Shown: positions 1 to 64,000, counted from the first letter of the stretch. The stretch is DNA of 64,000 bases from Streptomyces sp. NBC_00554 (GCF_041431135.1 NZ_CP107799.1:3844001-3908000), one strand, 5' to 3'. The notes: generated from the sequence alone by a model not told the origin. A program made the numbers and translations.

Positions 1-971
1 ACGTCACCAGGGCCTGGGGAAGCTCCGCCGAACGCCAGTTCCCCACGCTCCACGAGTATTTCGCGTACGGCTGCCTCGGCGTCCAGGTCTTCTTCGTGAT
101 CAGCGGGTTCGTGATCTGCATGAGCGGCTGGGGCCGGCCGCTGAAGTCGTTCTTCGCGTCCCGCGCCTCGCGACTGCTGCCGGCCTACTGGGCGGCGGTC
201 GTGCTGGTGACGGTGGTGTTCGCGCTGCCGATGGTGGCCTACCACGCGGTGTCGCCGAGCGACGCGCTCGTCAATATGACGATGCTTCAGCAACCCCTGG
301 GCGTAAACCGGGTGCTGGGGGTCTGCTGGACGCTGTGGGCGGAGATCCGGTTCTACGCGCTGTTCGCGCTGTTCGTGGTGCTGCCCGGGGCCAACAGGCA
401 GCGGGTGATCATGTTCTGCGCGGGCTGGACGCTGGCGTACGTGATCGCGCAGGGCGCGCAGATGCCACTGCTGGACATCGTGCTGATGCCCGAGTACGCG
501 CCGTTCTTCATCGGCGGCGTCGGCCTCTACCTCGTCCACCGCGACCGGCGTGACATCTACGCCTGGGGCATCGTGGTCGTCAGCTTCCTGATCGGGCAGC
601 ACTACGCGGTGCGCGAGCTGTGGAACGCCGCGGACCCGAACGCCTTCGCCCACCGCACCACCTTCGGCATCGTCCTCGTCGTCGCCTTCGGCTTCGTGGC
701 GGTCGCGGCGATCGCGCTGGGCTGGCTGAACTGGGCGAACTGGCGCTGGCTGACGGTCGCGGGCGCCCTGACGTACCCCTTCTACCTGGTCCACGAGCAC
801 CTGGGCTGGGTGGCGATAAAGGCGTACCACCAGACCCTGCACATCCCGTCGTACGGGACCTTCCTGCTCACGGTCGGAACCATGCTGCTGCTGGCCTGGC
901 TGATGAACCGGTACGTGGAGAAGCAGCTGACGCCGCGACTGCGCTCGGCGCTGGCCAAGTCCCGGACCTGA
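1..971 (+). CDS. Acyltransferase 3 family membrane protein, 5' end cut by window
   Basis: The frame is open from base 3, and the codons before the first ATG (96) read YGCLGVQVFFVISGFV, a typical early segment of OafA/YrhL-type acyltransferases, so the true start lies outside the window. About eight hydrophobic helices follow, and the protein ends in a basic tail after an HEHLGW segment. The family transfers acyl groups (often acetyl) to carbohydrates or other envelope and natural-product substrates at the cytoplasmic membrane. The substrate here cannot be read. The next gene, a small-molecule-type methyltransferase in the same direction, hints at sugar or natural-product decoration, but this is inference. 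Confidence 0.85.
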   Translation, partial: VTRAWGSSAERQFPTLHEYFAYGCLGVQVFFVISGFVICMSGWGRPLKSFFASRASRLLPAYWAAVVLVTVVFALPMVAYHAVSPSDALVNMTMLQQPLGVNRVLGVCWTLWAEIRFYALFALFVVLPGANRQRVIMFCAGWTLAYVIAQGAQMPLLDIVLMPEYAPFFIGGVGLYLVHRDRRDIYAWGIVVVSFLIGQHYAVRELWNAADPNAFAHRTTFGIVLVVAFGFVAVAAIALGWLNWANWRWLTVAGALTYPFYLVHEHLGWVAIKAYHQTLHIPSYGTFLLTVGTMLLLAWLMNRYVEKQLTPRLRSALAKSRT

Positions 972-1005
972 GTCCTTACAGCATCACCGGTCGACAAAGT
1001 CTGAT

Positions 1006-1017
1006 AAAATGCATTTT
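1006..1017. promoter_or_regulatory. AT-rich 12-bp perfect palindrome before the methyltransferase gene
   Basis: AAAATGCATTTT is a perfect palindrome in a stretch of otherwise GC-rich DNA, 69 bases before the chosen methyltransferase start. It could be an operator or part of a promoter. No matching regulator is visible next to it. Confidence 0.35.
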
Positions 1018-1085
1018 GCCCTCAGGTTCACCTGGTCGTGCGTGGGGATTTCTCTCTCCGGGCAGTCGCGGAAACACTGATCGTC

Positions 1086-2144
1086 ATGACTGCCACACAA
1101 GCCGCCACCCGCCCGCCCCACCAGCTCGACGACGTTCCCGGCTGGTTCCCCGTCCTCGACCAGATGCTCTTCGACTGGTGCCTGGACCGGCAGGAATCCG
1201 CAGGGATGCGTGGCGATCTGCTCGAAGTCGGGGTGTACATGGGCAAGAGCGCGATCTTCCTGGGACGCCACGCGCAGGAGGGCGAGCGGTACACGGTCTG
1301 CGACCTCTTCGAGGGAGACGCGCCCGACAACGCCAATCAGGCGGAGTCCACGAAGTCGTACAGCGCGCTCACCCGGCGGGCCTTCGAGGAGAACTACCTC
1401 TCCTTCCACGACGAGCTGCCCCGCGTCGTACAGGGCCCCAGCTCGCTGGTGCCGTCCGAAATCGCTCCCGGCTCCTGCCGGTTCGTCCACATCGACGGCT
1501 CGCATCTGTACGAGCACGTCCACGGGGACATCGCGGCGGCCCGCGAAGCGCTGCTGCCCGGCGGCATCGTCGTCCTGGACGACTTCCGCTCGGAGCACAC
1601 GCCCGGCGTCGCCGTGGCCGCCTGGGAGGCCGTGCTCAGCAGGGGCCTGCACCCGATCTGCCTGAGCGCCCAGAAGCTGTACGGGACTTGGGACGATCCC
1701 GAGCCCGTCCAGGAGGAGCTGCTGGCCATGGCCCGGGAGCGGACGGACTGCCACCTCAGCGTTCAGCATGCGGCCGGCCACCGCATCATCCGCCTCAAGG
1801 CCAAGGGCATGCAGGCCCCGGCCTTCCCGCCGTCCCGGCACTACACCGATCACGCCACGACCGTCGTCACGGAGGAGCCCGCGACCGAGGTCGCCGTCGC
1901 TGTCGCCGTCGCGGCTCCGACGGAATCGCAGCCGGCGGAATCGCAACCCGCGATGGCGGACCCGCCCGCGTCCGAGGCGAGCCCGTCCGCCGTCCAACAG
2001 CCCCACCAGGCGCCCCAGGCCCGCCGCAGGCCCGCCCCGGGCCCCCGCCGCCACGTCCGCCGCATCGCCCTCGACCTGCTGCCACCCGTCATCACACGTG
2101 CGATCCGCCGGGCCCGCGCCGCCAAGCGGGCGGCGGCGAGCTGA
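1086..2144 (+). CDS. TylF-like class I SAM-dependent methyltransferase with long Pro/Ala tail
   Basis: The 352-aa protein has the layout of TylF/MycF-like O-methyltransferases (Methyltransf_24 type). A glycine-rich SAM loop reads LLEVGVYMGKSA, an acidic metal/SAM segment reads VHIDGSH, and GGIVVLDDF follows. These enzymes use Mg and SAM to methylate sugar or small-molecule hydroxyls in the cytoplasm. ATG 1086 is preferred to an in-frame GTG at 1038 because conserved sequence begins soon after it, although the ribosome site is weak. The family is usually about 240-260 residues. Here roughly 100 extra residues rich in Ala, Pro, Ser and Gln end in a basic amphipathic stretch (near residues 310-350), which is unusual and may bind membrane or a partner. 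Confidence 0.75.
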   Translation: MTATQAATRPPHQLDDVPGWFPVLDQMLFDWCLDRQESAGMRGDLLEVGVYMGKSAIFLGRHAQEGERYTVCDLFEGDAPDNANQAESTKSYSALTRRAFEENYLSFHDELPRVVQGPSSLVPSEIAPGSCRFVHIDGSHLYEHVHGDIAAAREALLPGGIVVLDDFRSEHTPGVAVAAWEAVLSRGLHPICLSAQKLYGTWDDPEPVQEELLAMARERTDCHLSVQHAAGHRIIRLKAKGMQAPAFPPSRHYTDHATTVVTEEPATEVAVAVAVAAPTESQPAESQPAMADPPASEASPSAVQQPHQAPQARRRPAPGPRRHVRRIALDLLPPVITRAIRRARAAKRAAAS

Positions 2145-2147
2145 CGC

Positions 2148-2798
2148 TCAGCTGATCCCGTACCGCGCCTCGATCCCCGCGATCACGAGGCGCAGCCCCT
2201 CCTCGAACCCCTCGTCGTAGCCCTGGAAGACCTCGGCACCCACGGCCGCCGCGAGGGGGTAGGCGGCCATGCGGGCGGCTCGCTCCTCGATGTCGTAGCC
2301 CTCGCGGCGCTCCCCCGGCAGCGGCTGGACGCCCTGCTCCTCGGTGATGAAGCCGATGGTGAAGAGGTAGACGGTGGAGGAGGCGCGGGCGGCCTGCGGG
2401 AGGGTGAAGCCCGCGTCCAGCAGGGCGCGGAGGTTCAGTTCCAGCTCGACGGCGTGTTCGGTGCCGGTGAAGCGGGAGCCGCTGAACACCTTCGCGCCGT
2501 CGCGGTAGCCGAGCAGCGACCGGCGCAGGCCGCGCTGGCCCAGCAGGAGCCGCTCCTGCCAGCTGACGCCGGGAGGGATGCCCGCGTCCGTGACCATCCG
2601 GCGGTACATCTCCGTCGCCATCTCGTCGAGCAGCGCCTGCTTGTTCTTGAAGTGCCAGTACAGGGCCGGGGCCTGGACGTTCAGCTCCTTGGCGATCGCC
2701 CGGAGGGTGAGCCCGTCGAGGCCGACCTCGTTGAGGAGCCGCAGGGCCGTATCGACGACCTGCTTCCTGTCCAGCTTGGGGGATCTCTGGGTAACCAC
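2148..2798 (-). CDS. TetR-family repressor, local regulator of the divergent monooxygenase
   Basis: This 216-aa TetR regulator has an N-terminal helix-turn-helix (LTLRAIAKELNVQAPALYWHF) and a C-terminal ligand domain of the tetracycline-repressor type. I chose GTG 2798. A longer frame from 2834 would read through one of the two palindromic operators, so the longer start is unlikely. It diverges from the FAD monooxygenase at 2867, and both operators lie between the two genes. The simplest reading is that it represses both genes until an aromatic or polycyclic ligand binds. The ligand is unknown. Confidence 0.88.
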   Translation of the reverse strand: MVTQRSPKLDRKQVVDTALRLLNEVGLDGLTLRAIAKELNVQAPALYWHFKNKQALLDEMATEMYRRMVTDAGIPPGVSWQERLLLGQRGLRRSLLGYRDGAKVFSGSRFTGTEHAVELELNLRALLDAGFTLPQAARASSTVYLFTIGFITEEQGVQPLPGERREGYDIEERAARMAAYPLAAAVGAEVFQGYDEGFEEGLRLVIAGIEARYGIS

Positions 2799-2800
2799 GC

Positions 2801-2830
2801 TTGACAGCTTAACGCCGTTAAGGGCATGCT
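2801..2830 (+). promoter_or_regulatory. Predicted promoter of the FAD monooxygenase gene
   Basis: A -35 TTGACA (2801-2806) and a -10 CATGCT (2825-2830) are separated by 18 bases. Operator 1 fills the spacer. A ribosome site AAGGAG (2855-2860) precedes ATG 2867. Confidence 0.6.
2808..2822. promoter_or_regulatory. TetR operator 1
   Basis: CTTAACGCCGTTAAG has 6-bp inverted arms around a 3-bp centre. It shares both arms with operator 2 and lies between the predicted -35 and -10, where bound repressor would block RNA polymerase. Confidence 0.8.
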
Positions 2831-2842
2831 CCAAGCAAGGAA

Positions 2843-2857
2843 CTTAACAGCGTTAAG
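2843..2857. promoter_or_regulatory. TetR operator 2
   Basis: CTTAACAGCGTTAAG repeats the arms of operator 1, with centres 35 bp apart. It overlaps the start of the monooxygenase ribosome site, downstream of the predicted transcription start. Confidence 0.8.
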
Positions 2858-2866
2858 GAGCTGGGT

Positions 2867-4297
2867 ATGAACGCGTACGACTCGGATGTACTCATCGTCG
2901 GTGCCGGTCCCACCGGGCTCGCGCTCGCCGTGGACCTCGCCCGGCGCGGGGCCCGCGCCCTCGTCGTGGAGCGCGCCGACGGGCTCTTCCCCGGCTCGCG
3001 CGGCAAGGGTCTGCAGCCCCGCACCCAGGAGGTCTTCGACGACCTCGGCGTGCTCGACGCGGTCCGCGAGGCGGGCGGCCGCTACCCGGTCGGGATGATC
3101 TGGCTGGACGGGGAGCGCGCGGGCGAGCACCGGATGTTCGACGAGACCGAGGCGACGGAGGCCGAGCCGTACCACGAGCCGTGGATGCTGCCGCAGTGGC
3201 GGACGCAGGAGATCCTCCTCGCTCGGCTGACGGAACTCGGCGGAGAGGTGGCGTTCGGGCGGGAGCTGGTGGGGGTCGCGCAGGACGTGGACGGGGTGAC
3301 GGCCACTTTCGCGGCGGGCGCTCCGGTCCGCGCGCGTTACGCCGTCGCCGCCGACGGGGGCCGTTCCACCGTTCGGCGCGCGCTCGGCATCGGCATGACC
3401 GGCGAGACGGTGGATCCGAACCCGGTACTGGTGGCGGACGTCCGCCTCACCGGGCTCGACCGCGACAACGTGCACGTCTTCCCGCCCGCCGGCACCGAGG
3501 GCTTCATGGCGGTCTTCCCGCTGGCGGGGACCGAGGACTTCCAGATCGTGGCCCAGTTCCCGGAGGGCACGGACATCGACCTCTCCCTCGACAGCATCCG
3601 CAAGGTCGTCGCCACCCGCTCGCACCTCTCCCCCGATGACGTGACCGAGGTGCGCTGGGCCTCCGACTTCCGGCCCCGGGCCGCGATGGCCGACCGGTTC
3701 CGCGAGGGCCGTGTCTTCCTCGCGGGCGACGCCGCGCACGTCCACTCGCCCGCGGGCGGGCAGGGCCTCAACACCAGCGTCCAGGACGCGTACAACCTGG
3801 GCTGGAAGCTGGGCGCGGTGCTGAGCGGCGACGCTCCCGAGTCCCTCCTCGACTCCTACGAGGAGGAGCGGCTGCCCAACGCCGCGGACATGCTCGGGCT
3901 TTCCACCCAGGTCCACCGCGGCGAGGTCCGGCGCGGCGAGGCGACCCAGCAGCTCGGCCTCGGCTACCGGGGTTGCTCACTCGCGGTGGAGACCCGGCAG
4001 GGCCTGCCGTCCGAAGCCCTGCACGCGGGCGACCGCGCACCGGACGGCATCCGCGGCGGCGTACGCCTCTTCGACGCGTTCCGGGGCCCGCACTGGACCC
4101 TGCTCGCGGTCGGCACGGACGTGGACCTGCCGGACCTCGCCGGGGCCCGTACGGTCCGGATCCCGGCGTACGAGGCGTACGGGACCGGGGTGTTCCTCAT
4201 CCGTCCCGACGGTTACGTCGGCTGGGCGGGCGCTACGGCGGAGGGGCTGGCGGAGTACGCGGCTCGGGTCTGCCCCGCTATGCGCTGGCGAGCGTGA
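2867..4297 (+). CDS. FAD-dependent aromatic monooxygenase
   Basis: The 476-aa protein is a group A flavin monooxygenase (PheA/TfdB, FAD_binding_3 type). The FAD fold starts with VGAGPTGLALA. The DG motif is ADGGRSTVRRALGI near residues 160-175, and the ribose-binding GD motif is AGDAAHVHSPAGGQGLN near residues 285-300. A thioredoxin-like C-terminal domain (about 370-470) is typical of polyketide or rifampicin/tetracycline-type hydroxylases. It would hydroxylate an aromatic compound using NAD(P)H and oxygen. Control by the divergent TetR gene suggests induction by its substrate, either in detoxification or catabolism. The 3' end overlaps the convergent LysE gene by 20 bases. Confidence 0.88.
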   Translation: MNAYDSDVLIVGAGPTGLALAVDLARRGARALVVERADGLFPGSRGKGLQPRTQEVFDDLGVLDAVREAGGRYPVGMIWLDGERAGEHRMFDETEATEAEPYHEPWMLPQWRTQEILLARLTELGGEVAFGRELVGVAQDVDGVTATFAAGAPVRARYAVAADGGRSTVRRALGIGMTGETVDPNPVLVADVRLTGLDRDNVHVFPPAGTEGFMAVFPLAGTEDFQIVAQFPEGTDIDLSLDSIRKVVATRSHLSPDDVTEVRWASDFRPRAAMADRFREGRVFLAGDAAHVHSPAGGQGLNTSVQDAYNLGWKLGAVLSGDAPESLLDSYEEERLPNAADMLGLSTQVHRGEVRRGEATQQLGLGYRGCSLAVETRQGLPSEALHAGDRAPDGIRGGVRLFDAFRGPHWTLLAVGTDVDLPDLAGARTVRIPAYEAYGTGVFLIRPDGYVGWAGATAEGLAEYAARVCPAMRWRA

Positions 4298-4925
4298 GCT
4301 TGACCGCGAAGCCCAGGAACAGCGCGCCAGCGGCGGTCGTGACCCCCGCGGACAGCCGCCTGCGACTGCGGAAGGCCGCCGCCAGCTTCGTACCGCTGAA
4401 GATCAGGGCGGAGAGGTAGAGGAAGCTCGCCAGTTGGGCGAAGGCGCCCAGGACGACGAAGGAGAGCGCCGGGTAGGCGTACCCCGGGTCCACGAACTGC
4501 ACGAAGAAGGCGACGAAGAACAGGATCGCCTTCGGGTTGAACAGGCTGATGACCAGCGCCCGCCGGAAGGGCCGCTCCTCGGCGGCCGCCACCGAGGCCG
4601 GAGCCTCCGCCCGAACCCGCCGGGTCCGCCATATCCCCCACGCGGCCCGCAGCATCCCGACCGCCAGCCACGTCAGATACCCCGCACCGGCGTACTTCAC
4701 GATCCCGAACAGCAGCGCGTTCCCCTGCAGCAGCGAGGCGACCCCGGCAGCGGAGAGAGTCATCAGGACGGCGTCTCCGCACCAGACACCCGCCGCGGCC
4801 TTGTAGCCGGTACGTATGCCGCTGCGCGCGGCGACCGACAGCACATACAGCGAGTTCGGGCCGGGGAGGAGAACGATCAGGACGAGGCCTGCGAGGTAAG
4901 TGGGGAGGTCAGTGACACCAAGCAT
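4278..4925 (-). CDS. LysE-family exporter
   Basis: The 215-aa membrane protein begins MLGVTDLPTYLAGLVLIVLL and continues PGPNSLYVL, the N-terminal signature of LysE/RhtB amino acid and metabolite exporters. Six hydrophobic segments fit the family. ATG 4925 is chosen because it places this signature at residue 18. In-frame upstream codons from 4991 encode a polar stretch without family resemblance. It ends 20 bases inside the oppositely transcribed monooxygenase gene. Substrate is not deducible. Confidence 0.85.
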   Translation of the reverse strand: MLGVTDLPTYLAGLVLIVLLPGPNSLYVLSVAARSGIRTGYKAAAGVWCGDAVLMTLSAAGVASLLQGNALLFGIVKYAGAGYLTWLAVGMLRAAWGIWRTRRVRAEAPASVAAAEERPFRRALVISLFNPKAILFFVAFFVQFVDPGYAYPALSFVVLGAFAQLASFLYLSALIFSGTKLAAAFRSRRRLSAGVTTAAGALFLGFAVKLTLASA

Positions 4926-4980
4926 GGAACGGAGTGTCGCACGGGGGTACGACACTCCGCCTTCGTGTTTCGAGGGCCGG

Positions 4981-6561
4981 TCAGAACGCATCCGTAGGCA
5001 CGTAAGTCCCCCAGACCCCCCGCAACGCGTTGCACACCTCGCCGACCGTCGCGCGGGCGCGTAGGGCGTCCTTCATCGGGTACAGGACGTTGTCCGTGCC
5101 CTCGGCTGCCTTCTTGAGGTCGGCGAGGGCCGCGTCGACCGCGGCCCGGTCCCGCTCCGCACGCAGCTTCGTGAGCCGTTCCGCCTGCTGGGCCTCGATC
5201 GCCGGGTCCACGCGGAGCGGCTCGTAGGGCTCCTCCTCGTCCAGCTTGAAGCGGTTGACGCCGACCACGACCCGTTCGCCGGAGTCGGTCTCCTGGGCGA
5301 TCCGGTACGCGGAACGCTCGATCTCGCCCTTCTGGAAACCGTTCTCGATGGCGTTCACCGCGCCGCCCAACTCCTCGACCCTGGCCATGAGTTCGACGGC
5401 CATGGCCTCCACGTCGTCGGTCATCCTCTCGATGACGTACGAGCCCGCGAAGGGGTCGACCGTCGCCGTCACGTCCGTCTCGTACGCCAGCACCTGCTGC
5501 GTACGGAGCGCGAGCCGCGCGCTCTTGTCCGTCGGCAGCGCGATCGCCTCGTCGAAGGAGTTGGTGTGCAGGGACTGCGTACCGCCGAGCACCGCGCCCA
5601 GGCCCTGCACCGCGACGCGCACCAGGTTCACTTCCGGCTGCTGCGCGGTGAGTTGGACACCGGCCGTCTGAGTGTGGAAGCGCAGCATCAGCGACTTGGG
5701 GTTCTTCGCACCGAACTCCTCGCGCATCACCCGGGCCCAAATGCGGCGCGCGGCACGGAACTTGGCGACCTCTTCGAGAATCGTCGTACGGGCCACGAAG
5801 AAGAAGGACAGCCGCGGGGCGAAGTCGTCGACGTCCATCCCCGCCGCCACCGCCGTCCGCACGTACTCGATGCCGTCCGCCAGCGTGAACGCGATCTCCT
5901 GCGCGGGCGAAGCACCCGCCTCGGCCATGTGATAGCCGGAGATGGAGATCGTGTTCCACTTCGGGATCTCGGTCCTGCAGTACTTGAAGATGTCCGCGAT
6001 CAGACGCAGGGAGGGCTTGGGCGGGAAGATGTACGTGCCCCGCGCGATGTACTCCTTCAGGACGTCGTTCTGGATCGTGCCCGTCAGCTGAGAGGCCGGC
6101 ACACCCTGCTCCTCGCCCACCAGCTGGTACATCAGCAGCAGGAGCGCGGCGGGAGCGTTGATCGTCATCGACGTGGAGACCTTGTCCAGCGGGATCCCGC
6201 CGAACAGGATCCGCATGTCGTCGATCGAGTCGATGGCGACCCCGACCTTGCCCACCTCGCCGGACGCGATCGGGGCGTCGGAGTCGTGGCCCATCTGGGT
6301 GGGCAGGTCGAAGGCGACAGACAGCCCCATCGTGCCGTTGGCGATCAGCTGCTTGTAGCGCGCGTTGGACTCCACGGCCGTGCCGAAACCGGCGTACTGG
6401 CGCATCGTCCACGGACGCCCGGTGTACATCGACGGATACACACCACGTGTGAAGGGGAACTCACCCGGCGCGCCCAGCTTCTCGGCGGGGTCCCAGCCCG
6501 CCAGAGCCTCCGGCCCGTAGACCGGCTCGATGGGCAGACCGGACTCGGTTTCGCGCGCCAT
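4981..6561 (-). CDS. Acyl-CoA mutase catalytic subunit, methylmalonyl-CoA type, no B12 domain
   Basis: The 526-aa protein covers only the TIM-barrel, substrate-binding half of the methylmalonyl/isobutyryl-CoA mutase family. It ends without the B12-binding DxHxxG domain, so it needs a separate small subunit, which is not in this window. The start ATG 6559-6561 follows GGGAGG by about 8 bases. Two residues that separate substrate classes are readable: Tyr56 in RQYAGF and Arg174 in YIARGTYIF. These match methylmalonyl-CoA mutase (Tyr/Arg), not isobutyryl-CoA mutase (Phe/Gln). It probably interconverts a carboxylated acyl-CoA such as methylmalonyl-CoA and succinyl-CoA, which would supply polyketide precursors. 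The assignment of class from two residues is inference. Confidence 0.88.
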
Positions 6562-6783
6562 TGCTGTGCCTCCCGCTGAAGTTACCCACTGGTAGGAACG
6601 GACCTCGCGACGGACTGTAGTGGCGGCCGTGCGCCCGGTGGAGTGGCCCACGCTGGGACCTTGCTCACAGACCGGCCCACGGCCCTGTTTGATGGGCTTC
6701 GCTCTCCACCATGCCGCGTAGTTCGCAACCGGTCATGCGCGGGGAGCATCTCAGGTGACACACGACGGCACGACGGGGGTCCG

Positions 6784-7665
6784 ATGCGTACGACACCACC
6801 CATGACGAGACCGACGAGGCACGTGAAGCGGTCGCTGGCCGCGCTCGTGGCACTCGCCGCGGTCGGCGCGTGCACCGCTCAGGCCGTGGACACGGACGGC
6901 AAGCAGCCGCCGCTGGTGAGGATCGACGGCACGGCGGGCTCCACTCCCAAGCCCAGCGCCTCTGGCTCCCCCACCGACTCGCCCGACTCGCCCGACGACC
7001 CCAAGCCGAGCACCAAGCCCACCCCGGTCGCCGCCGAGGTCCTCTGGTCCCGGGGCGACGAGGGCACCGAGGTACGCGAGGTGCAGGCCCGGCTGCGGCA
7101 GGTCGCCTGGCTCTTCGACGGGCCGACGGGGACGTACGACGACCTGACCGCCACCGCCGTGAAGGGCTTCCAGGGCAAGCGGGGTCTGCCAAGGACCGGC
7201 GCGATGGACACCGTCACCTGGCAGCGGCTGCGGAAGATGACGCACGAGCCCGGCAAATGGGAGCTGTACGCGTACGGCGGGCAGCCCGCCGCGGAGCCGG
7301 ACTCGCGCTGTATGACGGGGCGCGTGCTGTGCATCAGCAAGACGAGCCGCACGCTGCGCTGGATGGTCGACGGCCGGACGGTGTCGACGATGGAGGTGCG
7401 ATTCGGCTCGCAGTACACGCCGACCCGCGAAGGTGTGTTCAGCGTCTACTTCAAGTCGCGCTACCACGTGTCGACGCTCTACGACTCGTCCATGCCGTAC
7501 GCCATGTTCTTCAGCGGCGGCCAGGCCGTGCACTTCTCCACCGACTTCGCGGCCCGCGGCTACTTCGGCGCCTCGCACGGCTGCGTCAACGTCCGGGACG
7601 AGGGGAAGATCGCTTCACTGTTCGCGCAGGTCCGCACGGGTGACAAGGTCGTCGTCTACTGGTGA
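6784..7665 (+). CDS. Lipoprotein L,D-transpeptidase with peptidoglycan-binding domain
   Basis: The 293-aa protein starts at ATG 6784. A basic N-terminus and hydrophobic segment end in a lipobox-like LAAVGAC, which gives a lipidated Cys30. A Pro/Ser linker follows, then a PG_binding_1 domain (about residues 80-145, GDEGTEVREVQARLRQ), then a YkuD catalytic domain ending SHGCVNVRD with Cys267 and His265. The enzyme would form 3-3 cross-links in peptidoglycan on the outer face of the membrane. An in-frame longer start at 6643 would put 47 polar residues ahead of the signal peptide and is rejected. A strong hairpin follows the gene. Confidence 0.9.
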   Translation: MRTTPPMTRPTRHVKRSLAALVALAAVGACTAQAVDTDGKQPPLVRIDGTAGSTPKPSASGSPTDSPDSPDDPKPSTKPTPVAAEVLWSRGDEGTEVREVQARLRQVAWLFDGPTGTYDDLTATAVKGFQGKRGLPRTGAMDTVTWQRLRKMTHEPGKWELYAYGGQPAAEPDSRCMTGRVLCISKTSRTLRWMVDGRTVSTMEVRFGSQYTPTREGVFSVYFKSRYHVSTLYDSSMPYAMFFSGGQAVHFSTDFAARGYFGASHGCVNVRDEGKIASLFAQVRTGDKVVVYW

Positions 7666-7703
7666 CACGCGGCGCGTGACACGTGCCGCGGAAGGTGAGT
7701 GGG

Positions 7704-7740
7704 GCGCGGGCGGGACCGGGGGAACCTGTCCCGCCCGCGC
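7704..7740 (+). terminator. Strong hairpin terminator after the L,D-transpeptidase gene
   Basis: Perfect 13-bp arms, GCGCGGGCGGGAC and its complement, enclose an 11-base loop 39 bases after the stop codon. It has no U tract, as is usual in Streptomyces. It also lies downstream of the convergent sigma-partner gene and may serve both strands. Confidence 0.75.
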
Positions 7741-7886
7741 CAGTGTGCACCGAGCCATGGGTACGGGGGGAACCCCGGCTCAGTGCGACGGCCGATGACC
7801 AGTCGGCTCACCCACTACTGCGCCACCGCGGCTGAAAATGTCACACCTGGGGCCCAAGAAAATCCAGGGAGATACGAAACCGCAGG

Positions 7887-9146
7887 TCAGGATGGGTTTG
7901 CGGGGATCGGGAGGAGCTGGGCCGGGGTGGAGGGGGAGGACGGCGAGGGCGAGGGCGACGACGGCGATGGGGACGGGGTGAGGATTCCGTCGCTGCCGAC
8001 GCCATCGTTGTCACGGGCGCCGTCACCGGCGTCTCCGCTACCGAGGTCATCGTTGCCGCGATCGCCGTTGCCCTGATCGTCGTTACGGCCGTCGTTGTTG
8101 CGGCCGTCGTCGTCACGGCTGTCGTCGTTGTCGCCCGGGAGCACCGGGAGCAGCGGGAATATGTGGTTTCCGTCGTCGTCACCACCCCCGTCCTCCGGGA
8201 CGGAGCCCTGGTCGGAGCGGGTGTCCGCGCCCGAGCTCGTGCTCCCGGCCGAGTCCTTGGCGTCGTTCCGGCCGTCGCCGCCGGTGTCCGTCCGGTCCAG
8301 GATTCCGTTGCAGTACGTCTTCAGCTGCCCGTTGCCGCCACCGCCCGCGGCGTCCTCCAGGACGCTCTTGCGGCCGGCGTCCAGGTCCTTGCCGTCGAGG
8401 ACGTCGCGGCAGGACGAACGTGTCTGGCTCCACCACTCGCCGGTACGGCCGGACTTCCCCGCCTCGTCCGAGCCCTGCTGCCCGCTCGTGGCGCCGCCGC
8501 CCGCCTCGTCCTTCGAGGAGCCGCCGACGGACGGGCCGTTCGTGGTGGCGCCGGGCGCCGGGACCTGGGAGTCGTCGCCGTCCGGGGCACCCGGCGACGG
8601 CGAGCCGACCGGGCGCTCCGGCGTAGCCGCGGCCGTCACCGTGGCGGCAGGGCCCGGCTTCTCGTCACCGAACGGAGTCGGCAGCATTCCGGTTCCGGCC
8701 GCGACGGCGACCCCGCCGATCATCCCGGCGGCCAGCGCGGCGGCGAGACCGAGGCGTGTGGGGCGCCCCCAACGGGCCCGGCGACCACCGGAGTCGGGAC
8801 GTCCCAGACGTACGAGACCGGCGTCGGAGGGGTGCGAGGTGATGCGGGAGACAGGGTGCGTACGAGGACGCGGGGCCAGCTGTTCCACCTCGCCGTGCCG
8901 GTCCGCGCGCACCTTGCGGAACGCTGCCAACGCTGCAGCCTCGCCGGGGAGTTCGTCGCTGCTGAGCGTGGGTTCGGCGGCCAGCGCGGCAAGTGCCCCG
9001 GCGAGCCTGTCCACCTGGTTCCTGGCCTCGGTGTCGACGGCTTCCAGGGGTTCTCCGCGCAGCAGACGCTCGGCGGCGTCGCGGTCCAGCCACCGGCCCG
9101 GGGGCCGTGGGTTGTCACCCGGGAAGACACAGCGCTCGTCGGCCAT
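7887..9146 (-). CDS. Membrane partner (putative anti-sigma) of ECF sigma factor, pair 1
   Basis: The 419-aa protein has a cytoplasmic N-terminus (about 135 residues), one membrane helix (LGLAAALAAGMIGGVAVAAG) and an outer part. The outer part carries a Cys-bounded segment, CRDVLDGKDL to YCNGILD with AAGGGGNG between, and then long Asp/Gly/Asn-rich and Ser/Pro repeats. Start ATG 9146 overlaps the stop of the sigma gene (TGATG), so translation is probably coupled. Topology and position fit an anti-sigma factor, but no zinc-binding ZAS motif is visible. The paralogue at 10193 shares the AAxAAFRxxR cytoplasmic stretch and the Cys segment. No function beyond this is claimed. Confidence 0.7.
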   Translation of the reverse strand: MADERCVFPGDNPRPPGRWLDRDAAERLLRGEPLEAVDTEARNQVDRLAGALAALAAEPTLSSDELPGEAAALAAFRKVRADRHGEVEQLAPRPRTHPVSRITSHPSDAGLVRLGRPDSGGRRARWGRPTRLGLAAALAAGMIGGVAVAAGTGMLPTPFGDEKPGPAATVTAAATPERPVGSPSPGAPDGDDSQVPAPGATTNGPSVGGSSKDEAGGGATSGQQGSDEAGKSGRTGEWWSQTRSSCRDVLDGKDLDAGRKSVLEDAAGGGGNGQLKTYCNGILDRTDTGGDGRNDAKDSAGSTSSGADTRSDQGSVPEDGGGDDDGNHIFPLLPVLPGDNDDSRDDDGRNNDGRNDDQGNGDRGNDDLGSGDAGDGARDNDGVGSDGILTPSPSPSSPSPSPSSPSTPAQLLPIPANPS

Positions 9147-9808
9147 CACATGTCCTTCTGCGTCCGCGAACGCGTATGCGTCACACCGGCGGACGTCACC
9201 GCGCGTGTACGCGGTTCTCTTTGTGGCGGTACGGCGCCGAGTGCGCCGGCGGATTCCGGATCGTCGCCGAGCAACTCCGCGAGCCGTTTCAGACCGCGGT
9301 GCGCCGCTGTGCGCACCGCGCCGGGGCGCTTGCCGAGTGTCTCGGCCGCGGTCTTGGCGTCGAGGCCGACGACGACGCGCAGTACGACGGCCTCCGCCTG
9401 GTCCTGCGGGAGCTGGGCTATGAGCGAGAGGGTGCTGTTGGTGGCCAGGGCCTCGATGGCCTCGCCCGCGGTGTCGGACTCGGCGGCCTTGCCGGTCAGT
9501 TCGGTCTCGTCGCCGCCTATGGCGGGGCGGCGCCCGCGCATCCGTATGTGGTCGAGGGCGCGGTTGCGGGCGATGCGGGCGGCCCAGCCGCGGAAGCGGT
9601 CGGCATCCCCGCTGAACCGCTCCAGGTCACGGGCGATCTGCAGCCAGGCCTCGGACGTGACGTCCTCCGCGTCCGGGTCGCCGACCAGCGTCCGGACGTA
9701 CCCGAGCAGCCGTGGGTGCACCGCGCGGTACACAGTCCGGAACGCGGTCTCGTCCCCGTCCTGTGCCGCAAGCACCGCGGCAGTCAGCTCCGCGTCGTCC
9801 CCCAGCAC
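9146..9808 (-). CDS. ECF-type RNA polymerase sigma factor, pair 1
   Basis: The 220-aa protein has a sigma-70 region 2 (ETAFRTVYRAVHPRLLGYV, then FRGWAARIARNRALDHIR) and a region 4 helix-turn-helix (AKTAAETLGKRPGAVRTAAH). Start is GTG 9808 behind AGAGGGG. It is followed without a gap by its membrane partner gene. The upstream minus-strand sequence has a GCAACC and a CGGCGA element about 19 bases apart, a weak ECF-type promoter candidate, so autoregulation is possible but not shown. It is about 50% similar by eye to the sigma factor at 11423. Confidence 0.9.
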   Translation of the reverse strand: MLGDDAELTAAVLAAQDGDETAFRTVYRAVHPRLLGYVRTLVGDPDAEDVTSEAWLQIARDLERFSGDADRFRGWAARIARNRALDHIRMRGRRPAIGGDETELTGKAAESDTAGEAIEALATNSTLSLIAQLPQDQAEAVVLRVVVGLDAKTAAETLGKRPGAVRTAAHRGLKRLAELLGDDPESAGALGAVPPQREPRTRAVTSAGVTHTRSRTQKDM

Positions 9809-10192
9809 CGCGCGCGCCCCTCTTTGCGCCTAAGCCGGCGCCGCTTTCGCGGACCGGGTACTCGCCGTCGTGGTTACTCAATTGATGGTTGCGGTCTCAT
9901 GCCCCGCCTGGTTGCGGCTGTCGGCCCTCCGCAGCCCGGCGCGAATGGCACGTTACGGCGTGAAACCGCTGTGCGTCCATGTTCGTACAACGTGCAACGA
10001 CGTGGTGACGGAGCGAGGTGTGACAGAAAGCGCAGTCGCGGCGCTGTAGAAAGTACGGGCCGCCGCGCGGCCCGTGCCGCGCGACGGCCGGGGCCTCTCC
10101 TGTGGGGGGTGGCGGCCCCGGCCGTTGCCATCGGCGAGGGCGGGACCTGCTGCTTCCCCTGGCTGTACCGGAACCGGGTCGACTACTTGCCC
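9809..10192. other. 384-bp non-coding stretch between the two sigma pairs
   Basis: It holds the upstream region of sigma pair 1, a 7-bp hairpin (10055-10075) and the terminator at 10084-10125. I see no supportable gene in it. Confidence 0.6.
10084..10125 (-). terminator. Hairpin terminator after the pair-2 membrane partner gene
   Basis: ACGGCCGGGGCC and its exact complement (10114-10125) form a 12-bp stem with an 18-base loop, 68 bases beyond the stop codon at 10193. Confidence 0.7.
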
Positions 10193-11329
10193 TCAGCCCT
10201 TGTCCTTGGACTTCTTGGGTTTCGGCGTTGCCTTGGGCGTGCTGTTCGCCTTGCCGGGGGATCTGGTGGCCTCGTGGTCCAACTGCCCGGCGCAGTACGC
10301 CTCTACGTTGCCCTCGCCACCCGCGGCGTCGATCAGCCGCTGCCAGGCCGTCGAACTCAGTGCCTTGCCCCGGCCCTTGACCGCGTCGTACGCGCGACAG
10401 TGGGCCTCGGTGTCCTTCGCCTGGGACGGGTGGCCGGACGGTGCGGTCTGCTCGGGGCCGGGCGGCGTCGGGTTCGCGGGCCCGGGCCCGGACCGCTCCG
10501 GGGCGGCGCTGCTCGACGGCGGCCGGGTGTCGTCCCGGTCGGCACCGCCGTCGTCCGACACCGAACCGATGCCCGCGACGGCGACCCCGCCCAGCGTCAG
10601 GCTCGCCAGCAGCACGGCCAACGTGGTCCGCAGCGAGCGGCCCACCTTCCGCTGCTCCCGCGGCCGCCAGTCGTCGCGCCGCCGGGAGCGCGCGGGTCGC
10701 ACGGCGTGCGCGCCCGCGTCACGCGCGGCGCGAAACGCGGCCACCGCCCGCGCCTCCGCACCGGCATCACTCACCACACGCCGGCGCACGGCAGCGAGCA
10801 GCACCTCGACGGCGGGGTCTTCACCACCCGGGGGGTGCATCTCGCCGACAGGGGGGTCGCCCGCAAGCGGTTTCGGGAGGGTGGGGTCGTTGTTCGCGGG
10901 TGGTTCGACGGGGGCGCGGGCGCCGTCCGCAGGCGGTTCGACGGAGGCCGGGTCGCCGTCCGCAGGCGGTTCGACGGAGGCAGGATCGTCGCCCACAGGC
11001 GGCGCCACGAAGGCAGGATCGTCGCCCGCCTGACGCACCGCTGCTGCTGGCTCGTCGCCCGCGGGGTGCATCGCGCCGCCTGACTCGTCGCCCGCAGGCG
11101 GCCCGGCAGAGGCAGGACCGCCGTCCGCAGGTGGCCTCGCGGAGGCGGGATCGTCGCCCGCCGGGCGCACCGCCGCTGCTCCTGGCTCGTCGTCCGTGGG
11201 GCGCGCCCCGACGACAGGCTCATCGCCTGCGGGGCGGGCCCCGACGGCAGGCTCGTCGCCTGCGGGGTGCGCGACCCGACGGTCGGGGGTCCCGCCACCG
11301 CTCTGCCGCTCACCCATGTCTGGATCCAT
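10193..11329 (-). CDS. Repeat-rich membrane partner of ECF sigma factor, pair 2
   Basis: With start ATG 11329 the protein has 378 residues (ATG 11317 and GTG 11395 are alternatives). The N-terminal ~170 residues are degenerate 10-14-residue repeats built around PAGDEPA, PPADGDPAS and related units. Next come a helical AEARAVAAFRAARDA segment, a membrane helix (LAVLLASLTLGGVAVAGIG) and an outer domain with HCRAYDAVKGRGKAL, AAGGEGNVEAYC and a Lys-rich end. The outer domain matches the Cys segment of the pair-1 partner, so the two are paralogues. It lies downstream of an ECF sigma gene, and an anti-sigma role is inferred from position and topology only. Confidence 0.65.
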   Translation of the reverse strand: MDPDMGERQSGGGTPDRRVAHPAGDEPAVGARPAGDEPVVGARPTDDEPGAAAVRPAGDDPASARPPADGGPASAGPPAGDESGGAMHPAGDEPAAAVRQAGDDPAFVAPPVGDDPASVEPPADGDPASVEPPADGARAPVEPPANNDPTLPKPLAGDPPVGEMHPPGGEDPAVEVLLAAVRRRVVSDAGAEARAVAAFRAARDAGAHAVRPARSRRRDDWRPREQRKVGRSLRTTLAVLLASLTLGGVAVAGIGSVSDDGGADRDDTRPPSSSAAPERSGPGPANPTPPGPEQTAPSGHPSQAKDTEAHCRAYDAVKGRGKALSSTAWQRLIDAAGGEGNVEAYCAGQLDHEATRSPGKANSTPKATPKPKKSKDKG

Positions 11330-11422
11330 CCCTGAGACTGCCCGACCTAATCGGCTTGCTCGACCTGCCCGATCCACTGGACGTGCCCGGCCCACTCGGC
11401 CTGCCCGCCGGCTTCCTGCCGC

Positions 11423-12043
11423 TCATCCCGACTCCCCCAGCGTCCGGGGTTCCTCATCCGTCACACCCTCGACGCCGAGTTGGCGCGCGAGGCGCTTCAG
11501 GCCGCGGTGGGCGGCGGTGCGTACCGCGCCCGGGCGCTTGCCGAGGACGCGCGCGGCGGCGGGCCCGTCCAGGCCGACGACCACCCGCAGCAGTACGGCC
11601 TCGGCCTGGTCGCGAGGCAGCCCGGCGACCAGTTCCAGGGCGTCCTGGGTGGAGAGGGCCTCCAGCGCCTGGTCGTCCGTGGAGTGCGTACCCGGCAGTT
11701 CCAGTACGTCCTGCTCGAGCGTGGTCGCCCGCGGCCGCACCTTCAGGCGTCGCAGATGGTCGAGCGCCCGGTGCCGGGCGATGGTCGCGGTCCAGCCCCG
11801 GAAGCCGGCCCCGTCCCCCTTGAACCGGCCCAGATCCCGGGCGATCTCCAGCCAGGCGTCGGACGCGACATCCTCCGCGTCGTCACCGACGATCCCCCGC
11901 AGATACCCGAGCAGTCCGGGCTGCACAAGCCGGTACGCGACCGCGAAGGCAGCCTCGTCACCGTCCTGCGCCCGCGCGACGGCGACGCCCAGTTCCCCGT
12001 CGTACGCCTGCGCGCGGCGGGGTTCCCCTCGCTGGCCCAACAC
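11423..12043 (-). CDS. ECF-type RNA polymerase sigma factor, pair 2
   Basis: The 206-aa protein has region 2 (EAAFAVAYRLVQPGLLGYL, FRGWTATIARHRALDHLR) and region 4 (GPAAARVLGKRPGAVRTAAH). GTG 12043 is chosen because GAGGA sits just upstream and conserved sequence begins soon after. Frames starting at 12148 add unmatched residues. The region-4 block KRPGAVRTAAHRGLKRLA is identical to that of the sigma factor at 9146, so the pairs arose by duplication. The partner gene starts about 94 bases downstream. Confidence 0.88.
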   Translation of the reverse strand: MLGQRGEPRRAQAYDGELGVAVARAQDGDEAAFAVAYRLVQPGLLGYLRGIVGDDAEDVASDAWLEIARDLGRFKGDGAGFRGWTATIARHRALDHLRRLKVRPRATTLEQDVLELPGTHSTDDQALEALSTQDALELVAGLPRDQAEAVLLRVVVGLDGPAAARVLGKRPGAVRTAAHRGLKRLARQLGVEGVTDEEPRTLGESG

Positions 12044-12192
12044 TGTCCTCGTTCGTACCGAATTCGCCCGAATTTCACGCCGTTCGACACAGTCGGGCCG
12101 TGTCGACGCCCTCATGGTCATCAGCGTCGGCCCCCACATAAATGTCACAGCACATCAGCCGCCCCTTCCACCCCTCCCGCCCCTGCCCCGCC

Positions 12193-12600
12193 TCAGGCGA
12201 TCTGCCGGGACGCCCGCCCATGCAGCTGCAGATAGAACGTCCGTACGGATTCCAGCTCCCCCACCTCGAACCGCTTCACGACCTTGCCGAGCGGGTTCCA
12301 CACCCGCCCGTCGGACATCCGCACCCCGACGGGCTGCCCGAACAACTCCCGCTGCCCGGCATCGAATTCGACCCACCGGGCCCCGGCCCGCCGAACCAGC
12401 ACCTCACCCGTGTACGCGCCGAGCCCGAACAGCACATGCTCGACCCTGCCACGCTCGGGCTCCCCCTTCCGCAAGCCGTCCACGATGAAGTCGACGACCC
12501 GCAGACTGTTCACGGAGTAGTCCAGCGGCACCCGGTTCCGCGCCGTGATCTGCCGCACGAACTGCCCCGCATGCTGCCGCATCGACACATCGACCGACAT
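12193..12600 (-). CDS. Small conserved protein, paralogue of the gene at 18045
   Basis: The 135-aa soluble protein starts at ATG 12600 behind GGAG. I do not recognise a named domain. It shares an ordered set of motifs with the protein at 18045-18512: LDYS..SL..VD near the N-terminus, GAYTGEV in the middle, and MSDGRVWNP near the C-terminus. Two copies in one window, both beside cell-envelope or regulatory genes, suggest a small Streptomyces-type family. Function unknown. Confidence 0.6.
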   Translation of the reverse strand: MSVDVSMRQHAGQFVRQITARNRVPLDYSVNSLRVVDFIVDGLRKGEPERGRVEHVLFGLGAYTGEVLVRRAGARWVEFDAGQRELFGQPVGVRMSDGRVWNPLGKVVKRFEVGELESVRTFYLQLHGRASRQIA

Positions 12601-12713
12601 CCGCTCCGTCACGAGCCCCCGCCCCCTCATCCCCACCGCACCCGGGGCGTGGTCACGCACCGGTCCACCTGACCAAGCGGAACGCGGGCGCCGAACGTCA
12701 CACGCGACCAGTG

Positions 12714-12758
12714 AATATACAGTGGATCATGTATATTGATACACAAAGCCGTGTATCA
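12714..12758. promoter_or_regulatory. Operator/promoter region of the VapBC module
   Basis: Two overlapping inverted repeats lie in AT-rich DNA. One is AATATAC (12714-12720) and GTATATT (12731-12737). The other is TGATACAC (12737-12744) and GTGTATCA (12751-12758). Toxin-antitoxin operons are usually autorepressed at such sites. Confidence 0.7.
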
Positions 12759-12771
12759 CGAGGAGGCGCTC

Positions 12772-12999
12772 ATGAGCCGCACCGTCATCGACCTCGACGA
12801 CGAAGCCCTGGAAGCAGCCGCCATAGAGCTCGGCACGACGACGAAGCGCGACACGATCAACACCGCATTGCGGGAGATCGTCGCTCGCAACCGTCGCCTG
12901 CGCGCCTTGCACGAGTTGCAGGACCTCGCGGCAGAAGGTGCCCTTGACGTCGAACTCCTCCTCGACAAGCGCAACTACCGAGGGGGAAATAGCACGTGA
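12772..12999 (+). CDS. VapB-like antitoxin
   Basis: The 75-aa protein begins MSRTVIDLDDEALEAAA and has a ribbon-helix-helix-like segment (TTKRDTINTALREIV), typical of VapB antitoxins of the type found in actinobacteria. Its C-terminal half (ELLLDKRNYRGG) would block the toxin. ATG 12772 follows GAGGAGG at 12761. Its stop overlaps the toxin start by 4 bases (GTGA), so translation is coupled. Confidence 0.85.
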   Translation: MSRTVIDLDDEALEAAAIELGTTTKRDTINTALREIVARNRRLRALHELQDLAAEGALDVELLLDKRNYRGGNST

Positions 13000-13406
13000 C
13001 CGTCCCGGACTATCTCATCGACACCTCGGCATTGGCACGAATCCTGCTGCGCCAGGCATCCGAGGAATGGGAGCGCCGCGTTGGCGGCGGGCTGGTCGCC
13101 CTGTGCGACATCAGTGAACTGGAGGTGCTGTACTCCGCTCGCTCTGCCAAAGACCGTGAGGTCATCCAGGACAGGCTGAACCAGTTCGCCTGGTGCCCCA
13201 TGCCCGACGGCATCTACCGGCGAGCCCGCGTCGTACAGGAACAACTCACCACCAAGGGCGAGCACCGCAGCGCCGGAGCCATCGACCTCCTGGTCGCCGC
13301 GGTCGCCGAGGAGGCCGGCCTCACCCTCCTGCACTACGACCGGGACTTCGAGACCATCGCCCGGACGACGGGGCAGCCGGTCCGCCTGATCGACCTCAAG
13401 GACTAG
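12996..13406 (+). CDS. VapC-like PIN-domain toxin
   Basis: The 136-aa PIN-domain protein carries the acidic residues that bind Mg: Asp in YLIDTSALAR, Glu in DISELEVLY, and Asp in SAGAIDLLVAA and LHYDRDFE. VapC proteins are site-specific RNases, often cutting tRNA, and are held inactive by VapB. All catalytic positions look intact, so the module may be active. It starts at GTG 12996 inside the antitoxin stop. Confidence 0.9.
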   Translation: MTVPDYLIDTSALARILLRQASEEWERRVGGGLVALCDISELEVLYSARSAKDREVIQDRLNQFAWCPMPDGIYRRARVVQEQLTTKGEHRSAGAIDLLVAAVAEEAGLTLLHYDRDFETIARTTGQPVRLIDLKD

Positions 13407-13518
13407 CCGGGCCACCTCGTCCGGGTCCGAGCGCCTCGCCCCCGCCTGACGTGCTGCCGACGCTGTCAGTGGCCGCTGCCATGATGCCCGGCAACATCAA
13501 CGGGCACGGGAGCGGAAC

Positions 13519-15090
13519 ATGCTGGAGCAGGCGGTACGACCGATAGTCGAGGCGATCGTCGCGAAGGCCCCGAGCGGCTGGACGCGCGCGGTGCTGCACG
13601 GCCGGGCAGGGCGCGGCGGCACCTCGGTGACCGGCGAGTACGCCCCGCGGAGCGGCAACTGGAACGACCGCGTTCCCAACCCCTACATGGAGCTCATGGC
13701 GCTGGCGGAGACGCTGCGCGCAGAGCACGGCTGGGAACCCGTCAGCCTCGAGATCGTGTGCCGGCCGTCGGGTGAGTACTGGCTCGTCGCCTTCAACGAC
13801 GCCATCAGCCGGGTGACCGGGACGGGCGGCGGATTCCAGGTGGTGCTGGACCCCGACCACCGGCTGCCCCAGCCCGGCCTGCACCAGGAACCCGGCACCG
13901 CCGCACCGGCGGGCGACCCCGAACTGGCCGTGGCCCGCTTCCGCGCCTACCTCGAACGACGCGCCGCGATCCTGGGACACCCCGACGAACTGCCCCCGCC
14001 CGCCACCGTCGCCGCGATCGAGGAAGCCGAACGCCGCCTGGGCCGCCCGCTGCCCGCCGACCTGCGGGCGCTCCACCTGATCGCCGACGGCGACGGCATC
14101 GAGTACGAGAACCGCTATCTGTTCCAGGGCAACGCCTGGCTGCCGCTCAAGAGCATCGTCGCCGAGCACACCGACTGGAGCGCGGGCGAACGGCCTTGGT
14201 TCGGCTGGGACCTGGAATGGGACGCCGTCGTCTTCGACGCCACCCCGGCCGGTACCGTGCGACGCTGCGGAGGCCACCCCGGCTGGTTGCGCTTCGCCAC
14301 CAGCGAGGACGGCAACTACCTGGCCGTCGACACCACCCCGGCCCGGAACGGCCGCCCCGGCCAGCTCATCCGCACCGGCCGCGACTACGACGACGGGCCC
14401 GCCTACGTCGCCGACTCGATCACCTCACTCCTCGGCCACTACCTGGATCTGCTGGACCAAGGCGCGTACGAGAAGAACGGCGACCACATCCACCTGCGGG
14501 AACCCGCCCGCGATCCCGCACCTCAGCAGATCATCGGGGCCATCCCCGACGAGGTCCCGCCCACCCTCCAGGCAATCCACATCAACGACGCCACCGGCCT
14601 CGTCGACCTCGCCCCGCTCACCGCGGCCCCCAGTCTCCGCCGACTGCACCTCAACCGCTCCACCACCGCCGATCTGACGCCGGTGCGCGAACTGCCCGTC
14701 GAATCCCTGCGCGTCACCCTCGACGGCGGCGACCTGACCCCGCTCAGGGGCCACGCCCACCTCGCCTCCCTCGACCTGACCACCACCGCCCCGGCCGACC
14801 TCACCCCGCTGCACACGGTCCCCCACCTGCGCGGCCTCGACCTCTCCGGAGCCGACATCCCCGACCCGGCCGTCCTGGCCGGCCTGACGGGCCTCCGCTA
14901 CCTCTCCCTCACCGGACGCCAGTGGACCGCCCTGCTGAACGAGGGCCACGCGCCCCCCGCTCTCGCCGCCGCCCGCCTGGCAGACGCGGAAGCCTCCCTC
15001 GACGACGCGCTCGCCTGGGCGGCCCGCCTCGGCCTCGACACCGAGAACGCCCTCCGCGTCACCGGCACCCTCAAGACCGCCGGGGGGTGA
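13519..15090 (+). CDS. SUKH (SMI1/KNR4) domain protein with leucine-rich repeats
   Basis: The 523-aa soluble protein has three parts. Residues 1-130 are an uncharacterised domain with EPVSLEIVCRPSGEYWLV. Residues about 165-310 form a SMI1/KNR4 (SUKH) domain, with EEAERRLGRPLPADLRALH and GNYLAVDTTP. Residues about 345-470 are short leucine-rich repeats (LTPLRGHAHLASLDLT, LTPLHTVPHLRGLDLS). SUKH proteins are often immunity proteins against secreted nucleases or deaminases. No toxin gene is adjacent, so that role is not established here. GGAG precedes ATG 13519. A hairpin follows the gene. Confidence 0.75.
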   Translation: MLEQAVRPIVEAIVAKAPSGWTRAVLHGRAGRGGTSVTGEYAPRSGNWNDRVPNPYMELMALAETLRAEHGWEPVSLEIVCRPSGEYWLVAFNDAISRVTGTGGGFQVVLDPDHRLPQPGLHQEPGTAAPAGDPELAVARFRAYLERRAAILGHPDELPPPATVAAIEEAERRLGRPLPADLRALHLIADGDGIEYENRYLFQGNAWLPLKSIVAEHTDWSAGERPWFGWDLEWDAVVFDATPAGTVRRCGGHPGWLRFATSEDGNYLAVDTTPARNGRPGQLIRTGRDYDDGPAYVADSITSLLGHYLDLLDQGAYEKNGDHIHLREPARDPAPQQIIGAIPDEVPPTLQAIHINDATGLVDLAPLTAAPSLRRLHLNRSTTADLTPVRELPVESLRVTLDGGDLTPLRGHAHLASLDLTTTAPADLTPLHTVPHLRGLDLSGADIPDPAVLAGLTGLRYLSLTGRQWTALLNEGHAPPALAAARLADAEASLDDALAWAARLGLDTENALRVTGTLKTAGG

Positions 15091-15137
15091 GTCGCGGTCC
15101 TGTGGTGACGCTTTGCGATCTCTGTGCGCTGGGTAAA

Positions 15138-15165
15138 CAGGCCACCCCTGTGACGGGTGGGCCTG
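15138..15165 (+). terminator. Probable terminator after the SUKH-LRR gene
   Basis: CAGGCCACCC (15138-15147) pairs with GGGTGGGCCTG (15155-15165) with one bulged G and a 7-base loop, 48 bases after the stop codon. Confidence 0.55.
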
Positions 15166-15196
15166 TCGTGGCCCTGTTCAGGGTTGTCGACCGTTG

Positions 15197-15247
15197 TTGA
15201 CGTTTTCCATTGACGTATTCCGTTGACGTTTCTGTTGACGTTTTCTA
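15197..15247 (+). repeat. Four-copy TTGACGT direct repeat before the amidase gene
   Basis: TTGACG occurs at 15197, 15210, 15223 and 15235, each in a 12-13-bp unit such as TTGACGTTTTCCA. The array ends a few bases before the amidase start. The copy at 15223 could be a -35 element with TAGGGG at 15246 as -10 (17-bp spacer), but four copies suggest a cooperative regulator site. Confidence 0.8.
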
Positions 15248-15250
15248 GGG

Positions 15251-23941: not shown

Positions 23942-24322
23942 GTGCCGGCTGGAACGCTGTACCGCGGCCGGGAAGGAATGTGGTCCTGGGTGGCTCATCG
24001 AGTCACCGGCGTCCTCATCTTCTTCTTCCTGTTCGTACACGTGCTGGACACCGCTCTCGTTCGTGTATCCCCCGAGGACTACGACAAGGTCGTAGCCACG
24101 TACAAGACGCCGCTCGTCGCGCTGCTGGAGTACGGCCTCGTCGCCGCCATCCTTTTCCACGCGCTCAACGGCCTGCGTGTCATCGCCGTCGACTTCTGGT
24201 CGAAGGGCCCGCGCTACCAGAAGCAGATGCTGTGGTCCGTCGTCGGTATCTGGGTCGTGCTGATGGTGGGGGCCCTTTACCCCGTCCTCGGTCACGCATT
24301 CCGCGAAGTCTTCGGGAGCTGA
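23942..24322 (+). CDS. sdhC: Succinate dehydrogenase cytochrome b556 subunit
   Basis: The 126-aa membrane protein starts at GTG 23942 behind GGAGGG (23930-23935). It carries SWVAHRVTGVLIFFFLFVH, with the conserved Ser, His and Arg of SdhC (quinone and haem site), and three membrane helices. The second contains FHALNGLRVI with the haem-ligand His. It anchors the dehydrogenase to the membrane and passes electrons to menaquinone. It is the first gene of a tight sdhCDAB operon. Confidence 0.93.
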   Translation: MPAGTLYRGREGMWSWVAHRVTGVLIFFFLFVHVLDTALVRVSPEDYDKVVATYKTPLVALLEYGLVAAILFHALNGLRVIAVDFWSKGPRYQKQMLWSVVGIWVVLMVGALYPVLGHAFREVFGS

Positions 24323-24327
24323 CGCAG

Positions 24328-24819
24328 ATGTCCACCACTGAAACCGCCGCATCCGGCATCGGCCCCGTCGAAGGCGCGGGCGAGTTGTCGACGTACAGCG
24401 TCGACAACCCGGCGCCGCTCATCGAGGCCCCGCGCAAGCGGACCAAGAAGACCCCGAAGTCGACCCGCGGCAACTTCGAGATGTACGGCTGGCTCTTCAT
24501 GCGCCTGTCCGGCATCGTCCTGGTCGTCCTGGTCCTCGGCCACCTGCTCATCCAGCTCGTCCTCGACGGCGGCGTCTCCAAGATCGGCTTCGCCTTCGTG
24601 GCCGGCCGCTGGGCGTCCCCCTGGTGGCAGGTCTGGGACCTCGCAATGCTGTGGCTCGCGATGCTGCACGGCGCCAACGGCCTGCGTACGGTCATCAACG
24701 ACTACGCGGAGCGCGCGAACACGCGCCTGTGGCTGAAGGGCCTGCTGTACACCGCCACGGTGTTCACGATTCTGCTGGGCACGCTGGTGATCTTCACCTT
24801 CGACCCGAACATCCGCTAG
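24328..24819 (+). CDS. sdhD: Succinate dehydrogenase membrane anchor subunit
   Basis: The 163-aa protein starts at ATG 24328, 5 bases after the sdhC stop. A polar N-terminus of about 50 residues precedes three membrane helices. [20 protein letters not shown] and [14 protein letters not shown] hold the Arg and His expected for quinone and haem binding. It forms the membrane part of complex II with SdhC. Confidence 0.92.
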
Positions 24820-24842
24820 GCACGGGGCTGAGGCAACCACTC

Positions 24843-26597
24843 ATGAAGATCCACAAGTACGACACCGTCATCGTCGGCGCAGGCGGCGCCGGTATGCGCG
24901 CCGCGATCGAGTCGACGAAGCGCAGCCGCACCGCCGTGCTGACGAAGCTCTACCCCACCCGCTCCCACACGGGCGCCGCGCAGGGCGGCATGGCCGCCGC
25001 GCTCGCCAACGTGGAAGAGGACAACTGGGAGTGGCACACCTTCGACACCGTCAAGGGCGGTGACTACCTGGTCGACCAGGACGCCGCCGAGATCCTGGCG
25101 AAGGAGGCCATCGACTCGGTCCTCGACCTGGAGAAGATGGGCCTTCCCTTCAACCGGACGCCCGACGGGACGATCGACCAGCGCCGCTTCGGCGGTCACA
25201 GCCGTAACCACGGTGAGGCGCCGGTGCGCCGCTCCTGCTACGCGGCCGACCGCACCGGCCACATGATCCTCCAGACGCTGTACCAGAACTGCGTCAAGGA
25301 GGGCGTGGAGTTCTTCAACGAGTTCTACGTCCTCGACCAGCTGATCGTCGAGGTCGACGGCGTCAAGCGGTCGGCCGGTGTCGTGGCGTACGAGCTGGCG
25401 ACCGGCGAGATCCACGTCTTCCAGGCGAAGGCCGTGATCTACGCGTCCGGCGGCACCGGCAAGTTCTTCAAGGTGACGTCCAACGCGCACACCCTGACGG
25501 GCGACGGCCAGGCGGCGGTCTACCGTCGCGGCCTCCCCCTGGAGGACATGGAGTTCTTCCAGTTCCACCCGACCGGCATCTGGCGCATGGGCATCCTGCT
25601 GACGGAGGGCGCCCGCGGTGAGGGCGGCATCCTCCGCAACAAGGACGGCGAGCGCTTCATGGAGAAGTACGCGCCGGTCATGAAGGACCTCGCGTCGCGA
25701 GACGTGGTCTCCCGCTCGATCTACACGGAGATCCGTGAGGGCCGCGGCTGCGGCCCCGAGGGTGACCACGTCTACCTCGACCTGACGCACCTTCCCCCGG
25801 AGCAGCTGGACGCCAAGCTCCCGGACATCACCGAGTTCGCGCGCACCTACCTGGGCATCGAGCCGTACACGGACCCGATCCCGATCCAGCCCACCGCGCA
25901 CTACGCGATGGGCGGCATCCCGACGAACGTCCAGGGTGAGGTGCTGAGCGACAACACGACCGTGGTTCCCGGTCTGTACGCCGCCGGCGAGGTCGCGTGC
26001 GTGTCGGTGCACGGCGCGAACCGCCTCGGCACGAACTCCCTCCTCGACATCAACGTGTTCGGGAAGCGCGCGGGTATCGCCGCCGCCGAGTACTCGGCGA
26101 AGGCCGACTACGTCGAGCTGCCCGAGGACCCGTCCTCCCAGGTCGTGTCGCAGGTCGAGCACCTGCGCAACTCCACGGGCACGGAGCGCGTCGCAGTCCT
26201 GCGCAACGAGCTGCAGGAGTGCATGGACGCCAACGTGATGGTGTTCCGCACCGAGCAGACGATCAAGACGGCGGTCGAGAAGATCGCGGAGCTGCGCGAG
26301 CGCTACCGGAACGTCTCGATCCAGGACAAGGGCCGCCGCTTCAACACGGACCTCCTGGAGGCCATCGAGCTGGGCAACCTGCTCGACCTGGCCGAGGTCA
26401 TGGCGACCTCCGCACTGGCGCGCAAGGAGTCCCGCGGCGGTCACTACCGCGAGGACTACCCGAACCGCGACGACGTCAACTTCATGCGCCACACCATGGC
26501 GTACCGCGAGGTCGGCGACGACGGCACCGAGTCCATCCGTCTCGACTACAAGCCGGTCGTCCAGACCCGCTACCAGCCGATGGAGCGTAAGTACTAA
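24843..26597 (+). CDS. sdhA: Succinate dehydrogenase flavoprotein subunit
   Basis: The 584-aa flavoprotein starts at ATG 24843. It has the FAD fold [16 protein letters not shown], the covalent flavin histidine in [15 protein letters not shown], the active-site segment [20 protein letters not shown] and the C-terminal [14 protein letters not shown]. It oxidises succinate to fumarate in the TCA cycle on the inner face of the membrane. Its stop overlaps sdhB by one base (TAATG). All key residues are present. Confidence 0.97.
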
Positions 26598-27376
26598 TGG
26601 CAACACCGACCCTGGACAAGGCGGAGCCCGCCGACAAGCCTGAGGCAGGCTTCGCCGACTCCCCGTACATCACCGCCACGTTCCGCATCCGCCGCTTCAA
26701 CTCCGAAGTCTCGGCGGAGGCGGCCTGGGAAGACTTCCAGCTGGAGATCGACCCGAAGGAGCGCGTCCTCGACGCCCTCCACAAGATCAAGTGGGACCAG
26801 GACGGAACGCTCACCTTCCGCCGCTCCTGCGCGCACGGCATCTGCGGCTCGGACGCCATGCGGATCAACGGCAAGAACCGCCTTGCCTGCAAGACGCTGA
26901 TCAAGGACCTCAACCCGGACAAGCCGATCACGGTCGAGCCCATCAAGGGCCTGACGGTCCTCAAGGACCTGATCGTCGACATGGAGCCGTTCTTCCAGGC
27001 GTACCGCGACGTGATGCCCTTCCTCATCACGAAGGACACCAACGAGCCGACCCGGGAACGCCTCCAGTCCGCCGAGGACCGCGAGCGCTTCGACGACACC
27101 ACGAAGTGCATCCTGTGCGCGGCGTGCACGTCCTCGTGCCCGGTCTTCTGGAACGACGGCCAGTACTTCGGCCCGGCCGCCATCGTCAACGCGCACCGCT
27201 TCATCTTCGACTCGCGCGACGAAGCCGGCGAACAGCGCCTGGAGATCCTGAACGACAAGGACGGCGTCTGGCGCTGCCGCACGACGTTCAACTGCACGGA
27301 CGCCTGCCCTCGGGGGATCGAGGTCACCAAGGCGATCCAGGAAGTTAAGCGGGCGTTGATCACTCGGCGGTTCTGA
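26597..27376 (+). CDS. sdhB: Succinate dehydrogenase iron-sulfur subunit
   Basis: The 259-aa protein starts at ATG 26597 inside the sdhA stop. The 2Fe-2S site is RSCAHGICGSDAMRI with a later Cys in LACK. The 4Fe-4S and 3Fe-4S ligands are in CILCAACTSSCPVFW and CRTTFNCTDACPRGIEV. It carries electrons from FAD to the membrane quinone site. A GC-rich hairpin follows. Confidence 0.97.
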   Translation: MATPTLDKAEPADKPEAGFADSPYITATFRIRRFNSEVSAEAAWEDFQLEIDPKERVLDALHKIKWDQDGTLTFRRSCAHGICGSDAMRINGKNRLACKTLIKDLNPDKPITVEPIKGLTVLKDLIVDMEPFFQAYRDVMPFLITKDTNEPTRERLQSAEDRERFDDTTKCILCAACTSSCPVFWNDGQYFGPAAIVNAHRFIFDSRDEAGEQRLEILNDKDGVWRCRTTFNCTDACPRGIEVTKAIQEVKRALITRRF

Positions 27377-27401
27377 GGTTTTTGGTCGTACGTCGCTGTG
27401 G

Positions 27402-27435
27402 GCCCCGTTCCCGGTTTGCAAGCCGGGGGCGGGGC
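27402..27435. terminator. Terminator between sdhB and a convergent gene
   Basis: A 13-bp stem (GCCCCGTTCCCGG with CCGGGGGCGGGGC, two G-U pairs on the plus-strand RNA) has an 8-base loop. It lies between the stops at 27376 and 27454. Confidence 0.7.
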
Positions 27436-27453
27436 TTCGCGCTTGCCGGCACC

Positions 27454-28446
27454 TCACACGGCCAACGCCGCCCGTATCTGCTTGAGGGTCACCTTGTGCG
27501 TGACGCAGTCGGCGAGCCGCTCCAGCTCCGGGCGCCCGGCCCCACCCGCAAGACGGGCGAGTGCCTGCACACCGGAGCCCGCGACCGTCGCCTTCACCGG
27601 CGGCCGCTCGACCAAGGCGCCGAGGACACGCACGGTGCGCGGGTGAGCCGGCAACAGAGAGAGCAGCAGGGCGAGTCCCCGCATGGCGGGACGGTTGTAC
27701 CGGTCATACGCGCCATCGGAGCCGCCGGCGCCCTCCGCGGCCCGCTCCAGCCACACCTCGGCGGTGCGCCGAACCCTCTCCGGGCCGAGGGCGTCGGCCA
27801 ACTCGGCGGCGCGCCGGTCCCAGGCCCGAGTGTGGGCACCACCGGGCACGGCCAGCAGATGTCGTACGAGGACGATCCATCCCGCCCCGAGCGTGGACAA
27901 CTCGGCAAGCACCGAGTCGGCCCAAGGCTCACCGGGGTTGAGCACGGGCTCGGTGAGACGCTCCAGGATCGACGCGGTCGGAACGTGATCCCAGAAGCCC
28001 TCCAGCTCGGACCGGCGGAGCAGGCCCACGACTTCACCCGAGAGGGACCGCCCCGCGTCCAGAAGTGCCCCGCTCAGGACCCACAGCTCGTCCATCGTCT
28101 GCGCGTACCAGTACCGCTCGGCCCACTTCTCCAGCAACGCGTTCCAGGCATCGCACCAGGCGCCGGTGGCCGACGTCCTCGTGACCAGGGCCAGCAGCAC
28201 AAGTCCCCGCTCCCGGCCGTCGCCCACGCCACGCGTAGTGCCGACGTACTCGCCGAAGGCCTGGGCGAGCGCGTCGCGATCACCCTGGGGCATCGCCCGC
28301 AGCACGGCACCCACGCCGACCCCCTCGTGCTCCGCCGACGAGAAGAGCAGCACCTGCGCGAGCTTGTCCAAGTCACCCTTGCCGACCAGCTCTTGGACGT
28401 ACTCCACCCGCTCCCCGGCCTCCCAGGGCGACATCACGAGATCCAT
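27454..28446 (-). CDS. Hypothetical helical protein
   Basis: The 330-aa soluble protein starts at ATG 28446, MDLVMSPWEAGERVEYV. It is rich in Leu, Ala and Trp and reads as a series of paired helices resembling HEAT/ARM-type repeats (LRAMPQGDRDALAQAFGEYV, VLAELSTLGAGWIVLVRHLL). No catalytic motif, signal peptide or membrane helix is seen. In-frame upstream codons to 28557 cross the neighbouring terminator and are unlikely to be coding. Function unknown. Confidence 0.6.
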   Translation of the reverse strand: MDLVMSPWEAGERVEYVQELVGKGDLDKLAQVLLFSSAEHEGVGVGAVLRAMPQGDRDALAQAFGEYVGTTRGVGDGRERGLVLLALVTRTSATGAWCDAWNALLEKWAERYWYAQTMDELWVLSGALLDAGRSLSGEVVGLLRRSELEGFWDHVPTASILERLTEPVLNPGEPWADSVLAELSTLGAGWIVLVRHLLAVPGGAHTRAWDRRAAELADALGPERVRRTAEVWLERAAEGAGGSDGAYDRYNRPAMRGLALLLSLLPAHPRTVRVLGALVERPPVKATVAGSGVQALARLAGGAGRPELERLADCVTHKVTLKQIRAALAV

Positions 28447-28497
28447 TCCCCGAACGCTAGTACGCACCACTGACAACGACCGGCCGCGCACGACAAA

Positions 28498-28541
28498 ACG
28501 TCGGTTCCCAGGACCTGGTTGTGGTCCCTGGGAACCGACGT
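28498..28541 (-). terminator. Long hairpin terminator after the small TM2 gene
   Basis: An 18-bp stem with one bulged C (28498-28515 with 28523-28541) and a 7-base loop, 72 bases past the TM2 stop at 28613 on the minus strand. Confidence 0.8.
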
Positions 28542-28612
28542 GAGCCGGGGCCCGCATCGGCCATCGGCATCATCGCCGTGCCGGGTGCGGGCCCCCGTCG
28601 TCTGGGGCAGCA

Positions 28613-28876
28613 TCAGCCGCGCAGCACACGACCCTGCTTGTCCGTGCGGTCGTTGCTCGTGAAGAACAGGATCGCGTCGATCAGGGCCCATATGCCCAGA
28701 CCACCGCAGGTGAAGAGCTGGGCGATGGCCACGCCCGTGGAGCCGACGTAGAAGCGGCCGGCACCGAGGCCACCCAGGAAGAGCTGGAGGAGGCCCGCGG
28801 TGATCTTGGACTTGTCGGACAGGGGGCGGCCCTGGTGGTCGACGCCGAACGGTGCGTCAGGGGTGGGGACAGACAT
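28613..28876 (-). CDS. TM2 domain membrane protein, short form
   Basis: The 87-aa protein starts at ATG 28876 behind GGAG. It has a TM2 domain: two membrane helices with the turn GGLGAGRFYVGSTGVAIAQL, then FTCGGLGIWALIDAI. The C-terminus TDKQGRVLRG nearly repeats the end of the longer TM2 protein at 29585 (TDSQGRILRG), so the two are paralogues. TM2 proteins are small membrane proteins of unclear function. Confidence 0.8.
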   Translation of the reverse strand: MSVPTPDAPFGVDHQGRPLSDKSKITAGLLQLFLGGLGAGRFYVGSTGVAIAQLFTCGGLGIWALIDAILFFTSNDRTDKQGRVLRG

Positions 28877-29184
28877 GGAAGTTGCTCCTGGGATGACCGA
28901 TGAGAGACCGAAGCGGAGTGCTCCGGGGGAATCCAGGAGGGAACCCATGGCAAAAAACGCCTACTTGCGATGACGTATGACGAACCGCGCCATCCCCCCT
29001 GTGACGTCGGAAGCATAGAGAAACTGCAGGGGAGGGTGGGAGAGAGAACGCTAGATCGATCTGGATCGTTCCTGATCCGTGATCAAATTCTGGCCAATTC
29101 TCAGTGAAGTCATGGCCGACAGACAGGCAAGGGCCCTTGCCTCAACACGGGTGCCCTCAGGGCGACTCATCCGGCTCACCCTGC
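28877..29184. other. 308-bp non-coding stretch between TM2 and DUF2752 genes
   Basis: It contains the upstream region of the short TM2 gene and a perfect 18-bp palindrome, AGGCAAGGGCCCTTGCCT (29125-29142), 43 bases past the DUF2752 stop. The palindrome may be a terminator or a protein site. A GATC-rich stretch lies at 29052-29082. No gene is supportable. Confidence 0.5.
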
Positions 29185-29592
29185 TCACACGACGTTGCGG
29201 GCCACGGTCCACGCCACGGCCACCACCAGCACCAACGCCTGGGCCCGCGGGCTCAGCGTCGGCCGCCAGCGACGCCCTCGCACCCCTTCCACAAACCAGC
29301 GCCCCAACAGCACCAGCGCGAACGGTGAAGCCAGCAGGAGCATCCTGTTGTCGTGCCAGGCCGCGGTGAACTGGCCATGCATCAGGTCGTACACCATGCG
29401 GGTGCCGCCGCAGGCCGGGCAGAGCAGCCCGGTGAGGTAGCGGAACGGGCACTGGGGCAGCAGATGCCCCGGCTCGTGCGGATCGGTGCCGTAGAGATAG
29501 CCGGCGCCCGCGACCCCGGCGACGAACACCGCGAGGGGTGCCGTCGCCGGGTGCCGCAGGACGGTCCCTCGCCCGGACCCGGGTTCAGCCAC
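29185..29592 (-). CDS. DUF2752 membrane protein
   Basis: The 135-aa protein starts at GTG 29592 and overlaps the end of the upstream TM2 gene by 8 bases, so the two are probably co-translated. The family signature CPFRYLTGLLCPACGGTRMV is present, with three hydrophobic helices and a Cys-Pro pattern that may bind metal or form a disulfide. The biochemical role of DUF2752 is unknown. Its repeated company with TM2 genes suggests a joint membrane function. Confidence 0.8.
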   Translation of the reverse strand: MAEPGSGRGTVLRHPATAPLAVFVAGVAGAGYLYGTDPHEPGHLLPQCPFRYLTGLLCPACGGTRMVYDLMHGQFTAAWHDNRMLLLASPFALVLLGRWFVEGVRGRRWRPTLSPRAQALVLVVAVAWTVARNVV

Positions 29593-30070
29593 GCAGGATC
29601 CGCCCCTGGGAGTCCGTGGCGGTGTTGCCGGTCAGCAGGAGGATCCCGTCGATCAGGGCCCAGACGCCCAGACCACCGCAGGTGAAGAGCTGGGCGATGC
29701 CGATACCGACGCTGCCTATGTAGAAACGCCCGATGCCGAGGCTGCCGAGGGTGAGCTGGAGAATCCCCGCGACGATCTTCGACTTGTCGGAGTACGGGCG
29801 GCCGTACGGGTCGTAGCCGTACGGGGCGTTGGGGTCGCCGGTGTACATGCCGGGCGGCACGGCACCCATGGGGTAACCCTGCTGCGGGTAGCCGTACGGC
29901 CCGGGCTGCTGGTACCCGCCCGGCTGCTGGTACGCCCCCGGACCCGGCTGCTGGTAGGCGCCCGCCTGGTCTGCCCCGTACGGGTTCGCACCGTCGGGCG
30001 GGACGGGACCGGGGTTCGGATAGCCGTAGCCGGGCGGCTGGTCCGAGGGCTGCTGGGGCTGCTCGGTCAA
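29585..30070 (-). CDS. TM2 domain membrane protein with Pro/Gln/Gly/Tyr-rich N-terminus
   Basis: I chose a TTG start at 30070 because AGGAG stands 8 bases upstream and the next in-frame starts lie far away, giving 161 residues. The first ~95 residues are low-complexity repeats of QQPG and YGYP type (AYQQPGPGAYQQPGGYQQPG). A TM2 domain (LGSLGIGRFYIGSVGIGIAQ) and the tail TDSQGRILRG follow. The disordered N-terminus may drive clustering or protein contacts at the membrane. It overlaps the DUF2752 start. Confidence 0.78.
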   Translation of the reverse strand: MTEQPQQPSDQPPGYGYPNPGPVPPDGANPYGADQAGAYQQPGPGAYQQPGGYQQPGPYGYPQQGYPMGAVPPGMYTGDPNAPYGYDPYGRPYSDKSKIVAGILQLTLGSLGIGRFYIGSVGIGIAQLFTCGGLGVWALIDGILLLTGNTATDSQGRILRG

Positions 30071-30315
30071 GGTGATCGCTCCTGATCTCCACGCGAGGGA
30101 CGCTGGGCACGCCTGTCGATCAAATGGCCGAACAGGACTGTCGGTCATCTTGCAGGAGCGAGGGGCCTGGAGAGAAGTCAGCACCCCGGTTTGCACGCGC
30201 GAGGCGGGGCCTTCGTCCAGCGAGGAACCGCAGGACGAACCCCGCGCGGCCCGGCACTCGATCGGGTGACCCTCACCGGTATCCGTCGCCGCCAGCAGGA
30301 AGTACGTCAGGGTAC

Positions 30316-30333
30316 TAGTATGTTTACATACTA
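30316..30333. promoter_or_regulatory. Probable HigBA operator
   Basis: TAGTATGT and ACATACTA form an 18-bp inverted repeat with a 2-base centre, 15 bases before the toxin start. AT-rich DNA here fits an autoregulated toxin-antitoxin promoter. Confidence 0.7.
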
Positions 30334-30347
30334 CCCAGTGAGGGCTC

Positions 30348-30734
30348 GTGGCCTGGCATCTTGAAATGGCCGGGGAGGTTCGCGACTGGCTACACGAACT
30401 ACGGAAGAGCGACCGCACCACAGCACAGCTCGTGGGCCAAGCCATCCAGGCTCTCGTCAACGAGGGCCCCGACCTGGGGCGCCCGCTGGTGGATCGAATC
30501 AAAGGTTCCGCGCTGCACAATCTCAAGGAACTACGGCCTGGCTCAACAGGGAACAGCGAGATCCGGATCCTGTTCGCCTTCGACTCGGCACGCAGCGCCG
30601 TTCTGCTCGTAGCCGGAGACAAATCAAGGCAGTGGGCCGGGTGGTATCGCCGCTCGATCCCGCTGGCCGAGGCACGCTATGCCGAGTGGCTGGAGTACCT
30701 GGCTCAGCGGCAGAAGAAGGAGGCGCAGAAATGA
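30348..30734 (+). CDS. HigB/RelE-type toxin (phage-derived Gp49-like)
   Basis: The 128-aa protein starts at GTG 30348 and matches the Gp49-like/HigB toxin pattern: LHNLKELRPGSTGNSEIRILFAF (given here as key segments LKELRPG and IRILFAFD), then VLLVAGDKSRQWAGWY and AEARYAEWL. These proteins are ribosome-dependent mRNases. The toxin gene comes first, as in HigBA, and its stop overlaps the antitoxin start (ATGA). Confidence 0.85.
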   Translation: MAWHLEMAGEVRDWLHELRKSDRTTAQLVGQAIQALVNEGPDLGRPLVDRIKGSALHNLKELRPGSTGNSEIRILFAFDSARSAVLLVAGDKSRQWAGWYRRSIPLAEARYAEWLEYLAQRQKKEAQK

Positions 30735-31048
30735 CCAGCTTCCACTCCTGGGACGAGGTCAAGCACGAGGTCTTCGACGCCGAGGACCTCGACGAGATCT
30801 CCGCGGGAGCCCGGCGCATGGTGGCCGAGGCACGCGCACACCGGCTCGCCGAGATGCGCAGGCAACTCGGGCTCACGCAGCGCGAAGTGGCGGACCGCAT
30901 GCATGTGAGGCAGGAGCGGGTGTCCGCGATCGAGCGCGGCAAGGCGACATCCGCGGAGGTGGGGACCGTAGCGGCGTATGTCGCCGCGCTGGGCGGCGAG
31001 TTGGAGATCGTCGCCAACTTCAACGGAACCAGGGTGGTCGTGGCTTGA
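30731..31048 (+). CDS. HigA-like XRE antitoxin
   Basis: The 105-aa protein begins at ATG 30731 within the toxin stop. An N-terminal region (DEISAGARRMVAEARAHRL) leads into a helix-turn-helix (LTQREVADRMHVRQERVSAI), then a short dimerisation tail (LGGELEIVANFNG). It would bind the toxin and repress the operon at the inverted repeat near 30316. Confidence 0.87.
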   Translation: MTSFHSWDEVKHEVFDAEDLDEISAGARRMVAEARAHRLAEMRRQLGLTQREVADRMHVRQERVSAIERGKATSAEVGTVAAYVAALGGELEIVANFNGTRVVVA

Positions 31049-31278
31049 CTTGCTCCTGAGGGCTGAGGCCCTAGGGGCTTCTGGACTTCCCGTCCGTCGC
31101 TGTGGATGTTGATCGCAGCGTTCAGAGATGGCACCAGATCTCGTACAACCCTTACGCCTCACAACACGTCTTCTGTGTACTCCCGTCCCGGCCGTGTCAG
31201 CCATGACCCCGCCGGACGGGCGTCCCAGATCACCGCGGGCAGCCGAAAGGCCCCGCGCACCGCAGGAGACGCACTCAC

Positions 31279-32664
31279 TTGATAAGAAGCGCCACGCGCA
31301 TGACCCATCGCCTGGTCCTCGCGACGGCCACAGCCGCCTCGCTGACCGGCGGCCTGCTCACCCTCGCGACGGGCCCCGCGACCGCCGCCACCCCCGCCAA
31401 GTACGCGGACGACTTCAACGGCGACGGTTACCGCGACTACGCGGTCGGCGACGGCGGATCGGTCACCGTGACGTACGGGACCGCGACGGGCCCCGGCACC
31501 GTGGTGAAGACGTTCAGCCAGCGGAGCGCGGGCATCCCCGGTACGGCCGGTGACGCCGGAGGGTACGGCGACGGATTCGGCGACTCCCTCGCGAACGCCG
31601 ACTTCAACCGCGACGGATACGCCGACCTCGCCGTCGGCGACCACTCCGAGAAGGTGGGGACGAAAGTCGCGGCGGGCGCGGTCACCATCGTCTGGGGATC
31701 GTCGTCCGGCCTGGGTTCGTCGGCGACCCGTCTCTCCGTCACGACCCACTCGTACTACGGGTTCGGCGACTCCCTCGCCACCGGTGACTTCAACGGCGAC
31801 GGCAAGGCTGACCTGGCGGTCGCCGACAGCACCGGGACTACGTACATCTATCGCGGCGGCTTCGCCAAGTCCGGTACGACGGGCAAGGTGACCAAGCACG
31901 TCCCGAGCCCGAGCGTTGCCGACATCCTCGAACCGACCGCGCTCGTCGCCGGGAAGGTCACCAAGGACAAGGCCACGGACCTGTACGTCCTCGGCCAGGG
32001 TTACAAGAACGACAAGATGACGCAGGCCGCGTGGTTCCTGCGCGGCGGCACCACGGTCAAGTCGGGCAAGTTCACGACGTACAACGCCTCTTCACCGGAC
32101 TACAGCCCCACCGGCGTCATCGCGGACTTCGACAAGAACGGCTACGGCGACCTGGCCGTCAGCGACACCCCGTACAACAAGGGCGCGGGCGCGGTCGTGG
32201 TTCTCCGCGGCGGTGCGAGTGGCCCCACCACCAACTACCGCCTCGCCCAGTCCACTTCGGGTGTCGCCACCGCCGCCACCAAGAACGACGGCTTCGGTTA
32301 CGCGCTCTCCGCCGGCGACACCAACCGCGACGGCTACCCTGACCTCGCGGTCGGCGTTCCGGAGGAGAAGGTCGGCTCCGTCATGTACGCGGGCGGCGTG
32401 CACGTCCTGCGGGGTGGCAAGAAGGGCCTGACCGGCACGGGTTCGCAGTGGTTCACGCGCACGACCGCGGGCGTCCCGGGTAGCGCCACCCAGTACTCAA
32501 TGTTCGGCCTGTACGTCCGCCTCCGCGACCTCGACCGCGACGGCGACGCGGACCTCCTTATCTCGGACAACAACACCCCGAGCGTCCTGCTCCGGGGCGG
32601 CACGACGGGCATCACGACCGATGCCGCCACGGAGCCGGACCTGCGAGCAAACTTCCCGCAGTAA
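31279..32664 (+). CDS. Secreted FG-GAP/VCBS repeat protein
   Basis: The 461-aa protein is read from TTG 31279, which has AGGAG 10 bases upstream; ATG 31300 is the alternative. A signal peptide (LVLATATAASLTGGLLTLAT, cut near ATAA) is followed by six or seven FG-GAP repeats with Asp-rich calcium loops (DFNGDGYRDYAVG, DFNRDGYADLAVG, DTNRDGYPDLAVG). It would fold as a beta-propeller outside the cell. No enzyme domain is visible. It resembles the repeat part of the amidase at 15251. Confidence 0.82.
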   Translation: MIRSATRMTHRLVLATATAASLTGGLLTLATGPATAATPAKYADDFNGDGYRDYAVGDGGSVTVTYGTATGPGTVVKTFSQRSAGIPGTAGDAGGYGDGFGDSLANADFNRDGYADLAVGDHSEKVGTKVAAGAVTIVWGSSSGLGSSATRLSVTTHSYYGFGDSLATGDFNGDGKADLAVADSTGTTYIYRGGFAKSGTTGKVTKHVPSPSVADILEPTALVAGKVTKDKATDLYVLGQGYKNDKMTQAAWFLRGGTTVKSGKFTTYNASSPDYSPTGVIADFDKNGYGDLAVSDTPYNKGAGAVVVLRGGASGPTTNYRLAQSTSGVATAATKNDGFGYALSAGDTNRDGYPDLAVGVPEEKVGSVMYAGGVHVLRGGKKGLTGTGSQWFTRTTAGVPGSATQYSMFGLYVRLRDLDRDGDADLLISDNNTPSVLLRGGTTGITTDAATEPDLRANFPQ

Positions 32665-32776
32665 CGGCCCCTTGCGCGCGCCGTGGCAATGATGGTCGCC
32701 GACCACCGGTCGCGGCGCGTGCGAGTCACCTGCCCGACCCCGTCTCTCCTGGTGTCCGGATGGCGTGAAGGTCGCC

Positions 32777-32905
32777 TTACGCGTACGGAGCTCGCCACTC
32801 GGCCCATACCTCCTTCCCGCCGCTCCCACGACGCCCGTTGACGAGCAGATAGTGCCCCCACTCGTCGGCGCAGGCCCGCAGGAGCCGGAGCCCCCGCCCG
32901 CTCTC
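32777..32905 (-). pseudogene. C-terminal remnant of an ATP-binding (anti-sigma-like) protein gene
   Basis: The minus strand encodes only the last 42 residues of an HATPase-type protein: ESGRGLRLLRACADEWG and GGKEVWAEW before a stop. The usual upstream two thirds are missing. The homology ends at about 32905, exactly where plus-strand homology to a truncated XRE gene begins, as if one deletion had removed the shared 5' ends of a divergent pair. Confidence 0.7.
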
Positions 32906-33647
32906 GGCGTCAACGCGGCGCGCATCAGCTCCATCGAAGCCGGACGCTTCAGCGTCAGCGCGGACCGGGTCCGCATGTTCGCCCACAACTACGGCTGCTC
33001 GGACCAGCCGTACATCGAGGCGCTCGCGACCATGACCGCAGGGCGAGGGCGCGGCTAGTGGGACGAGTACCGCGAGACCCTGCCCTCCGGACTACTCGAT
33101 CTGGCCGAGCTGGAACACCACGCGACGGCGATTCGCACAGCCCAAGTCGCCCACGTCCCCGGGCTGTTCCACACCGTCGACTACGCGCGTCTGATCTCAG
33201 GCAGTCCATCCCCAAGCTGTCTCCGCCCGAGATCGAGTACCGCGTCACACACCGCATCAAGCGGCAGGGAATCCTCTTCGCGAAGAACCCGATCCCATAC
33301 ACGGCGGTCATCCATGTGGCCGCCCTGCGCATACGCTTCGACGGCCGGGACGTCACGCGCGAACAGCTGGAGCACATCGTCGAGATGAGCGAGCGCGACC
33401 ATGTGACAGTCCTCGTCATCCCCTACGAAGCGGGCATCTTCCCCGGCGCCGGGCAGACCGTCCTGTACGCGGAGATCCCGTCCCCCGTCTGGACACCGTG
33501 CAGCTCGACGCCGAACATGGGTTCGTATTCCTCCACGCCGACCTCCAGCTGGAGAAGTACCGCACGTTCATGACCCACTTCGAAGCGGTAGCCCTCAAGG
33601 AGTCCGCTTCCCGAGACCTGATCCGCGAGATCATCCGCGACCTGTGA
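32903..33647 (+). pseudogene. Decayed XRE / DUF5753 (WhiJ-type) regulator gene
   Basis: Homology starts mid-way in the helix-turn-helix (GVNAARISSIEAGRFSVSA) and is interrupted by an in-frame TAG at 33056-33058, probably from TGG, before WDEYRETLPSGLLDLAELEH. A frameshift near 33195 moves the frame to IPKLSPPEIEYRVTHRIKRQ, and a second near 33485 moves it to LDTVQLDAEHGFVFLHADLQ, ending REIIRDL. A truncated start, one nonsense codon and two frameshifts make it inactive. Such genes normally sit between an ATP-binding gene and a DUF397 gene, and both neighbours are here. Confidence 0.85.
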
Positions 33648-33657
33648 AAGGACTCAA

Positions 33658-33855
33658 GTGTCCGCCCTCCACTGGCAGAAGTCCTCGTACAGCAGCGAAG
33701 GCAACAACTGCCTCGAACTGGCCACCGCTCCTGACAGAACGATCCGCCTTCGCGGGGCCGACGACCCGACGACCACCCTCGCCCTGCGCACCCCGGGCCT
33801 CACCTCGCTCCTGACCGCTACCCGCCCAGGCATACGCACGACTCGCGAGGTCTAG
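33658..33855 (+). CDS. DUF397 protein of the decayed WhiJ-type locus
   Basis: The 65-aa protein starts at GTG 33658 behind AAAGGA. WQKSSYSSEGNNCLELA is the family signature, followed by IRLRGADDP. The C-terminal part is weakly conserved (LTSLLTATRPGIRTTREV), so it may be partly decayed. DUF397 proteins work with the upstream XRE regulator in Streptomyces development circuits. With that partner broken, this one is probably an orphan. Confidence 0.7.
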   Translation: MSALHWQKSSYSSEGNNCLELATAPDRTIRLRGADDPTTTLALRTPGLTSLLTATRPGIRTTREV

Positions 33856-33949
33856 AGTCACCCGGGCCCCCGCCCGAACGGACAGGCATCTTCTGGAACA
33901 CATCGCAAATCCGGGTGTGCGGGGTCAAGAGACTGGGAGGCCAGGAGGC

Positions 33950-34245
33950 GACAGCGCACGCACCGAATGGCAGCTCAGCGGACACGCATTCACCTCTCCG
34001 CAGGGCAGCCCCACCGACCGGACCAACCGCACTCGCCCCTCCACAAGGCCGGTCTCCGCCGCATCCGCTTCCACGACCTCCGGAACTCAATCGCCACCCT
34101 GCACGTGGGACGAGGCGTCGACGTCGTCGTGATCAAAGAACTCCTCGCCCACGTCCGACTCCACCTCCAAGGCTATGCCATCGATACCTTCATCCTCGGC
34201 TACGAGGACCCCAACAGCCCACCCGCCACAGCGACCGTCCGCTGA
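33950..34245 (+). pseudogene. Remnant of a tyrosine recombinase (integrase)
   Basis: One frame reads WQLSGHAFTSPQGSPTDRTN, typical of the region before the box II of actinobacterial integrases. After a frameshift near 34030 another frame reads LHKAGLRRIRFHDLRNSIAT and VVVIKELLAHVRLHLQ. The HDLRHS motif has become HDLRNS. The stretch expected after KELL (GHxxxxTTxxxY type, with the catalytic Tyr) is missing, apparently by an internal deletion. It is a dead trace of an integrated element. Confidence 0.75.
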
Positions 34246-34259
34246 CGTTGCCGTCAAGA

Positions 34260-34306
34260 GCCAACGGGGCCCGGCCGAGACTGTGTCTCGGCCGGGCCCC
34301 GTTGGC
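34260..34306. terminator. Very strong hairpin terminator
   Basis: A perfect 22-bp stem (34260-34281 with 34285-34306) has a 3-base loop and is followed by ATTT. It separates the integrase remnant from the convergent DUF4259 gene. Confidence 0.9.
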
Positions 34307-34406
34307 ATTTCCATTCACACGGCGAGCGGATTCTTTAACTCCGAGTGAACCAATTCGCGAGTCATCTCGCACACGCGCACGAAAATAGGTGAGTCTACGA
34401 ATAAAA

Positions 34407-34826
34407 TCACCCTTCCAGCAAAGCCCTTTTGACTTCATCAAGCGCTGCCTTCGCTTGCACCCTCTCCGCATCATCGACCCAGCTACGCCACCACCAGCCA
34501 TCGACAGGAAGAGTGGCTTCAAGTGCATCGATCGCCAAGGTTCGCACCTGAAGCGGCACTGGCTTCCGCAGCCATTCAGTGATCCCCGGAGCCTCTTCAT
34601 TCCACGAGAATCCCTCCCCAGAGGGGAGGTTTGCGGCAATCACTGCCGCAGCGGAAATAACTTCCTCTGGAAGCGTTTCCGATGATTCTGGCCGCGCACT
34701 CGCCAGGACCGATTCCAGCGTTCGTACCACAAGTTCCAGCCGCCCCGCGACTGTTAGCGCCCCGAGTCCATCTAGGAAGTCAAGCGCGGTGTCACTGTCG
34801 AAAGGTTCTACACCCCACGTACCCAC
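34407..34826 (-). CDS. DUF4259 protein, candidate immunity protein for the RHS toxin
   Basis: The 139-aa protein is read from GTG 34826, which gives the family's usual opening MGTWGVEPFDSDTALDFLDGL shortened here to key residues GTWGVEPFDSD; GGGG stands 6 bases upstream. Longer starts (34889, 34979) are possible but add unmatched residues. It is a small acidic soluble protein, and its DNA is poorer in GC than the core genes. It lies just downstream of the RHS toxin tip, on the same strand, behind a hairpin. Immunity genes usually occupy this place, so an immunity role is inferred, not shown. Confidence 0.7.
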   Translation of the reverse strand: MGTWGVEPFDSDTALDFLDGLGALTVAGRLELVVRTLESVLASARPESSETLPEEVISAAAVIAANLPSGEGFSWNEEAPGITEWLRKPVPLQVRTLAIDALEATLPVDGWWWRSWVDDAERVQAKAALDEVKRALLEG

Positions 34827-35053
34827 TGCGTACCCCGATCTCGAACCCACCCTCACCAGGCGTTCACCAGGAAGGATATCAAGGGACGGCATCTCGTACG
34901 GTAGCTCTCCACATCGAAAGGGTAGAAGGCGTCCGCTCTCTCGGACTCGTCGCCGACCAGACTGAAGCCCTGGCATCATTACCTGGCTACGCGCATTTGG
35001 AAGTCACGTCCACCTCGAGATAAGCACTTCCCGATCTGGAGGCCCTCCGATCA

Positions 35054-35087
35054 AGGCCCTGGCAGCAGAAATCTACTACCAGGGCCT
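35054..35087 (-). terminator. Hairpin between the RHS toxin gene and the DUF4259 gene
   Basis: AGGCCCTGG (35054-35062) pairs exactly with CCAGGGCCT (35079-35087) over a 16-base loop, 5 bases past the RHS stop. If it terminates transcription, the DUF4259 gene would need its own promoter within 34827-35053. Confidence 0.5.
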
Positions 35088-35092
35088 CGGCA

Positions 35093-38000
35093 TCACCGAA
35101 GATAGCCGCCGGTCGGTATGTCTATTTCTGGGTCCCTTCGATTCAAGAGCGTGACACCTCTGCTCTTCAACCCCTCCATTACCGTTTGCTCGATACGGCG
35201 AGCGGTGGTCGCTTTCACGCCACTTGGCAGGGTCAAGAAGGTGACGTTCTCAACATCAGCCGGACCATAGCCACGCGATCCGACTGCATGCTTAGAGCTC
35301 ATAGAGGCTGCGACGCGGCTGTTGATGTTCGTCGTAGACATTCCCACATACTTGGTGCCGTCGTTGAGGTGAATGGTGTAAACGCCCGGCTTCTCAGGCA
35401 CGCTAAATGTACTGGCGGGTCCGCAATTTGAATTATGAACCAGGACCGGCGTGGCCCCGGCCAGCACATAGTACGTATGCAGGTCGTCAATCGTCAGGTT
35501 GTACGTGCGCGCCTGTTTAGTGAAAGCCCGGTTGCCGGTGACGACGACCGTGCTGCCCTCGTCCGTGCGCAGAGTCATGCCGGGTTCGAGCTCGCCCGCC
35601 GGGACCCAGTCCTTCAAGGACGGGGACCAGAAGGGATGTTCGTGCGTCGCCGTGAGCTTCTCGATGCCGTCCTCGGTGGCGATGGACAGCTCGTTGAAGT
35701 GCTTGTCGCCCTCGGTCCGGATGAGACGGGTGACCTTTCTAGAGGCCGTCTCGCCGGTTTCCGGGTCGGTCGCCAGGACCTTGTCCCCCAGCTTGACGTC
35801 CTCGATGTCCTTGGTCGACCCGTCGGCCATAAGCACGTCCGTGCCCGCCAGGAAGCACCTATTGCAGCCCGAGGACGCGGCCGCGGCCCTGAGCCCGCCG
35901 CCCATCCCCATGGTTCCTATCATTAGGGGGAGTTGGGAAGCCTTTTCGGTTAGCGCTTCGAATTGACCAGCATCGATACCGCAGTCGTTGCGGACACAAT
36001 ACGTGGCAGCAATTATTTTCGCCTCGGCGACATTTCCGGGATTATCTGACAGATATTGCCACGCCTTGATGCAGGCAGTTCTTCCAAAGCAAGCGATTCC
36101 GGTGCTTCCATCAGATTTCGGAGCCGGCGTGTTCCAGAAATCCATCCCAGAAGAGGCCCAGTAATTCCAAATGGCGAGCAGCCGGTGCGAGTCATTTGTA
36201 TCCGTCACGAGGCCGAGGAGCTCCTGCTCAAGTCCCTCTTTCCCGCTATTCCCGTCGGTACTACCTCCACGGATCACGCCGTCAGGATTGTTAACGATGT
36301 GCTCAGGCTTGCTGCCGACATTGCAGGTTCCCAGGACTCCGCAGTCGCCAGCACCGTCGATCATGAGACCGCTTGGGTCGGAGTTGGAGACCGGGCTGTT
36401 GTTGGCGTACGAGTACCCGTTCATCTGCAGCGGGTCCGCGATGTCGATGACCGGATCCGCCGAGAGGAATCGGCCCGTGCTCTGGTCGTACTCGCGGGCG
36501 CCAATGTGGGTCAGGCCCGTTGCCGCGTCGTCGATCCCGACGCCCAGGTAGCTCCGCTTGTTCGGCCATGCCGTCGGCTTGGGGCCGCGGACTTCGCCGT
36601 ACGGCTTGAACGTCCGGCGCGTGACCGGCTGCCCACTCGACAGCTCCACCGACGTGTTCGCCGTGCCCAATTGGTCGGAGATCAGAACGCTGAGCTTGTG
36701 CCCCGTCGACGCGCCGTTGCTCGTCGTACGGACGACCGTCGGGGCGCCGGATTGTCCATAGGAGCGGGAGGCTTGGGTGATCGCACCGGTGGCGTCCGTC
36801 GTCACCTCGGTCTCGCCCAGGTAGAGGGTTGAGCCCGTCGGTGAGTTCTCCACGATGCGGTTGCCGGCGGCGGCGTAGATGTACGTCGTCTTCTTGCCGT
36901 CGTCCGTGATCGTGTCGAGCTTGTTCTCAGGCGTCCACGTCAGGTTCTGCGTCGTCGTAGACAGGTCGCGGACCTCGGTGTTGCCCACCGCGTCGTACGC
37001 GTAGCTGCTGCCCTTGCCGGACGGGGTGGAACTGATCCAGTCGACGGTGTGCGGCTGTGTAGTGCCGTAGCTGTAGTTGAAGCTGACGTTCTTCGTCGCG
37101 TCAGCCGGGTCGTGCTCCGTCATCGTGGCGCGGTTGCCGACCCAGTCGAAGGTGAACGACTGGCGGTAGGCCGTCGTGCCAGTGGCGACTGTGGTCGGGT
37201 CAGGGGCGGTCGCGGCCAGAGTGGACGTCAGTGCTGCGTCCGGGCTCGACACGTCCGTCGACGCGTCCGGAGCGTCTGCCACCGGGCCGAACGAGGTCGC
37301 GTAGTCGTTGCGGTGGCCCCACGTGGTTCCACCTGATGACTTGCAGCCGGTGCCGTTTCCGTCAGGCGTGACCTTCGACGTCCAGGCGTTCACCAGCTCG
37401 CCCATCACGTCGTACGTGTAGCACTGGTTGTCCCACGTCTGGCCCGAAGCGTCCTCCATCAGACGGGCGTTGGACGTGATCATGCCGGAGGTGTCGTAGG
37501 AGTAGGCGGCGTCCGTGATGCGGTGCGGGCCGGCGGTCTCCCGGTCCGTGACCGTGCGCTGGAGGCGGCCGGTGTGCGGGTCGACGAAGTTCGTCGTCCA
37601 CACCCGTCCCTGCTGCGCGCCGGAAACCGCCCGTAGGGCCTCGCCGTACGGCGAGTAGGTCACGTCGGACGTGTACCAGGCCTGGCCCGAAGTCGACTCG
37701 GGGAGGCCGTCGCCGTTGTAGCGGGTGACGACCTTCTCCTTCGCCAGACCGCCGACGGCGGGCAGCGTGACCGACAGGGGCTTCCCCGTCGGGGTGTAGG
37801 AGTACGCGTAGGCGTACGTGCCGGCGAACCCTGTGGTCGACGTGTTGGCCGGGACCACCGTCTCGGTTCCGGTGGGCTGGTAGCCGGTGTCATAGCCGGT
37901 GACGCGGTCGATGTAGTCGCCGCCCGAGGTGTGCCGGGTCGAAGCGACCGGCTGACCGAGCGCGCCGGGCAGGCTGTCGTACGTGAACGACTTGACCGGG

Positions 38001-41000
38001 GTGGCGGTGGCCGAACCCTCGCGGACGTACTTGACCCGGCTGAGTTCGTCGTACTCCGTGTACGTCGTCCGCGACTTCGCGTCCGTCACCTTGTTGGGCC
38101 GGTCGGCGTCGTCGTACCAGGTGTCCGTCTTACCGACGTCCGGGTCCGTCGTCGACGTCAACCGGCCACGAGCGTCGTACACGGACGTCCAGACGTTGCC
38201 CGCCGGGTCCGTGACCTTTGTGCGGTTGCCCCGGGCGTCGTATTCGTAGGCGGTCACACGTCCGTCAGCCGTACTTGCCGCGTCCTTGTAGTGGCGGATC
38301 GAGGTGACACGGCCGAGGGCGTCTGTGAAGGTCCGGGTCCGTGGGGCGGTCGCACCCGCAGGATCCACATACGCGCTGGTGTCGCTGTAGTACGTGTACG
38401 TCGCGTACACGTAGTCGCCATCGTGGTAGGTCGATTGGCGAACCTGCCGCTCCAGCCCGTCGTAGCGCAGCTTGACCGAACTGGGGATCAGAGTCTTGGA
38501 CTTGGGGGCGAAGAGCTCGGTGGCGGGCTCGCTCTTCGCGAGGTAGGCGCCCGTCTGCTCGTAGGGCAGGCCACGGTCGTTGTAGGTGACGTCGGTGATG
38601 ATCCGGCCTGGGCCGTGGGCCTCGGACTGGGTCTGGACCTGACGCATCAGCCCGTCGTAGATCGTCACTTGGCGGCTGTAGGAGCCGTCGTCCTTCAGCG
38701 TGCTGGTCGTGACCGCGGCGGGACGGGTCTTCTCGGACGTGGCGATCGCCGGCTGGTACTCGATCTTCGTGTCCGGCAACTGACTGCCCGAGGAATGTGA
38801 CGGCGACCAGCCCTTCACGAGCCGCCCGAGTGCGTCGTACTCGATGCGCGTGACGCGGCTGTTGGCGTCGGTGACCGTCAGCGGCAGGCTCCGGCCCGGG
38901 TCGAAGGTCGTCGTGACCGCATGTTCCTTGGCGTTGAGCGTCTTTACCTCTGTGACCGGTCCGCCCTCGTCCGCGGGGGTGTATCTCGTCTCGGTCTTCT
39001 GCGCACCCGGCTTCGTGACGATGCGGACGCGGCCGAGCGGGTCGTACGTCGTCTTCGTGACGACCGAGTACGAGGTTCCGGCTCCGTCCACCCCGGCCGC
39101 GGAGGTGACCAGCCCCTTGGTCGGAGTCGCGCCGTAACCCAGACCGTCGTAGCTGTTCTGTGTCGCGCCGATCAACTTGGTCGCCGGATCCGCCGTGTCG
39201 TACCCCGCGCACGAAGTGCCCGTGCTCCGCTGCTCCTTGAGCCGCCCGATCAGCCACGCCGACGTGTTGTGGACATAGGACGTCTTGGTGCAGGTCTGGT
39301 TGGAGAGTGACTCAGCGGTCCCGTTCGGCTTGACCACTGCCGTCTCGACCTGGATCGGCAGGCCGTAAGTGTCCTCGACCGTCGTGAGCGTCCGGACGGC
39401 CTGCCAGTCCGTGGCGGTCGGCAGCGCCTTGTCTCCGACCGTCTGTATCTCGTCCGTGCGCCTGATGCCGCTGCGATGGGCGAGCAGCGGGTCCATGTCC
39501 ACGCCGGTCTCGGCCTCGCGCGTACGGGAGGCGGTCTGCTTCGACCACGGATAGTTCAGCGTCCGCTTCTGCACCCGCTTGCCGGAGTTCAGGTACGTGA
39601 TGCTCTCCGCCGCCACGCCCGCGTACTGCCGCGCGTCGTCCGCGAGGAGCGTGTACGTGCCCGTGGAGTCCTTGACCTCACCGCCGACGCCCAGGAAGTA
39701 CCTGGTCACCCCGTACGACTGGGACGGCGCATCTCCGATCCCGGAGGTCGAGCTGCTCCCCTTGGCAACGGCGACCTGCCGGTATCCGCGCCAGTCGCTG
39801 AACGTCCGCAGGGCCGGGCGTGTGAACTCGTCGTCCGACTTGGACCAGGCCGGGCCCGTGTAGGTGTACCTGGTGTGGACCGGCTCGCCGTGGGACGTGA
39901 CCTTGTCCCTCTCCGTCACGGAGTGGACCACGTACTTGTTGAACCACGCCTTCGCGGGCGTCTTCTCGTCGCCGTCGGGTGACCAGCGGACCGGGTAGCA
40001 GGTGCCGTTGTTCTTGCCCTTGTCCTCGGACGGTTCGCTCGCGCAGCCGCCCTTGTACTCGACTTCGATGTCACCGCCGTATTCGGTGGCAACCGTGCCG
40101 ATGCGGGGGCGGGTGAAGCCGGGGCGCTGGTCGTTCGGGCCGCTGGAGACCAAGTTCGGGAGCTGACGGTCCGCCAGGCGGCCGTGCAGGGGCGATGCCG
40201 CGTCCGAGCCGACCGTGTACTCGCCGAAACTGATGCCGCTCGCCGACTGGAGGGTGCCGGTGGTGTCGCCCGGGGCGAAGCCTCGGCGGGTGATCGAGTT
40301 CAGCCAAAGGCCGGGGGACGTGTCGTACCAGTCCTCCGGGAAGGACTGGTGGAGTGCGTAGGTGTCCACCTTGCCCAGACCCGTCTGGCCGGCTCGGGCC
40401 GCCTTCGTCGTCACCGTGTCCAGGCGCTTCTGCGACCAGAAGGACGGGAACGGCGGGCAGAGCTTGGACGTGGACTTGCAGTTGAGGTTGCCGGGGGTGT
40501 CCCACCAGGGGCGGTATGCGCCCGGGTCGTCGGTCTTGGCGAAGTTGTCGGCCACACAGGCCGTCTCCGACTTGAGGCAGCGCTCCTTGACTCCGAACTC
40601 GACGGTGGCGGACGGCTTCGTCAGGTCCGCGCGCATGCCGTACTCGATCGTCGCCGGGTACGCGAAGCGGTCGTACTGCTCGGGAGACTTGAACTTCTTC
40701 TTTACGGCGTAATAGTTCGTCTCCTGCTTCCAGTTGACGACCATTGCGTTGCCGTGGACGTCGACGACCTTGTCCAGGCCCCAGCGCCAGGCCTGTTTCT
40801 TGCCCGCGCCGCAGCGGGAGTCGGCGAAGGCCGTGGCATGGCAGGGTTCTTCGGGGTGGTTGCCGAAGACGGGGACCGTGGAGACGGAGTTGGTGTCGGC
40901 GTGGCCGCCGCCGACCTGGTTGAGTCCGTAGTAGTACTTGGTGCCGTCCGTGGTGGTGACGATCCAGTACTCGCCGTTGTTGTCGCCATTGCTGCCGCCC

Positions 41001-42355
41001 GTCCGGCGCTCGACGCGGGTGCCGTCGTCCTGCTGGGGGCGGTAGACCTCGGTGTCGGTCTCCGGGTTGCTGCCGGCGGGCGCGTCCCGCACCAGCTCCG
41101 TGGTCTTGCCGCCCAGGGACATCACCGCGTTGTACGACACCCAGCACAGGTCGGACGTCTTGTCCTTCTTGGCCGTGTTGTTGGGGGTGCCGGGGTTCAG
41201 TGTCTTGCGGTCGTCCTGACAGGCTCGGTAACGGCGCTCGATGTGGCCGGGGTCGTAGTCCCAGCCCTCACCGATCCAGGATGCCTGGGGAGAGGAGACC
41301 GCCGTACGGCCGTCCACTGTCTGGGAGTTGTAGTTGAGGGAGATGCCGGGGGCCGGGCCTGCGGGAGCGGCCGGAACCGTCAGCGGATAGGACCAGGTGA
41401 ACGCTCCGGACGAGCCGCCCGCCTCCCACTTGCCGTCAGAGGCGAGTGGCGTGGCTTTGAAGGAACCTCCTCCGCCACCACCGGAGTCGACCGCACCGAG
41501 AACCGCGGTGTCGCCGGTGGCCGCAACCGGCGTCACCGAACTCCGGTAGGACGCCTGAGCGATGGACGGTCCGTCGGACTCCGTCATGCTCGCCGCTGCC
41601 GGAGTGACGGTTCCGTCGGCCGCCGTGTCGACCGTGGCTGTGATGGACTGGGTCTTCGTGTCGTTGGTCGTGTCCAGTTCCTCGTACTCCTGGCACGCCT
41701 CGGCGTCCGGCGTGGTCAGGTAGCACTCGGGGAACTGGACGAAGCGCAGACGGGAGGCCCAGTCTGCGCCGTAGAGGTTCTTGAACTTGGCATAGTCGAG
41801 CTTGACCGAAATCGGAACGGATCCGGTGGCCGGGGCCTGGACGGTCACGACAGCGCCGTCGACGCCCTGGGAGACGGGCTCGGCACGGTCGAAGACCTTG
41901 ACCTGCCAGGTCCCTGTGGGTGCGGACTGGTCGGGGGCCTGGCCGAGGCTGACAGGCAGGTCGTCGACGGGCGTCAGGGCGACCTGCTGGGCGCTGGTCC
42001 CCATGCGTGTCAGGGTCGTTGTCGCGCTCGCGGCCGAGCCGAAGCTGACCGTCCCGATGTCTGCGGGCAACGCCGTCGCCGTACCCGCCGGGGCCTGTTG
42101 CTGGTCGGCGGGGACTTCGGCCTTCAGGGTCTCCAAGGCCGGTTCGAAGACCTCGCCCGAGACCGGCTCGTCCTGGTCGAGCGTTTCCAGGTCGAGCGTC
42201 TCGCGACCCGTCTCGGCTGCCGCGGGGTCGGGCGGCACCGCCAGCGACTGAGCGGGTAGGAGGGCCACCAGCAGAGCCGCCCCGATGGTGGGCACGAGGG
42301 CCGTGCGCAGACGACGCAGACGGCGACGGCGGACATGCGAGAAGCGACCGAACAC
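35093..42355 (-). CDS. Secreted RHS/YD-repeat polymorphic toxin with HINT and GIY-YIG-like tip
   Basis: The 2420-aa protein is read from GTG 42355 (GGGGGGA upstream; GTG 42376 is an alternative). A signal peptide (ALVPTIGAALLVALLPAQSL) is followed by an SpvB-like N-terminal part, a long series of RHS/YD repeats (YDALGRL, YDARGRLTSTTDPD) and the RHS core end GLTHIGAREYDQSTGRFLSA to NSDPSG near residue 1996. After a 170-residue linker comes a HINT domain (Cys2167 in CFLAGTDVLMADGS, His2238 in TATHEHPFW, His-Asn 2307-2308 in VLVHN). The tip has GIY-YIG features: GVY 2324, YVG 2336, Arg2347, Glu2389, Asn2405. It probably releases a nuclease that harms competing bacteria. Confidence 0.88.
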   Translation of the reverse strand: MFGRFSHVRRRRLRRLRTALVPTIGAALLVALLPAQSLAVPPDPAAAETGRETLDLETLDQDEPVSGEVFEPALETLKAEVPADQQQAPAGTATALPADIGTVSFGSAASATTTLTRMGTSAQQVALTPVDDLPVSLGQAPDQSAPTGTWQVKVFDRAEPVSQGVDGAVVTVQAPATGSVPISVKLDYAKFKNLYGADWASRLRFVQFPECYLTTPDAEACQEYEELDTTNDTKTQSITATVDTAADGTVTPAAASMTESDGPSIAQASYRSSVTPVAATGDTAVLGAVDSGGGGGGSFKATPLASDGKWEAGGSSGAFTWSYPLTVPAAPAGPAPGISLNYNSQTVDGRTAVSSPQASWIGEGWDYDPGHIERRYRACQDDRKTLNPGTPNNTAKKDKTSDLCWVSYNAVMSLGGKTTELVRDAPAGSNPETDTEVYRPQQDDGTRVERRTGGSNGDNNGEYWIVTTTDGTKYYYGLNQVGGGHADTNSVSTVPVFGNHPEEPCHATAFADSRCGAGKKQAWRWGLDKVVDVHGNAMVVNWKQETNYYAVKKKFKSPEQYDRFAYPATIEYGMRADLTKPSATVEFGVKERCLKSETACVADNFAKTDDPGAYRPWWDTPGNLNCKSTSKLCPPFPSFWSQKRLDTVTTKAARAGQTGLGKVDTYALHQSFPEDWYDTSPGLWLNSITRRGFAPGDTTGTLQSASGISFGEYTVGSDAASPLHGRLADRQLPNLVSSGPNDQRPGFTRPRIGTVATEYGGDIEVEYKGGCASEPSEDKGKNNGTCYPVRWSPDGDEKTPAKAWFNKYVVHSVTERDKVTSHGEPVHTRYTYTGPAWSKSDDEFTRPALRTFSDWRGYRQVAVAKGSSSTSGIGDAPSQSYGVTRYFLGVGGEVKDSTGTYTLLADDARQYAGVAAESITYLNSGKRVQKRTLNYPWSKQTASRTREAETGVDMDPLLAHRSGIRRTDEIQTVGDKALPTATDWQAVRTLTTVEDTYGLPIQVETAVVKPNGTAESLSNQTCTKTSYVHNTSAWLIGRLKEQRSTGTSCAGYDTADPATKLIGATQNSYDGLGYGATPTKGLVTSAAGVDGAGTSYSVVTKTTYDPLGRVRIVTKPGAQKTETRYTPADEGGPVTEVKTLNAKEHAVTTTFDPGRSLPLTVTDANSRVTRIEYDALGRLVKGWSPSHSSGSQLPDTKIEYQPAIATSEKTRPAAVTTSTLKDDGSYSRQVTIYDGLMRQVQTQSEAHGPGRIITDVTYNDRGLPYEQTGAYLAKSEPATELFAPKSKTLIPSSVKLRYDGLERQVRQSTYHDGDYVYATYTYYSDTSAYVDPAGATAPRTRTFTDALGRVTSIRHYKDAASTADGRVTAYEYDARGNRTKVTDPAGNVWTSVYDARGRLTSTTDPDVGKTDTWYDDADRPNKVTDAKSRTTYTEYDELSRVKYVREGSATATPVKSFTYDSLPGALGQPVASTRHTSGGDYIDRVTGYDTGYQPTGTETVVPANTSTTGFAGTYAYAYSYTPTGKPLSVTLPAVGGLAKEKVVTRYNGDGLPESTSGQAWYTSDVTYSPYGEALRAVSGAQQGRVWTTNFVDPHTGRLQRTVTDRETAGPHRITDAAYSYDTSGMITSNARLMEDASGQTWDNQCYTYDVMGELVNAWTSKVTPDGNGTGCKSSGGTTWGHRNDYATSFGPVADAPDASTDVSSPDAALTSTLAATAPDPTTVATGTTAYRQSFTFDWVGNRATMTEHDPADATKNVSFNYSYGTTQPHTVDWISSTPSGKGSSYAYDAVGNTEVRDLSTTTQNLTWTPENKLDTITDDGKKTTYIYAAAGNRIVENSPTGSTLYLGETEVTTDATGAITQASRSYGQSGAPTVVRTTSNGASTGHKLSVLISDQLGTANTSVELSSGQPVTRRTFKPYGEVRGPKPTAWPNKRSYLGVGIDDAATGLTHIGAREYDQSTGRFLSADPVIDIADPLQMNGYSYANNSPVSNSDPSGLMIDGAGDCGVLGTCNVGSKPEHIVNNPDGVIRGGSTDGNSGKEGLEQELLGLVTDTNDSHRLLAIWNYWASSGMDFWNTPAPKSDGSTGIACFGRTACIKAWQYLSDNPGNVAEAKIIAATYCVRNDCGIDAGQFEALTEKASQLPLMIGTMGMGGGLRAAAASSGCNRCFLAGTDVLMADGSTKDIEDVKLGDKVLATDPETGETASRKVTRLIRTEGDKHFNELSIATEDGIEKLTATHEHPFWSPSLKDWVPAGELEPGMTLRTDEGSTVVVTGNRAFTKQARTYNLTIDDLHTYYVLAGATPVLVHNSNCGPASTFSVPEKPGVYTIHLNDGTKYVGMSTTNINSRVAASMSSKHAVGSRGYGPADVENVTFLTLPSGVKATTARRIEQTVMEGLKSRGVTLLNRRDPEIDIPTGGYLR

Positions 42356-42840
42356 GGCGGAGTCCCCCCGGACCACTTGAAGCGGGACCAGGTTCGGACC
42401 ACGCGTGACTGCGTTTCAGATGACGCAGATTCTGTGTGGCTCTTGTGGAATTCCGCTAGATCACCTGTACGCATGTGATGATCGACACGGTACGTAGCGT
42501 CACGTAGCGGTCAGTAACCGTTTAGGTCCATACCATCTCGGAGTAAGGGGAGTTTCCACCTCTCCGCGACCTAACGAGCGATTCGTCAATTCTCCTTACG
42601 AATTACCCTCGAAATGCGGGACTTGAGGAATACTTCATGGGGATTTGCCCTCAAGTCCACTGTGCCGCACGGCAGTTACCACCCCACATGTCCAACCATC
42701 AGTACGGCCCCAATGGTTGAACAACTCAGCTTCCTCCCCGACTCGCAAAGGGTGACGACAGGCCACTCATAGGTCATCATCGGCGGGCCCGGTCGCGCCC
42801 TGCCACGCGCCGGTTCCAAGGGGAGAAGGGGACTCGCCCG
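42356..42840. promoter_or_regulatory. 485-bp divergent control region of the RHS toxin and DNRLRE genes
   Basis: No gene is seen. It contains a perfect 10-bp inverted repeat GGACTTGAGG / CCTCAAGTCC (42619-42628 and 42649-42658, 20-base spacer), ACGTAGCG direct repeats near 42491-42509, and ATCAC..GTGAT near 42461. GC content is lower than in the flanking genes. Both promoters must lie here, but I could not choose clear -10 and -35 elements. Confidence 0.55.
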
Positions 42841-45800
42841 ATGACGCGCAACACGCGCAACTGGCGCCGGAGACCTGGCCGTCGTACCGGCACGGCGATA
42901 CTGGCCGCAGCGGTCGCGGCGACAGGCATCACCTACGCCGGCCTGCAACTGGGCGACTCCGCCCCGCGCAACGAAGTGAACCGAGAGCGCAACGCCAATT
43001 CGGTCACCGAAGGCGCGGCCATCAGCCAGGCCGCCAAGACGGGGAAGCCCGTCGAGGTCACCGCGCTGCGCACGGCGCGCTCCACCACCTGGGCCCGGCC
43101 CGACGGTCAAATGGCGAAGCAGCTGTACTCCTCCTCAATCCGCGCCAAGGTGGGCGGCGAGTGGAAGCCCATCGACTACAACCTGCGGCGGACCAAGGAT
43201 GGTTGGGAACCCACGGCGACCAACACCCGGATGGTGTTCTCGGCAGGTTCCAAGGGAAACGAATCCGACGAGGGACACGGTGACCAGCGGGCTTCGCGCT
43301 CCACGGTACAGCGCGCCCCCCTGGTCAAGGGCGTCGCCGCCGCAGCGGATGCCACCGCAACTCCTCTGGTGACTCTGCACGTTGGGGATCACGACATCCA
43401 ACTAACCTGGCCCGGCCCGGTCCCTACACCGATCATCGACGGCTCCCGGGCCCTGTACCCGGAGATCTTTCCGGGCGCCGACCTGGTACTCACCGCGGAC
43501 GACGACGGGTTCGCCCAGCTGCTCGTCCTGAAGAACCGTCAGGCAGCGGCCGATCCGCAGGCCCAGCAACTCGCGTACGGGATCAGCTCCACAAGCCTCA
43601 CCTTCCGCCTCGACCCGGTCTCCGGCATCGTCACCGCCGAGGACGCCTACGCGGACGAGGTCGCAATGTCGCCGACCCCGCTGATGTGGGACAGCAGCGG
43701 CACCCCGGCGGTCACCGACGGCAGCGTGGGAGCCTCCGCCCAGCCGACCGCGTCCGAGGCTCCCGGCCCGACGGACTCGGCCAGCGCCACGCCGAGCGAC
43801 AGTGCGAGTCCGACTGCAACCGAAGAAGAGGAAGTCGAGTCGGACGAGCAGGCTGATCCGAGTCCCGAAGATCTGCCCTCGGCCAGCGACGGACCCGAAC
43901 CCACGGTGTCGGAGTCCCCGTTGCCGTCGGCTCCGCCGGAGCCGACCCCCTCCCCCTCACAGACCGGTTCCTCGTCCACGCTCAGCCTGCCCTCCCTCGA
44001 CGGGCCCTCCCCCGACTCCCGCGGCAATGTCGTCGAGGCCGACCTGTCCGCTGGGACCTGGACGCTCACGCCCGACCAGGACTTCCTCGCCGATCCGGCC
44101 ACCACGTACCCGGTCTTCATCGACCCGTCGGTCAAGAAGCACACCCAGAACTGGACCACCGCCTACAGTCGCCACCCCAACGCCACCTTCTACAACGGCA
44201 AGGGCTTCAACAAGGGCGGTACGCACGAGGCCCGCGTCGGCTTCGAGTCCGACACCTGGGGCACCTCACGCTCCTACTTCAACATCAGCTTCGACAAGGA
44301 CCTCAGGGGCACGAAGATCACCAGCGCGAAGCTGCGCGTGCTGGAGACGTACGCCTGGTCGTGCAGTGCCCGTTCGATGAGCGTGCACCTCACGGGGGAG
44401 ATCAACTCCCACACCAACTGGAAGAACGCGCCAGGGCTGCACGACGGCAACAAGTTCGCGACCAAGAGCTTCGCGCACGGGTACAAGTCCGGGTGCCGGG
44501 ACGCGTACGAGACCTTCGACGTGCGGACGGCCGCGCAGAAGCGGGCCGACCAGGGCGAGGACACGATCACGTTCGGCATGCGCGCACGTGACGAGCACTC
44601 GCAGTACGCGTGGAAGAAGTTCCAGGCCAACGGGGACAACGCGCCTGTCCTGGAACTCGTCTACAACCGCAAGCCGGTCATCGACTCCACGTCGCTCGAC
44701 CTCGGTCCCGAAGGCAAGTGCACCACGACCACGCCGTACGTCCGCATGGCATCGTCCGACCTGACGTTCACCGCCCGGGCATCGGACAAGGACAAGAACC
44801 TCAACTATCTGGACTTCGACCTCTGGCCCAAGGACAAGTGGAAAACGACGGGTGATCTGCTCGGCGCCACGGGCAAGGTCCCTGTCGGCATCGACAAGGA
44901 CACCGCGCTGCTGACCACGAACGGTTTCTCCACCGACAGGCTCACCAATGGCACCACCTACTCCTGGCGGGTGCGTGCCTTCGACGACGCCGGTACCAGC
45001 TCCGGCTACTACCCCGCCAAAACGCCGTGCCGCTTCGTCCTCGACACCGCCGCGCCCCGGCCGCCCAAGGTCCTCTCCACCGACTTCCCGAACGCCGACG
45101 GCAGCGAGAACGGTTTCGGAAGTGGCGCCGAGGACGCCAAATGGAGCGTAAAGAAGTTCGGCACAGCCGGGTCGTTCATAATCCGCGCGACCAGCTCCGA
45201 CGTCGTGCGCTACGAGTACGGCTTCAACTCGCCCTCTTACACCGGCAGCCTTCTCCGCACAAACGCCAGCACCACTATTTCCAATGCCAAGCCACCGACG
45301 GCCGGCCCCAACGTGCTCTTCGTCAGAGCGGTTGACAGCGCGGGCAACGTATCGGAGCCGACCAAGTATCTCTTCTACGTCACCCCCCGCGACCAGGCCG
45401 ACTCACCCGGCGACTTCACCGGCGACAAGCTGCCCGACATGATGGTCGTCACCGAAGCGGGCAATCTGGCCCTCTATCCTTCGCAGGCCGTCATCGACGA
45501 CTTCACCAAGGGCACCGGCGACCTGGACTACGCGATGGCGGGCGCCTACCGGGCCAACCCCGCCAAGGACCCCAACGGCGACGACCTGCCGCCATACGTC
45601 GCCGCGCCAAACGGCCACTTCAACGGCTCGCTGATCACCCACAACGGTGACATCTACGGCGGCGACGGCCTCCAGGACCTCGTCGTCCGTGTCGGGGGCA
45701 AGCTGTGGGTGTACCCCGGGGACGGCTACGGCGCCGTCAATCTCGACAAGCGCGTGGAGATCCTCATGCCCGAAGGAGCGCCCAGCCCCGCGGCCATGAC

Positions 45801-46344
45801 CCAGATCGTCAGTGCCGGGGACGCCACCGGTGACGGTCGAACCGACTTCTTCGCCACGGTCGCCACCGGCACCACCCAGGAACTGTGGGCCCTCACCGGC
45901 TACCACGGCGCGACCATCGACCAGGCGACCCGCCTGATCACCTCCGCCGCCTGGCTGGACCGTGACATCGTCACCCTCCAGGACGTCAGCGGCGACGGTG
46001 TCACCGATCTCGTCTTCCGCACCGACCCCTCGGGCAGTTTGGTACTCCGCAAGGGCGTCGCCGCGAGCGGCGGCGGACTCGATGTGAACTCGCTGGCGCT
46101 CTCGGGCAACTCCGGCGGCGGGGCGGACACCGTGTACGGCGCGACAGGCTGGTCCAGCAGCAGCGTGCCGCATCTGATGGGCACGCCCGACGTCAACGGT
46201 GACTTGATCCCCGACATGTGGGGGGTGCGGTCCGACGGGTCCGTGGTGTTCTATCCGGGCGGTAAGGCCACCGTGGTTTCGGGAGCCGAAGCGCAGGTCG
46301 TCGGCGCGAATCCCGCATGGCTGGCTCGTATCGCCATCGGGTGA
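42841..46344 (+). CDS. Secreted DNRLRE-domain and FG-GAP protein beside the RHS toxin
   Basis: The 1167-aa protein starts at ATG 42841 behind GGGGAGAAGGGG. An N-terminal export segment (GTAILAAAVAATGITYAGL) precedes a beta-rich region similar to the part found before RHS repeats, then a Ser/Pro/Glu-rich linker (about residues 290-390). A DNRLRE carbohydrate-binding-like domain follows (ARVGFESDTWGTSRSYFNIS, LRVLETYAWSC), then an Ig-like part and FG-GAP-like repeats at the C-terminus (SAGDATGDGRTDFF, DVNGDLIPDMWGV). No toxin domain is visible. In WapA-type toxins DNRLRE and RHS parts share one chain; here they are separate divergent genes, so this may be a surface partner of the RHS protein. 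Confidence 0.78.
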   Translation: MTRNTRNWRRRPGRRTGTAILAAAVAATGITYAGLQLGDSAPRNEVNRERNANSVTEGAAISQAAKTGKPVEVTALRTARSTTWARPDGQMAKQLYSSSIRAKVGGEWKPIDYNLRRTKDGWEPTATNTRMVFSAGSKGNESDEGHGDQRASRSTVQRAPLVKGVAAAADATATPLVTLHVGDHDIQLTWPGPVPTPIIDGSRALYPEIFPGADLVLTADDDGFAQLLVLKNRQAAADPQAQQLAYGISSTSLTFRLDPVSGIVTAEDAYADEVAMSPTPLMWDSSGTPAVTDGSVGASAQPTASEAPGPTDSASATPSDSASPTATEEEEVESDEQADPSPEDLPSASDGPEPTVSESPLPSAPPEPTPSPSQTGSSSTLSLPSLDGPSPDSRGNVVEADLSAGTWTLTPDQDFLADPATTYPVFIDPSVKKHTQNWTTAYSRHPNATFYNGKGFNKGGTHEARVGFESDTWGTSRSYFNISFDKDLRGTKITSAKLRVLETYAWSCSARSMSVHLTGEINSHTNWKNAPGLHDGNKFATKSFAHGYKSGCRDAYETFDVRTAAQKRADQGEDTITFGMRARDEHSQYAWKKFQANGDNAPVLELVYNRKPVIDSTSLDLGPEGKCTTTTPYVRMASSDLTFTARASDKDKNLNYLDFDLWPKDKWKTTGDLLGATGKVPVGIDKDTALLTTNGFSTDRLTNGTTYSWRVRAFDDAGTSSGYYPAKTPCRFVLDTAAPRPPKVLSTDFPNADGSENGFGSGAEDAKWSVKKFGTAGSFIIRATSSDVVRYEYGFNSPSYTGSLLRTNASTTISNAKPPTAGPNVLFVRAVDSAGNVSEPTKYLFYVTPRDQADSPGDFTGDKLPDMMVVTEAGNLALYPSQAVIDDFTKGTGDLDYAMAGAYRANPAKDPNGDDLPPYVAAPNGHFNGSLITHNGDIYGGDGLQDLVVRVGGKLWVYPGDGYGAVNLDKRVEILMPEGAPSPAAMTQIVSAGDATGDGRTDFFATVATGTTQELWALTGYHGATIDQATRLITSAAWLDRDIVTLQDVSGDGVTDLVFRTDPSGSLVLRKGVAASGGGLDVNSLALSGNSGGGADTVYGATGWSSSSVPHLMGTPDVNGDLIPDMWGVRSDGSVVFYPGGKATVVSGAEAQVVGANPAWLARIAIG

Positions 46345-46367
46345 GGGCATACAGGTGAGGGCATACA

Positions 46368-46398
46368 GGGGGCGTTCGCGGCACCCGCGAACGCCCCC
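46368..46398. terminator. Bidirectional terminator between convergent genes
   Basis: GGGGGCGTTCGCGG pairs exactly with CCGCGAACGCCCCC over a 3-base loop. A 14-bp tandem duplication (46341-46354 and 46355-46368) that includes the upstream gene's stop codon lies just before it. Confidence 0.85.
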
Positions 46399-46407
46399 TG
46401 GCGCCGG

Positions 46408-47052
46408 TCAGTCCCCAGGCGACGCCGAACCGCCACGTCTCTGGTTGATCGCCGTCAAGTCGATCTCGACCTCGAACGGGACGGTGAGCTTGAGGCGGTC
46501 GTGGAAGATTCCGGTGAGGGCGTAGGACTTGGTTGCCGAGTCGAGTTCGTAGACGTAGACGACGGGCAGGCCGTTGTCGTCGTCCTCCACCCGCCAGAAG
46601 TGGGGGACCTCTGCGGCGGCGTACTTCCGGAGCTTCACCTCTCGGTCGCGCTCACGTGAGTCCGGCGAAACCACTTCGGCGGCCAGGACGATGTCCTCGG
46701 GCTTGTACCAGGTCTGCTTCGGCCCTGTGTTCGCCTCCACGGGAAAGACGAGAACATCCGGCTCCGGACGGTTCTTGATGTCCAGTTTGATGGTCATCTC
46801 CCGCATGACATCAAGATGATCCGGGGCCTGCTCCAGAAGGCTGTTCTCCAGCAGGCGCACACAGCGTCCGTGGAAAGCGGTCCGCGGACTCACGAAGACG
46901 AGGCTCCCGTCGATCAGTTCCGTATGCGGCGGGAGGCCCGGGATGCGATCGAGGTCGTCCGCGGCCCAACCCTCTGGGGGCGGGATCGGCCAGTAGTACG
47001 GCGGCTCGTCGTCGCGTCCGTTCCCGGATGCGGTGCTCGTGATGGCTCCCAT
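46408..47052 (-). CDS. Uma2-family (DUF820) putative endonuclease
   Basis: The 214-aa protein starts at ATG 47052. It shows the Uma2/DUF820 pattern of the PD-(D/E)XK fold: ELIDGSLVFVSP, RPEPDVLVFP, DIVLAAEVVSPDSRERDREV and VPHFWRVEDDD, with Asp, Glu and Lys in order. Family members are common in Streptomyces and cyanobacteria and their physiological substrate is not known. Start codons upstream to 47127 are in frame but add a stretch without family resemblance. Confidence 0.82.
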   Translation of the reverse strand: MGAITSTASGNGRDDEPPYYWPIPPPEGWAADDLDRIPGLPPHTELIDGSLVFVSPRTAFHGRCVRLLENSLLEQAPDHLDVMREMTIKLDIKNRPEPDVLVFPVEANTGPKQTWYKPEDIVLAAEVVSPDSRERDREVKLRKYAAAEVPHFWRVEDDDNGLPVVYVYELDSATKSYALTGIFHDRLKLTVPFEVEIDLTAINQRRGGSASPGD

Positions 47053-47162
47053 GTGACGGAGTCTCGCCTGCCGAGGCAGCGCGCCCAGCGGGATGTCACC
47101 TGCCTCCCCCCAACGGGTGACCCCCACGGTCAGCCCCCGAGCCCCCGAAGCACATCCACCTA

Positions 47163-47181
47163 ATCTGACGACATGTCAGAT
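47163..47181. promoter_or_regulatory. Inverted repeat across the VOC gene start codon
   Basis: ATCTGAC and GTCAGAT (7-bp arms, 5-base centre) flank and overlap ATG 47173. It could be an operator or a hairpin that hides the start. No ribosome site is visible. Confidence 0.45.
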
Positions 47182-47583
47182 GATGAGTCGTACGAGCTGC
47201 TCGGTTTCGACAACGCGCTCCTGCCCGTCGGGAACCTCGACGAGGCCGTGGACTTCTATGAGCGGGCCGGCTTTCCCGTCGCGTTCCGGCTCGACGAGGC
47301 CGGGATCGCCCTGCTGAAGGTGGGGAAGGAGACGCCGGGGGTGTTGCTGCGGCTGGACGAGGAGCTGAGTCGGCGGGCGCCGGTGTGGGCCTCGGTGCGG
47401 GTGTGGCTGGAGGTGCGGGATGCGCGGGCCGTGGCCGGGGTGCTGGCCGCGGCGGGTATCCAGACCCTCGACGCGCCCTTCCGCGGCGCCACCGGGTGGA
47501 CCGTCGAGTTCGCCGACCCCTGGGGGAACGTCATCGGCCTCACCGACTACAGCAAGCGGCCCGAGCTCAGCCGGCAGGCATAG
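47173..47583 (+). CDS. VOC (glyoxalase/bleomycin-resistance) family protein
   Basis: The 136-aa protein has the two beta-alpha-beta-beta-beta units of VOC proteins: LPVGNLDEAVDFYERAGFPV at the front and VEFADPWGNVIGLTDY near the end, the latter with the usual metal/ligand-site Glu position nearby. Substrate unknown; members include dioxygenases, isomerases and drug-binding proteins. The last codons and stop (PELSRQA) lie inside the first unit of a four-copy tandem repeat, so the C-terminus can shift with repeat number only if the stop is lost. Confidence 0.8.
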   Translation: MSDDESYELLGFDNALLPVGNLDEAVDFYERAGFPVAFRLDEAGIALLKVGKETPGVLLRLDEELSRRAPVWASVRVWLEVRDARAVAGVLAAAGIQTLDAPFRGATGWTVEFADPWGNVIGLTDYSKRPELSRQA

Positions 47584-47695
47584 CCGCCCTCCGGCCCGAG
47601 CTCAGCCGGCAGGCATAGCCGCCCTCCGGCCAGAGTTCTGCCGACAGGCATAGCCCCCCTCGGCCCAGAGTTCTGCCGGCAGGCGTGACCACCCA
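47558..47695 (+). repeat. Four-copy 35-bp tandem repeat at the 3' end of the VOC gene
   Basis: Units begin at 47558, 47593, 47628 and 47662. Copies 1 and 2 are the same over 35 bp. Copies 3 and 4 differ (AGAGTTCTG for CGAGCTCAG and others) and are 34 and about 33 bp. Each carries the GCCGGCAGGCATAG segment that encodes the final residues and stop in copy 1. Confidence 0.9.
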
Positions 47696-47721
47696 CACCC
47701 CGCCCCACCATCTCCCTCGAC

Positions 47722-47735
47722 TTGAACATGTTCAA
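47722..47735. promoter_or_regulatory. TetR-type operator 1 and promoter of the three-gene operon
   Basis: TTGAACATGTTCAA is a perfect palindrome. Its first six bases serve as a -35, with TACATT at 47745-47750 as -10 (17-bp spacer), so bound repressor would cover the -35. Confidence 0.8.
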
Positions 47736-47766
47736 AAGCGGGTCTACATTCTTTCTCGACAGCGTT

Positions 47767-47780
47767 TTGAACGCGTTCAA
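47767..47780. promoter_or_regulatory. TetR-type operator 2
   Basis: TTGAACGCGTTCAA shares all arms with operator 1, 45 bp downstream centre to centre, after the predicted transcription start. Confidence 0.8.
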
Positions 47781-47802
47781 GAAAGCATGGAGGGGTGGGG
47801 AC

Positions 47803-48210
47803 ATGGACCTCACGGTCGTCTCGTACGTCATCTATCTGCTGGTCAGCATCGCGCTGACCGTCTGGGTGGCGCGCACGCTCAGCCACAACGGGCGGATCTT
47901 CCTGGCCGACGTGCTGCACGGGAACGAGAAGCTCGCCGATGCCGTCAACCACCTGCTGGTGGTGGGCTTCTACCTGGTCAACCTGGGCTTCGTCGCGCTC
48001 TATCTGAACGGGGACGACGAGATCGCGAACGCCCGCGAAGTCTTCGAGGCCCTGTCGACCAAGCTCGGCGTGGTGCTCCTCGTGCTCGGAGTCATGCACC
48101 TCGGCAACGTGTACGTGCTCAACAAGATCCGGCGCCGGGGCGTCATGGAGCGGGAGCAGCTGCCGCCCGTCGCGCCGACCGACTGGATCGCTCCGTCGGC
48201 CGGGGCGTGA
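47803..48210 (+). CDS. Small membrane protein, first gene of a TetR-controlled operon
   Basis: The 135-aa protein starts at ATG 47803 behind GGAGG (47789). Three hydrophobic helices (VVSYVIYLLVSIALTVWVA, HLLVVGFYLVNLGFVALYL, LGVVLLVLGVMHLGNVYVL) alternate with short polar loops and a basic cytoplasmic end. No family name is recognised. The stop overlaps the next gene by 4 bases (GTGA). Two palindromes upstream and a TetR gene two genes downstream indicate repression by that TetR protein. Confidence 0.72.
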   Translation: MDLTVVSYVIYLLVSIALTVWVARTLSHNGRIFLADVLHGNEKLADAVNHLLVVGFYLVNLGFVALYLNGDDEIANAREVFEALSTKLGVVLLVLGVMHLGNVYVLNKIRRRGVMEREQLPPVAPTDWIAPSAGA

Positions 48211-48839
48211 CCCCGATGGCCGGCATCCCAGCCACCCGGGACCGGGACGCCGCGCGCGTCCCGGTCCTCGGGCTCACCGTCCTGTACGACGCCCAGTGCT
48301 CGCTCTGTACCTTCCTGCGCGACTGGCTGGGCAAGCAGCCGCAGCTGGTGCCGCTCCGGTTCGTTCCGGCCGGGTCCGCCGAGGCCGGGCAGCGGTTCCC
48401 GACGCTGGACCAGCGGGCCGCCCTCGAGGAGATCACCGTCGTCGGGGACGGCGGGCAGGTCTACCGGGGGCCCGCCGCCTGGGTCGTATGCCTGTGGGCA
48501 CTGCGCGAGCACCGGCCGCTCGCCCACCGGCTGAGCACGCCGGCGGGTGCGCACCTCGCGAAGGGCGCGATGCTCGCCGCCGCCAAGTGGAGGGACAGCC
48601 GAAAGGCGGGAAGCGGCGGCTGGAACGGCAGCGGCTGGGGCGGGAGTGCCTACTACAGCGGTGACGGATGGGTCTACCACCCTCAGTCGGGCTGGACCTA
48701 CAGCCCTCCGACCGACTGGACCAACAGTCCTCCGGCAGTCCGGACCGACAACCCTCCCGCAGACCGGACCAACACACCTCCCGCAGGCCGGACCGACAAC
48801 CCTCCCGGCTGCGACAGCGGCACCTGTTCCACTCGTTAG
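48207..48839 (+). CDS. DCC-family (DUF393) thiol-disulfide oxidoreductase-like protein
   Basis: The 210-aa protein starts at GTG 48207 in the stop of the preceding gene. LTVLYDAQCSLCTFLRDWL is the DxxCxxC motif that names the DCC family, and RGPAAWVVCLWALREHRPL is its second conserved segment. From about residue 150 the tail is low-complexity: Gly/Ser/Trp, then repeats such as RTDNPPADRTNTPPAGRTDN ending CDSGTC. That tail is not part of the family and may be disordered. Redox partner unknown; control is shared with the operon. Confidence 0.8.
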   Translation: MTPMAGIPATRDRDAARVPVLGLTVLYDAQCSLCTFLRDWLGKQPQLVPLRFVPAGSAEAGQRFPTLDQRAALEEITVVGDGGQVYRGPAAWVVCLWALREHRPLAHRLSTPAGAHLAKGAMLAAAKWRDSRKAGSGGWNGSGWGGSAYYSGDGWVYHPQSGWTYSPPTDWTNSPPAVRTDNPPADRTNTPPAGRTDNPPGCDSGTCSTR

Positions 48840-48849
48840 GCTCCTTCTC

Positions 48850-49611
48850 GTGCCAGTACCGACAGACAGCCCCGGCTCCGACAAAACGCTCCCTCCGGAG
48901 AAGGGCCCTGAAAAGGGCCCCGCCAAGAGCGAGCAGACCCGCGCCCTGATCCTGGAGACGGCGATGCGGCTGTTCCAGGAACGGGGGTACGACAAGACGA
49001 CCATGCGGGCCATCGCCCAGGAGGCCGGGGTCTCCGTCGGCAACGCGTACTACTACTTCGCCGGCAAGGAACACCTGATCCAGGGCTTCTACGACCGGAT
49101 CGCCAAGGAGCATCAGGCGGCGGTCCGGGAGGTGCTGGATCGGGAGACCGATCTGGAGGCCCGGCTCGGCGGGGTACTGAAGGCGTGGCTGGACATCGCC
49201 ACGCCGTACCACGAGTTCGCGGTGCAGTTCTTCAAGAACGCCGCCGACCCGGACAGCCCGCTCAGCCCCTTCTCCCCCGAGTCGGAGCACGCGCGCGAGG
49301 AGGCCATCAGCGTTCACCGGGAGGCGCTCGCCGGGGCCAAGACCAAGGTGCCGGAGGAACTCCGCGACGCGCTCCCCGAGTTGATGTGGCTCTCCCAGAT
49401 GGGACTCGTCCTGTACTGGGTCTTCGACCGGACCGAGGGACGCGAGCGCAGCTACCGGCTCGCCGAGCGTGGCGCCCGCCTCACCGCACGCGGTGTCTCC
49501 CTCGCCCGTTTCCGCATCCTGCGGCCGCTCGTCCACGAGGTGCACGAGCTGTTCACTGACTTCCTGCCGGGGATGACGAACGCGCTGCCGGACCCCGCGA
49601 AGAAGCGCTGA
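48850..49611 (+). CDS. TetR-family regulator, probable autorepressor of the operon
   Basis: The 253-aa regulator is read from GTG 48850, 10 bases after the DCC stop. The DNA-binding domain is clear (ALILETAMRLFQERGYDKTT, MRAIAQEAGVSVGNAYYYF). The larger C-terminal domain is typical of ligand-binding TetR proteins. The two TTGAAC-NN-GTTCAA palindromes before the first gene of this operon are its most likely targets. A strong terminator closes the operon. Confidence 0.88.
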   Translation: MPVPTDSPGSDKTLPPEKGPEKGPAKSEQTRALILETAMRLFQERGYDKTTMRAIAQEAGVSVGNAYYYFAGKEHLIQGFYDRIAKEHQAAVREVLDRETDLEARLGGVLKAWLDIATPYHEFAVQFFKNAADPDSPLSPFSPESEHAREEAISVHREALAGAKTKVPEELRDALPELMWLSQMGLVLYWVFDRTEGRERSYRLAERGARLTARGVSLARFRILRPLVHEVHELFTDFLPGMTNALPDPAKKR

Positions 49612-49650
49612 GGGGCGTGCTCCGGAGAACAACCCTCCGGAGCACGCCCC
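49612..49650. terminator. Terminator after the TetR operon
   Basis: GGGGCGTGCTCCGGAG and its exact complement form a 16-bp stem with a 7-base loop, directly after the TetR stop. It also faces the convergent MMPL gene. Confidence 0.88.
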
Positions 49651-49669
49651 TGCACTTCGGCCAACCCCC

Positions 49670-52087
49670 TCAGTTGACGGCGTCGACCTCCCCGTCCGCC
49701 AACTCCACGTCGTGCACCAGCGGTTCATCGGTCACGACCACATGCCGTGCACGGGGCGCGTACGAAGGAGCCGTCGCGGCCACCAGATAGGTGCCCGGGA
49801 CAGGGACCGAGACGATGTACGAGCCGTCCGCCAGGGACGTCACGCGGTCGAGCTGGCGGCCGCCCTTGGAGAGCAGCAGGATGACTGCGCCGTCGACCGG
49901 GGCGCCCTCCCCGTCGCGGACGAAGCCGTGGACCACCGTCGCGCCGGACGAGGCCGCTGCAGGGGCGGGCCCCGAACCGTCCTCCTTCGGCTCCACGGCC
50001 AGATGCGGCAGCCGCTTCTCCAGACCGGCGGGCAGCCACCAGTTGGACTTGCCGAGCAGATGCATCGCGGCCGGCACCAGGGCCGTACGGAGGATGAAGG
50101 CGTCCAGGGCGACCGCCGCCGCCAGGCCGACTCCCGCCATCGCGGCGCCCGTGTCGCCGCTCAGTACGAAGGCCAGGAAGACGCAAACCATGATCAGGGC
50201 GGCGGAGTTGATGACGCGGCTGGTCTCCGCCAGGCCGACGCGGACCGCCCGTGCGTTGTCCTTCGTGTGCACCCATTCCTCGTGCATCCGGCTCACCAGG
50301 AACACCTGGTAGTCCATCGAGAGGCCGAAGAGGAGCGAGAGCATGATGACGGGCAGGAAGGAGTTGATCGGGCCTTCCTTGCCGAGGCCCAGCAGATCCA
50401 GGCCCCAGCCGTACTGGAAGACCGCGACGAGTACGCCGAAGGACGCGGCGGCCGCGATCAGGTTCATCACCGCCGCCGTCAGCGGTACGACGATCGAGCG
50501 GAAGGCGACCATCAGGAGCAGGAAGCCCAGGCCGATGATCGCCAGGACGAAGTACGGCAGCCGGTCCGCGGTCACGGACGAGAAGTCCTTGGAGACCGCT
50601 GTCACGCCGCCGACATGGGCGGTGACGCCCGCGTCCGGGATCACCTGGTCGCGCAGAGTGTCGATGAGCTCGTCCGTCTCGACGGACTGCGGTGACGTGG
50701 CCGGCACCACCTGGATCACCGTGACGCCCTGGCCGGGCGGCAGGGCGACCACCTGGGCGACGCCCTCGGTCTCGCGGATGCCGGTGACCAGGGCGGTGGT
50801 GTCGGGGCTCTCCGTGACCACCTGGAGGGGGCCGTTGAAGCCGGGGCCGAAGCCCTCGGCCAGCAGGTCGTACGCCTGCCGGGTCGTCGACGACGCGTCG
50901 TCGTTGCCCTGGTCGGTCGTGCCGAGCCGGAGCGACAGCAGAGGCAGCGCGAGGACCGCCATGACGACCACGGCCAGCGCGGCGACCTTTCGCGGGTGCC
51001 GCTCGACGTTCGCGGACCAGCGCACCGCCAGGCCGCTCGTACGGTCGGGCTGCGGTCCCTCGGCGGCGAGCTTGCGCCGCTGGCGGCGGCTGAGCACCCG
51101 GGTGCCGAGCAGGCCGAGCAGTGCGGGCAGCAGGGTGATGGCCGCGAGGACGCTCAGCACGACGGTGACCGCCGTGCCGACGACCACGCCGTCCAGGAAG
51201 CGCATGTTCATCACGAGCATTCCGGCGAGCGCGATGACCACCGTGCCGCCCGCGAACAGCACTGCCCGGCCGGAGGTGTTGAGGGCAGTGACCGCCGCGT
51301 CCTCCGGCTTCTCGCCGCGCATGATGCCGCGCCGGTGCCGGGTGACGATGAACAGCGCGTAGTCGATGCCGACGCCGAGACCGATCAACGTGGCGAGGAG
51401 CGAGGCGAGTTCGGGCACGTTCGTGACATGGCTGAGGAGCTGGGTCGAGAACATGCCGGTGCCCACGCCGAAGATGGCGATGCCGATCGGCAGCAGCATC
51501 GCGAGGAACGAGCCGAAGGCCAGGTACAGGACGATCGCGGCCGCGGCGACGCCCACCAGCTCGGCGAGGCCGGTCGGCGGCTCCTGGACCCGCTGGATCG
51601 CCTGACCGCCCAACTCCACCTCGAGGCCCGCGCGTTCGGCGTCCTGCGAGGTGTCGACGACGTCCTGGACGAGCTCCTTGGGCACCGCGTTCGCCTGCTC
51701 GGCGAAGGTGACCTGGGCGTAGGCGATCCGCCCGTCCTCACTGATCTGCGCGGCGCCCCCGGCCGCGTACGGGTTCGTGACGTCGCCGACGCCCTTCATC
51801 TTGCCGATCTCGACGAGCGCGGGCTCGATCCGGGACCGTACGGACTCGTCCCGTACCGATCCGCTGTCGACCTTCCACACCACCGTGTCGGTGTCGCCCG
51901 CCCGCTCCGGGAAGGCCTTCTCCATCAGGTCGTACGCGCTCTTGGAGTCCGTGTTGGGAAGAGAGAAGGTGTCCGCATAGTTCGTGCCCGCGGCCGAACC
52001 CGCGAAGCCGAGTCCGAACAGCGCCCCCACCCACAGCAACAGGACCACCAGCCGGTGCCGATAGCACCACCGTGCCAATGTCGCCAC
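49670..52087 (-). CDS. MMPL-family RND transporter fused to a carboxypeptidase-regulatory-like domain
   Basis: The 805-aa protein starts at GTG 52087 behind AGGAG. Two MMPL units each have a large outer loop and five or six membrane helices. Conserved segments include GVGIDYALFIVTRHRRGI and LFGLSMDYQVFLVSRMHEEW, which hold the Asp-Tyr pair for proton coupling. It would export lipids or hydrophobic small molecules with the proton gradient. The last ~90 residues (VVHGFVRDGEGAPVDGAVIL, GSYIVSVPVPGTYLVAATAP) form a carboxypeptidase-regulatory-like beta-sandwich, an uncommon addition. It is divergent from a two-component system, which may control it. Confidence 0.88.
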   Translation of the reverse strand: MATLARWCYRHRLVVLLLWVGALFGLGFAGSAAGTNYADTFSLPNTDSKSAYDLMEKAFPERAGDTDTVVWKVDSGSVRDESVRSRIEPALVEIGKMKGVGDVTNPYAAGGAAQISEDGRIAYAQVTFAEQANAVPKELVQDVVDTSQDAERAGLEVELGGQAIQRVQEPPTGLAELVGVAAAAIVLYLAFGSFLAMLLPIGIAIFGVGTGMFSTQLLSHVTNVPELASLLATLIGLGVGIDYALFIVTRHRRGIMRGEKPEDAAVTALNTSGRAVLFAGGTVVIALAGMLVMNMRFLDGVVVGTAVTVVLSVLAAITLLPALLGLLGTRVLSRRQRRKLAAEGPQPDRTSGLAVRWSANVERHPRKVAALAVVVMAVLALPLLSLRLGTTDQGNDDASSTTRQAYDLLAEGFGPGFNGPLQVVTESPDTTALVTGIRETEGVAQVVALPPGQGVTVIQVVPATSPQSVETDELIDTLRDQVIPDAGVTAHVGGVTAVSKDFSSVTADRLPYFVLAIIGLGFLLLMVAFRSIVVPLTAAVMNLIAAAASFGVLVAVFQYGWGLDLLGLGKEGPINSFLPVIMLSLLFGLSMDYQVFLVSRMHEEWVHTKDNARAVRVGLAETSRVINSAALIMVCVFLAFVLSGDTGAAMAGVGLAAAVALDAFILRTALVPAAMHLLGKSNWWLPAGLEKRLPHLAVEPKEDGSGPAPAAASSGATVVHGFVRDGEGAPVDGAVILLLSKGGRQLDRVTSLADGSYIVSVPVPGTYLVAATAPSYAPRARHVVVTDEPLVHDVELADGEVDAVN

Positions 52088-52236
52088 GCTCAACGCTCCT
52101 TCGTCGGGTCCCCCGGGTCCTGAGCCCTCAGGATCTCCGCAGCTCCCTCCGCAGGGCACCGCCCGCCCATGACTCTCAAGGAACTCCAAGGAGAGGGAAC
52201 GGGCCCGTTGTCAGTGGGGGCGCGGATACTGGGGGC

Positions 52237-52926
52237 ATGACCGCTCTGGAGGGGGCCACCGTCCTCGTCGTCGAGGACGAGCCGAGCATCGCCGACGTCC
52301 TGACCATCGCCCTGCGCTACCACCGCTTCGAGGTGATGGTGGCGAGCACCGTCCGCCAGGCGCTCACGCTCGCCGAGCGCACCCGCCCCGACGCGGCGCT
52401 GCTCGACGTGATGCTGCCGGACGGCGACGGGCGGGCGCTGGGCCGTGAACTGCGCCTGCGGCAGCCGGACCTGGCGATCGTGTTCCTCACCGCGCGGGAC
52501 GCGCCGGCCGAGATCGTGGGCGCGCTCGGCTTCGGCGACGACTACATCACCAAGCCGTTCAACATCGACGAGGTCGTCGCCCGGATCACCGCCGTACTGC
52601 GCCGCACGCGCCCGGCGGACATCCTGCCGGAGCGGCCGCCCCTGCGGTACGGCGATCTCGAGTTGGACGAGACGACGTACCGCGTGCACCGCGGGGACCG
52701 CACGGTGGAGCTCACCCCCACCGAGTACGCCCTGCTGCGCTTCCTGGTCCGCAACGGCGGGCGGATCGTCCCCAAGGAGCAACTCCTGCGCCACGTATGG
52801 CAGTACGAGCACTCGGCCGAGTCGACCGTCGTGGAGACGTACATCAGTTATCTGCGCCGCAAGCTGGAACCGCTGGGGCCGCCGGTGATACAGACCCGGC
52901 GGGGCGTCGGATACGGGCTCGCATGA
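52237..52926 (+). CDS. OmpR-family response regulator
   Basis: The 229-aa protein starts at ATG 52237. The receiver domain has the acidic pair VVEDEPS, the phosphorylation Asp in ALLDVMLPDGDGR and Lys in DYITKPFN. The C-terminal winged helix is of the Trans_reg_C type (ELTPTEYALLRFLVRNGG, VVETYISYLRRKLE). Its stop overlaps the kinase start by 4 bases (ATGA). Targets are not known; the divergent MMPL gene, 150 bases away, is a natural candidate. Confidence 0.92.
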   Translation: MTALEGATVLVVEDEPSIADVLTIALRYHRFEVMVASTVRQALTLAERTRPDAALLDVMLPDGDGRALGRELRLRQPDLAIVFLTARDAPAEIVGALGFGDDYITKPFNIDEVVARITAVLRRTRPADILPERPPLRYGDLELDETTYRVHRGDRTVELTPTEYALLRFLVRNGGRIVPKEQLLRHVWQYEHSAESTVVETYISYLRRKLEPLGPPVIQTRRGVGYGLA

Positions 52927-54398
52927 GTGTCTGGCGCGTGGTGATACCGCCCGTGCGGATCCGCCGTCCGCACAGCCACCACGGGATCCACTCGCTGCGC
53001 GGCGGACTGACGCTCGCGAACGTGGCGCTGCTGGCCCTGGGCATCATCATGGCGACCGCCGTGAGCCTGATGGGCATGCGGCACTATCTGCTCGACCAGG
53101 TCGACGCCGAGCTGGTCAAGACACGCGACTCGCTGGGCAGTTCGCAGCTCACAATGCGGCAGATCGACTCGCTGAGCGCGCTGGCGTTCATACGCGACCG
53201 GCTCGTACCGCAGACGGACGAGTCGCCGAAGCCCGACTCGATCTACGCGGCGGTCGACACGCACGGGGCGGTCATCGCGATAGGCGGCATCAAGCCGACC
53301 AACGCCCAACGCGCACTGGCCGCTGCCGTGGACAACCCGCGCGCACTCGCCGACGACACCGAACCGCAGGACATCAACGTGAACAGCGCCGACTACCGGG
53401 CGACCGGGACGCGGCTCGCGGACGGCACGTACGTCCTGCTCGCCAACTCCACAGACGGACTGCACACGGGCATCGCGAAGGCGCTCAAACTCGATGTGGC
53501 CTTCGGGACACTGCTGTTGGCGCTGCTCGGATGCCTGACGATGTTCAGCGTGCGCCGCCGGATGCGGCCGCTGGAGGACATGGTGGAGACCTCGTCGGCG
53601 ATCGCCGAGGGGGATCTGACCCGGCGGGTGCCCTCCAACCGCCATCCGACCCAGGAGGTCGAGCAGCTGCGGATCGCCCTCAACTCCATGCTCCACCAGG
53701 TCGAGTCGGCGCACCGGACGCGTGAGCAGAGCGCGGCCCAGCTGCGCCGGTTCGTCGGGGACGCCTCGCACGAGCTGCGCACACCGCTGTCGGCGATACG
53801 CGGCTATCTCCAGCTGATCGAGAAGGGCATGCTGCCCGATCCGGCCGAGCGCAGGCGGGCCTGGGACCGGATGCACGCGGAGGCCGACCGCATGGGGCGC
53901 CTCGTGGACGAGCTGCTCACCCTGGCCCGGCTCGACCAGCGGCCCGAACTGCGCTTCAAGAACGTCGACTTGAGCCGTCTGGTCCGGGACGCAGCGGAGG
54001 ATCTGCGGGCCCAGCAGCCGGGCCGCCCGGTGACCGTCGGCGCCGACGGCACGCTCCTCGTGCACGCCGACGAGTCGGGGCTGCGGCAGGTGCTCGGCAA
54101 CCTCGTGGGCAACGTACGCACCCATACGCCCGCGGAGGTGCCGGTGCGGCTCGGTCTGGAGCGCGAGGACGGTGTCGTACGACTGTGTGTCGCGGACGAG
54201 GGTCCCGGTCTCGCGGCGGACGACGCGGCGCGTATCTTCGACCGGTTCTTCCGGGCGGGCGGCGGGGCGGGCAGCGGGCTCGGCATGGCGATCGTGCAGG
54301 GTGTGGTGACGGCGCACGGGGGCGAGGTGGCGGTGCGGACGTCGCCGGGTGCGGGGCTGGCGGTGACGGTGTCGCTGCCGGCGCGGCAGCGGGCTTGA
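52923..54398 (+). CDS. Membrane sensor histidine kinase, partner of the preceding regulator
   Basis: The 491-aa kinase starts at ATG 52923. Helices near residues 28-52 and 180-200 enclose an outer sensor of about 125 residues. A HAMP segment follows, then the phospho-acceptor box FVGDASHELRTPLSAIRGYL and the ATPase boxes (NLVGNVRTHTP, VADEGPGL, GAGSGLGMAIV). The ligand is unknown. It would phosphorylate the response regulator encoded just upstream. Confidence 0.92.
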   Translation: MSVWRVVIPPVRIRRPHSHHGIHSLRGGLTLANVALLALGIIMATAVSLMGMRHYLLDQVDAELVKTRDSLGSSQLTMRQIDSLSALAFIRDRLVPQTDESPKPDSIYAAVDTHGAVIAIGGIKPTNAQRALAAAVDNPRALADDTEPQDINVNSADYRATGTRLADGTYVLLANSTDGLHTGIAKALKLDVAFGTLLLALLGCLTMFSVRRRMRPLEDMVETSSAIAEGDLTRRVPSNRHPTQEVEQLRIALNSMLHQVESAHRTREQSAAQLRRFVGDASHELRTPLSAIRGYLQLIEKGMLPDPAERRRAWDRMHAEADRMGRLVDELLTLARLDQRPELRFKNVDLSRLVRDAAEDLRAQQPGRPVTVGADGTLLVHADESGLRQVLGNLVGNVRTHTPAEVPVRLGLEREDGVVRLCVADEGPGLAADDAARIFDRFFRAGGGAGSGLGMAIVQGVVTAHGGEVAVRTSPGAGLAVTVSLPARQRA

Positions 54399-54504
54399 GC
54401 GCGCTTGTCGGGCCCTTGCTCGGCCTGCGCGAGTTCGCCTGACTAAATACGGATCACGTGGTTGTCGTCGCCACGCGCCCTGGTGAAAGGTCGGATGAGG
54501 GCCG

Positions 54505-54909
54505 TCACGCGGACGACGCGGCCACGACCACCCACACCGTCTTCCCGTAGCGCCCCCGGCTCCACACCCCCCACGCCTCGGCGATGCTCTCGACGATGTG
54601 GAGCCCGCGGCCGGTCTCCTCCCACTCGGCGACCGTCCGCAGCCGGGGTTCGGTGAAGCCTTCGTCGGAGACCTCGATGAAGCAGGAGCCGTCGGCGAGG
54701 GCGGTCACAGCGACCTCGAACTCCCGCTCGAGGAGCGGGCCGTGGCGCACCACGTTGGTCGCCAGCTCGGAGACGAGCAGGACGGCGTCCGCGAGGACCG
54801 GGTCGTCGATGCTGTGGCCCCAGTCGGCCAGATGGTCCCGCACCCGGTGCCGGGCGAGACCGACGGATGCCGGATGCCGGGGCAGCCGGAACGAGTTGCG
54901 TCTCAGCAC
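54505..54909 (-). CDS. ATP-binding protein, RsbW/anti-sigma-like
   Basis: The 134-aa protein starts at GTG 54909 behind GAGGAG. It has the short HATPase_c_2 layout: LVSELATNVVRHG (N box), VSDEGFTEP (G1) and ETGRGLHIVESIAEAWGV (G2), ending GKTVWVVV. Streptomyces has many such proteins, some acting as anti-sigma serine kinases. The target is unknown. The end resembles the broken remnant at 32777, showing what that gene once encoded. Confidence 0.85.
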   Translation of the reverse strand: MLRRNSFRLPRHPASVGLARHRVRDHLADWGHSIDDPVLADAVLLVSELATNVVRHGPLLEREFEVAVTALADGSCFIEVSDEGFTEPRLRTVAEWEETGRGLHIVESIAEAWGVWSRGRYGKTVWVVVAASSA

Positions 54910-55037
54910 ATCGACTCCTCACCCCGCACACATCTCCGACACATGATGCTGCGTTGAGCGAGGGTGCGCTGTCACTCGGGTGAGTACCGACCCACGGGAT
55001 CACGACACTTGTCATACTCGGGAGATCGCGCCGCTTG

Positions 55038-56594
55038 TCATATCCAGCTCAGCCGCCAGAGGCGGAATACACCGGTCCCGTCCGACAGATACTGGCCACC
55101 GCCGACGTCCTCACTGCTGAGCACGTACTCCTTGCGCTGCCACAGGGGAATCAGCGGAACATCGCGGGCCACGACGTCCTGCAACTCCCGGAAGTCGGCG
55201 GTGGTGACGCTCCGGTCCTCGTTCTTCTGAGTGGCCAGAATCAGCCGGTCGACGTCCTTGCTGCTGTACCCGTTCTTCATGCTGTTGCCGGTACCGACGA
55301 GCGGGGCGCTGAAGGTGTCCGCGTCCGGGAAGTCGGCGACCCAGCCGACCGCCCATGCGTCCAACTCCCCGTCCGCGTAACGCTTCTGGAAGTCGGTCCA
55401 CTCGTACCCCTTGGTCTCCACTGCGAAGAGCCCGCCCGCCTCGAGCTGCCGTTTCAGCTCGGCGGCCTCTTCCTTCGCGACGCCCCGCCCCTCGGCGTAC
55501 CCGTAGGTGAAGCGGACCGGCAGCTGCACCCCGGCCTCCTCCAGCAGCGCCCGCGCCTTGTTCGCGTCGGGCTTGGGATTGGCGTCGAAGAACGAGGTCG
55601 AGTGGCCGGTGATGCCGGTGGGGACGAGCCCGTACAGCGGATCGGTGGTCCCTTTGTACGTCTCGCTGACCAGTTGCTCGCGGTTGATCAGCGCGGCGAT
55701 GGCCTGACGTACGCGGCGGTCGTGCAGTGGCGAATCCGCGCGGACATTCAGCACGAGATTGCGGCTCTCGGGGCTGTCGGCTTCCGTGACCCGCTGATTG
55801 GGATCGCTCGCCGTGAGTTCGGAGAGCACCTCGGGGGGCAACTGACGGGTGACGACATCGAACTCCTCCGCCTTCCAGGCCCTGTTCAGCGCCTGCGAGT
55901 CGGCGTAGTAGCGCAGCTCGATGGGCCGGCCGGTGTCCTTGACGGCGCCCTTGTAACGCGGGTTGGGATTCAGAACGGCGCGCCAGTTCTTCGTATACCT
56001 CTTCAGCACATACAGCCCGGTACCGTCCGCGCCGGTGTCCGTGCGCAGGCCGTCCTTCGGATAGCGGGTGTGGTCGACGATCGACCCGGCGCCGGTGGCC
56101 ACCTTGAACGGAAAGGTCGCGTCGGGCGAGGACAGATGAAAGGTCACCGTCTGCCCACTGGCCTCCACCGAACCGAGCGTGCCGAAGAGACTGGCGGGAC
56201 CCACCTCGGAGTTGATGTCCTTCACCCGGTCGAAGGAGAACTTCACGTCCTCGCCGGTCATCTTGAGCCCGCTCGGAAACGTCAGGTCGTCGCGCAGCGT
56301 GCAGCGGTACGTCCGCAGCCCACTCCCCACGAAGCCACAGCTCTCCGCCGCGTCCGGCACGGGGGTGGCACCGCCCGGCTCGAACGTCAGCAGCGTCTGG
56401 AACACATTGCTGAACAACGCCCAGGATCCGGCGTCGTACGCCCCCGCCGGGTCGAGCGACGTCACCACATCCGTCGTCCCGACCGTGATCGTCCTGTTCC
56501 TGTCCCCCTGCGACGGCAACAACTGCCAGCCGCCGACTCCCGCGCCCGCCAACACCAACAACGTCGCAAGAATCCGTATGCGAACGGATCGCAT
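55038..56594 (-). CDS. ABC-transporter solute-binding protein, family 5 (peptide/oligopeptide type)
   Basis: The 518-aa protein starts at ATG 56594 behind GGGGAGG. After a hydrophobic N-terminus (ILATLLVLAGAGVGGW) it shows the SBP_bac_5 pattern: ITVGTTDVVTSLDPAGAYD, LFSNVFQTLLTF, DLTFPSGLKMTGEDVKFSFD and DRRVRQAIAALINREQL. The segment lacks a lipobox Cys, so it is probably held by an uncleaved helix or released, not lipidated. No permease or ATPase genes are adjacent, which makes it an orphan binding protein. Confidence 0.85.
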   Translation of the reverse strand: MRSVRIRILATLLVLAGAGVGGWQLLPSQGDRNRTITVGTTDVVTSLDPAGAYDAGSWALFSNVFQTLLTFEPGGATPVPDAAESCGFVGSGLRTYRCTLRDDLTFPSGLKMTGEDVKFSFDRVKDINSEVGPASLFGTLGSVEASGQTVTFHLSSPDATFPFKVATGAGSIVDHTRYPKDGLRTDTGADGTGLYVLKRYTKNWRAVLNPNPRYKGAVKDTGRPIELRYYADSQALNRAWKAEEFDVVTRQLPPEVLSELTASDPNQRVTEADSPESRNLVLNVRADSPLHDRRVRQAIAALINREQLVSETYKGTTDPLYGLVPTGITGHSTSFFDANPKPDANKARALLEEAGVQLPVRFTYGYAEGRGVAKEEAAELKRQLEAGGLFAVETKGYEWTDFQKRYADGELDAWAVGWVADFPDADTFSAPLVGTGNSMKNGYSSKDVDRLILATQKNEDRSVTTADFRELQDVVARDVPLIPLWQRKEYVLSSEDVGGGQYLSDGTGVFRLWRLSWI

Positions 56595-56775
56595 CGGTTG
56601 CCTCCCCAGGCCCCACCCCCGCGTCACTCCCCAGTGACGCGGGTCACCTAACCACAGGAGTTTCAACCGAGGGAAGAGGTATCGGATGGCTCAAATAGGC
56701 TTGTGGGCAAGCGAGTTACCGCGGAGAGTCATGAGGGTTTCCCCTCCGGACAGGAGAGGACGGCGTCGCTGCGAC

Positions 56776-57459
56776 TCAGCGCCGGCGCTCGCGGTTCACA
56801 AAGTGAACCAAGGCAAGCAGCACCGCGAGAGCCCCGACAGAGCGGCTGACGAGCTCGAACAGATCCTTCTCCATCCCGTCCCGCAGTCCCAGCAGACCGG
56901 TCCACCCCGTCCACCGCAGGATGAGGGAGTAGATCCAACCGACCAGAGCCAAAGGGGCCAGTACGACGGCGAACCGGCCCTCACCCGAAGTACGCAGGGC
57001 AAGCAGGCTGCTGTACACCTCTCGCACGTCGAGCAGCGGAGGCTGCCCCTCCTCACCCCGAGCCCGGGCTTCATGGGCGTACCAGAGCGCGGCACCGGCC
57101 AGGCACAGGCAAAGCGCGACGATGGCCAGCGCCCTCGGACCGGATCCCGCCTGCTGCCAGGACGTCCACATCCATACGAAGGACCCGGCCCACATCACCC
57201 CACCCGACAGGCAGCAGGTCCTGATCACCCTGTCCCACCCGGAGGTCGCGCGGCGCAGGGTCCCGCTTGCGTGGACGACAAGCAGAATCGACATTGCGAT
57301 GGGGGCGAGCCGGGCCGCATCCCCGTAGTCACGAAGGTGCTGTTCCGTGGACGACTGTCCGCCTGGGAGATGCCACACCCTGTAGAACGTCCAGAACACT
57401 ACGAATAGCGCCGCCAGCAGCCAGCCGAGGCTCAGCCTTCCCGCTGCGGACGAGAGCAT
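56776..57459 (-). CDS. Hypothetical membrane protein
   Basis: The 227-aa protein is read from ATG 57459 behind AGAAGG. It has five or six hydrophobic helices (LSLGWLLAALFVVFWTF, IAMSILLVVHASG, GVMWAGSFVWMWTSW, LAIVALCLCLAGAALWYA, VLLALVHFVNRERRR at the end). No family is recognised. It stands between the solute-binding protein and the metallophosphoesterase, all on the minus strand. Function unknown. Confidence 0.6.
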   Translation of the reverse strand: MLSSAAGRLSLGWLLAALFVVFWTFYRVWHLPGGQSSTEQHLRDYGDAARLAPIAMSILLVVHASGTLRRATSGWDRVIRTCCLSGGVMWAGSFVWMWTSWQQAGSGPRALAIVALCLCLAGAALWYAHEARARGEEGQPPLLDVREVYSSLLALRTSGEGRFAVVLAPLALVGWIYSLILRWTGWTGLLGLRDGMEKDLFELVSRSVGALAVLLALVHFVNRERRR

Positions 57460-57522
57460 GATCCTTCTGGGCTTGGTCACAAGGCGCAATCAAAGACCAG
57501 GACCCTATGAAAGGGCAGAGCC

Positions 57523-58854
57523 TCAGGCCTGCCGCGAAGCCAGCTCCACCACCGTGATGTCCGACGGCGCCCCGACCCGCGTAGGCGGCCCCCACGCCCC
57601 CGCACCCCGGCTCACGTACAACTGCGTGTCCCCGTACCGCTCCAGCCCGGCCAGAGTCGGATTCGCGAGGTCCGCGATGAAGTTGCCCGGCCACAGCTGG
57701 CCTCCGTGGGTGTGGCCGGAGAGCTGGAGGTCGACGCCGTGTTCGACGGCGTCGTGGATCTGGACCGGCTGGTGGGCCAGTAGGACGCTCGTCCGTGACG
57801 TGTCCCGGTCGCCGAGCGCCTTGGTGAAGTCGGGGCCCTGGCCCTCGCTCTCGCCAGCCACGTCGTTCACCCCGGCGAGGTCGAAGGCGGGCAGTTCCAC
57901 GCGAGCGTTCTCCAACGGGCGCAGACCGAGCCGTCGTACCTCCTCGACCCACTGCTCGGCACCGGAGAAGTACTCATGATTGCCGGTGACGAAGAACGCC
58001 CCGTGCCGGGCCTTGAGCTGGGCGAGAGGAGCAGCCGCGGGCCCGAGATCCTTCACACTGCCGTCGACCAGGTCACCGACCACCGCGATGAGATCGGGCT
58101 GGGTGGAGTTGATGGTGTCGACAACACGCTGCGCGAAGCCACGCCCAAGAACCGGCCCCAGATGGATGTCGCTCACCACCGCGATCCGGAACCCGTGCGC
58201 GGACCGAGGCAGCTTGGCCAGCGGCACGGTCACCCGCTTGACCGAGGGCCCACGCAGAACGCCGTACGTCCCGTACCCAACAGTCCCTACCGCCGCAGCA
58301 GCCGCGACACCCCCCACCACCCGGGAGACGAAGAGACGCCGAGACGGCCCGCCCCCCGCAAAACCGCCAGAAGGGGACGTACCGGAACGTCCGCCCGCAG
58401 CGGCTGGCGCGTCAACACCGCCCCCCTCTTGAGCAACCGATTCCGCGCCAGACCGAGGACGGATGCTCCGGTGCGGCCCCGACCCGACGACAACCGCGGG
58501 CGGGGCAGACACGTCAGGCTCGGCAGCAGTCCCCCGCCGCTCCAGGAACCGCCGCAGCAACGGCCGTACGACCTCCCCCACGAACAGGGCAAGACCGAGG
58601 TAGATGAACAGCGCCAGCCACAGGAACCCGGGCCAGGCCAAGGTTTGCTGGAGCCAGAACGGCGCACCGCCGCGCTCGGCGACGAGAGCCGTGACCATCA
58701 GCACGGGCCCGGCGACGAACACGACGGCACCCGCACGGCGGGCAAGCCCCGGCCCGCGGGTCGTGTCGCGCACCAGGCGGCGCCACTCGTACCAGTGCAG
58801 TGCCACGATGGCGGCCACCACAGCCACCAGGATGATCACAAAGACGACGACCAC
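57523..58854 (-). CDS. Membrane metallophosphoesterase
   Basis: The 443-aa protein is read from GTG 58854 behind GGGGG. Four N-terminal membrane helices, a Pro/Ser/Gly linker and another hydrophobic stretch lead to a calcineurin-like domain with all metal motifs: VVSDIHLGPV, VVGDLVDG, TGNHEYF, LAHQP and SGHTHGGQLWP. It probably hydrolyses a phosphate ester at the outer or inner membrane face; YkuE/YaeI-type relatives act on lipid precursors. Substrate not known. Confidence 0.88.
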   Translation of the reverse strand: MVVVFVIILVAVVAAIVALHWYEWRRLVRDTTRGPGLARRAGAVVFVAGPVLMVTALVAERGGAPFWLQQTLAWPGFLWLALFIYLGLALFVGEVVRPLLRRFLERRGTAAEPDVSAPPAVVVGSGPHRSIRPRSGAESVAQEGGGVDAPAAAGGRSGTSPSGGFAGGGPSRRLFVSRVVGGVAAAAAVGTVGYGTYGVLRGPSVKRVTVPLAKLPRSAHGFRIAVVSDIHLGPVLGRGFAQRVVDTINSTQPDLIAVVGDLVDGSVKDLGPAAAPLAQLKARHGAFFVTGNHEYFSGAEQWVEEVRRLGLRPLENARVELPAFDLAGVNDVAGESEGQGPDFTKALGDRDTSRTSVLLAHQPVQIHDAVEHGVDLQLSGHTHGGQLWPGNFIADLANPTLAGLERYGDTQLYVSRGAGAWGPPTRVGAPSDITVVELASRQA

Positions 58855-58870
58855 GGTCTCGTACCCCCGG

Positions 58871-59134
58871 TTATGACGACGACGTCTGAGACGACGCCGT
58901 CTCGCGCAAGGCGCGGACCCCGCGCAACCCGATGCCCCCGACAACCGTCCCCAACACAAAGGAGACGACGGCGAGCGTCAGGTGCACCCAGAGGTACGCC
59001 GTCGGATCCCCCGCGTCGTCGAACGCGAGCCCGCTGCCGTCCTTGAACAGATTCTTGATGAAAGTGATCCAGATGACCCAGCTCCACACCCCGAAGGCGA
59101 GCAGGAACCAGGAGACGGGGCGGGTGAGCTTCAT
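58871..59134 (-). CDS. Small two-helix membrane protein (SCO4848-like)
   Basis: The 87-aa protein starts at ATG 59134 and begins MKLTRPVSWFLLAFGVWSWV. Two helices are separated by a short loop (KDGSGLAFDDAGDPTAYLWV), and the protein ends in a Ser/Thr tail. It resembles what I remember as the SCO4848 family of Streptomyces membrane proteins; that match is from memory. The stop lies 16 bases before the metallophosphoesterase start, so they are probably co-transcribed. Confidence 0.7.
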   Translation of the reverse strand: MKLTRPVSWFLLAFGVWSWVIWITFIKNLFKDGSGLAFDDAGDPTAYLWVHLTLAVVSFVLGTVVGGIGLRGVRALRETASSQTSSS

Positions 59135-59225
59135 GGGTTCAGTATCGCCGTCGCCGGCCGGTACCCGGCGCCGGGGTGGGGAGGGGGTTGGGACTTCGCG
59201 CCCGGCGCCCTGTACTTTCTCGACC

Positions 59226-60509
59226 GTGCCCGCCACCAATAAGACCGTCACGCGATCCTTGCTGGTCACTTCCGCCACCCTGTTGTCCCTTTCGCTCACG
59301 GCCCCCGCCTTCGCGGATGCGAGCCCGTCGGCCACCCCGTCGGCCACCACCTCGCCGTCGGCCACACCCCCGGCGAACATGTCGACGGTGGGCGGCGAGC
59401 AGCTCGGCCAGGCCGGAACCCAGGTGAATCTGGGCACCGGCGCCCCCGTGCTCCCCAAGGACCTCAGCGCCCGCTCCTGGATCGTCTCCGACGCGGAGTC
59501 CGGCGAGGTCCTGGCCTCGCACAACGCGCACTGGCGACTGCCCCCGGCGAGCACCCTGAAGATGCTGTTCGCCGACACGCTGCTGCCGATGTTCCCGAAG
59601 ACGACGGAGCACAAGGTCGTGCCCTCCGACCTGGCCGGCATCGGTTCCGGCTCCAGCATGGTGGGGATAAAGGAGGACGAGACGTACACGGTCCACGACC
59701 TGTGGCTCGGCGTCTTCCTTCGCTCGGGCAACGACGCCGTGCACGTCCTGTCGGCGATGAACAAGGGCGTCGACCAGACGGTCAAGGACATGCAGGCGCA
59801 CGCCGAGGAGCTCCAGGCCCTCGACACGCACGTGGTCAGCCCCGACGGCTACGACGCGAAGGGCCAGGTGTCATCGGCGTACGACCTGACGCTGTTCGCC
59901 CGCTCCGGGCTGCAGAAGAAGGACTTCCGCGAGTACGCGTCGACGGTGTCGGCGAAGTTCCCGGGCGAGACGACGAAGGAGAAGGGCAAGACGACCCGCG
60001 AGTCCTTCGAGATCCAGAACACCAACCGGCTGCTCACCGGTGACAGCGACATCTCGCAGTACCAGGGCATCGCAGGTGTGAAGAACGGCAACACCACGAA
60101 CGCGGGCGCCACCTTCACCGGCGTCGCCGAACGCGACGGCAAGGTGCTGCTGGTCACGGTCATGAACCCGGAGAAGGACGAGCACAACGAGGTCTACAAG
60201 GAGGCGGCCGCCCTCCTCGACTGGGGTTTCAATGCGGCGGGCAAGGTCGAGCCGGTGGGCGAGCTGGTGCCGCCGCAGGGCGTCGACTCGAGCGCGCAGC
60301 CGGGCGCGAACGCGACCACTCCGGGCGCGAAGAGCTCGGGCGAGGCGTCCACGAAGCCGGTGGCGGCGTCGGCGGACGCGAGCGACGGTTCGAGCGGCAT
60401 GGGGATCGCCCTGGCCATCACGGGCGGCCTCCTCGTACTGATCGCGGCAGGCGGCTTCCTGGTCAACCGCCGCTGGCCGCTGCCGGACCTGATGCGCCGG
60501 CGCCGCTGA
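59226..60509 (+). CDS. D-alanyl-D-alanine carboxypeptidase (low-molecular-mass PBP)
   Basis: The 427-aa protein starts at GTG 59226 with a signal peptide (LLVTSATLLSLSLTAPAFA). Peptidase S11 motifs are present: PASTLKML (SxxK with the active Ser), SGN in FLRSGNDAVHVL, and GVKNGNTTNAG at the place of KTG, where Asn replaces Thr. A C-terminal helix (IALAITGGLLVLIAAGGFLV) anchors it. It trims the last D-Ala from peptidoglycan stem peptides. Its last 47 bases overlap the convergent YihY gene. Confidence 0.9.
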   Translation: MPATNKTVTRSLLVTSATLLSLSLTAPAFADASPSATPSATTSPSATPPANMSTVGGEQLGQAGTQVNLGTGAPVLPKDLSARSWIVSDAESGEVLASHNAHWRLPPASTLKMLFADTLLPMFPKTTEHKVVPSDLAGIGSGSSMVGIKEDETYTVHDLWLGVFLRSGNDAVHVLSAMNKGVDQTVKDMQAHAEELQALDTHVVSPDGYDAKGQVSSAYDLTLFARSGLQKKDFREYASTVSAKFPGETTKEKGKTTRESFEIQNTNRLLTGDSDISQYQGIAGVKNGNTTNAGATFTGVAERDGKVLLVTVMNPEKDEHNEVYKEAAALLDWGFNAAGKVEPVGELVPPQGVDSSAQPGANATTPGAKSSGEASTKPVAASADASDGSSGMGIALAITGGLLVLIAAGGFLVNRRWPLPDLMRRRR

Positions 60510-61410
60510 CCCCTTCCTCGGCCTCCACCTCGGCCCCCTCCTCCCCCGCATCGGGCTCGTCCTCCGCGCTCTGCGTCGCCGTCCAGGCGGCGCAGAACAG
60601 CAGAAGCTTCGCGGTGAAGTTGATCCACAGCAGCAGCGCGATGGGCACCCCGAAGGCCCCGTACATGCTCTTCGACGCGACCCCCTGCATATAGCTGCTG
60701 AGCAGCAGCTTGAGCAGCTCGAAACCGGCGGCGCCGATCACCGCTCCGACGACGAGCCGACGCCGCGGCGGCTCGACACCGGGCAGCAGCGTCAGGACGT
60801 ACAGCAGGAGCAGGAAGTCGGCGAGTACGGCGACGGCGAACGCGGCGCCCTGCAGAAGGACCCCGCCCCAGCCGTCCTCGTCGATACCGATCTGCCGGGC
60901 CGTCCAGCCGACCGTCGTGGACGCGACGGTGGAGGCGGCGATGGTGACGAGCACGGCGCCACCGAGCCCGACGAGCACGCCAGCGTCCTTGAGCTTGGCC
61001 AGGAGGGGGTTCTCCTCCGGCTCCGGCAGCTCCCACACCGCCCGCAGGCACTCCCGCATCTGGCCGACCCAGCCGATGCCGGTGAACAGCAGAACGGCGC
61101 CCGCGATGAGGCCGATCGTGCCGGCGTTCTGGACCAGCGAGTTGATGTCGAGCTGGTCGGAGATGCCCGGCACCTGCTCGGCGAGTTTGTCCTGGAGCTC
61201 CTCCTGCTGCTCGCTGCTCAGCGTGGCGGCGGCGATCGCGGCGGCGACGGTGAGCAGCGGGAAGAGCGCGATGAAGCTGATGAAGGTCATCGCGGCGGCG
61301 AGCCGCGTCCACTTCACCCGGTCGAGCCGCTCGTACGACCGCCACGCGTGCGTGGCCATCAGACGGGCGACCAACGGTCCCACGCCGGGAAGCTTCTTCA
61401 ACCAGTCCAT
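60463..61410 (-). CDS. YihY/BrkB family membrane protein
   Basis: The 315-aa protein starts at ATG 61410. It has the family's early segment (TRLAAAMTFISFIALFPLLT) and six helices, plus GAFGVPIALLLWINFTAKLL. The C-terminal 45 residues are acidic and Ala/Gly-rich and are encoded by DNA that overlaps the 3' end of the carboxypeptidase gene by 47 bases. The family is poorly understood; once misnamed RNase BN, members are membrane proteins with possible roles in export or in resistance to complement. Confidence 0.87.
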   Translation of the reverse strand: MDWLKKLPGVGPLVARLMATHAWRSYERLDRVKWTRLAAAMTFISFIALFPLLTVAAAIAAATLSSEQQEELQDKLAEQVPGISDQLDINSLVQNAGTIGLIAGAVLLFTGIGWVGQMRECLRAVWELPEPEENPLLAKLKDAGVLVGLGGAVLVTIAASTVASTTVGWTARQIGIDEDGWGGVLLQGAAFAVAVLADFLLLLYVLTLLPGVEPPRRRLVVGAVIGAAGFELLKLLLSSYMQGVASKSMYGAFGVPIALLLWINFTAKLLLFCAAWTATQSAEDEPDAGEEGAEVEAEEGVSGAGASGPAAASGG

Positions 61411-61486
61411 GATCCGACTCTGCCCTCGCCTCGGAAAACCAATGTGCGGGTACCCCAAAACGCGGACCGGTGCCGTTGGCCGAGGC

Positions 61487-62512
61487 TCACCAGTTCGCCA
61501 CCGCGAGCCCGTACATCGCCAGCCACACCACCCCGATGAGCGCGAGCGCAGGGTCCCGGAGCACCACGTCCTCGGGCTCGCCCGCGGTTCCCCGGTCGGC
61601 GAAGACGGCGTACCGAAGAACGGCCAGGATGAAGGCGATCATCGACAGCTGCCGCCACGGCAGCACGCCGGTGCTGGGCACCCCGCCCTCCTCCAGGGCC
61701 CACAGGCAGTAGCCGAGGACGGCGACCCCGGCGGCCAGCTGCCAGACGAAGCGCAGGTAGCCGGTGGTGTACTCGGTGAGCAACGCGCGCGTGGCGCCCG
61801 CTTTCCCGGCCATCTGCACGGCTTCGGAGTAGCGCTTCGCCGAGACCATGAACAGAGCCCCGAAGCCGGTGGTGATCAGGAACCACCGCGAGAGCGGGAT
61901 ACCGAGCGCGAGCCCGCCGATCATCGCCCGCATCAGGAACCCGCTGGTGACGACGGCGAGGTCGACGACCAGGACATGCTTGAGGCTGACGCAGTACGCC
62001 AGTTGCATCCCGATGTACGCGGTCAGCAGCGCGGGGACGACCGGCGGGCAGAGCCAGGCGGCGGCGGTCGGCGCGAGGACGGCAAGGACGCCTCCGACGG
62101 CGTACGCGACCGGGACGGGGACCTGGCCCGCGGCGACCGGGCGACGGCGCTTGACGGGGTGGGCGCGGTCGGCGGCGGCGTCCCTGGCGTCGTTGATCAG
62201 GTACACGGCGGCCGCGCAGGCCGTGAAGAGCACGAAGACGAGCGAGAGTTGGGTGAGCGCGTGCCGCGAGAAGAGCTGGCCCGCGGCGGCCGGCGCGGCC
62301 ACGACGAGCACGTTCTTCACCCACTGGCGGGGGCGCGCGGTGATGAACAGCCCCCGAGCCAGGCGCGTAAGCCGCCCGAAGGGCGTGAGACTCTTCGCGC
62401 GCGCCGGAGCGAACGGCGCGCACTCCAGAAGTACAGTGCCGGCCACCCGCTCAGAACGCTCCACCCCCTCCACGCGCTCCGTGCGCTCCGCCCGCTCCGT
62501 GCGCTCCGTCAC
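61487..62512 (-). CDS. UbiA-type decaprenyl-phosphate phosphoribosyltransferase
   Basis: The 341-aa protein starts at GTG 62512, overlapping the PAP2 stop by 4 bases. It has nine hydrophobic helices and the first Asp motif NDARDAAADRAHPVKRRRP, with the second conserved loop SAKRYSEAVQMAG. This is the pattern of DppR synthases (mycobacterial UbiA, Rv3806c), which attach 5-phosphoribose to decaprenyl phosphate. The N-terminus (TERTERAERTERVEGVERSE) is a codon-repeat stretch. The PAP2 and DprE1-like neighbours support this function. Confidence 0.85.
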   Translation of the reverse strand: MTERTERAERTERVEGVERSERVAGTVLLECAPFAPARAKSLTPFGRLTRLARGLFITARPRQWVKNVLVVAAPAAAGQLFSRHALTQLSLVFVLFTACAAAVYLINDARDAAADRAHPVKRRRPVAAGQVPVPVAYAVGGVLAVLAPTAAAWLCPPVVPALLTAYIGMQLAYCVSLKHVLVVDLAVVTSGFLMRAMIGGLALGIPLSRWFLITTGFGALFMVSAKRYSEAVQMAGKAGATRALLTEYTTGYLRFVWQLAAGVAVLGYCLWALEEGGVPSTGVLPWRQLSMIAFILAVLRYAVFADRGTAGEPEDVVLRDPALALIGVVWLAMYGLAVANW

Positions 62513-63093
62513 GACCGCCCCCCGATCCAGCGAGCACCGAGCCGAGCCGTCACGGCCCCCAGCGCAGCACCCGCGGCGACGTCCGAGGGGTAGTGCACGC
62601 CGACGACCATCCGCGACACGCACATCGCCGCAGCGACCGGCGGGATCGCACGCCCCCCGAGCGCCCCCAGCGCGCCGTACGCGACCGTCGCGGCCGCCGC
62701 CGAGGTGGCGTGCGAGCTGGGGAAGGAGTGCCGTCCGGCCGTGCGCACCAGCGGCACCACATGTGCGGGGCGCGGACGGCGCACAATCCGTTTCACGCCC
62801 ATGCTGACGGCGTGCGCGGTGGCCGTGAGCGCCGTCGCGCGCAACCACGCTCCGCGCCGCTCCCTGTCGACGGCAGCCCCCGCGATCCCCACGGCCAGCC
62901 ACAGCGCGCCGTGCTCCCCGCTCCAGGACAGGGCGCGCGCGACGGCCGCTACACGGGAGTCGGCGCCGCACTCGTGGAGCGCCGACAGCAGCCGGTGGTC
63001 GATGCCGCCGGGCTCGCCACCAGCGTCATCGCGAGGGCTGCCGTCAACGTCATCGCGCAGGCTGCCGTCAACGTCGTCGTCAAGTTCGTCCAT
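62509..63093 (-). CDS. PAP2-type phosphatase, probable decaprenyl-phosphoryl-phosphoribose phosphatase
   Basis: The 194-aa protein starts at ATG 63093. The three phosphatase motifs are intact: KRIVRRPRP, HSFPSSHAT and SRMVVGVHYPSD. The first ~30 residues are acidic repeats (DDVDGSLRDDVDGSPRDDAG), encoded by a 24-bp tandem DNA repeat. Beside UbiA it matches the mycobacterial Rv3807c position, where it would remove the 5-phosphate from decaprenyl-phosphoryl-phosphoribose. Confidence 0.85.
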   Translation of the reverse strand: MDELDDDVDGSLRDDVDGSPRDDAGGEPGGIDHRLLSALHECGADSRVAAVARALSWSGEHGALWLAVGIAGAAVDRERRGAWLRATALTATAHAVSMGVKRIVRRPRPAHVVPLVRTAGRHSFPSSHATSAAAATVAYGALGALGGRAIPPVAAAMCVSRMVVGVHYPSDVAAGAALGAVTARLGARWIGGRS

Positions 63094-63235
63094 GTGATCT
63101 CACTCTTCTAGGGAGCGACCACAGAACTAAGACAATCTATGACGACATCCCATTAATCACCCATTTCGGTGAGGACCCATGAGGGTAGGAGAGGTCGGGA
63201 CGTAATACCCCCTTACCGACGCTACGGTCACGGTC

Positions 63236-64000
63236 ATGCCCGCCGACACCGTCTCCGTCACGGGTTGGGGCCGCACCGCCCCGACCCGCGCCCGCCTGGT
63301 CCGCCCGTGCAGCTACGAGGAGGCGGCGGCCGCCGTCCGCGAGTGCGGGGCACGCGGAGGCATCGCGCGGGGCCTGGGACGGGCGTACGGGGACGCGGCA
63401 CAGAACGCGGGCGGCGCGGTGCTCGACATGACGGGCCTGGACCGGATCCACACCATCGACGCCGACGGCGGAACCGTGCTCTGCGACGCCGGAGTGAGTC
63501 TGCACCGGCTGATGGAAGTGCTGCTGCCGCTGGGTTGGTTCGTGCCGGTCACGCCCGGGACCCGCTATGTGACGGTCGGCGGCGCGATCGGCGCGGACAT
63601 CCACGGCAAGAACCACCACGGATCGGGCTCGTTCGCCCGCCATGTGCTCTCCTTCGAGCTGCTGACCGCGGACGGCGAGATCCGCACGGTGGACCCCGGC
63701 ACCCCCCTCTTCGACGCCACTTCGGGCGGCATGGGCCTCACCGGCGTGATCCTCAAGGCGAGCGTCCGGCTCCAGCCCGTGGAGACCTCGCTGATGTCCG
63801 TCGACACGGAACGCGCGGCGGATCTCGACGACTTGATGGCCCGCATCACCGCCACGGACCACCGCTACCGGTACTCGGTCGCCTGGATCGACCTCCTCGC
63901 GCGCGGAACGTCGATGGGGCGCTCGGTGCTGACCCGCGGCGACCACGCGCCGCTCGATTCCCTGCCCCCACGCGCGCGTAGACACCCATTGGCGTTCCGT
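63236..64000 (+). CDS. DprE1-like FAD-binding oxidoreductase, 3' end cut by window
   Basis: The frame opens at ATG 63236 and runs off the window after 255 codons. The FAD-binding segment RGLGRAYGDAAQNAGGAVLD and the block PGTRYVTVGGAIGADIHGKN followed by HHGSGSFARHV match decaprenylphosphoryl-beta-D-ribose 2-oxidase (DprE1). DprE1 oxidises the ribose C2 of the lipid made by UbiA and PAP2, which are divergent neighbours. The catalytic end of the protein is outside the window, so activity cannot be judged. Confidence 0.85.
   Translation, partial: MPADTVSVTGWGRTAPTRARLVRPCSYEEAAAAVRECGARGGIARGLGRAYGDAAQNAGGAVLDMTGLDRIHTIDADGGTVLCDAGVSLHRLMEVLLPLGWFVPVTPGTRYVTVGGAIGADIHGKNHHGSGSFARHVLSFELLTADGEIRTVDPGTPLFDATSGGMGLTGVILKASVRLQPVETSLMSVDTERAADLDDLMARITATDHRYRYSVAWIDLLARGTSMGRSVLTRGDHAPLDSLPPRARRHPLAFR

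Follow-up and report, generated by a model that had tools for sequence, protein, structure and literature searches.

ECF sigma factors form a major route of bacterial signalling, and many of their presumed regulators have no assigned structural class. In the BldN-RsbN system of Streptomyces (class III), as in the two membrane partners described here, the regulator is anchored in the membrane, is of the non-ZAS type and has three short cytoplasmic helices, those of our partners being predicted; the outer domains of RsbN and of the partners differ. The class I anti-sigma factors (RseA, RskA, RsiW) have a presumed role like that of the partners and are membrane-anchored in many cases, zinc being optional (PMC7406223), whereas the short cytoplasmic region of the partners has no Pfam match. 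For SigD-RsdA of Mycobacterium and for ShbA, the likeness lies on the sigma side (region 4 of SigD, the ShbA model).

For the locus reported here, we propose that the partners are membrane-anchored anti-sigma factors of a non-zinc type, and that the freed sigma factor would drive the promoters of a second sigma gene, sigma B, and of a small RNA. To this reading we give a probability of about 0.6. Gene pairing, co-conservation, architecture, fusions, Cys conservation, RNA structure and the common promoter-like element were established by computation.

Organization of the locus

The window, i.e. the whole stretch of 64,000 nucleotides that was analysed, corresponds to C1:3844001-3908000 of a 10.08 Mb Streptomyces genome. 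The interval 7887-12043 carries, on the minus strand, two ECF sigma factors and two membrane partners, in the gene order sigma B, partner B, sigma A, partner A:

11423..12043, minus strand: ECF sigma factor B, about 206 amino acids (Pfam)
10193..11329, minus strand: membrane partner B, ATG at MDPDMGER, a start kept in relatives
9146..9808, minus strand: ECF sigma factor A, 220 amino acids, regions 2 and 4 (Pfam)
7887..9149, minus strand: membrane partner A, 420 amino acids, its start codon overlapping the sigma A stop

The GTG start of sigma B was chosen by analogy with sigma A and on upstream conservation. The mechanical open reading frame of partner B extends to 11395, and the MDPDMGER start was preferred. 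In each partner, a short cytoplasmic part is followed by one hydrophobic helix, beyond which come a stalk rich in Ser, Pro and Gly, a C...YC segment and a tail that varies.

Two neighbouring regions were inspected by eye. The gene at 6643-7665 (plus strand), convergent with partner A, encodes a lipoprotein that resembles an L,D-transpeptidase and is possibly envelope-related. At 12736-12999 and 12996-13406 (plus strand), two overlapping small genes have the look of a VapBC-type antitoxin and a PIN-domain toxin.

Sigma factors and their paralogues

The original prediction had described two sigma-partner pairs with a common region 4 string, and the identical KRPGAVRTAAHRGLKRLA was indeed found in both sigmas, which share 62% identity over 180 amino acids. 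Both were recognized by Pfam (sigma A: Sigma70_r2, 1.2e-17, and Sigma70_r4_2, 6.8e-12; sigma B: r2, 1.5e-12, and r4_2, 5.3e-11). Save for Sigma70_ECF in sigma A, nothing else exceeded the Pfam cut-off in either protein.

A third sigma-partner pair is present in the genome, at C1:9892813. In a tree of 53 sigma sequences, A and B formed one clade each (support 100/100 and 100/99), both inside a group that stood apart from nine further ECF sigmas encoded in this genome. As the fork uniting A, B and the other genera (88/79) was drawn open, an origin of the A and B pairs by tandem duplication inside Streptomyces is plausible, and is put no higher than that.

Region 4 was 39% identical to that of SigD, and the sigma 37% identical to BldN; SigD and BldN both have anti-sigma partners (3vep, 6dxo). 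BldN (TIGR02952) belongs to the named sigma families that come closest, and the nearest curated sigma model was ShbA, with a score of 91 bits that falls far below the cut-off of 209 bits.

We take SCO4864/SCO4866 to be the S. coelicolor counterparts of these genes. Upon acidic pH shock, SCO4864 is among the downregulated genes and SCO4866 is in a different list (PMC2631018); during germination, SCO4866 is up more than 3-fold (PMC4367926). The literature on these presumed counterparts holds expression changes and nothing further.

Cytoplasmic part and membrane helix of the partners

Both partners were said to carry AAFRxxR inside and a C-R...AAGG...YC segment outside. These were seen respectively before and after the single membrane helix, the first as AALAAFRKVR and AVAAFRAAR. 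The corresponding features are:

8880..9092, minus strand: cytoplasmic domain of partner A, three predicted helices, motifs AERLLRGE and ELPGEAAALAAFRKVR
8685..8753, minus strand: predicted membrane helix of partner A, LGLAAALAAGMIGGVAVAAGTGM, from sequence, with a conserved GG in alignment A4
10565..10627, minus strand: predicted membrane helix of partner B, from sequence and alignment
10884..11281, minus strand: 33-bp repeats in the cytoplasmic linker of partner B, specific to the strain group

The cytoplasmic helices of partner A were predicted by AlphaFold2 at residues 22-29, 39-56 and 67-89, with a pLDDT mostly of 78-85 and of 63 in one block; confidence was low at the predicted membrane helix. 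The repeat tails described earlier correspond to low-complexity sequence specific to the lineage, namely the 33-bp linker repeats in partner B and, in partner A, a tail rich in Asp, Gly and Asn. Among the fetched loci, a similar repeat expansion was found in L043 only, a near relative in which the number of units differs.

The sequences agree with the earlier statement that no ZAS motif is visible: partner B is without cytoplasmic Cys, and partner A has a single one, in MADERC. The Hx3Cx2C motif is absent from both partners, and a genome-wide zf-HC2 scan did not have them among its matches. Absence of the zinc motif would not by itself be unusual, as it is missing in about 44% of class I anti-sigma domains (PMC7406223). 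The suggestion of an unusual partner class is supported: the partners had no match in Pfam, in NCBIfam or among PDB sequences. In Pfam and NCBIfam, neither partner had a family even at E values up to 1, and the best PDB sequence for the cytoplasmic domain was topoisomerase V, at E = 0.097. The RsdA profile PF16751 gave no match in the partners or in the genome, its control having matched nowhere either. For RsbN, we took the neighbour of the presumed BldN sigma to be this protein; the partner cytoplasmic profile showed no similarity to that single presumed RsbN sequence (hhalign probability 0.1).

The outer Cys domain

Beyond the stalk, each partner carries a small domain with two Cys:

8277..8459, minus strand: outer Cys domain of partner A, three helices, Cys codons 8409-8411 and 8310-8312
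10270..10423, minus strand: outer Cys domain of partner B, Cys codons 10397-10399 and 10292-10294

In the AlphaFold2 prediction for partner A, the outer helices span residues 230-250, 257-266 and 272-290, with a core pLDDT of about 92-95; Cys246 is in the first of them and Cys279 in the last. The B-type Cys domain of the homologue in L044 was predicted with a pLDDT of 83-96. The outer segments of partners A and B matched with an E value of 9e-5, which, coming from a single pairwise BLAST, is modest by itself. A search of the genome with a profile of the Cys segment, the check proposed for a shared outer domain, retrieved exactly three strong proteins (E about 1e-19; next 0.21), namely partners A and B and the third sigma-linked copy.

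The original prediction depended on conservation of the Cys pair in orthologues. In a divergent Streptomyces set (57 type-A loci with a sigma gene, L243-L300 minus one contig-end locus, by profile or inspection), the pair was present in every complete type-A partner, 57 of 57. Both Cys were also present in all of 58 type-A and 38 type-B distinct segments; as these had been picked by Cys pattern, the divergent type-A set is the unbiased test. The AAGG element drifts in distant members, e.g. AAKGADRVERFC, with the Cys pair remaining steady. Losses of the whole domain are rare and concern partner A of one Streptomyces (L237) and type B in L240. With the rows of misparsed membrane boundary set aside, every outer Cys belongs to one of these domains, at exactly two per domain.

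Against PDB sequences, the best match of the outer domain was an aminotransferase segment, which was taken as chance because of its E value of 0.044 and its coverage of half the domain. In fold searches with partner A, no solved structure resembled the outer domain and no family was named: Foldseek reached an E value of 6.4 at best, and VIA-align gave Z scores of up to 2.8, largely for residues 225-291.

The redox sensor suggested at the outset fared less well. One Cys pair per domain, with none elsewhere outside, fits a structural disulfide at least as well; two outer Cys and no others favour an intramolecular bond, and the pair looks like a structural disulfide. In a redox switch, reversible oxidation would alter the outer domain and free the sigma. 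As a switch would have it, every complete Streptomyces type-A partner tested keeps both Cys, against drift at most other positions, and there is exactly one pair per domain; we nevertheless hold this alternative unlikely, as the core Leu and Ala of the three-helix fold are likewise invariant, the two Cys belong to different helices, which a disulfide would staple, and the Cys domain is absent from some relatives.

Conservation, exchange of outer domains and natural fusions

Of 101 Streptomyces genomes sampled, 90 had a homologue of partner A, and it adjoins sigma A in all the loci examined but one, which lies at a contig end. The order sigma B-partner B-sigma A-partner A was that of most of loci L043-L080. 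In the divergent set, sigma B was seen, within the fetched stretch, in only 5 of the 57 type-A loci.

With profile A2, the Cys domain was detected in 37/196 genomes and 15/81 genera of the class, and across the phylum sample in 25/396 genomes and 6/245 genera. Outside Streptomyces, in the fetched loci, it mostly follows an ECF sigma gene that belongs to the subfamily of sigmas A and B. A tandem double Cys domain with four outer Cys was observed in L176, L178 and L179. The cytoplasmic profile A5 found relatives in 18 of the 81 genera, including sigma-linked partners with other outer parts, His/Pro/Ser-rich tails in some. By eye, L223, L224 and L228 have the same cytoplasmic motif, and beta-rich, possibly Ig-like outer parts replace the Cys domain; Pfam gave an Ig-like hint for L224 only, below the cut-off. 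The cytoplasmic helices and the membrane helix are thus what is constant and sigma-linked, and the outer domain is exchangeable.

Some loci depart from this arrangement. L160 has the partner domains, and L156 and L163 have membrane-plus-Cys proteins, with no sigma found within the fetched 7 kb. In L181 (3338-3817, plus strand), from another Streptomyces, the Cys domain stands alone in a frame of 159 amino acids, apparently the remnant of a pair.

Furthermore, in two loci one open frame joins a diverged sigma of the ECF type to a membrane helix and the Cys domain:

L157, 3148-4800, minus strand: sigma profile E 1.6e-54, Cys domain 6.5e-13
L175, 2184-3746, plus strand: sigma profile E 1.2e-42, Cys domain 2.7e-10

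Region 4 of the fusion was over the Pfam cut-off in L157 and under it in L175. These fusions are the best evidence that the partner may act on the sigma, and it is mainly from them that we infer binding of the partner to its sigma. What they show is linkage, not the sign of regulation, and the cytoplasmic part is without a match to known anti-sigma domains, both of which would suit a membrane tether or co-activator that brings the sigma to the membrane. We consider such a role improbable: the order of the genes, sigma first and membrane protein second, is that of known ECF anti-sigma pairs, in which one membrane helix and short helices on the cytoplasmic side are likewise found.

A promoter-like element and a conserved RNA

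The original prediction had overlooked a conserved RNA and a common promoter-like element in the same interval:

10019..10046, plus strand: TGTGACA-N16-CGCTG element, facing the RNA, with sigma A behind it
10047..10130, plus strand: conserved two-hairpin RNA of about 85 bases, directly downstream of the reversed element, apical UCUCCUGUGGGGGGUGGC
12122..12149, minus strand: TGTGACA-N16-CGCTG element, pointing at sigma B

A third copy of the element precedes the third sigma paralogue. The exact element occurs 7 times in the 10 Mb genome, versus once for the reversed control, and the copies before the RNA, sigma B and the third sigma make up three of these seven. With a slightly looser pattern, 105 of 119 Streptomyces sigma A upstream regions had it in reverse orientation; for sigma B, 28 of 43 such regions had it in forward orientation. 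Both counts come from related genomes and hence are not independent events. The spacing of the A-type element was identical in 122/122 distinct sequences, with 16-18 allowed. In other genera, none of the sigma genes examined was preceded by TGTGACA/TGTCACA-like sites.

The ECF41-type promoter motif is TGTCACA-N16-CGTC. A candidate of this type upstream of sigma A fits the window and fails in other species, and was rejected; the conserved TGTGACA-N16-CGCTG near sigma A is on the strand opposite to this match.

The second stem of the RNA comprises 13 bp, all positions of which were paired in 55/55 distinct sequences, with four pairs changed on both sides in a compensatory manner. When the partner strand was shifted by 1-3 columns as a control, pairing dropped from 100% to 40-68%. 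The alignment contained 50 G-U cells and 0 A-C cells on the plus strand, which is therefore the strand of the structured RNA. None of the 18 apical bases UCUCCUGUGGGGGGUGGC varies in this alignment, which was gathered by the first 17 of them; in seven further loci, the apical loop is present and the exact upstream element absent. The first hairpin varies in sequence and was predicted in 6/6 folded examples.

A covariance model detected the RNA in 33/33 Streptomyces genomes scanned and, outside Streptomyces, gave one marginal match among 345 genomes sampled in the class. In 30/30 fetched matches, the RNA and a sigma gene of the A/B subfamily are divergently arranged. Rfam gave no match up to E = 1 across 9700-12400, and the locus is absent from the main text of a comparative Streptomyces RNA study (PMC3765725), supplementary tables aside.

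Judged by its pairing and conservation, the hairpin block is probably an unrecorded, genus-wide small RNA gene beside sigma A. A GC-rich stem lying where the partner B operon ends could stop transcription, and the hairpin might accordingly be a mere terminator, or a DNA site. We give this explanation little credence, since the hairpin is kept beside sigma A in most genomes without detected sigma B, its 18 apical bases do not vary, the balance of G-U over A-C cells indicates a plus-strand RNA, and a promoter-like element of fixed spacing stands ahead of it. Taking the hairpins as a small RNA, its presence where sigma B was not detected makes sigma A the natural candidate for its regulator, and its UCUCCU loop could pair with ribosome-binding sites.

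A model for the sigma-partner pairs

In the anti-sigma mechanism that we propose, the three short cytoplasmic helices of the partner would hold the sigma at the membrane, and one membrane helix and a disordered stalk would join these helices to the small outer domain. The latter, three helices closed by one disulfide, would read an envelope signal, and this signal would free the sigma, probably through cleavage of the partner. The freed sigma would act at TGTGAC-N17-CGCTG promoters and would raise both sigma B, in a positive feedback, and the small structured RNA beside sigma A. Binding, inhibition, proteolysis, the disulfide state, and the sigma-dependence and function of the RNA are the inferred parts of this scheme.

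The anti-sigma reading is favoured by the adjacency of sigma and partner, kept across Streptomyces and in most relatives beyond the genus, by the natural fusions L157 and L175, and by the way in which the cytoplasmic motif and the membrane helix stay with the sigma subfamily while the outer part varies. The three predicted cytoplasmic helices and the three-helix Cys domain point in the same direction, as do the anti-sigma partners of the similar sigmas SigD and BldN. In addition, the location of three of the seven genomic element copies at these sigma loci speaks for the model.

Several observations count against it. For a homologue of the sigma B-partner B pair, predicted as one chain across the stop codon of the sigma gene, there was confidence in the sigma and in the Cys domain and none in the interface of sigma and partner (pTM 0.35), so that the partner was not confidently placed on the sigma. 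Also on this side are the empty profile comparison with the presumed RsbN, L160, L156 and L163, with no sigma in the fetched 7 kb, and the loss of the Cys domain in L237 and in type B of L240.

A broader proposal is that the partners represent a class of actinobacterial membrane anti-sigma factors that is so far uncatalogued and whose outer sensors are interchangeable; in Streptomyces, this class would be hard-wired to a dedicated, sigma-driven divergent sRNA beside the sigma gene. We put this forward tentatively, at somewhat short of even odds. A partner family absent from the searched libraries, spread over 15-18 of the 81 sampled genera and with swapped outer domains, offers a tractable sensor system. 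Should these sigmas drive the small RNA, the locus would form a conserved Streptomyces sigma-RNA response circuit.

Comparison with known systems

Small RNAs that depend on envelope sigmas are known elsewhere, as MicA/RybB with sigmaE and the RpoE-linked sRNAs of Rhodobacter. Like these, the RNA described here is small, structured and apparently under an ECF-type promoter, as judged here from sequence; unlike them, it adjoins the presumed sigma gene and belongs to no Rfam family.

The layout of the L157 and L175 fusions resembles that of ECF48, ECF52 and ECF53, which are fused to membrane regulators. The ECF48, ECF52 and ECF53 fusions carry a zinc-finger domain (PMC8999054), whereas L157 and L175 are without a zinc finger, and the genes of the window are separate. 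In its way of working, the proposed model is like that of membrane-anchored systems such as BldN-RsbN or SigK-RskA, with the partners standing outside the zinc class.
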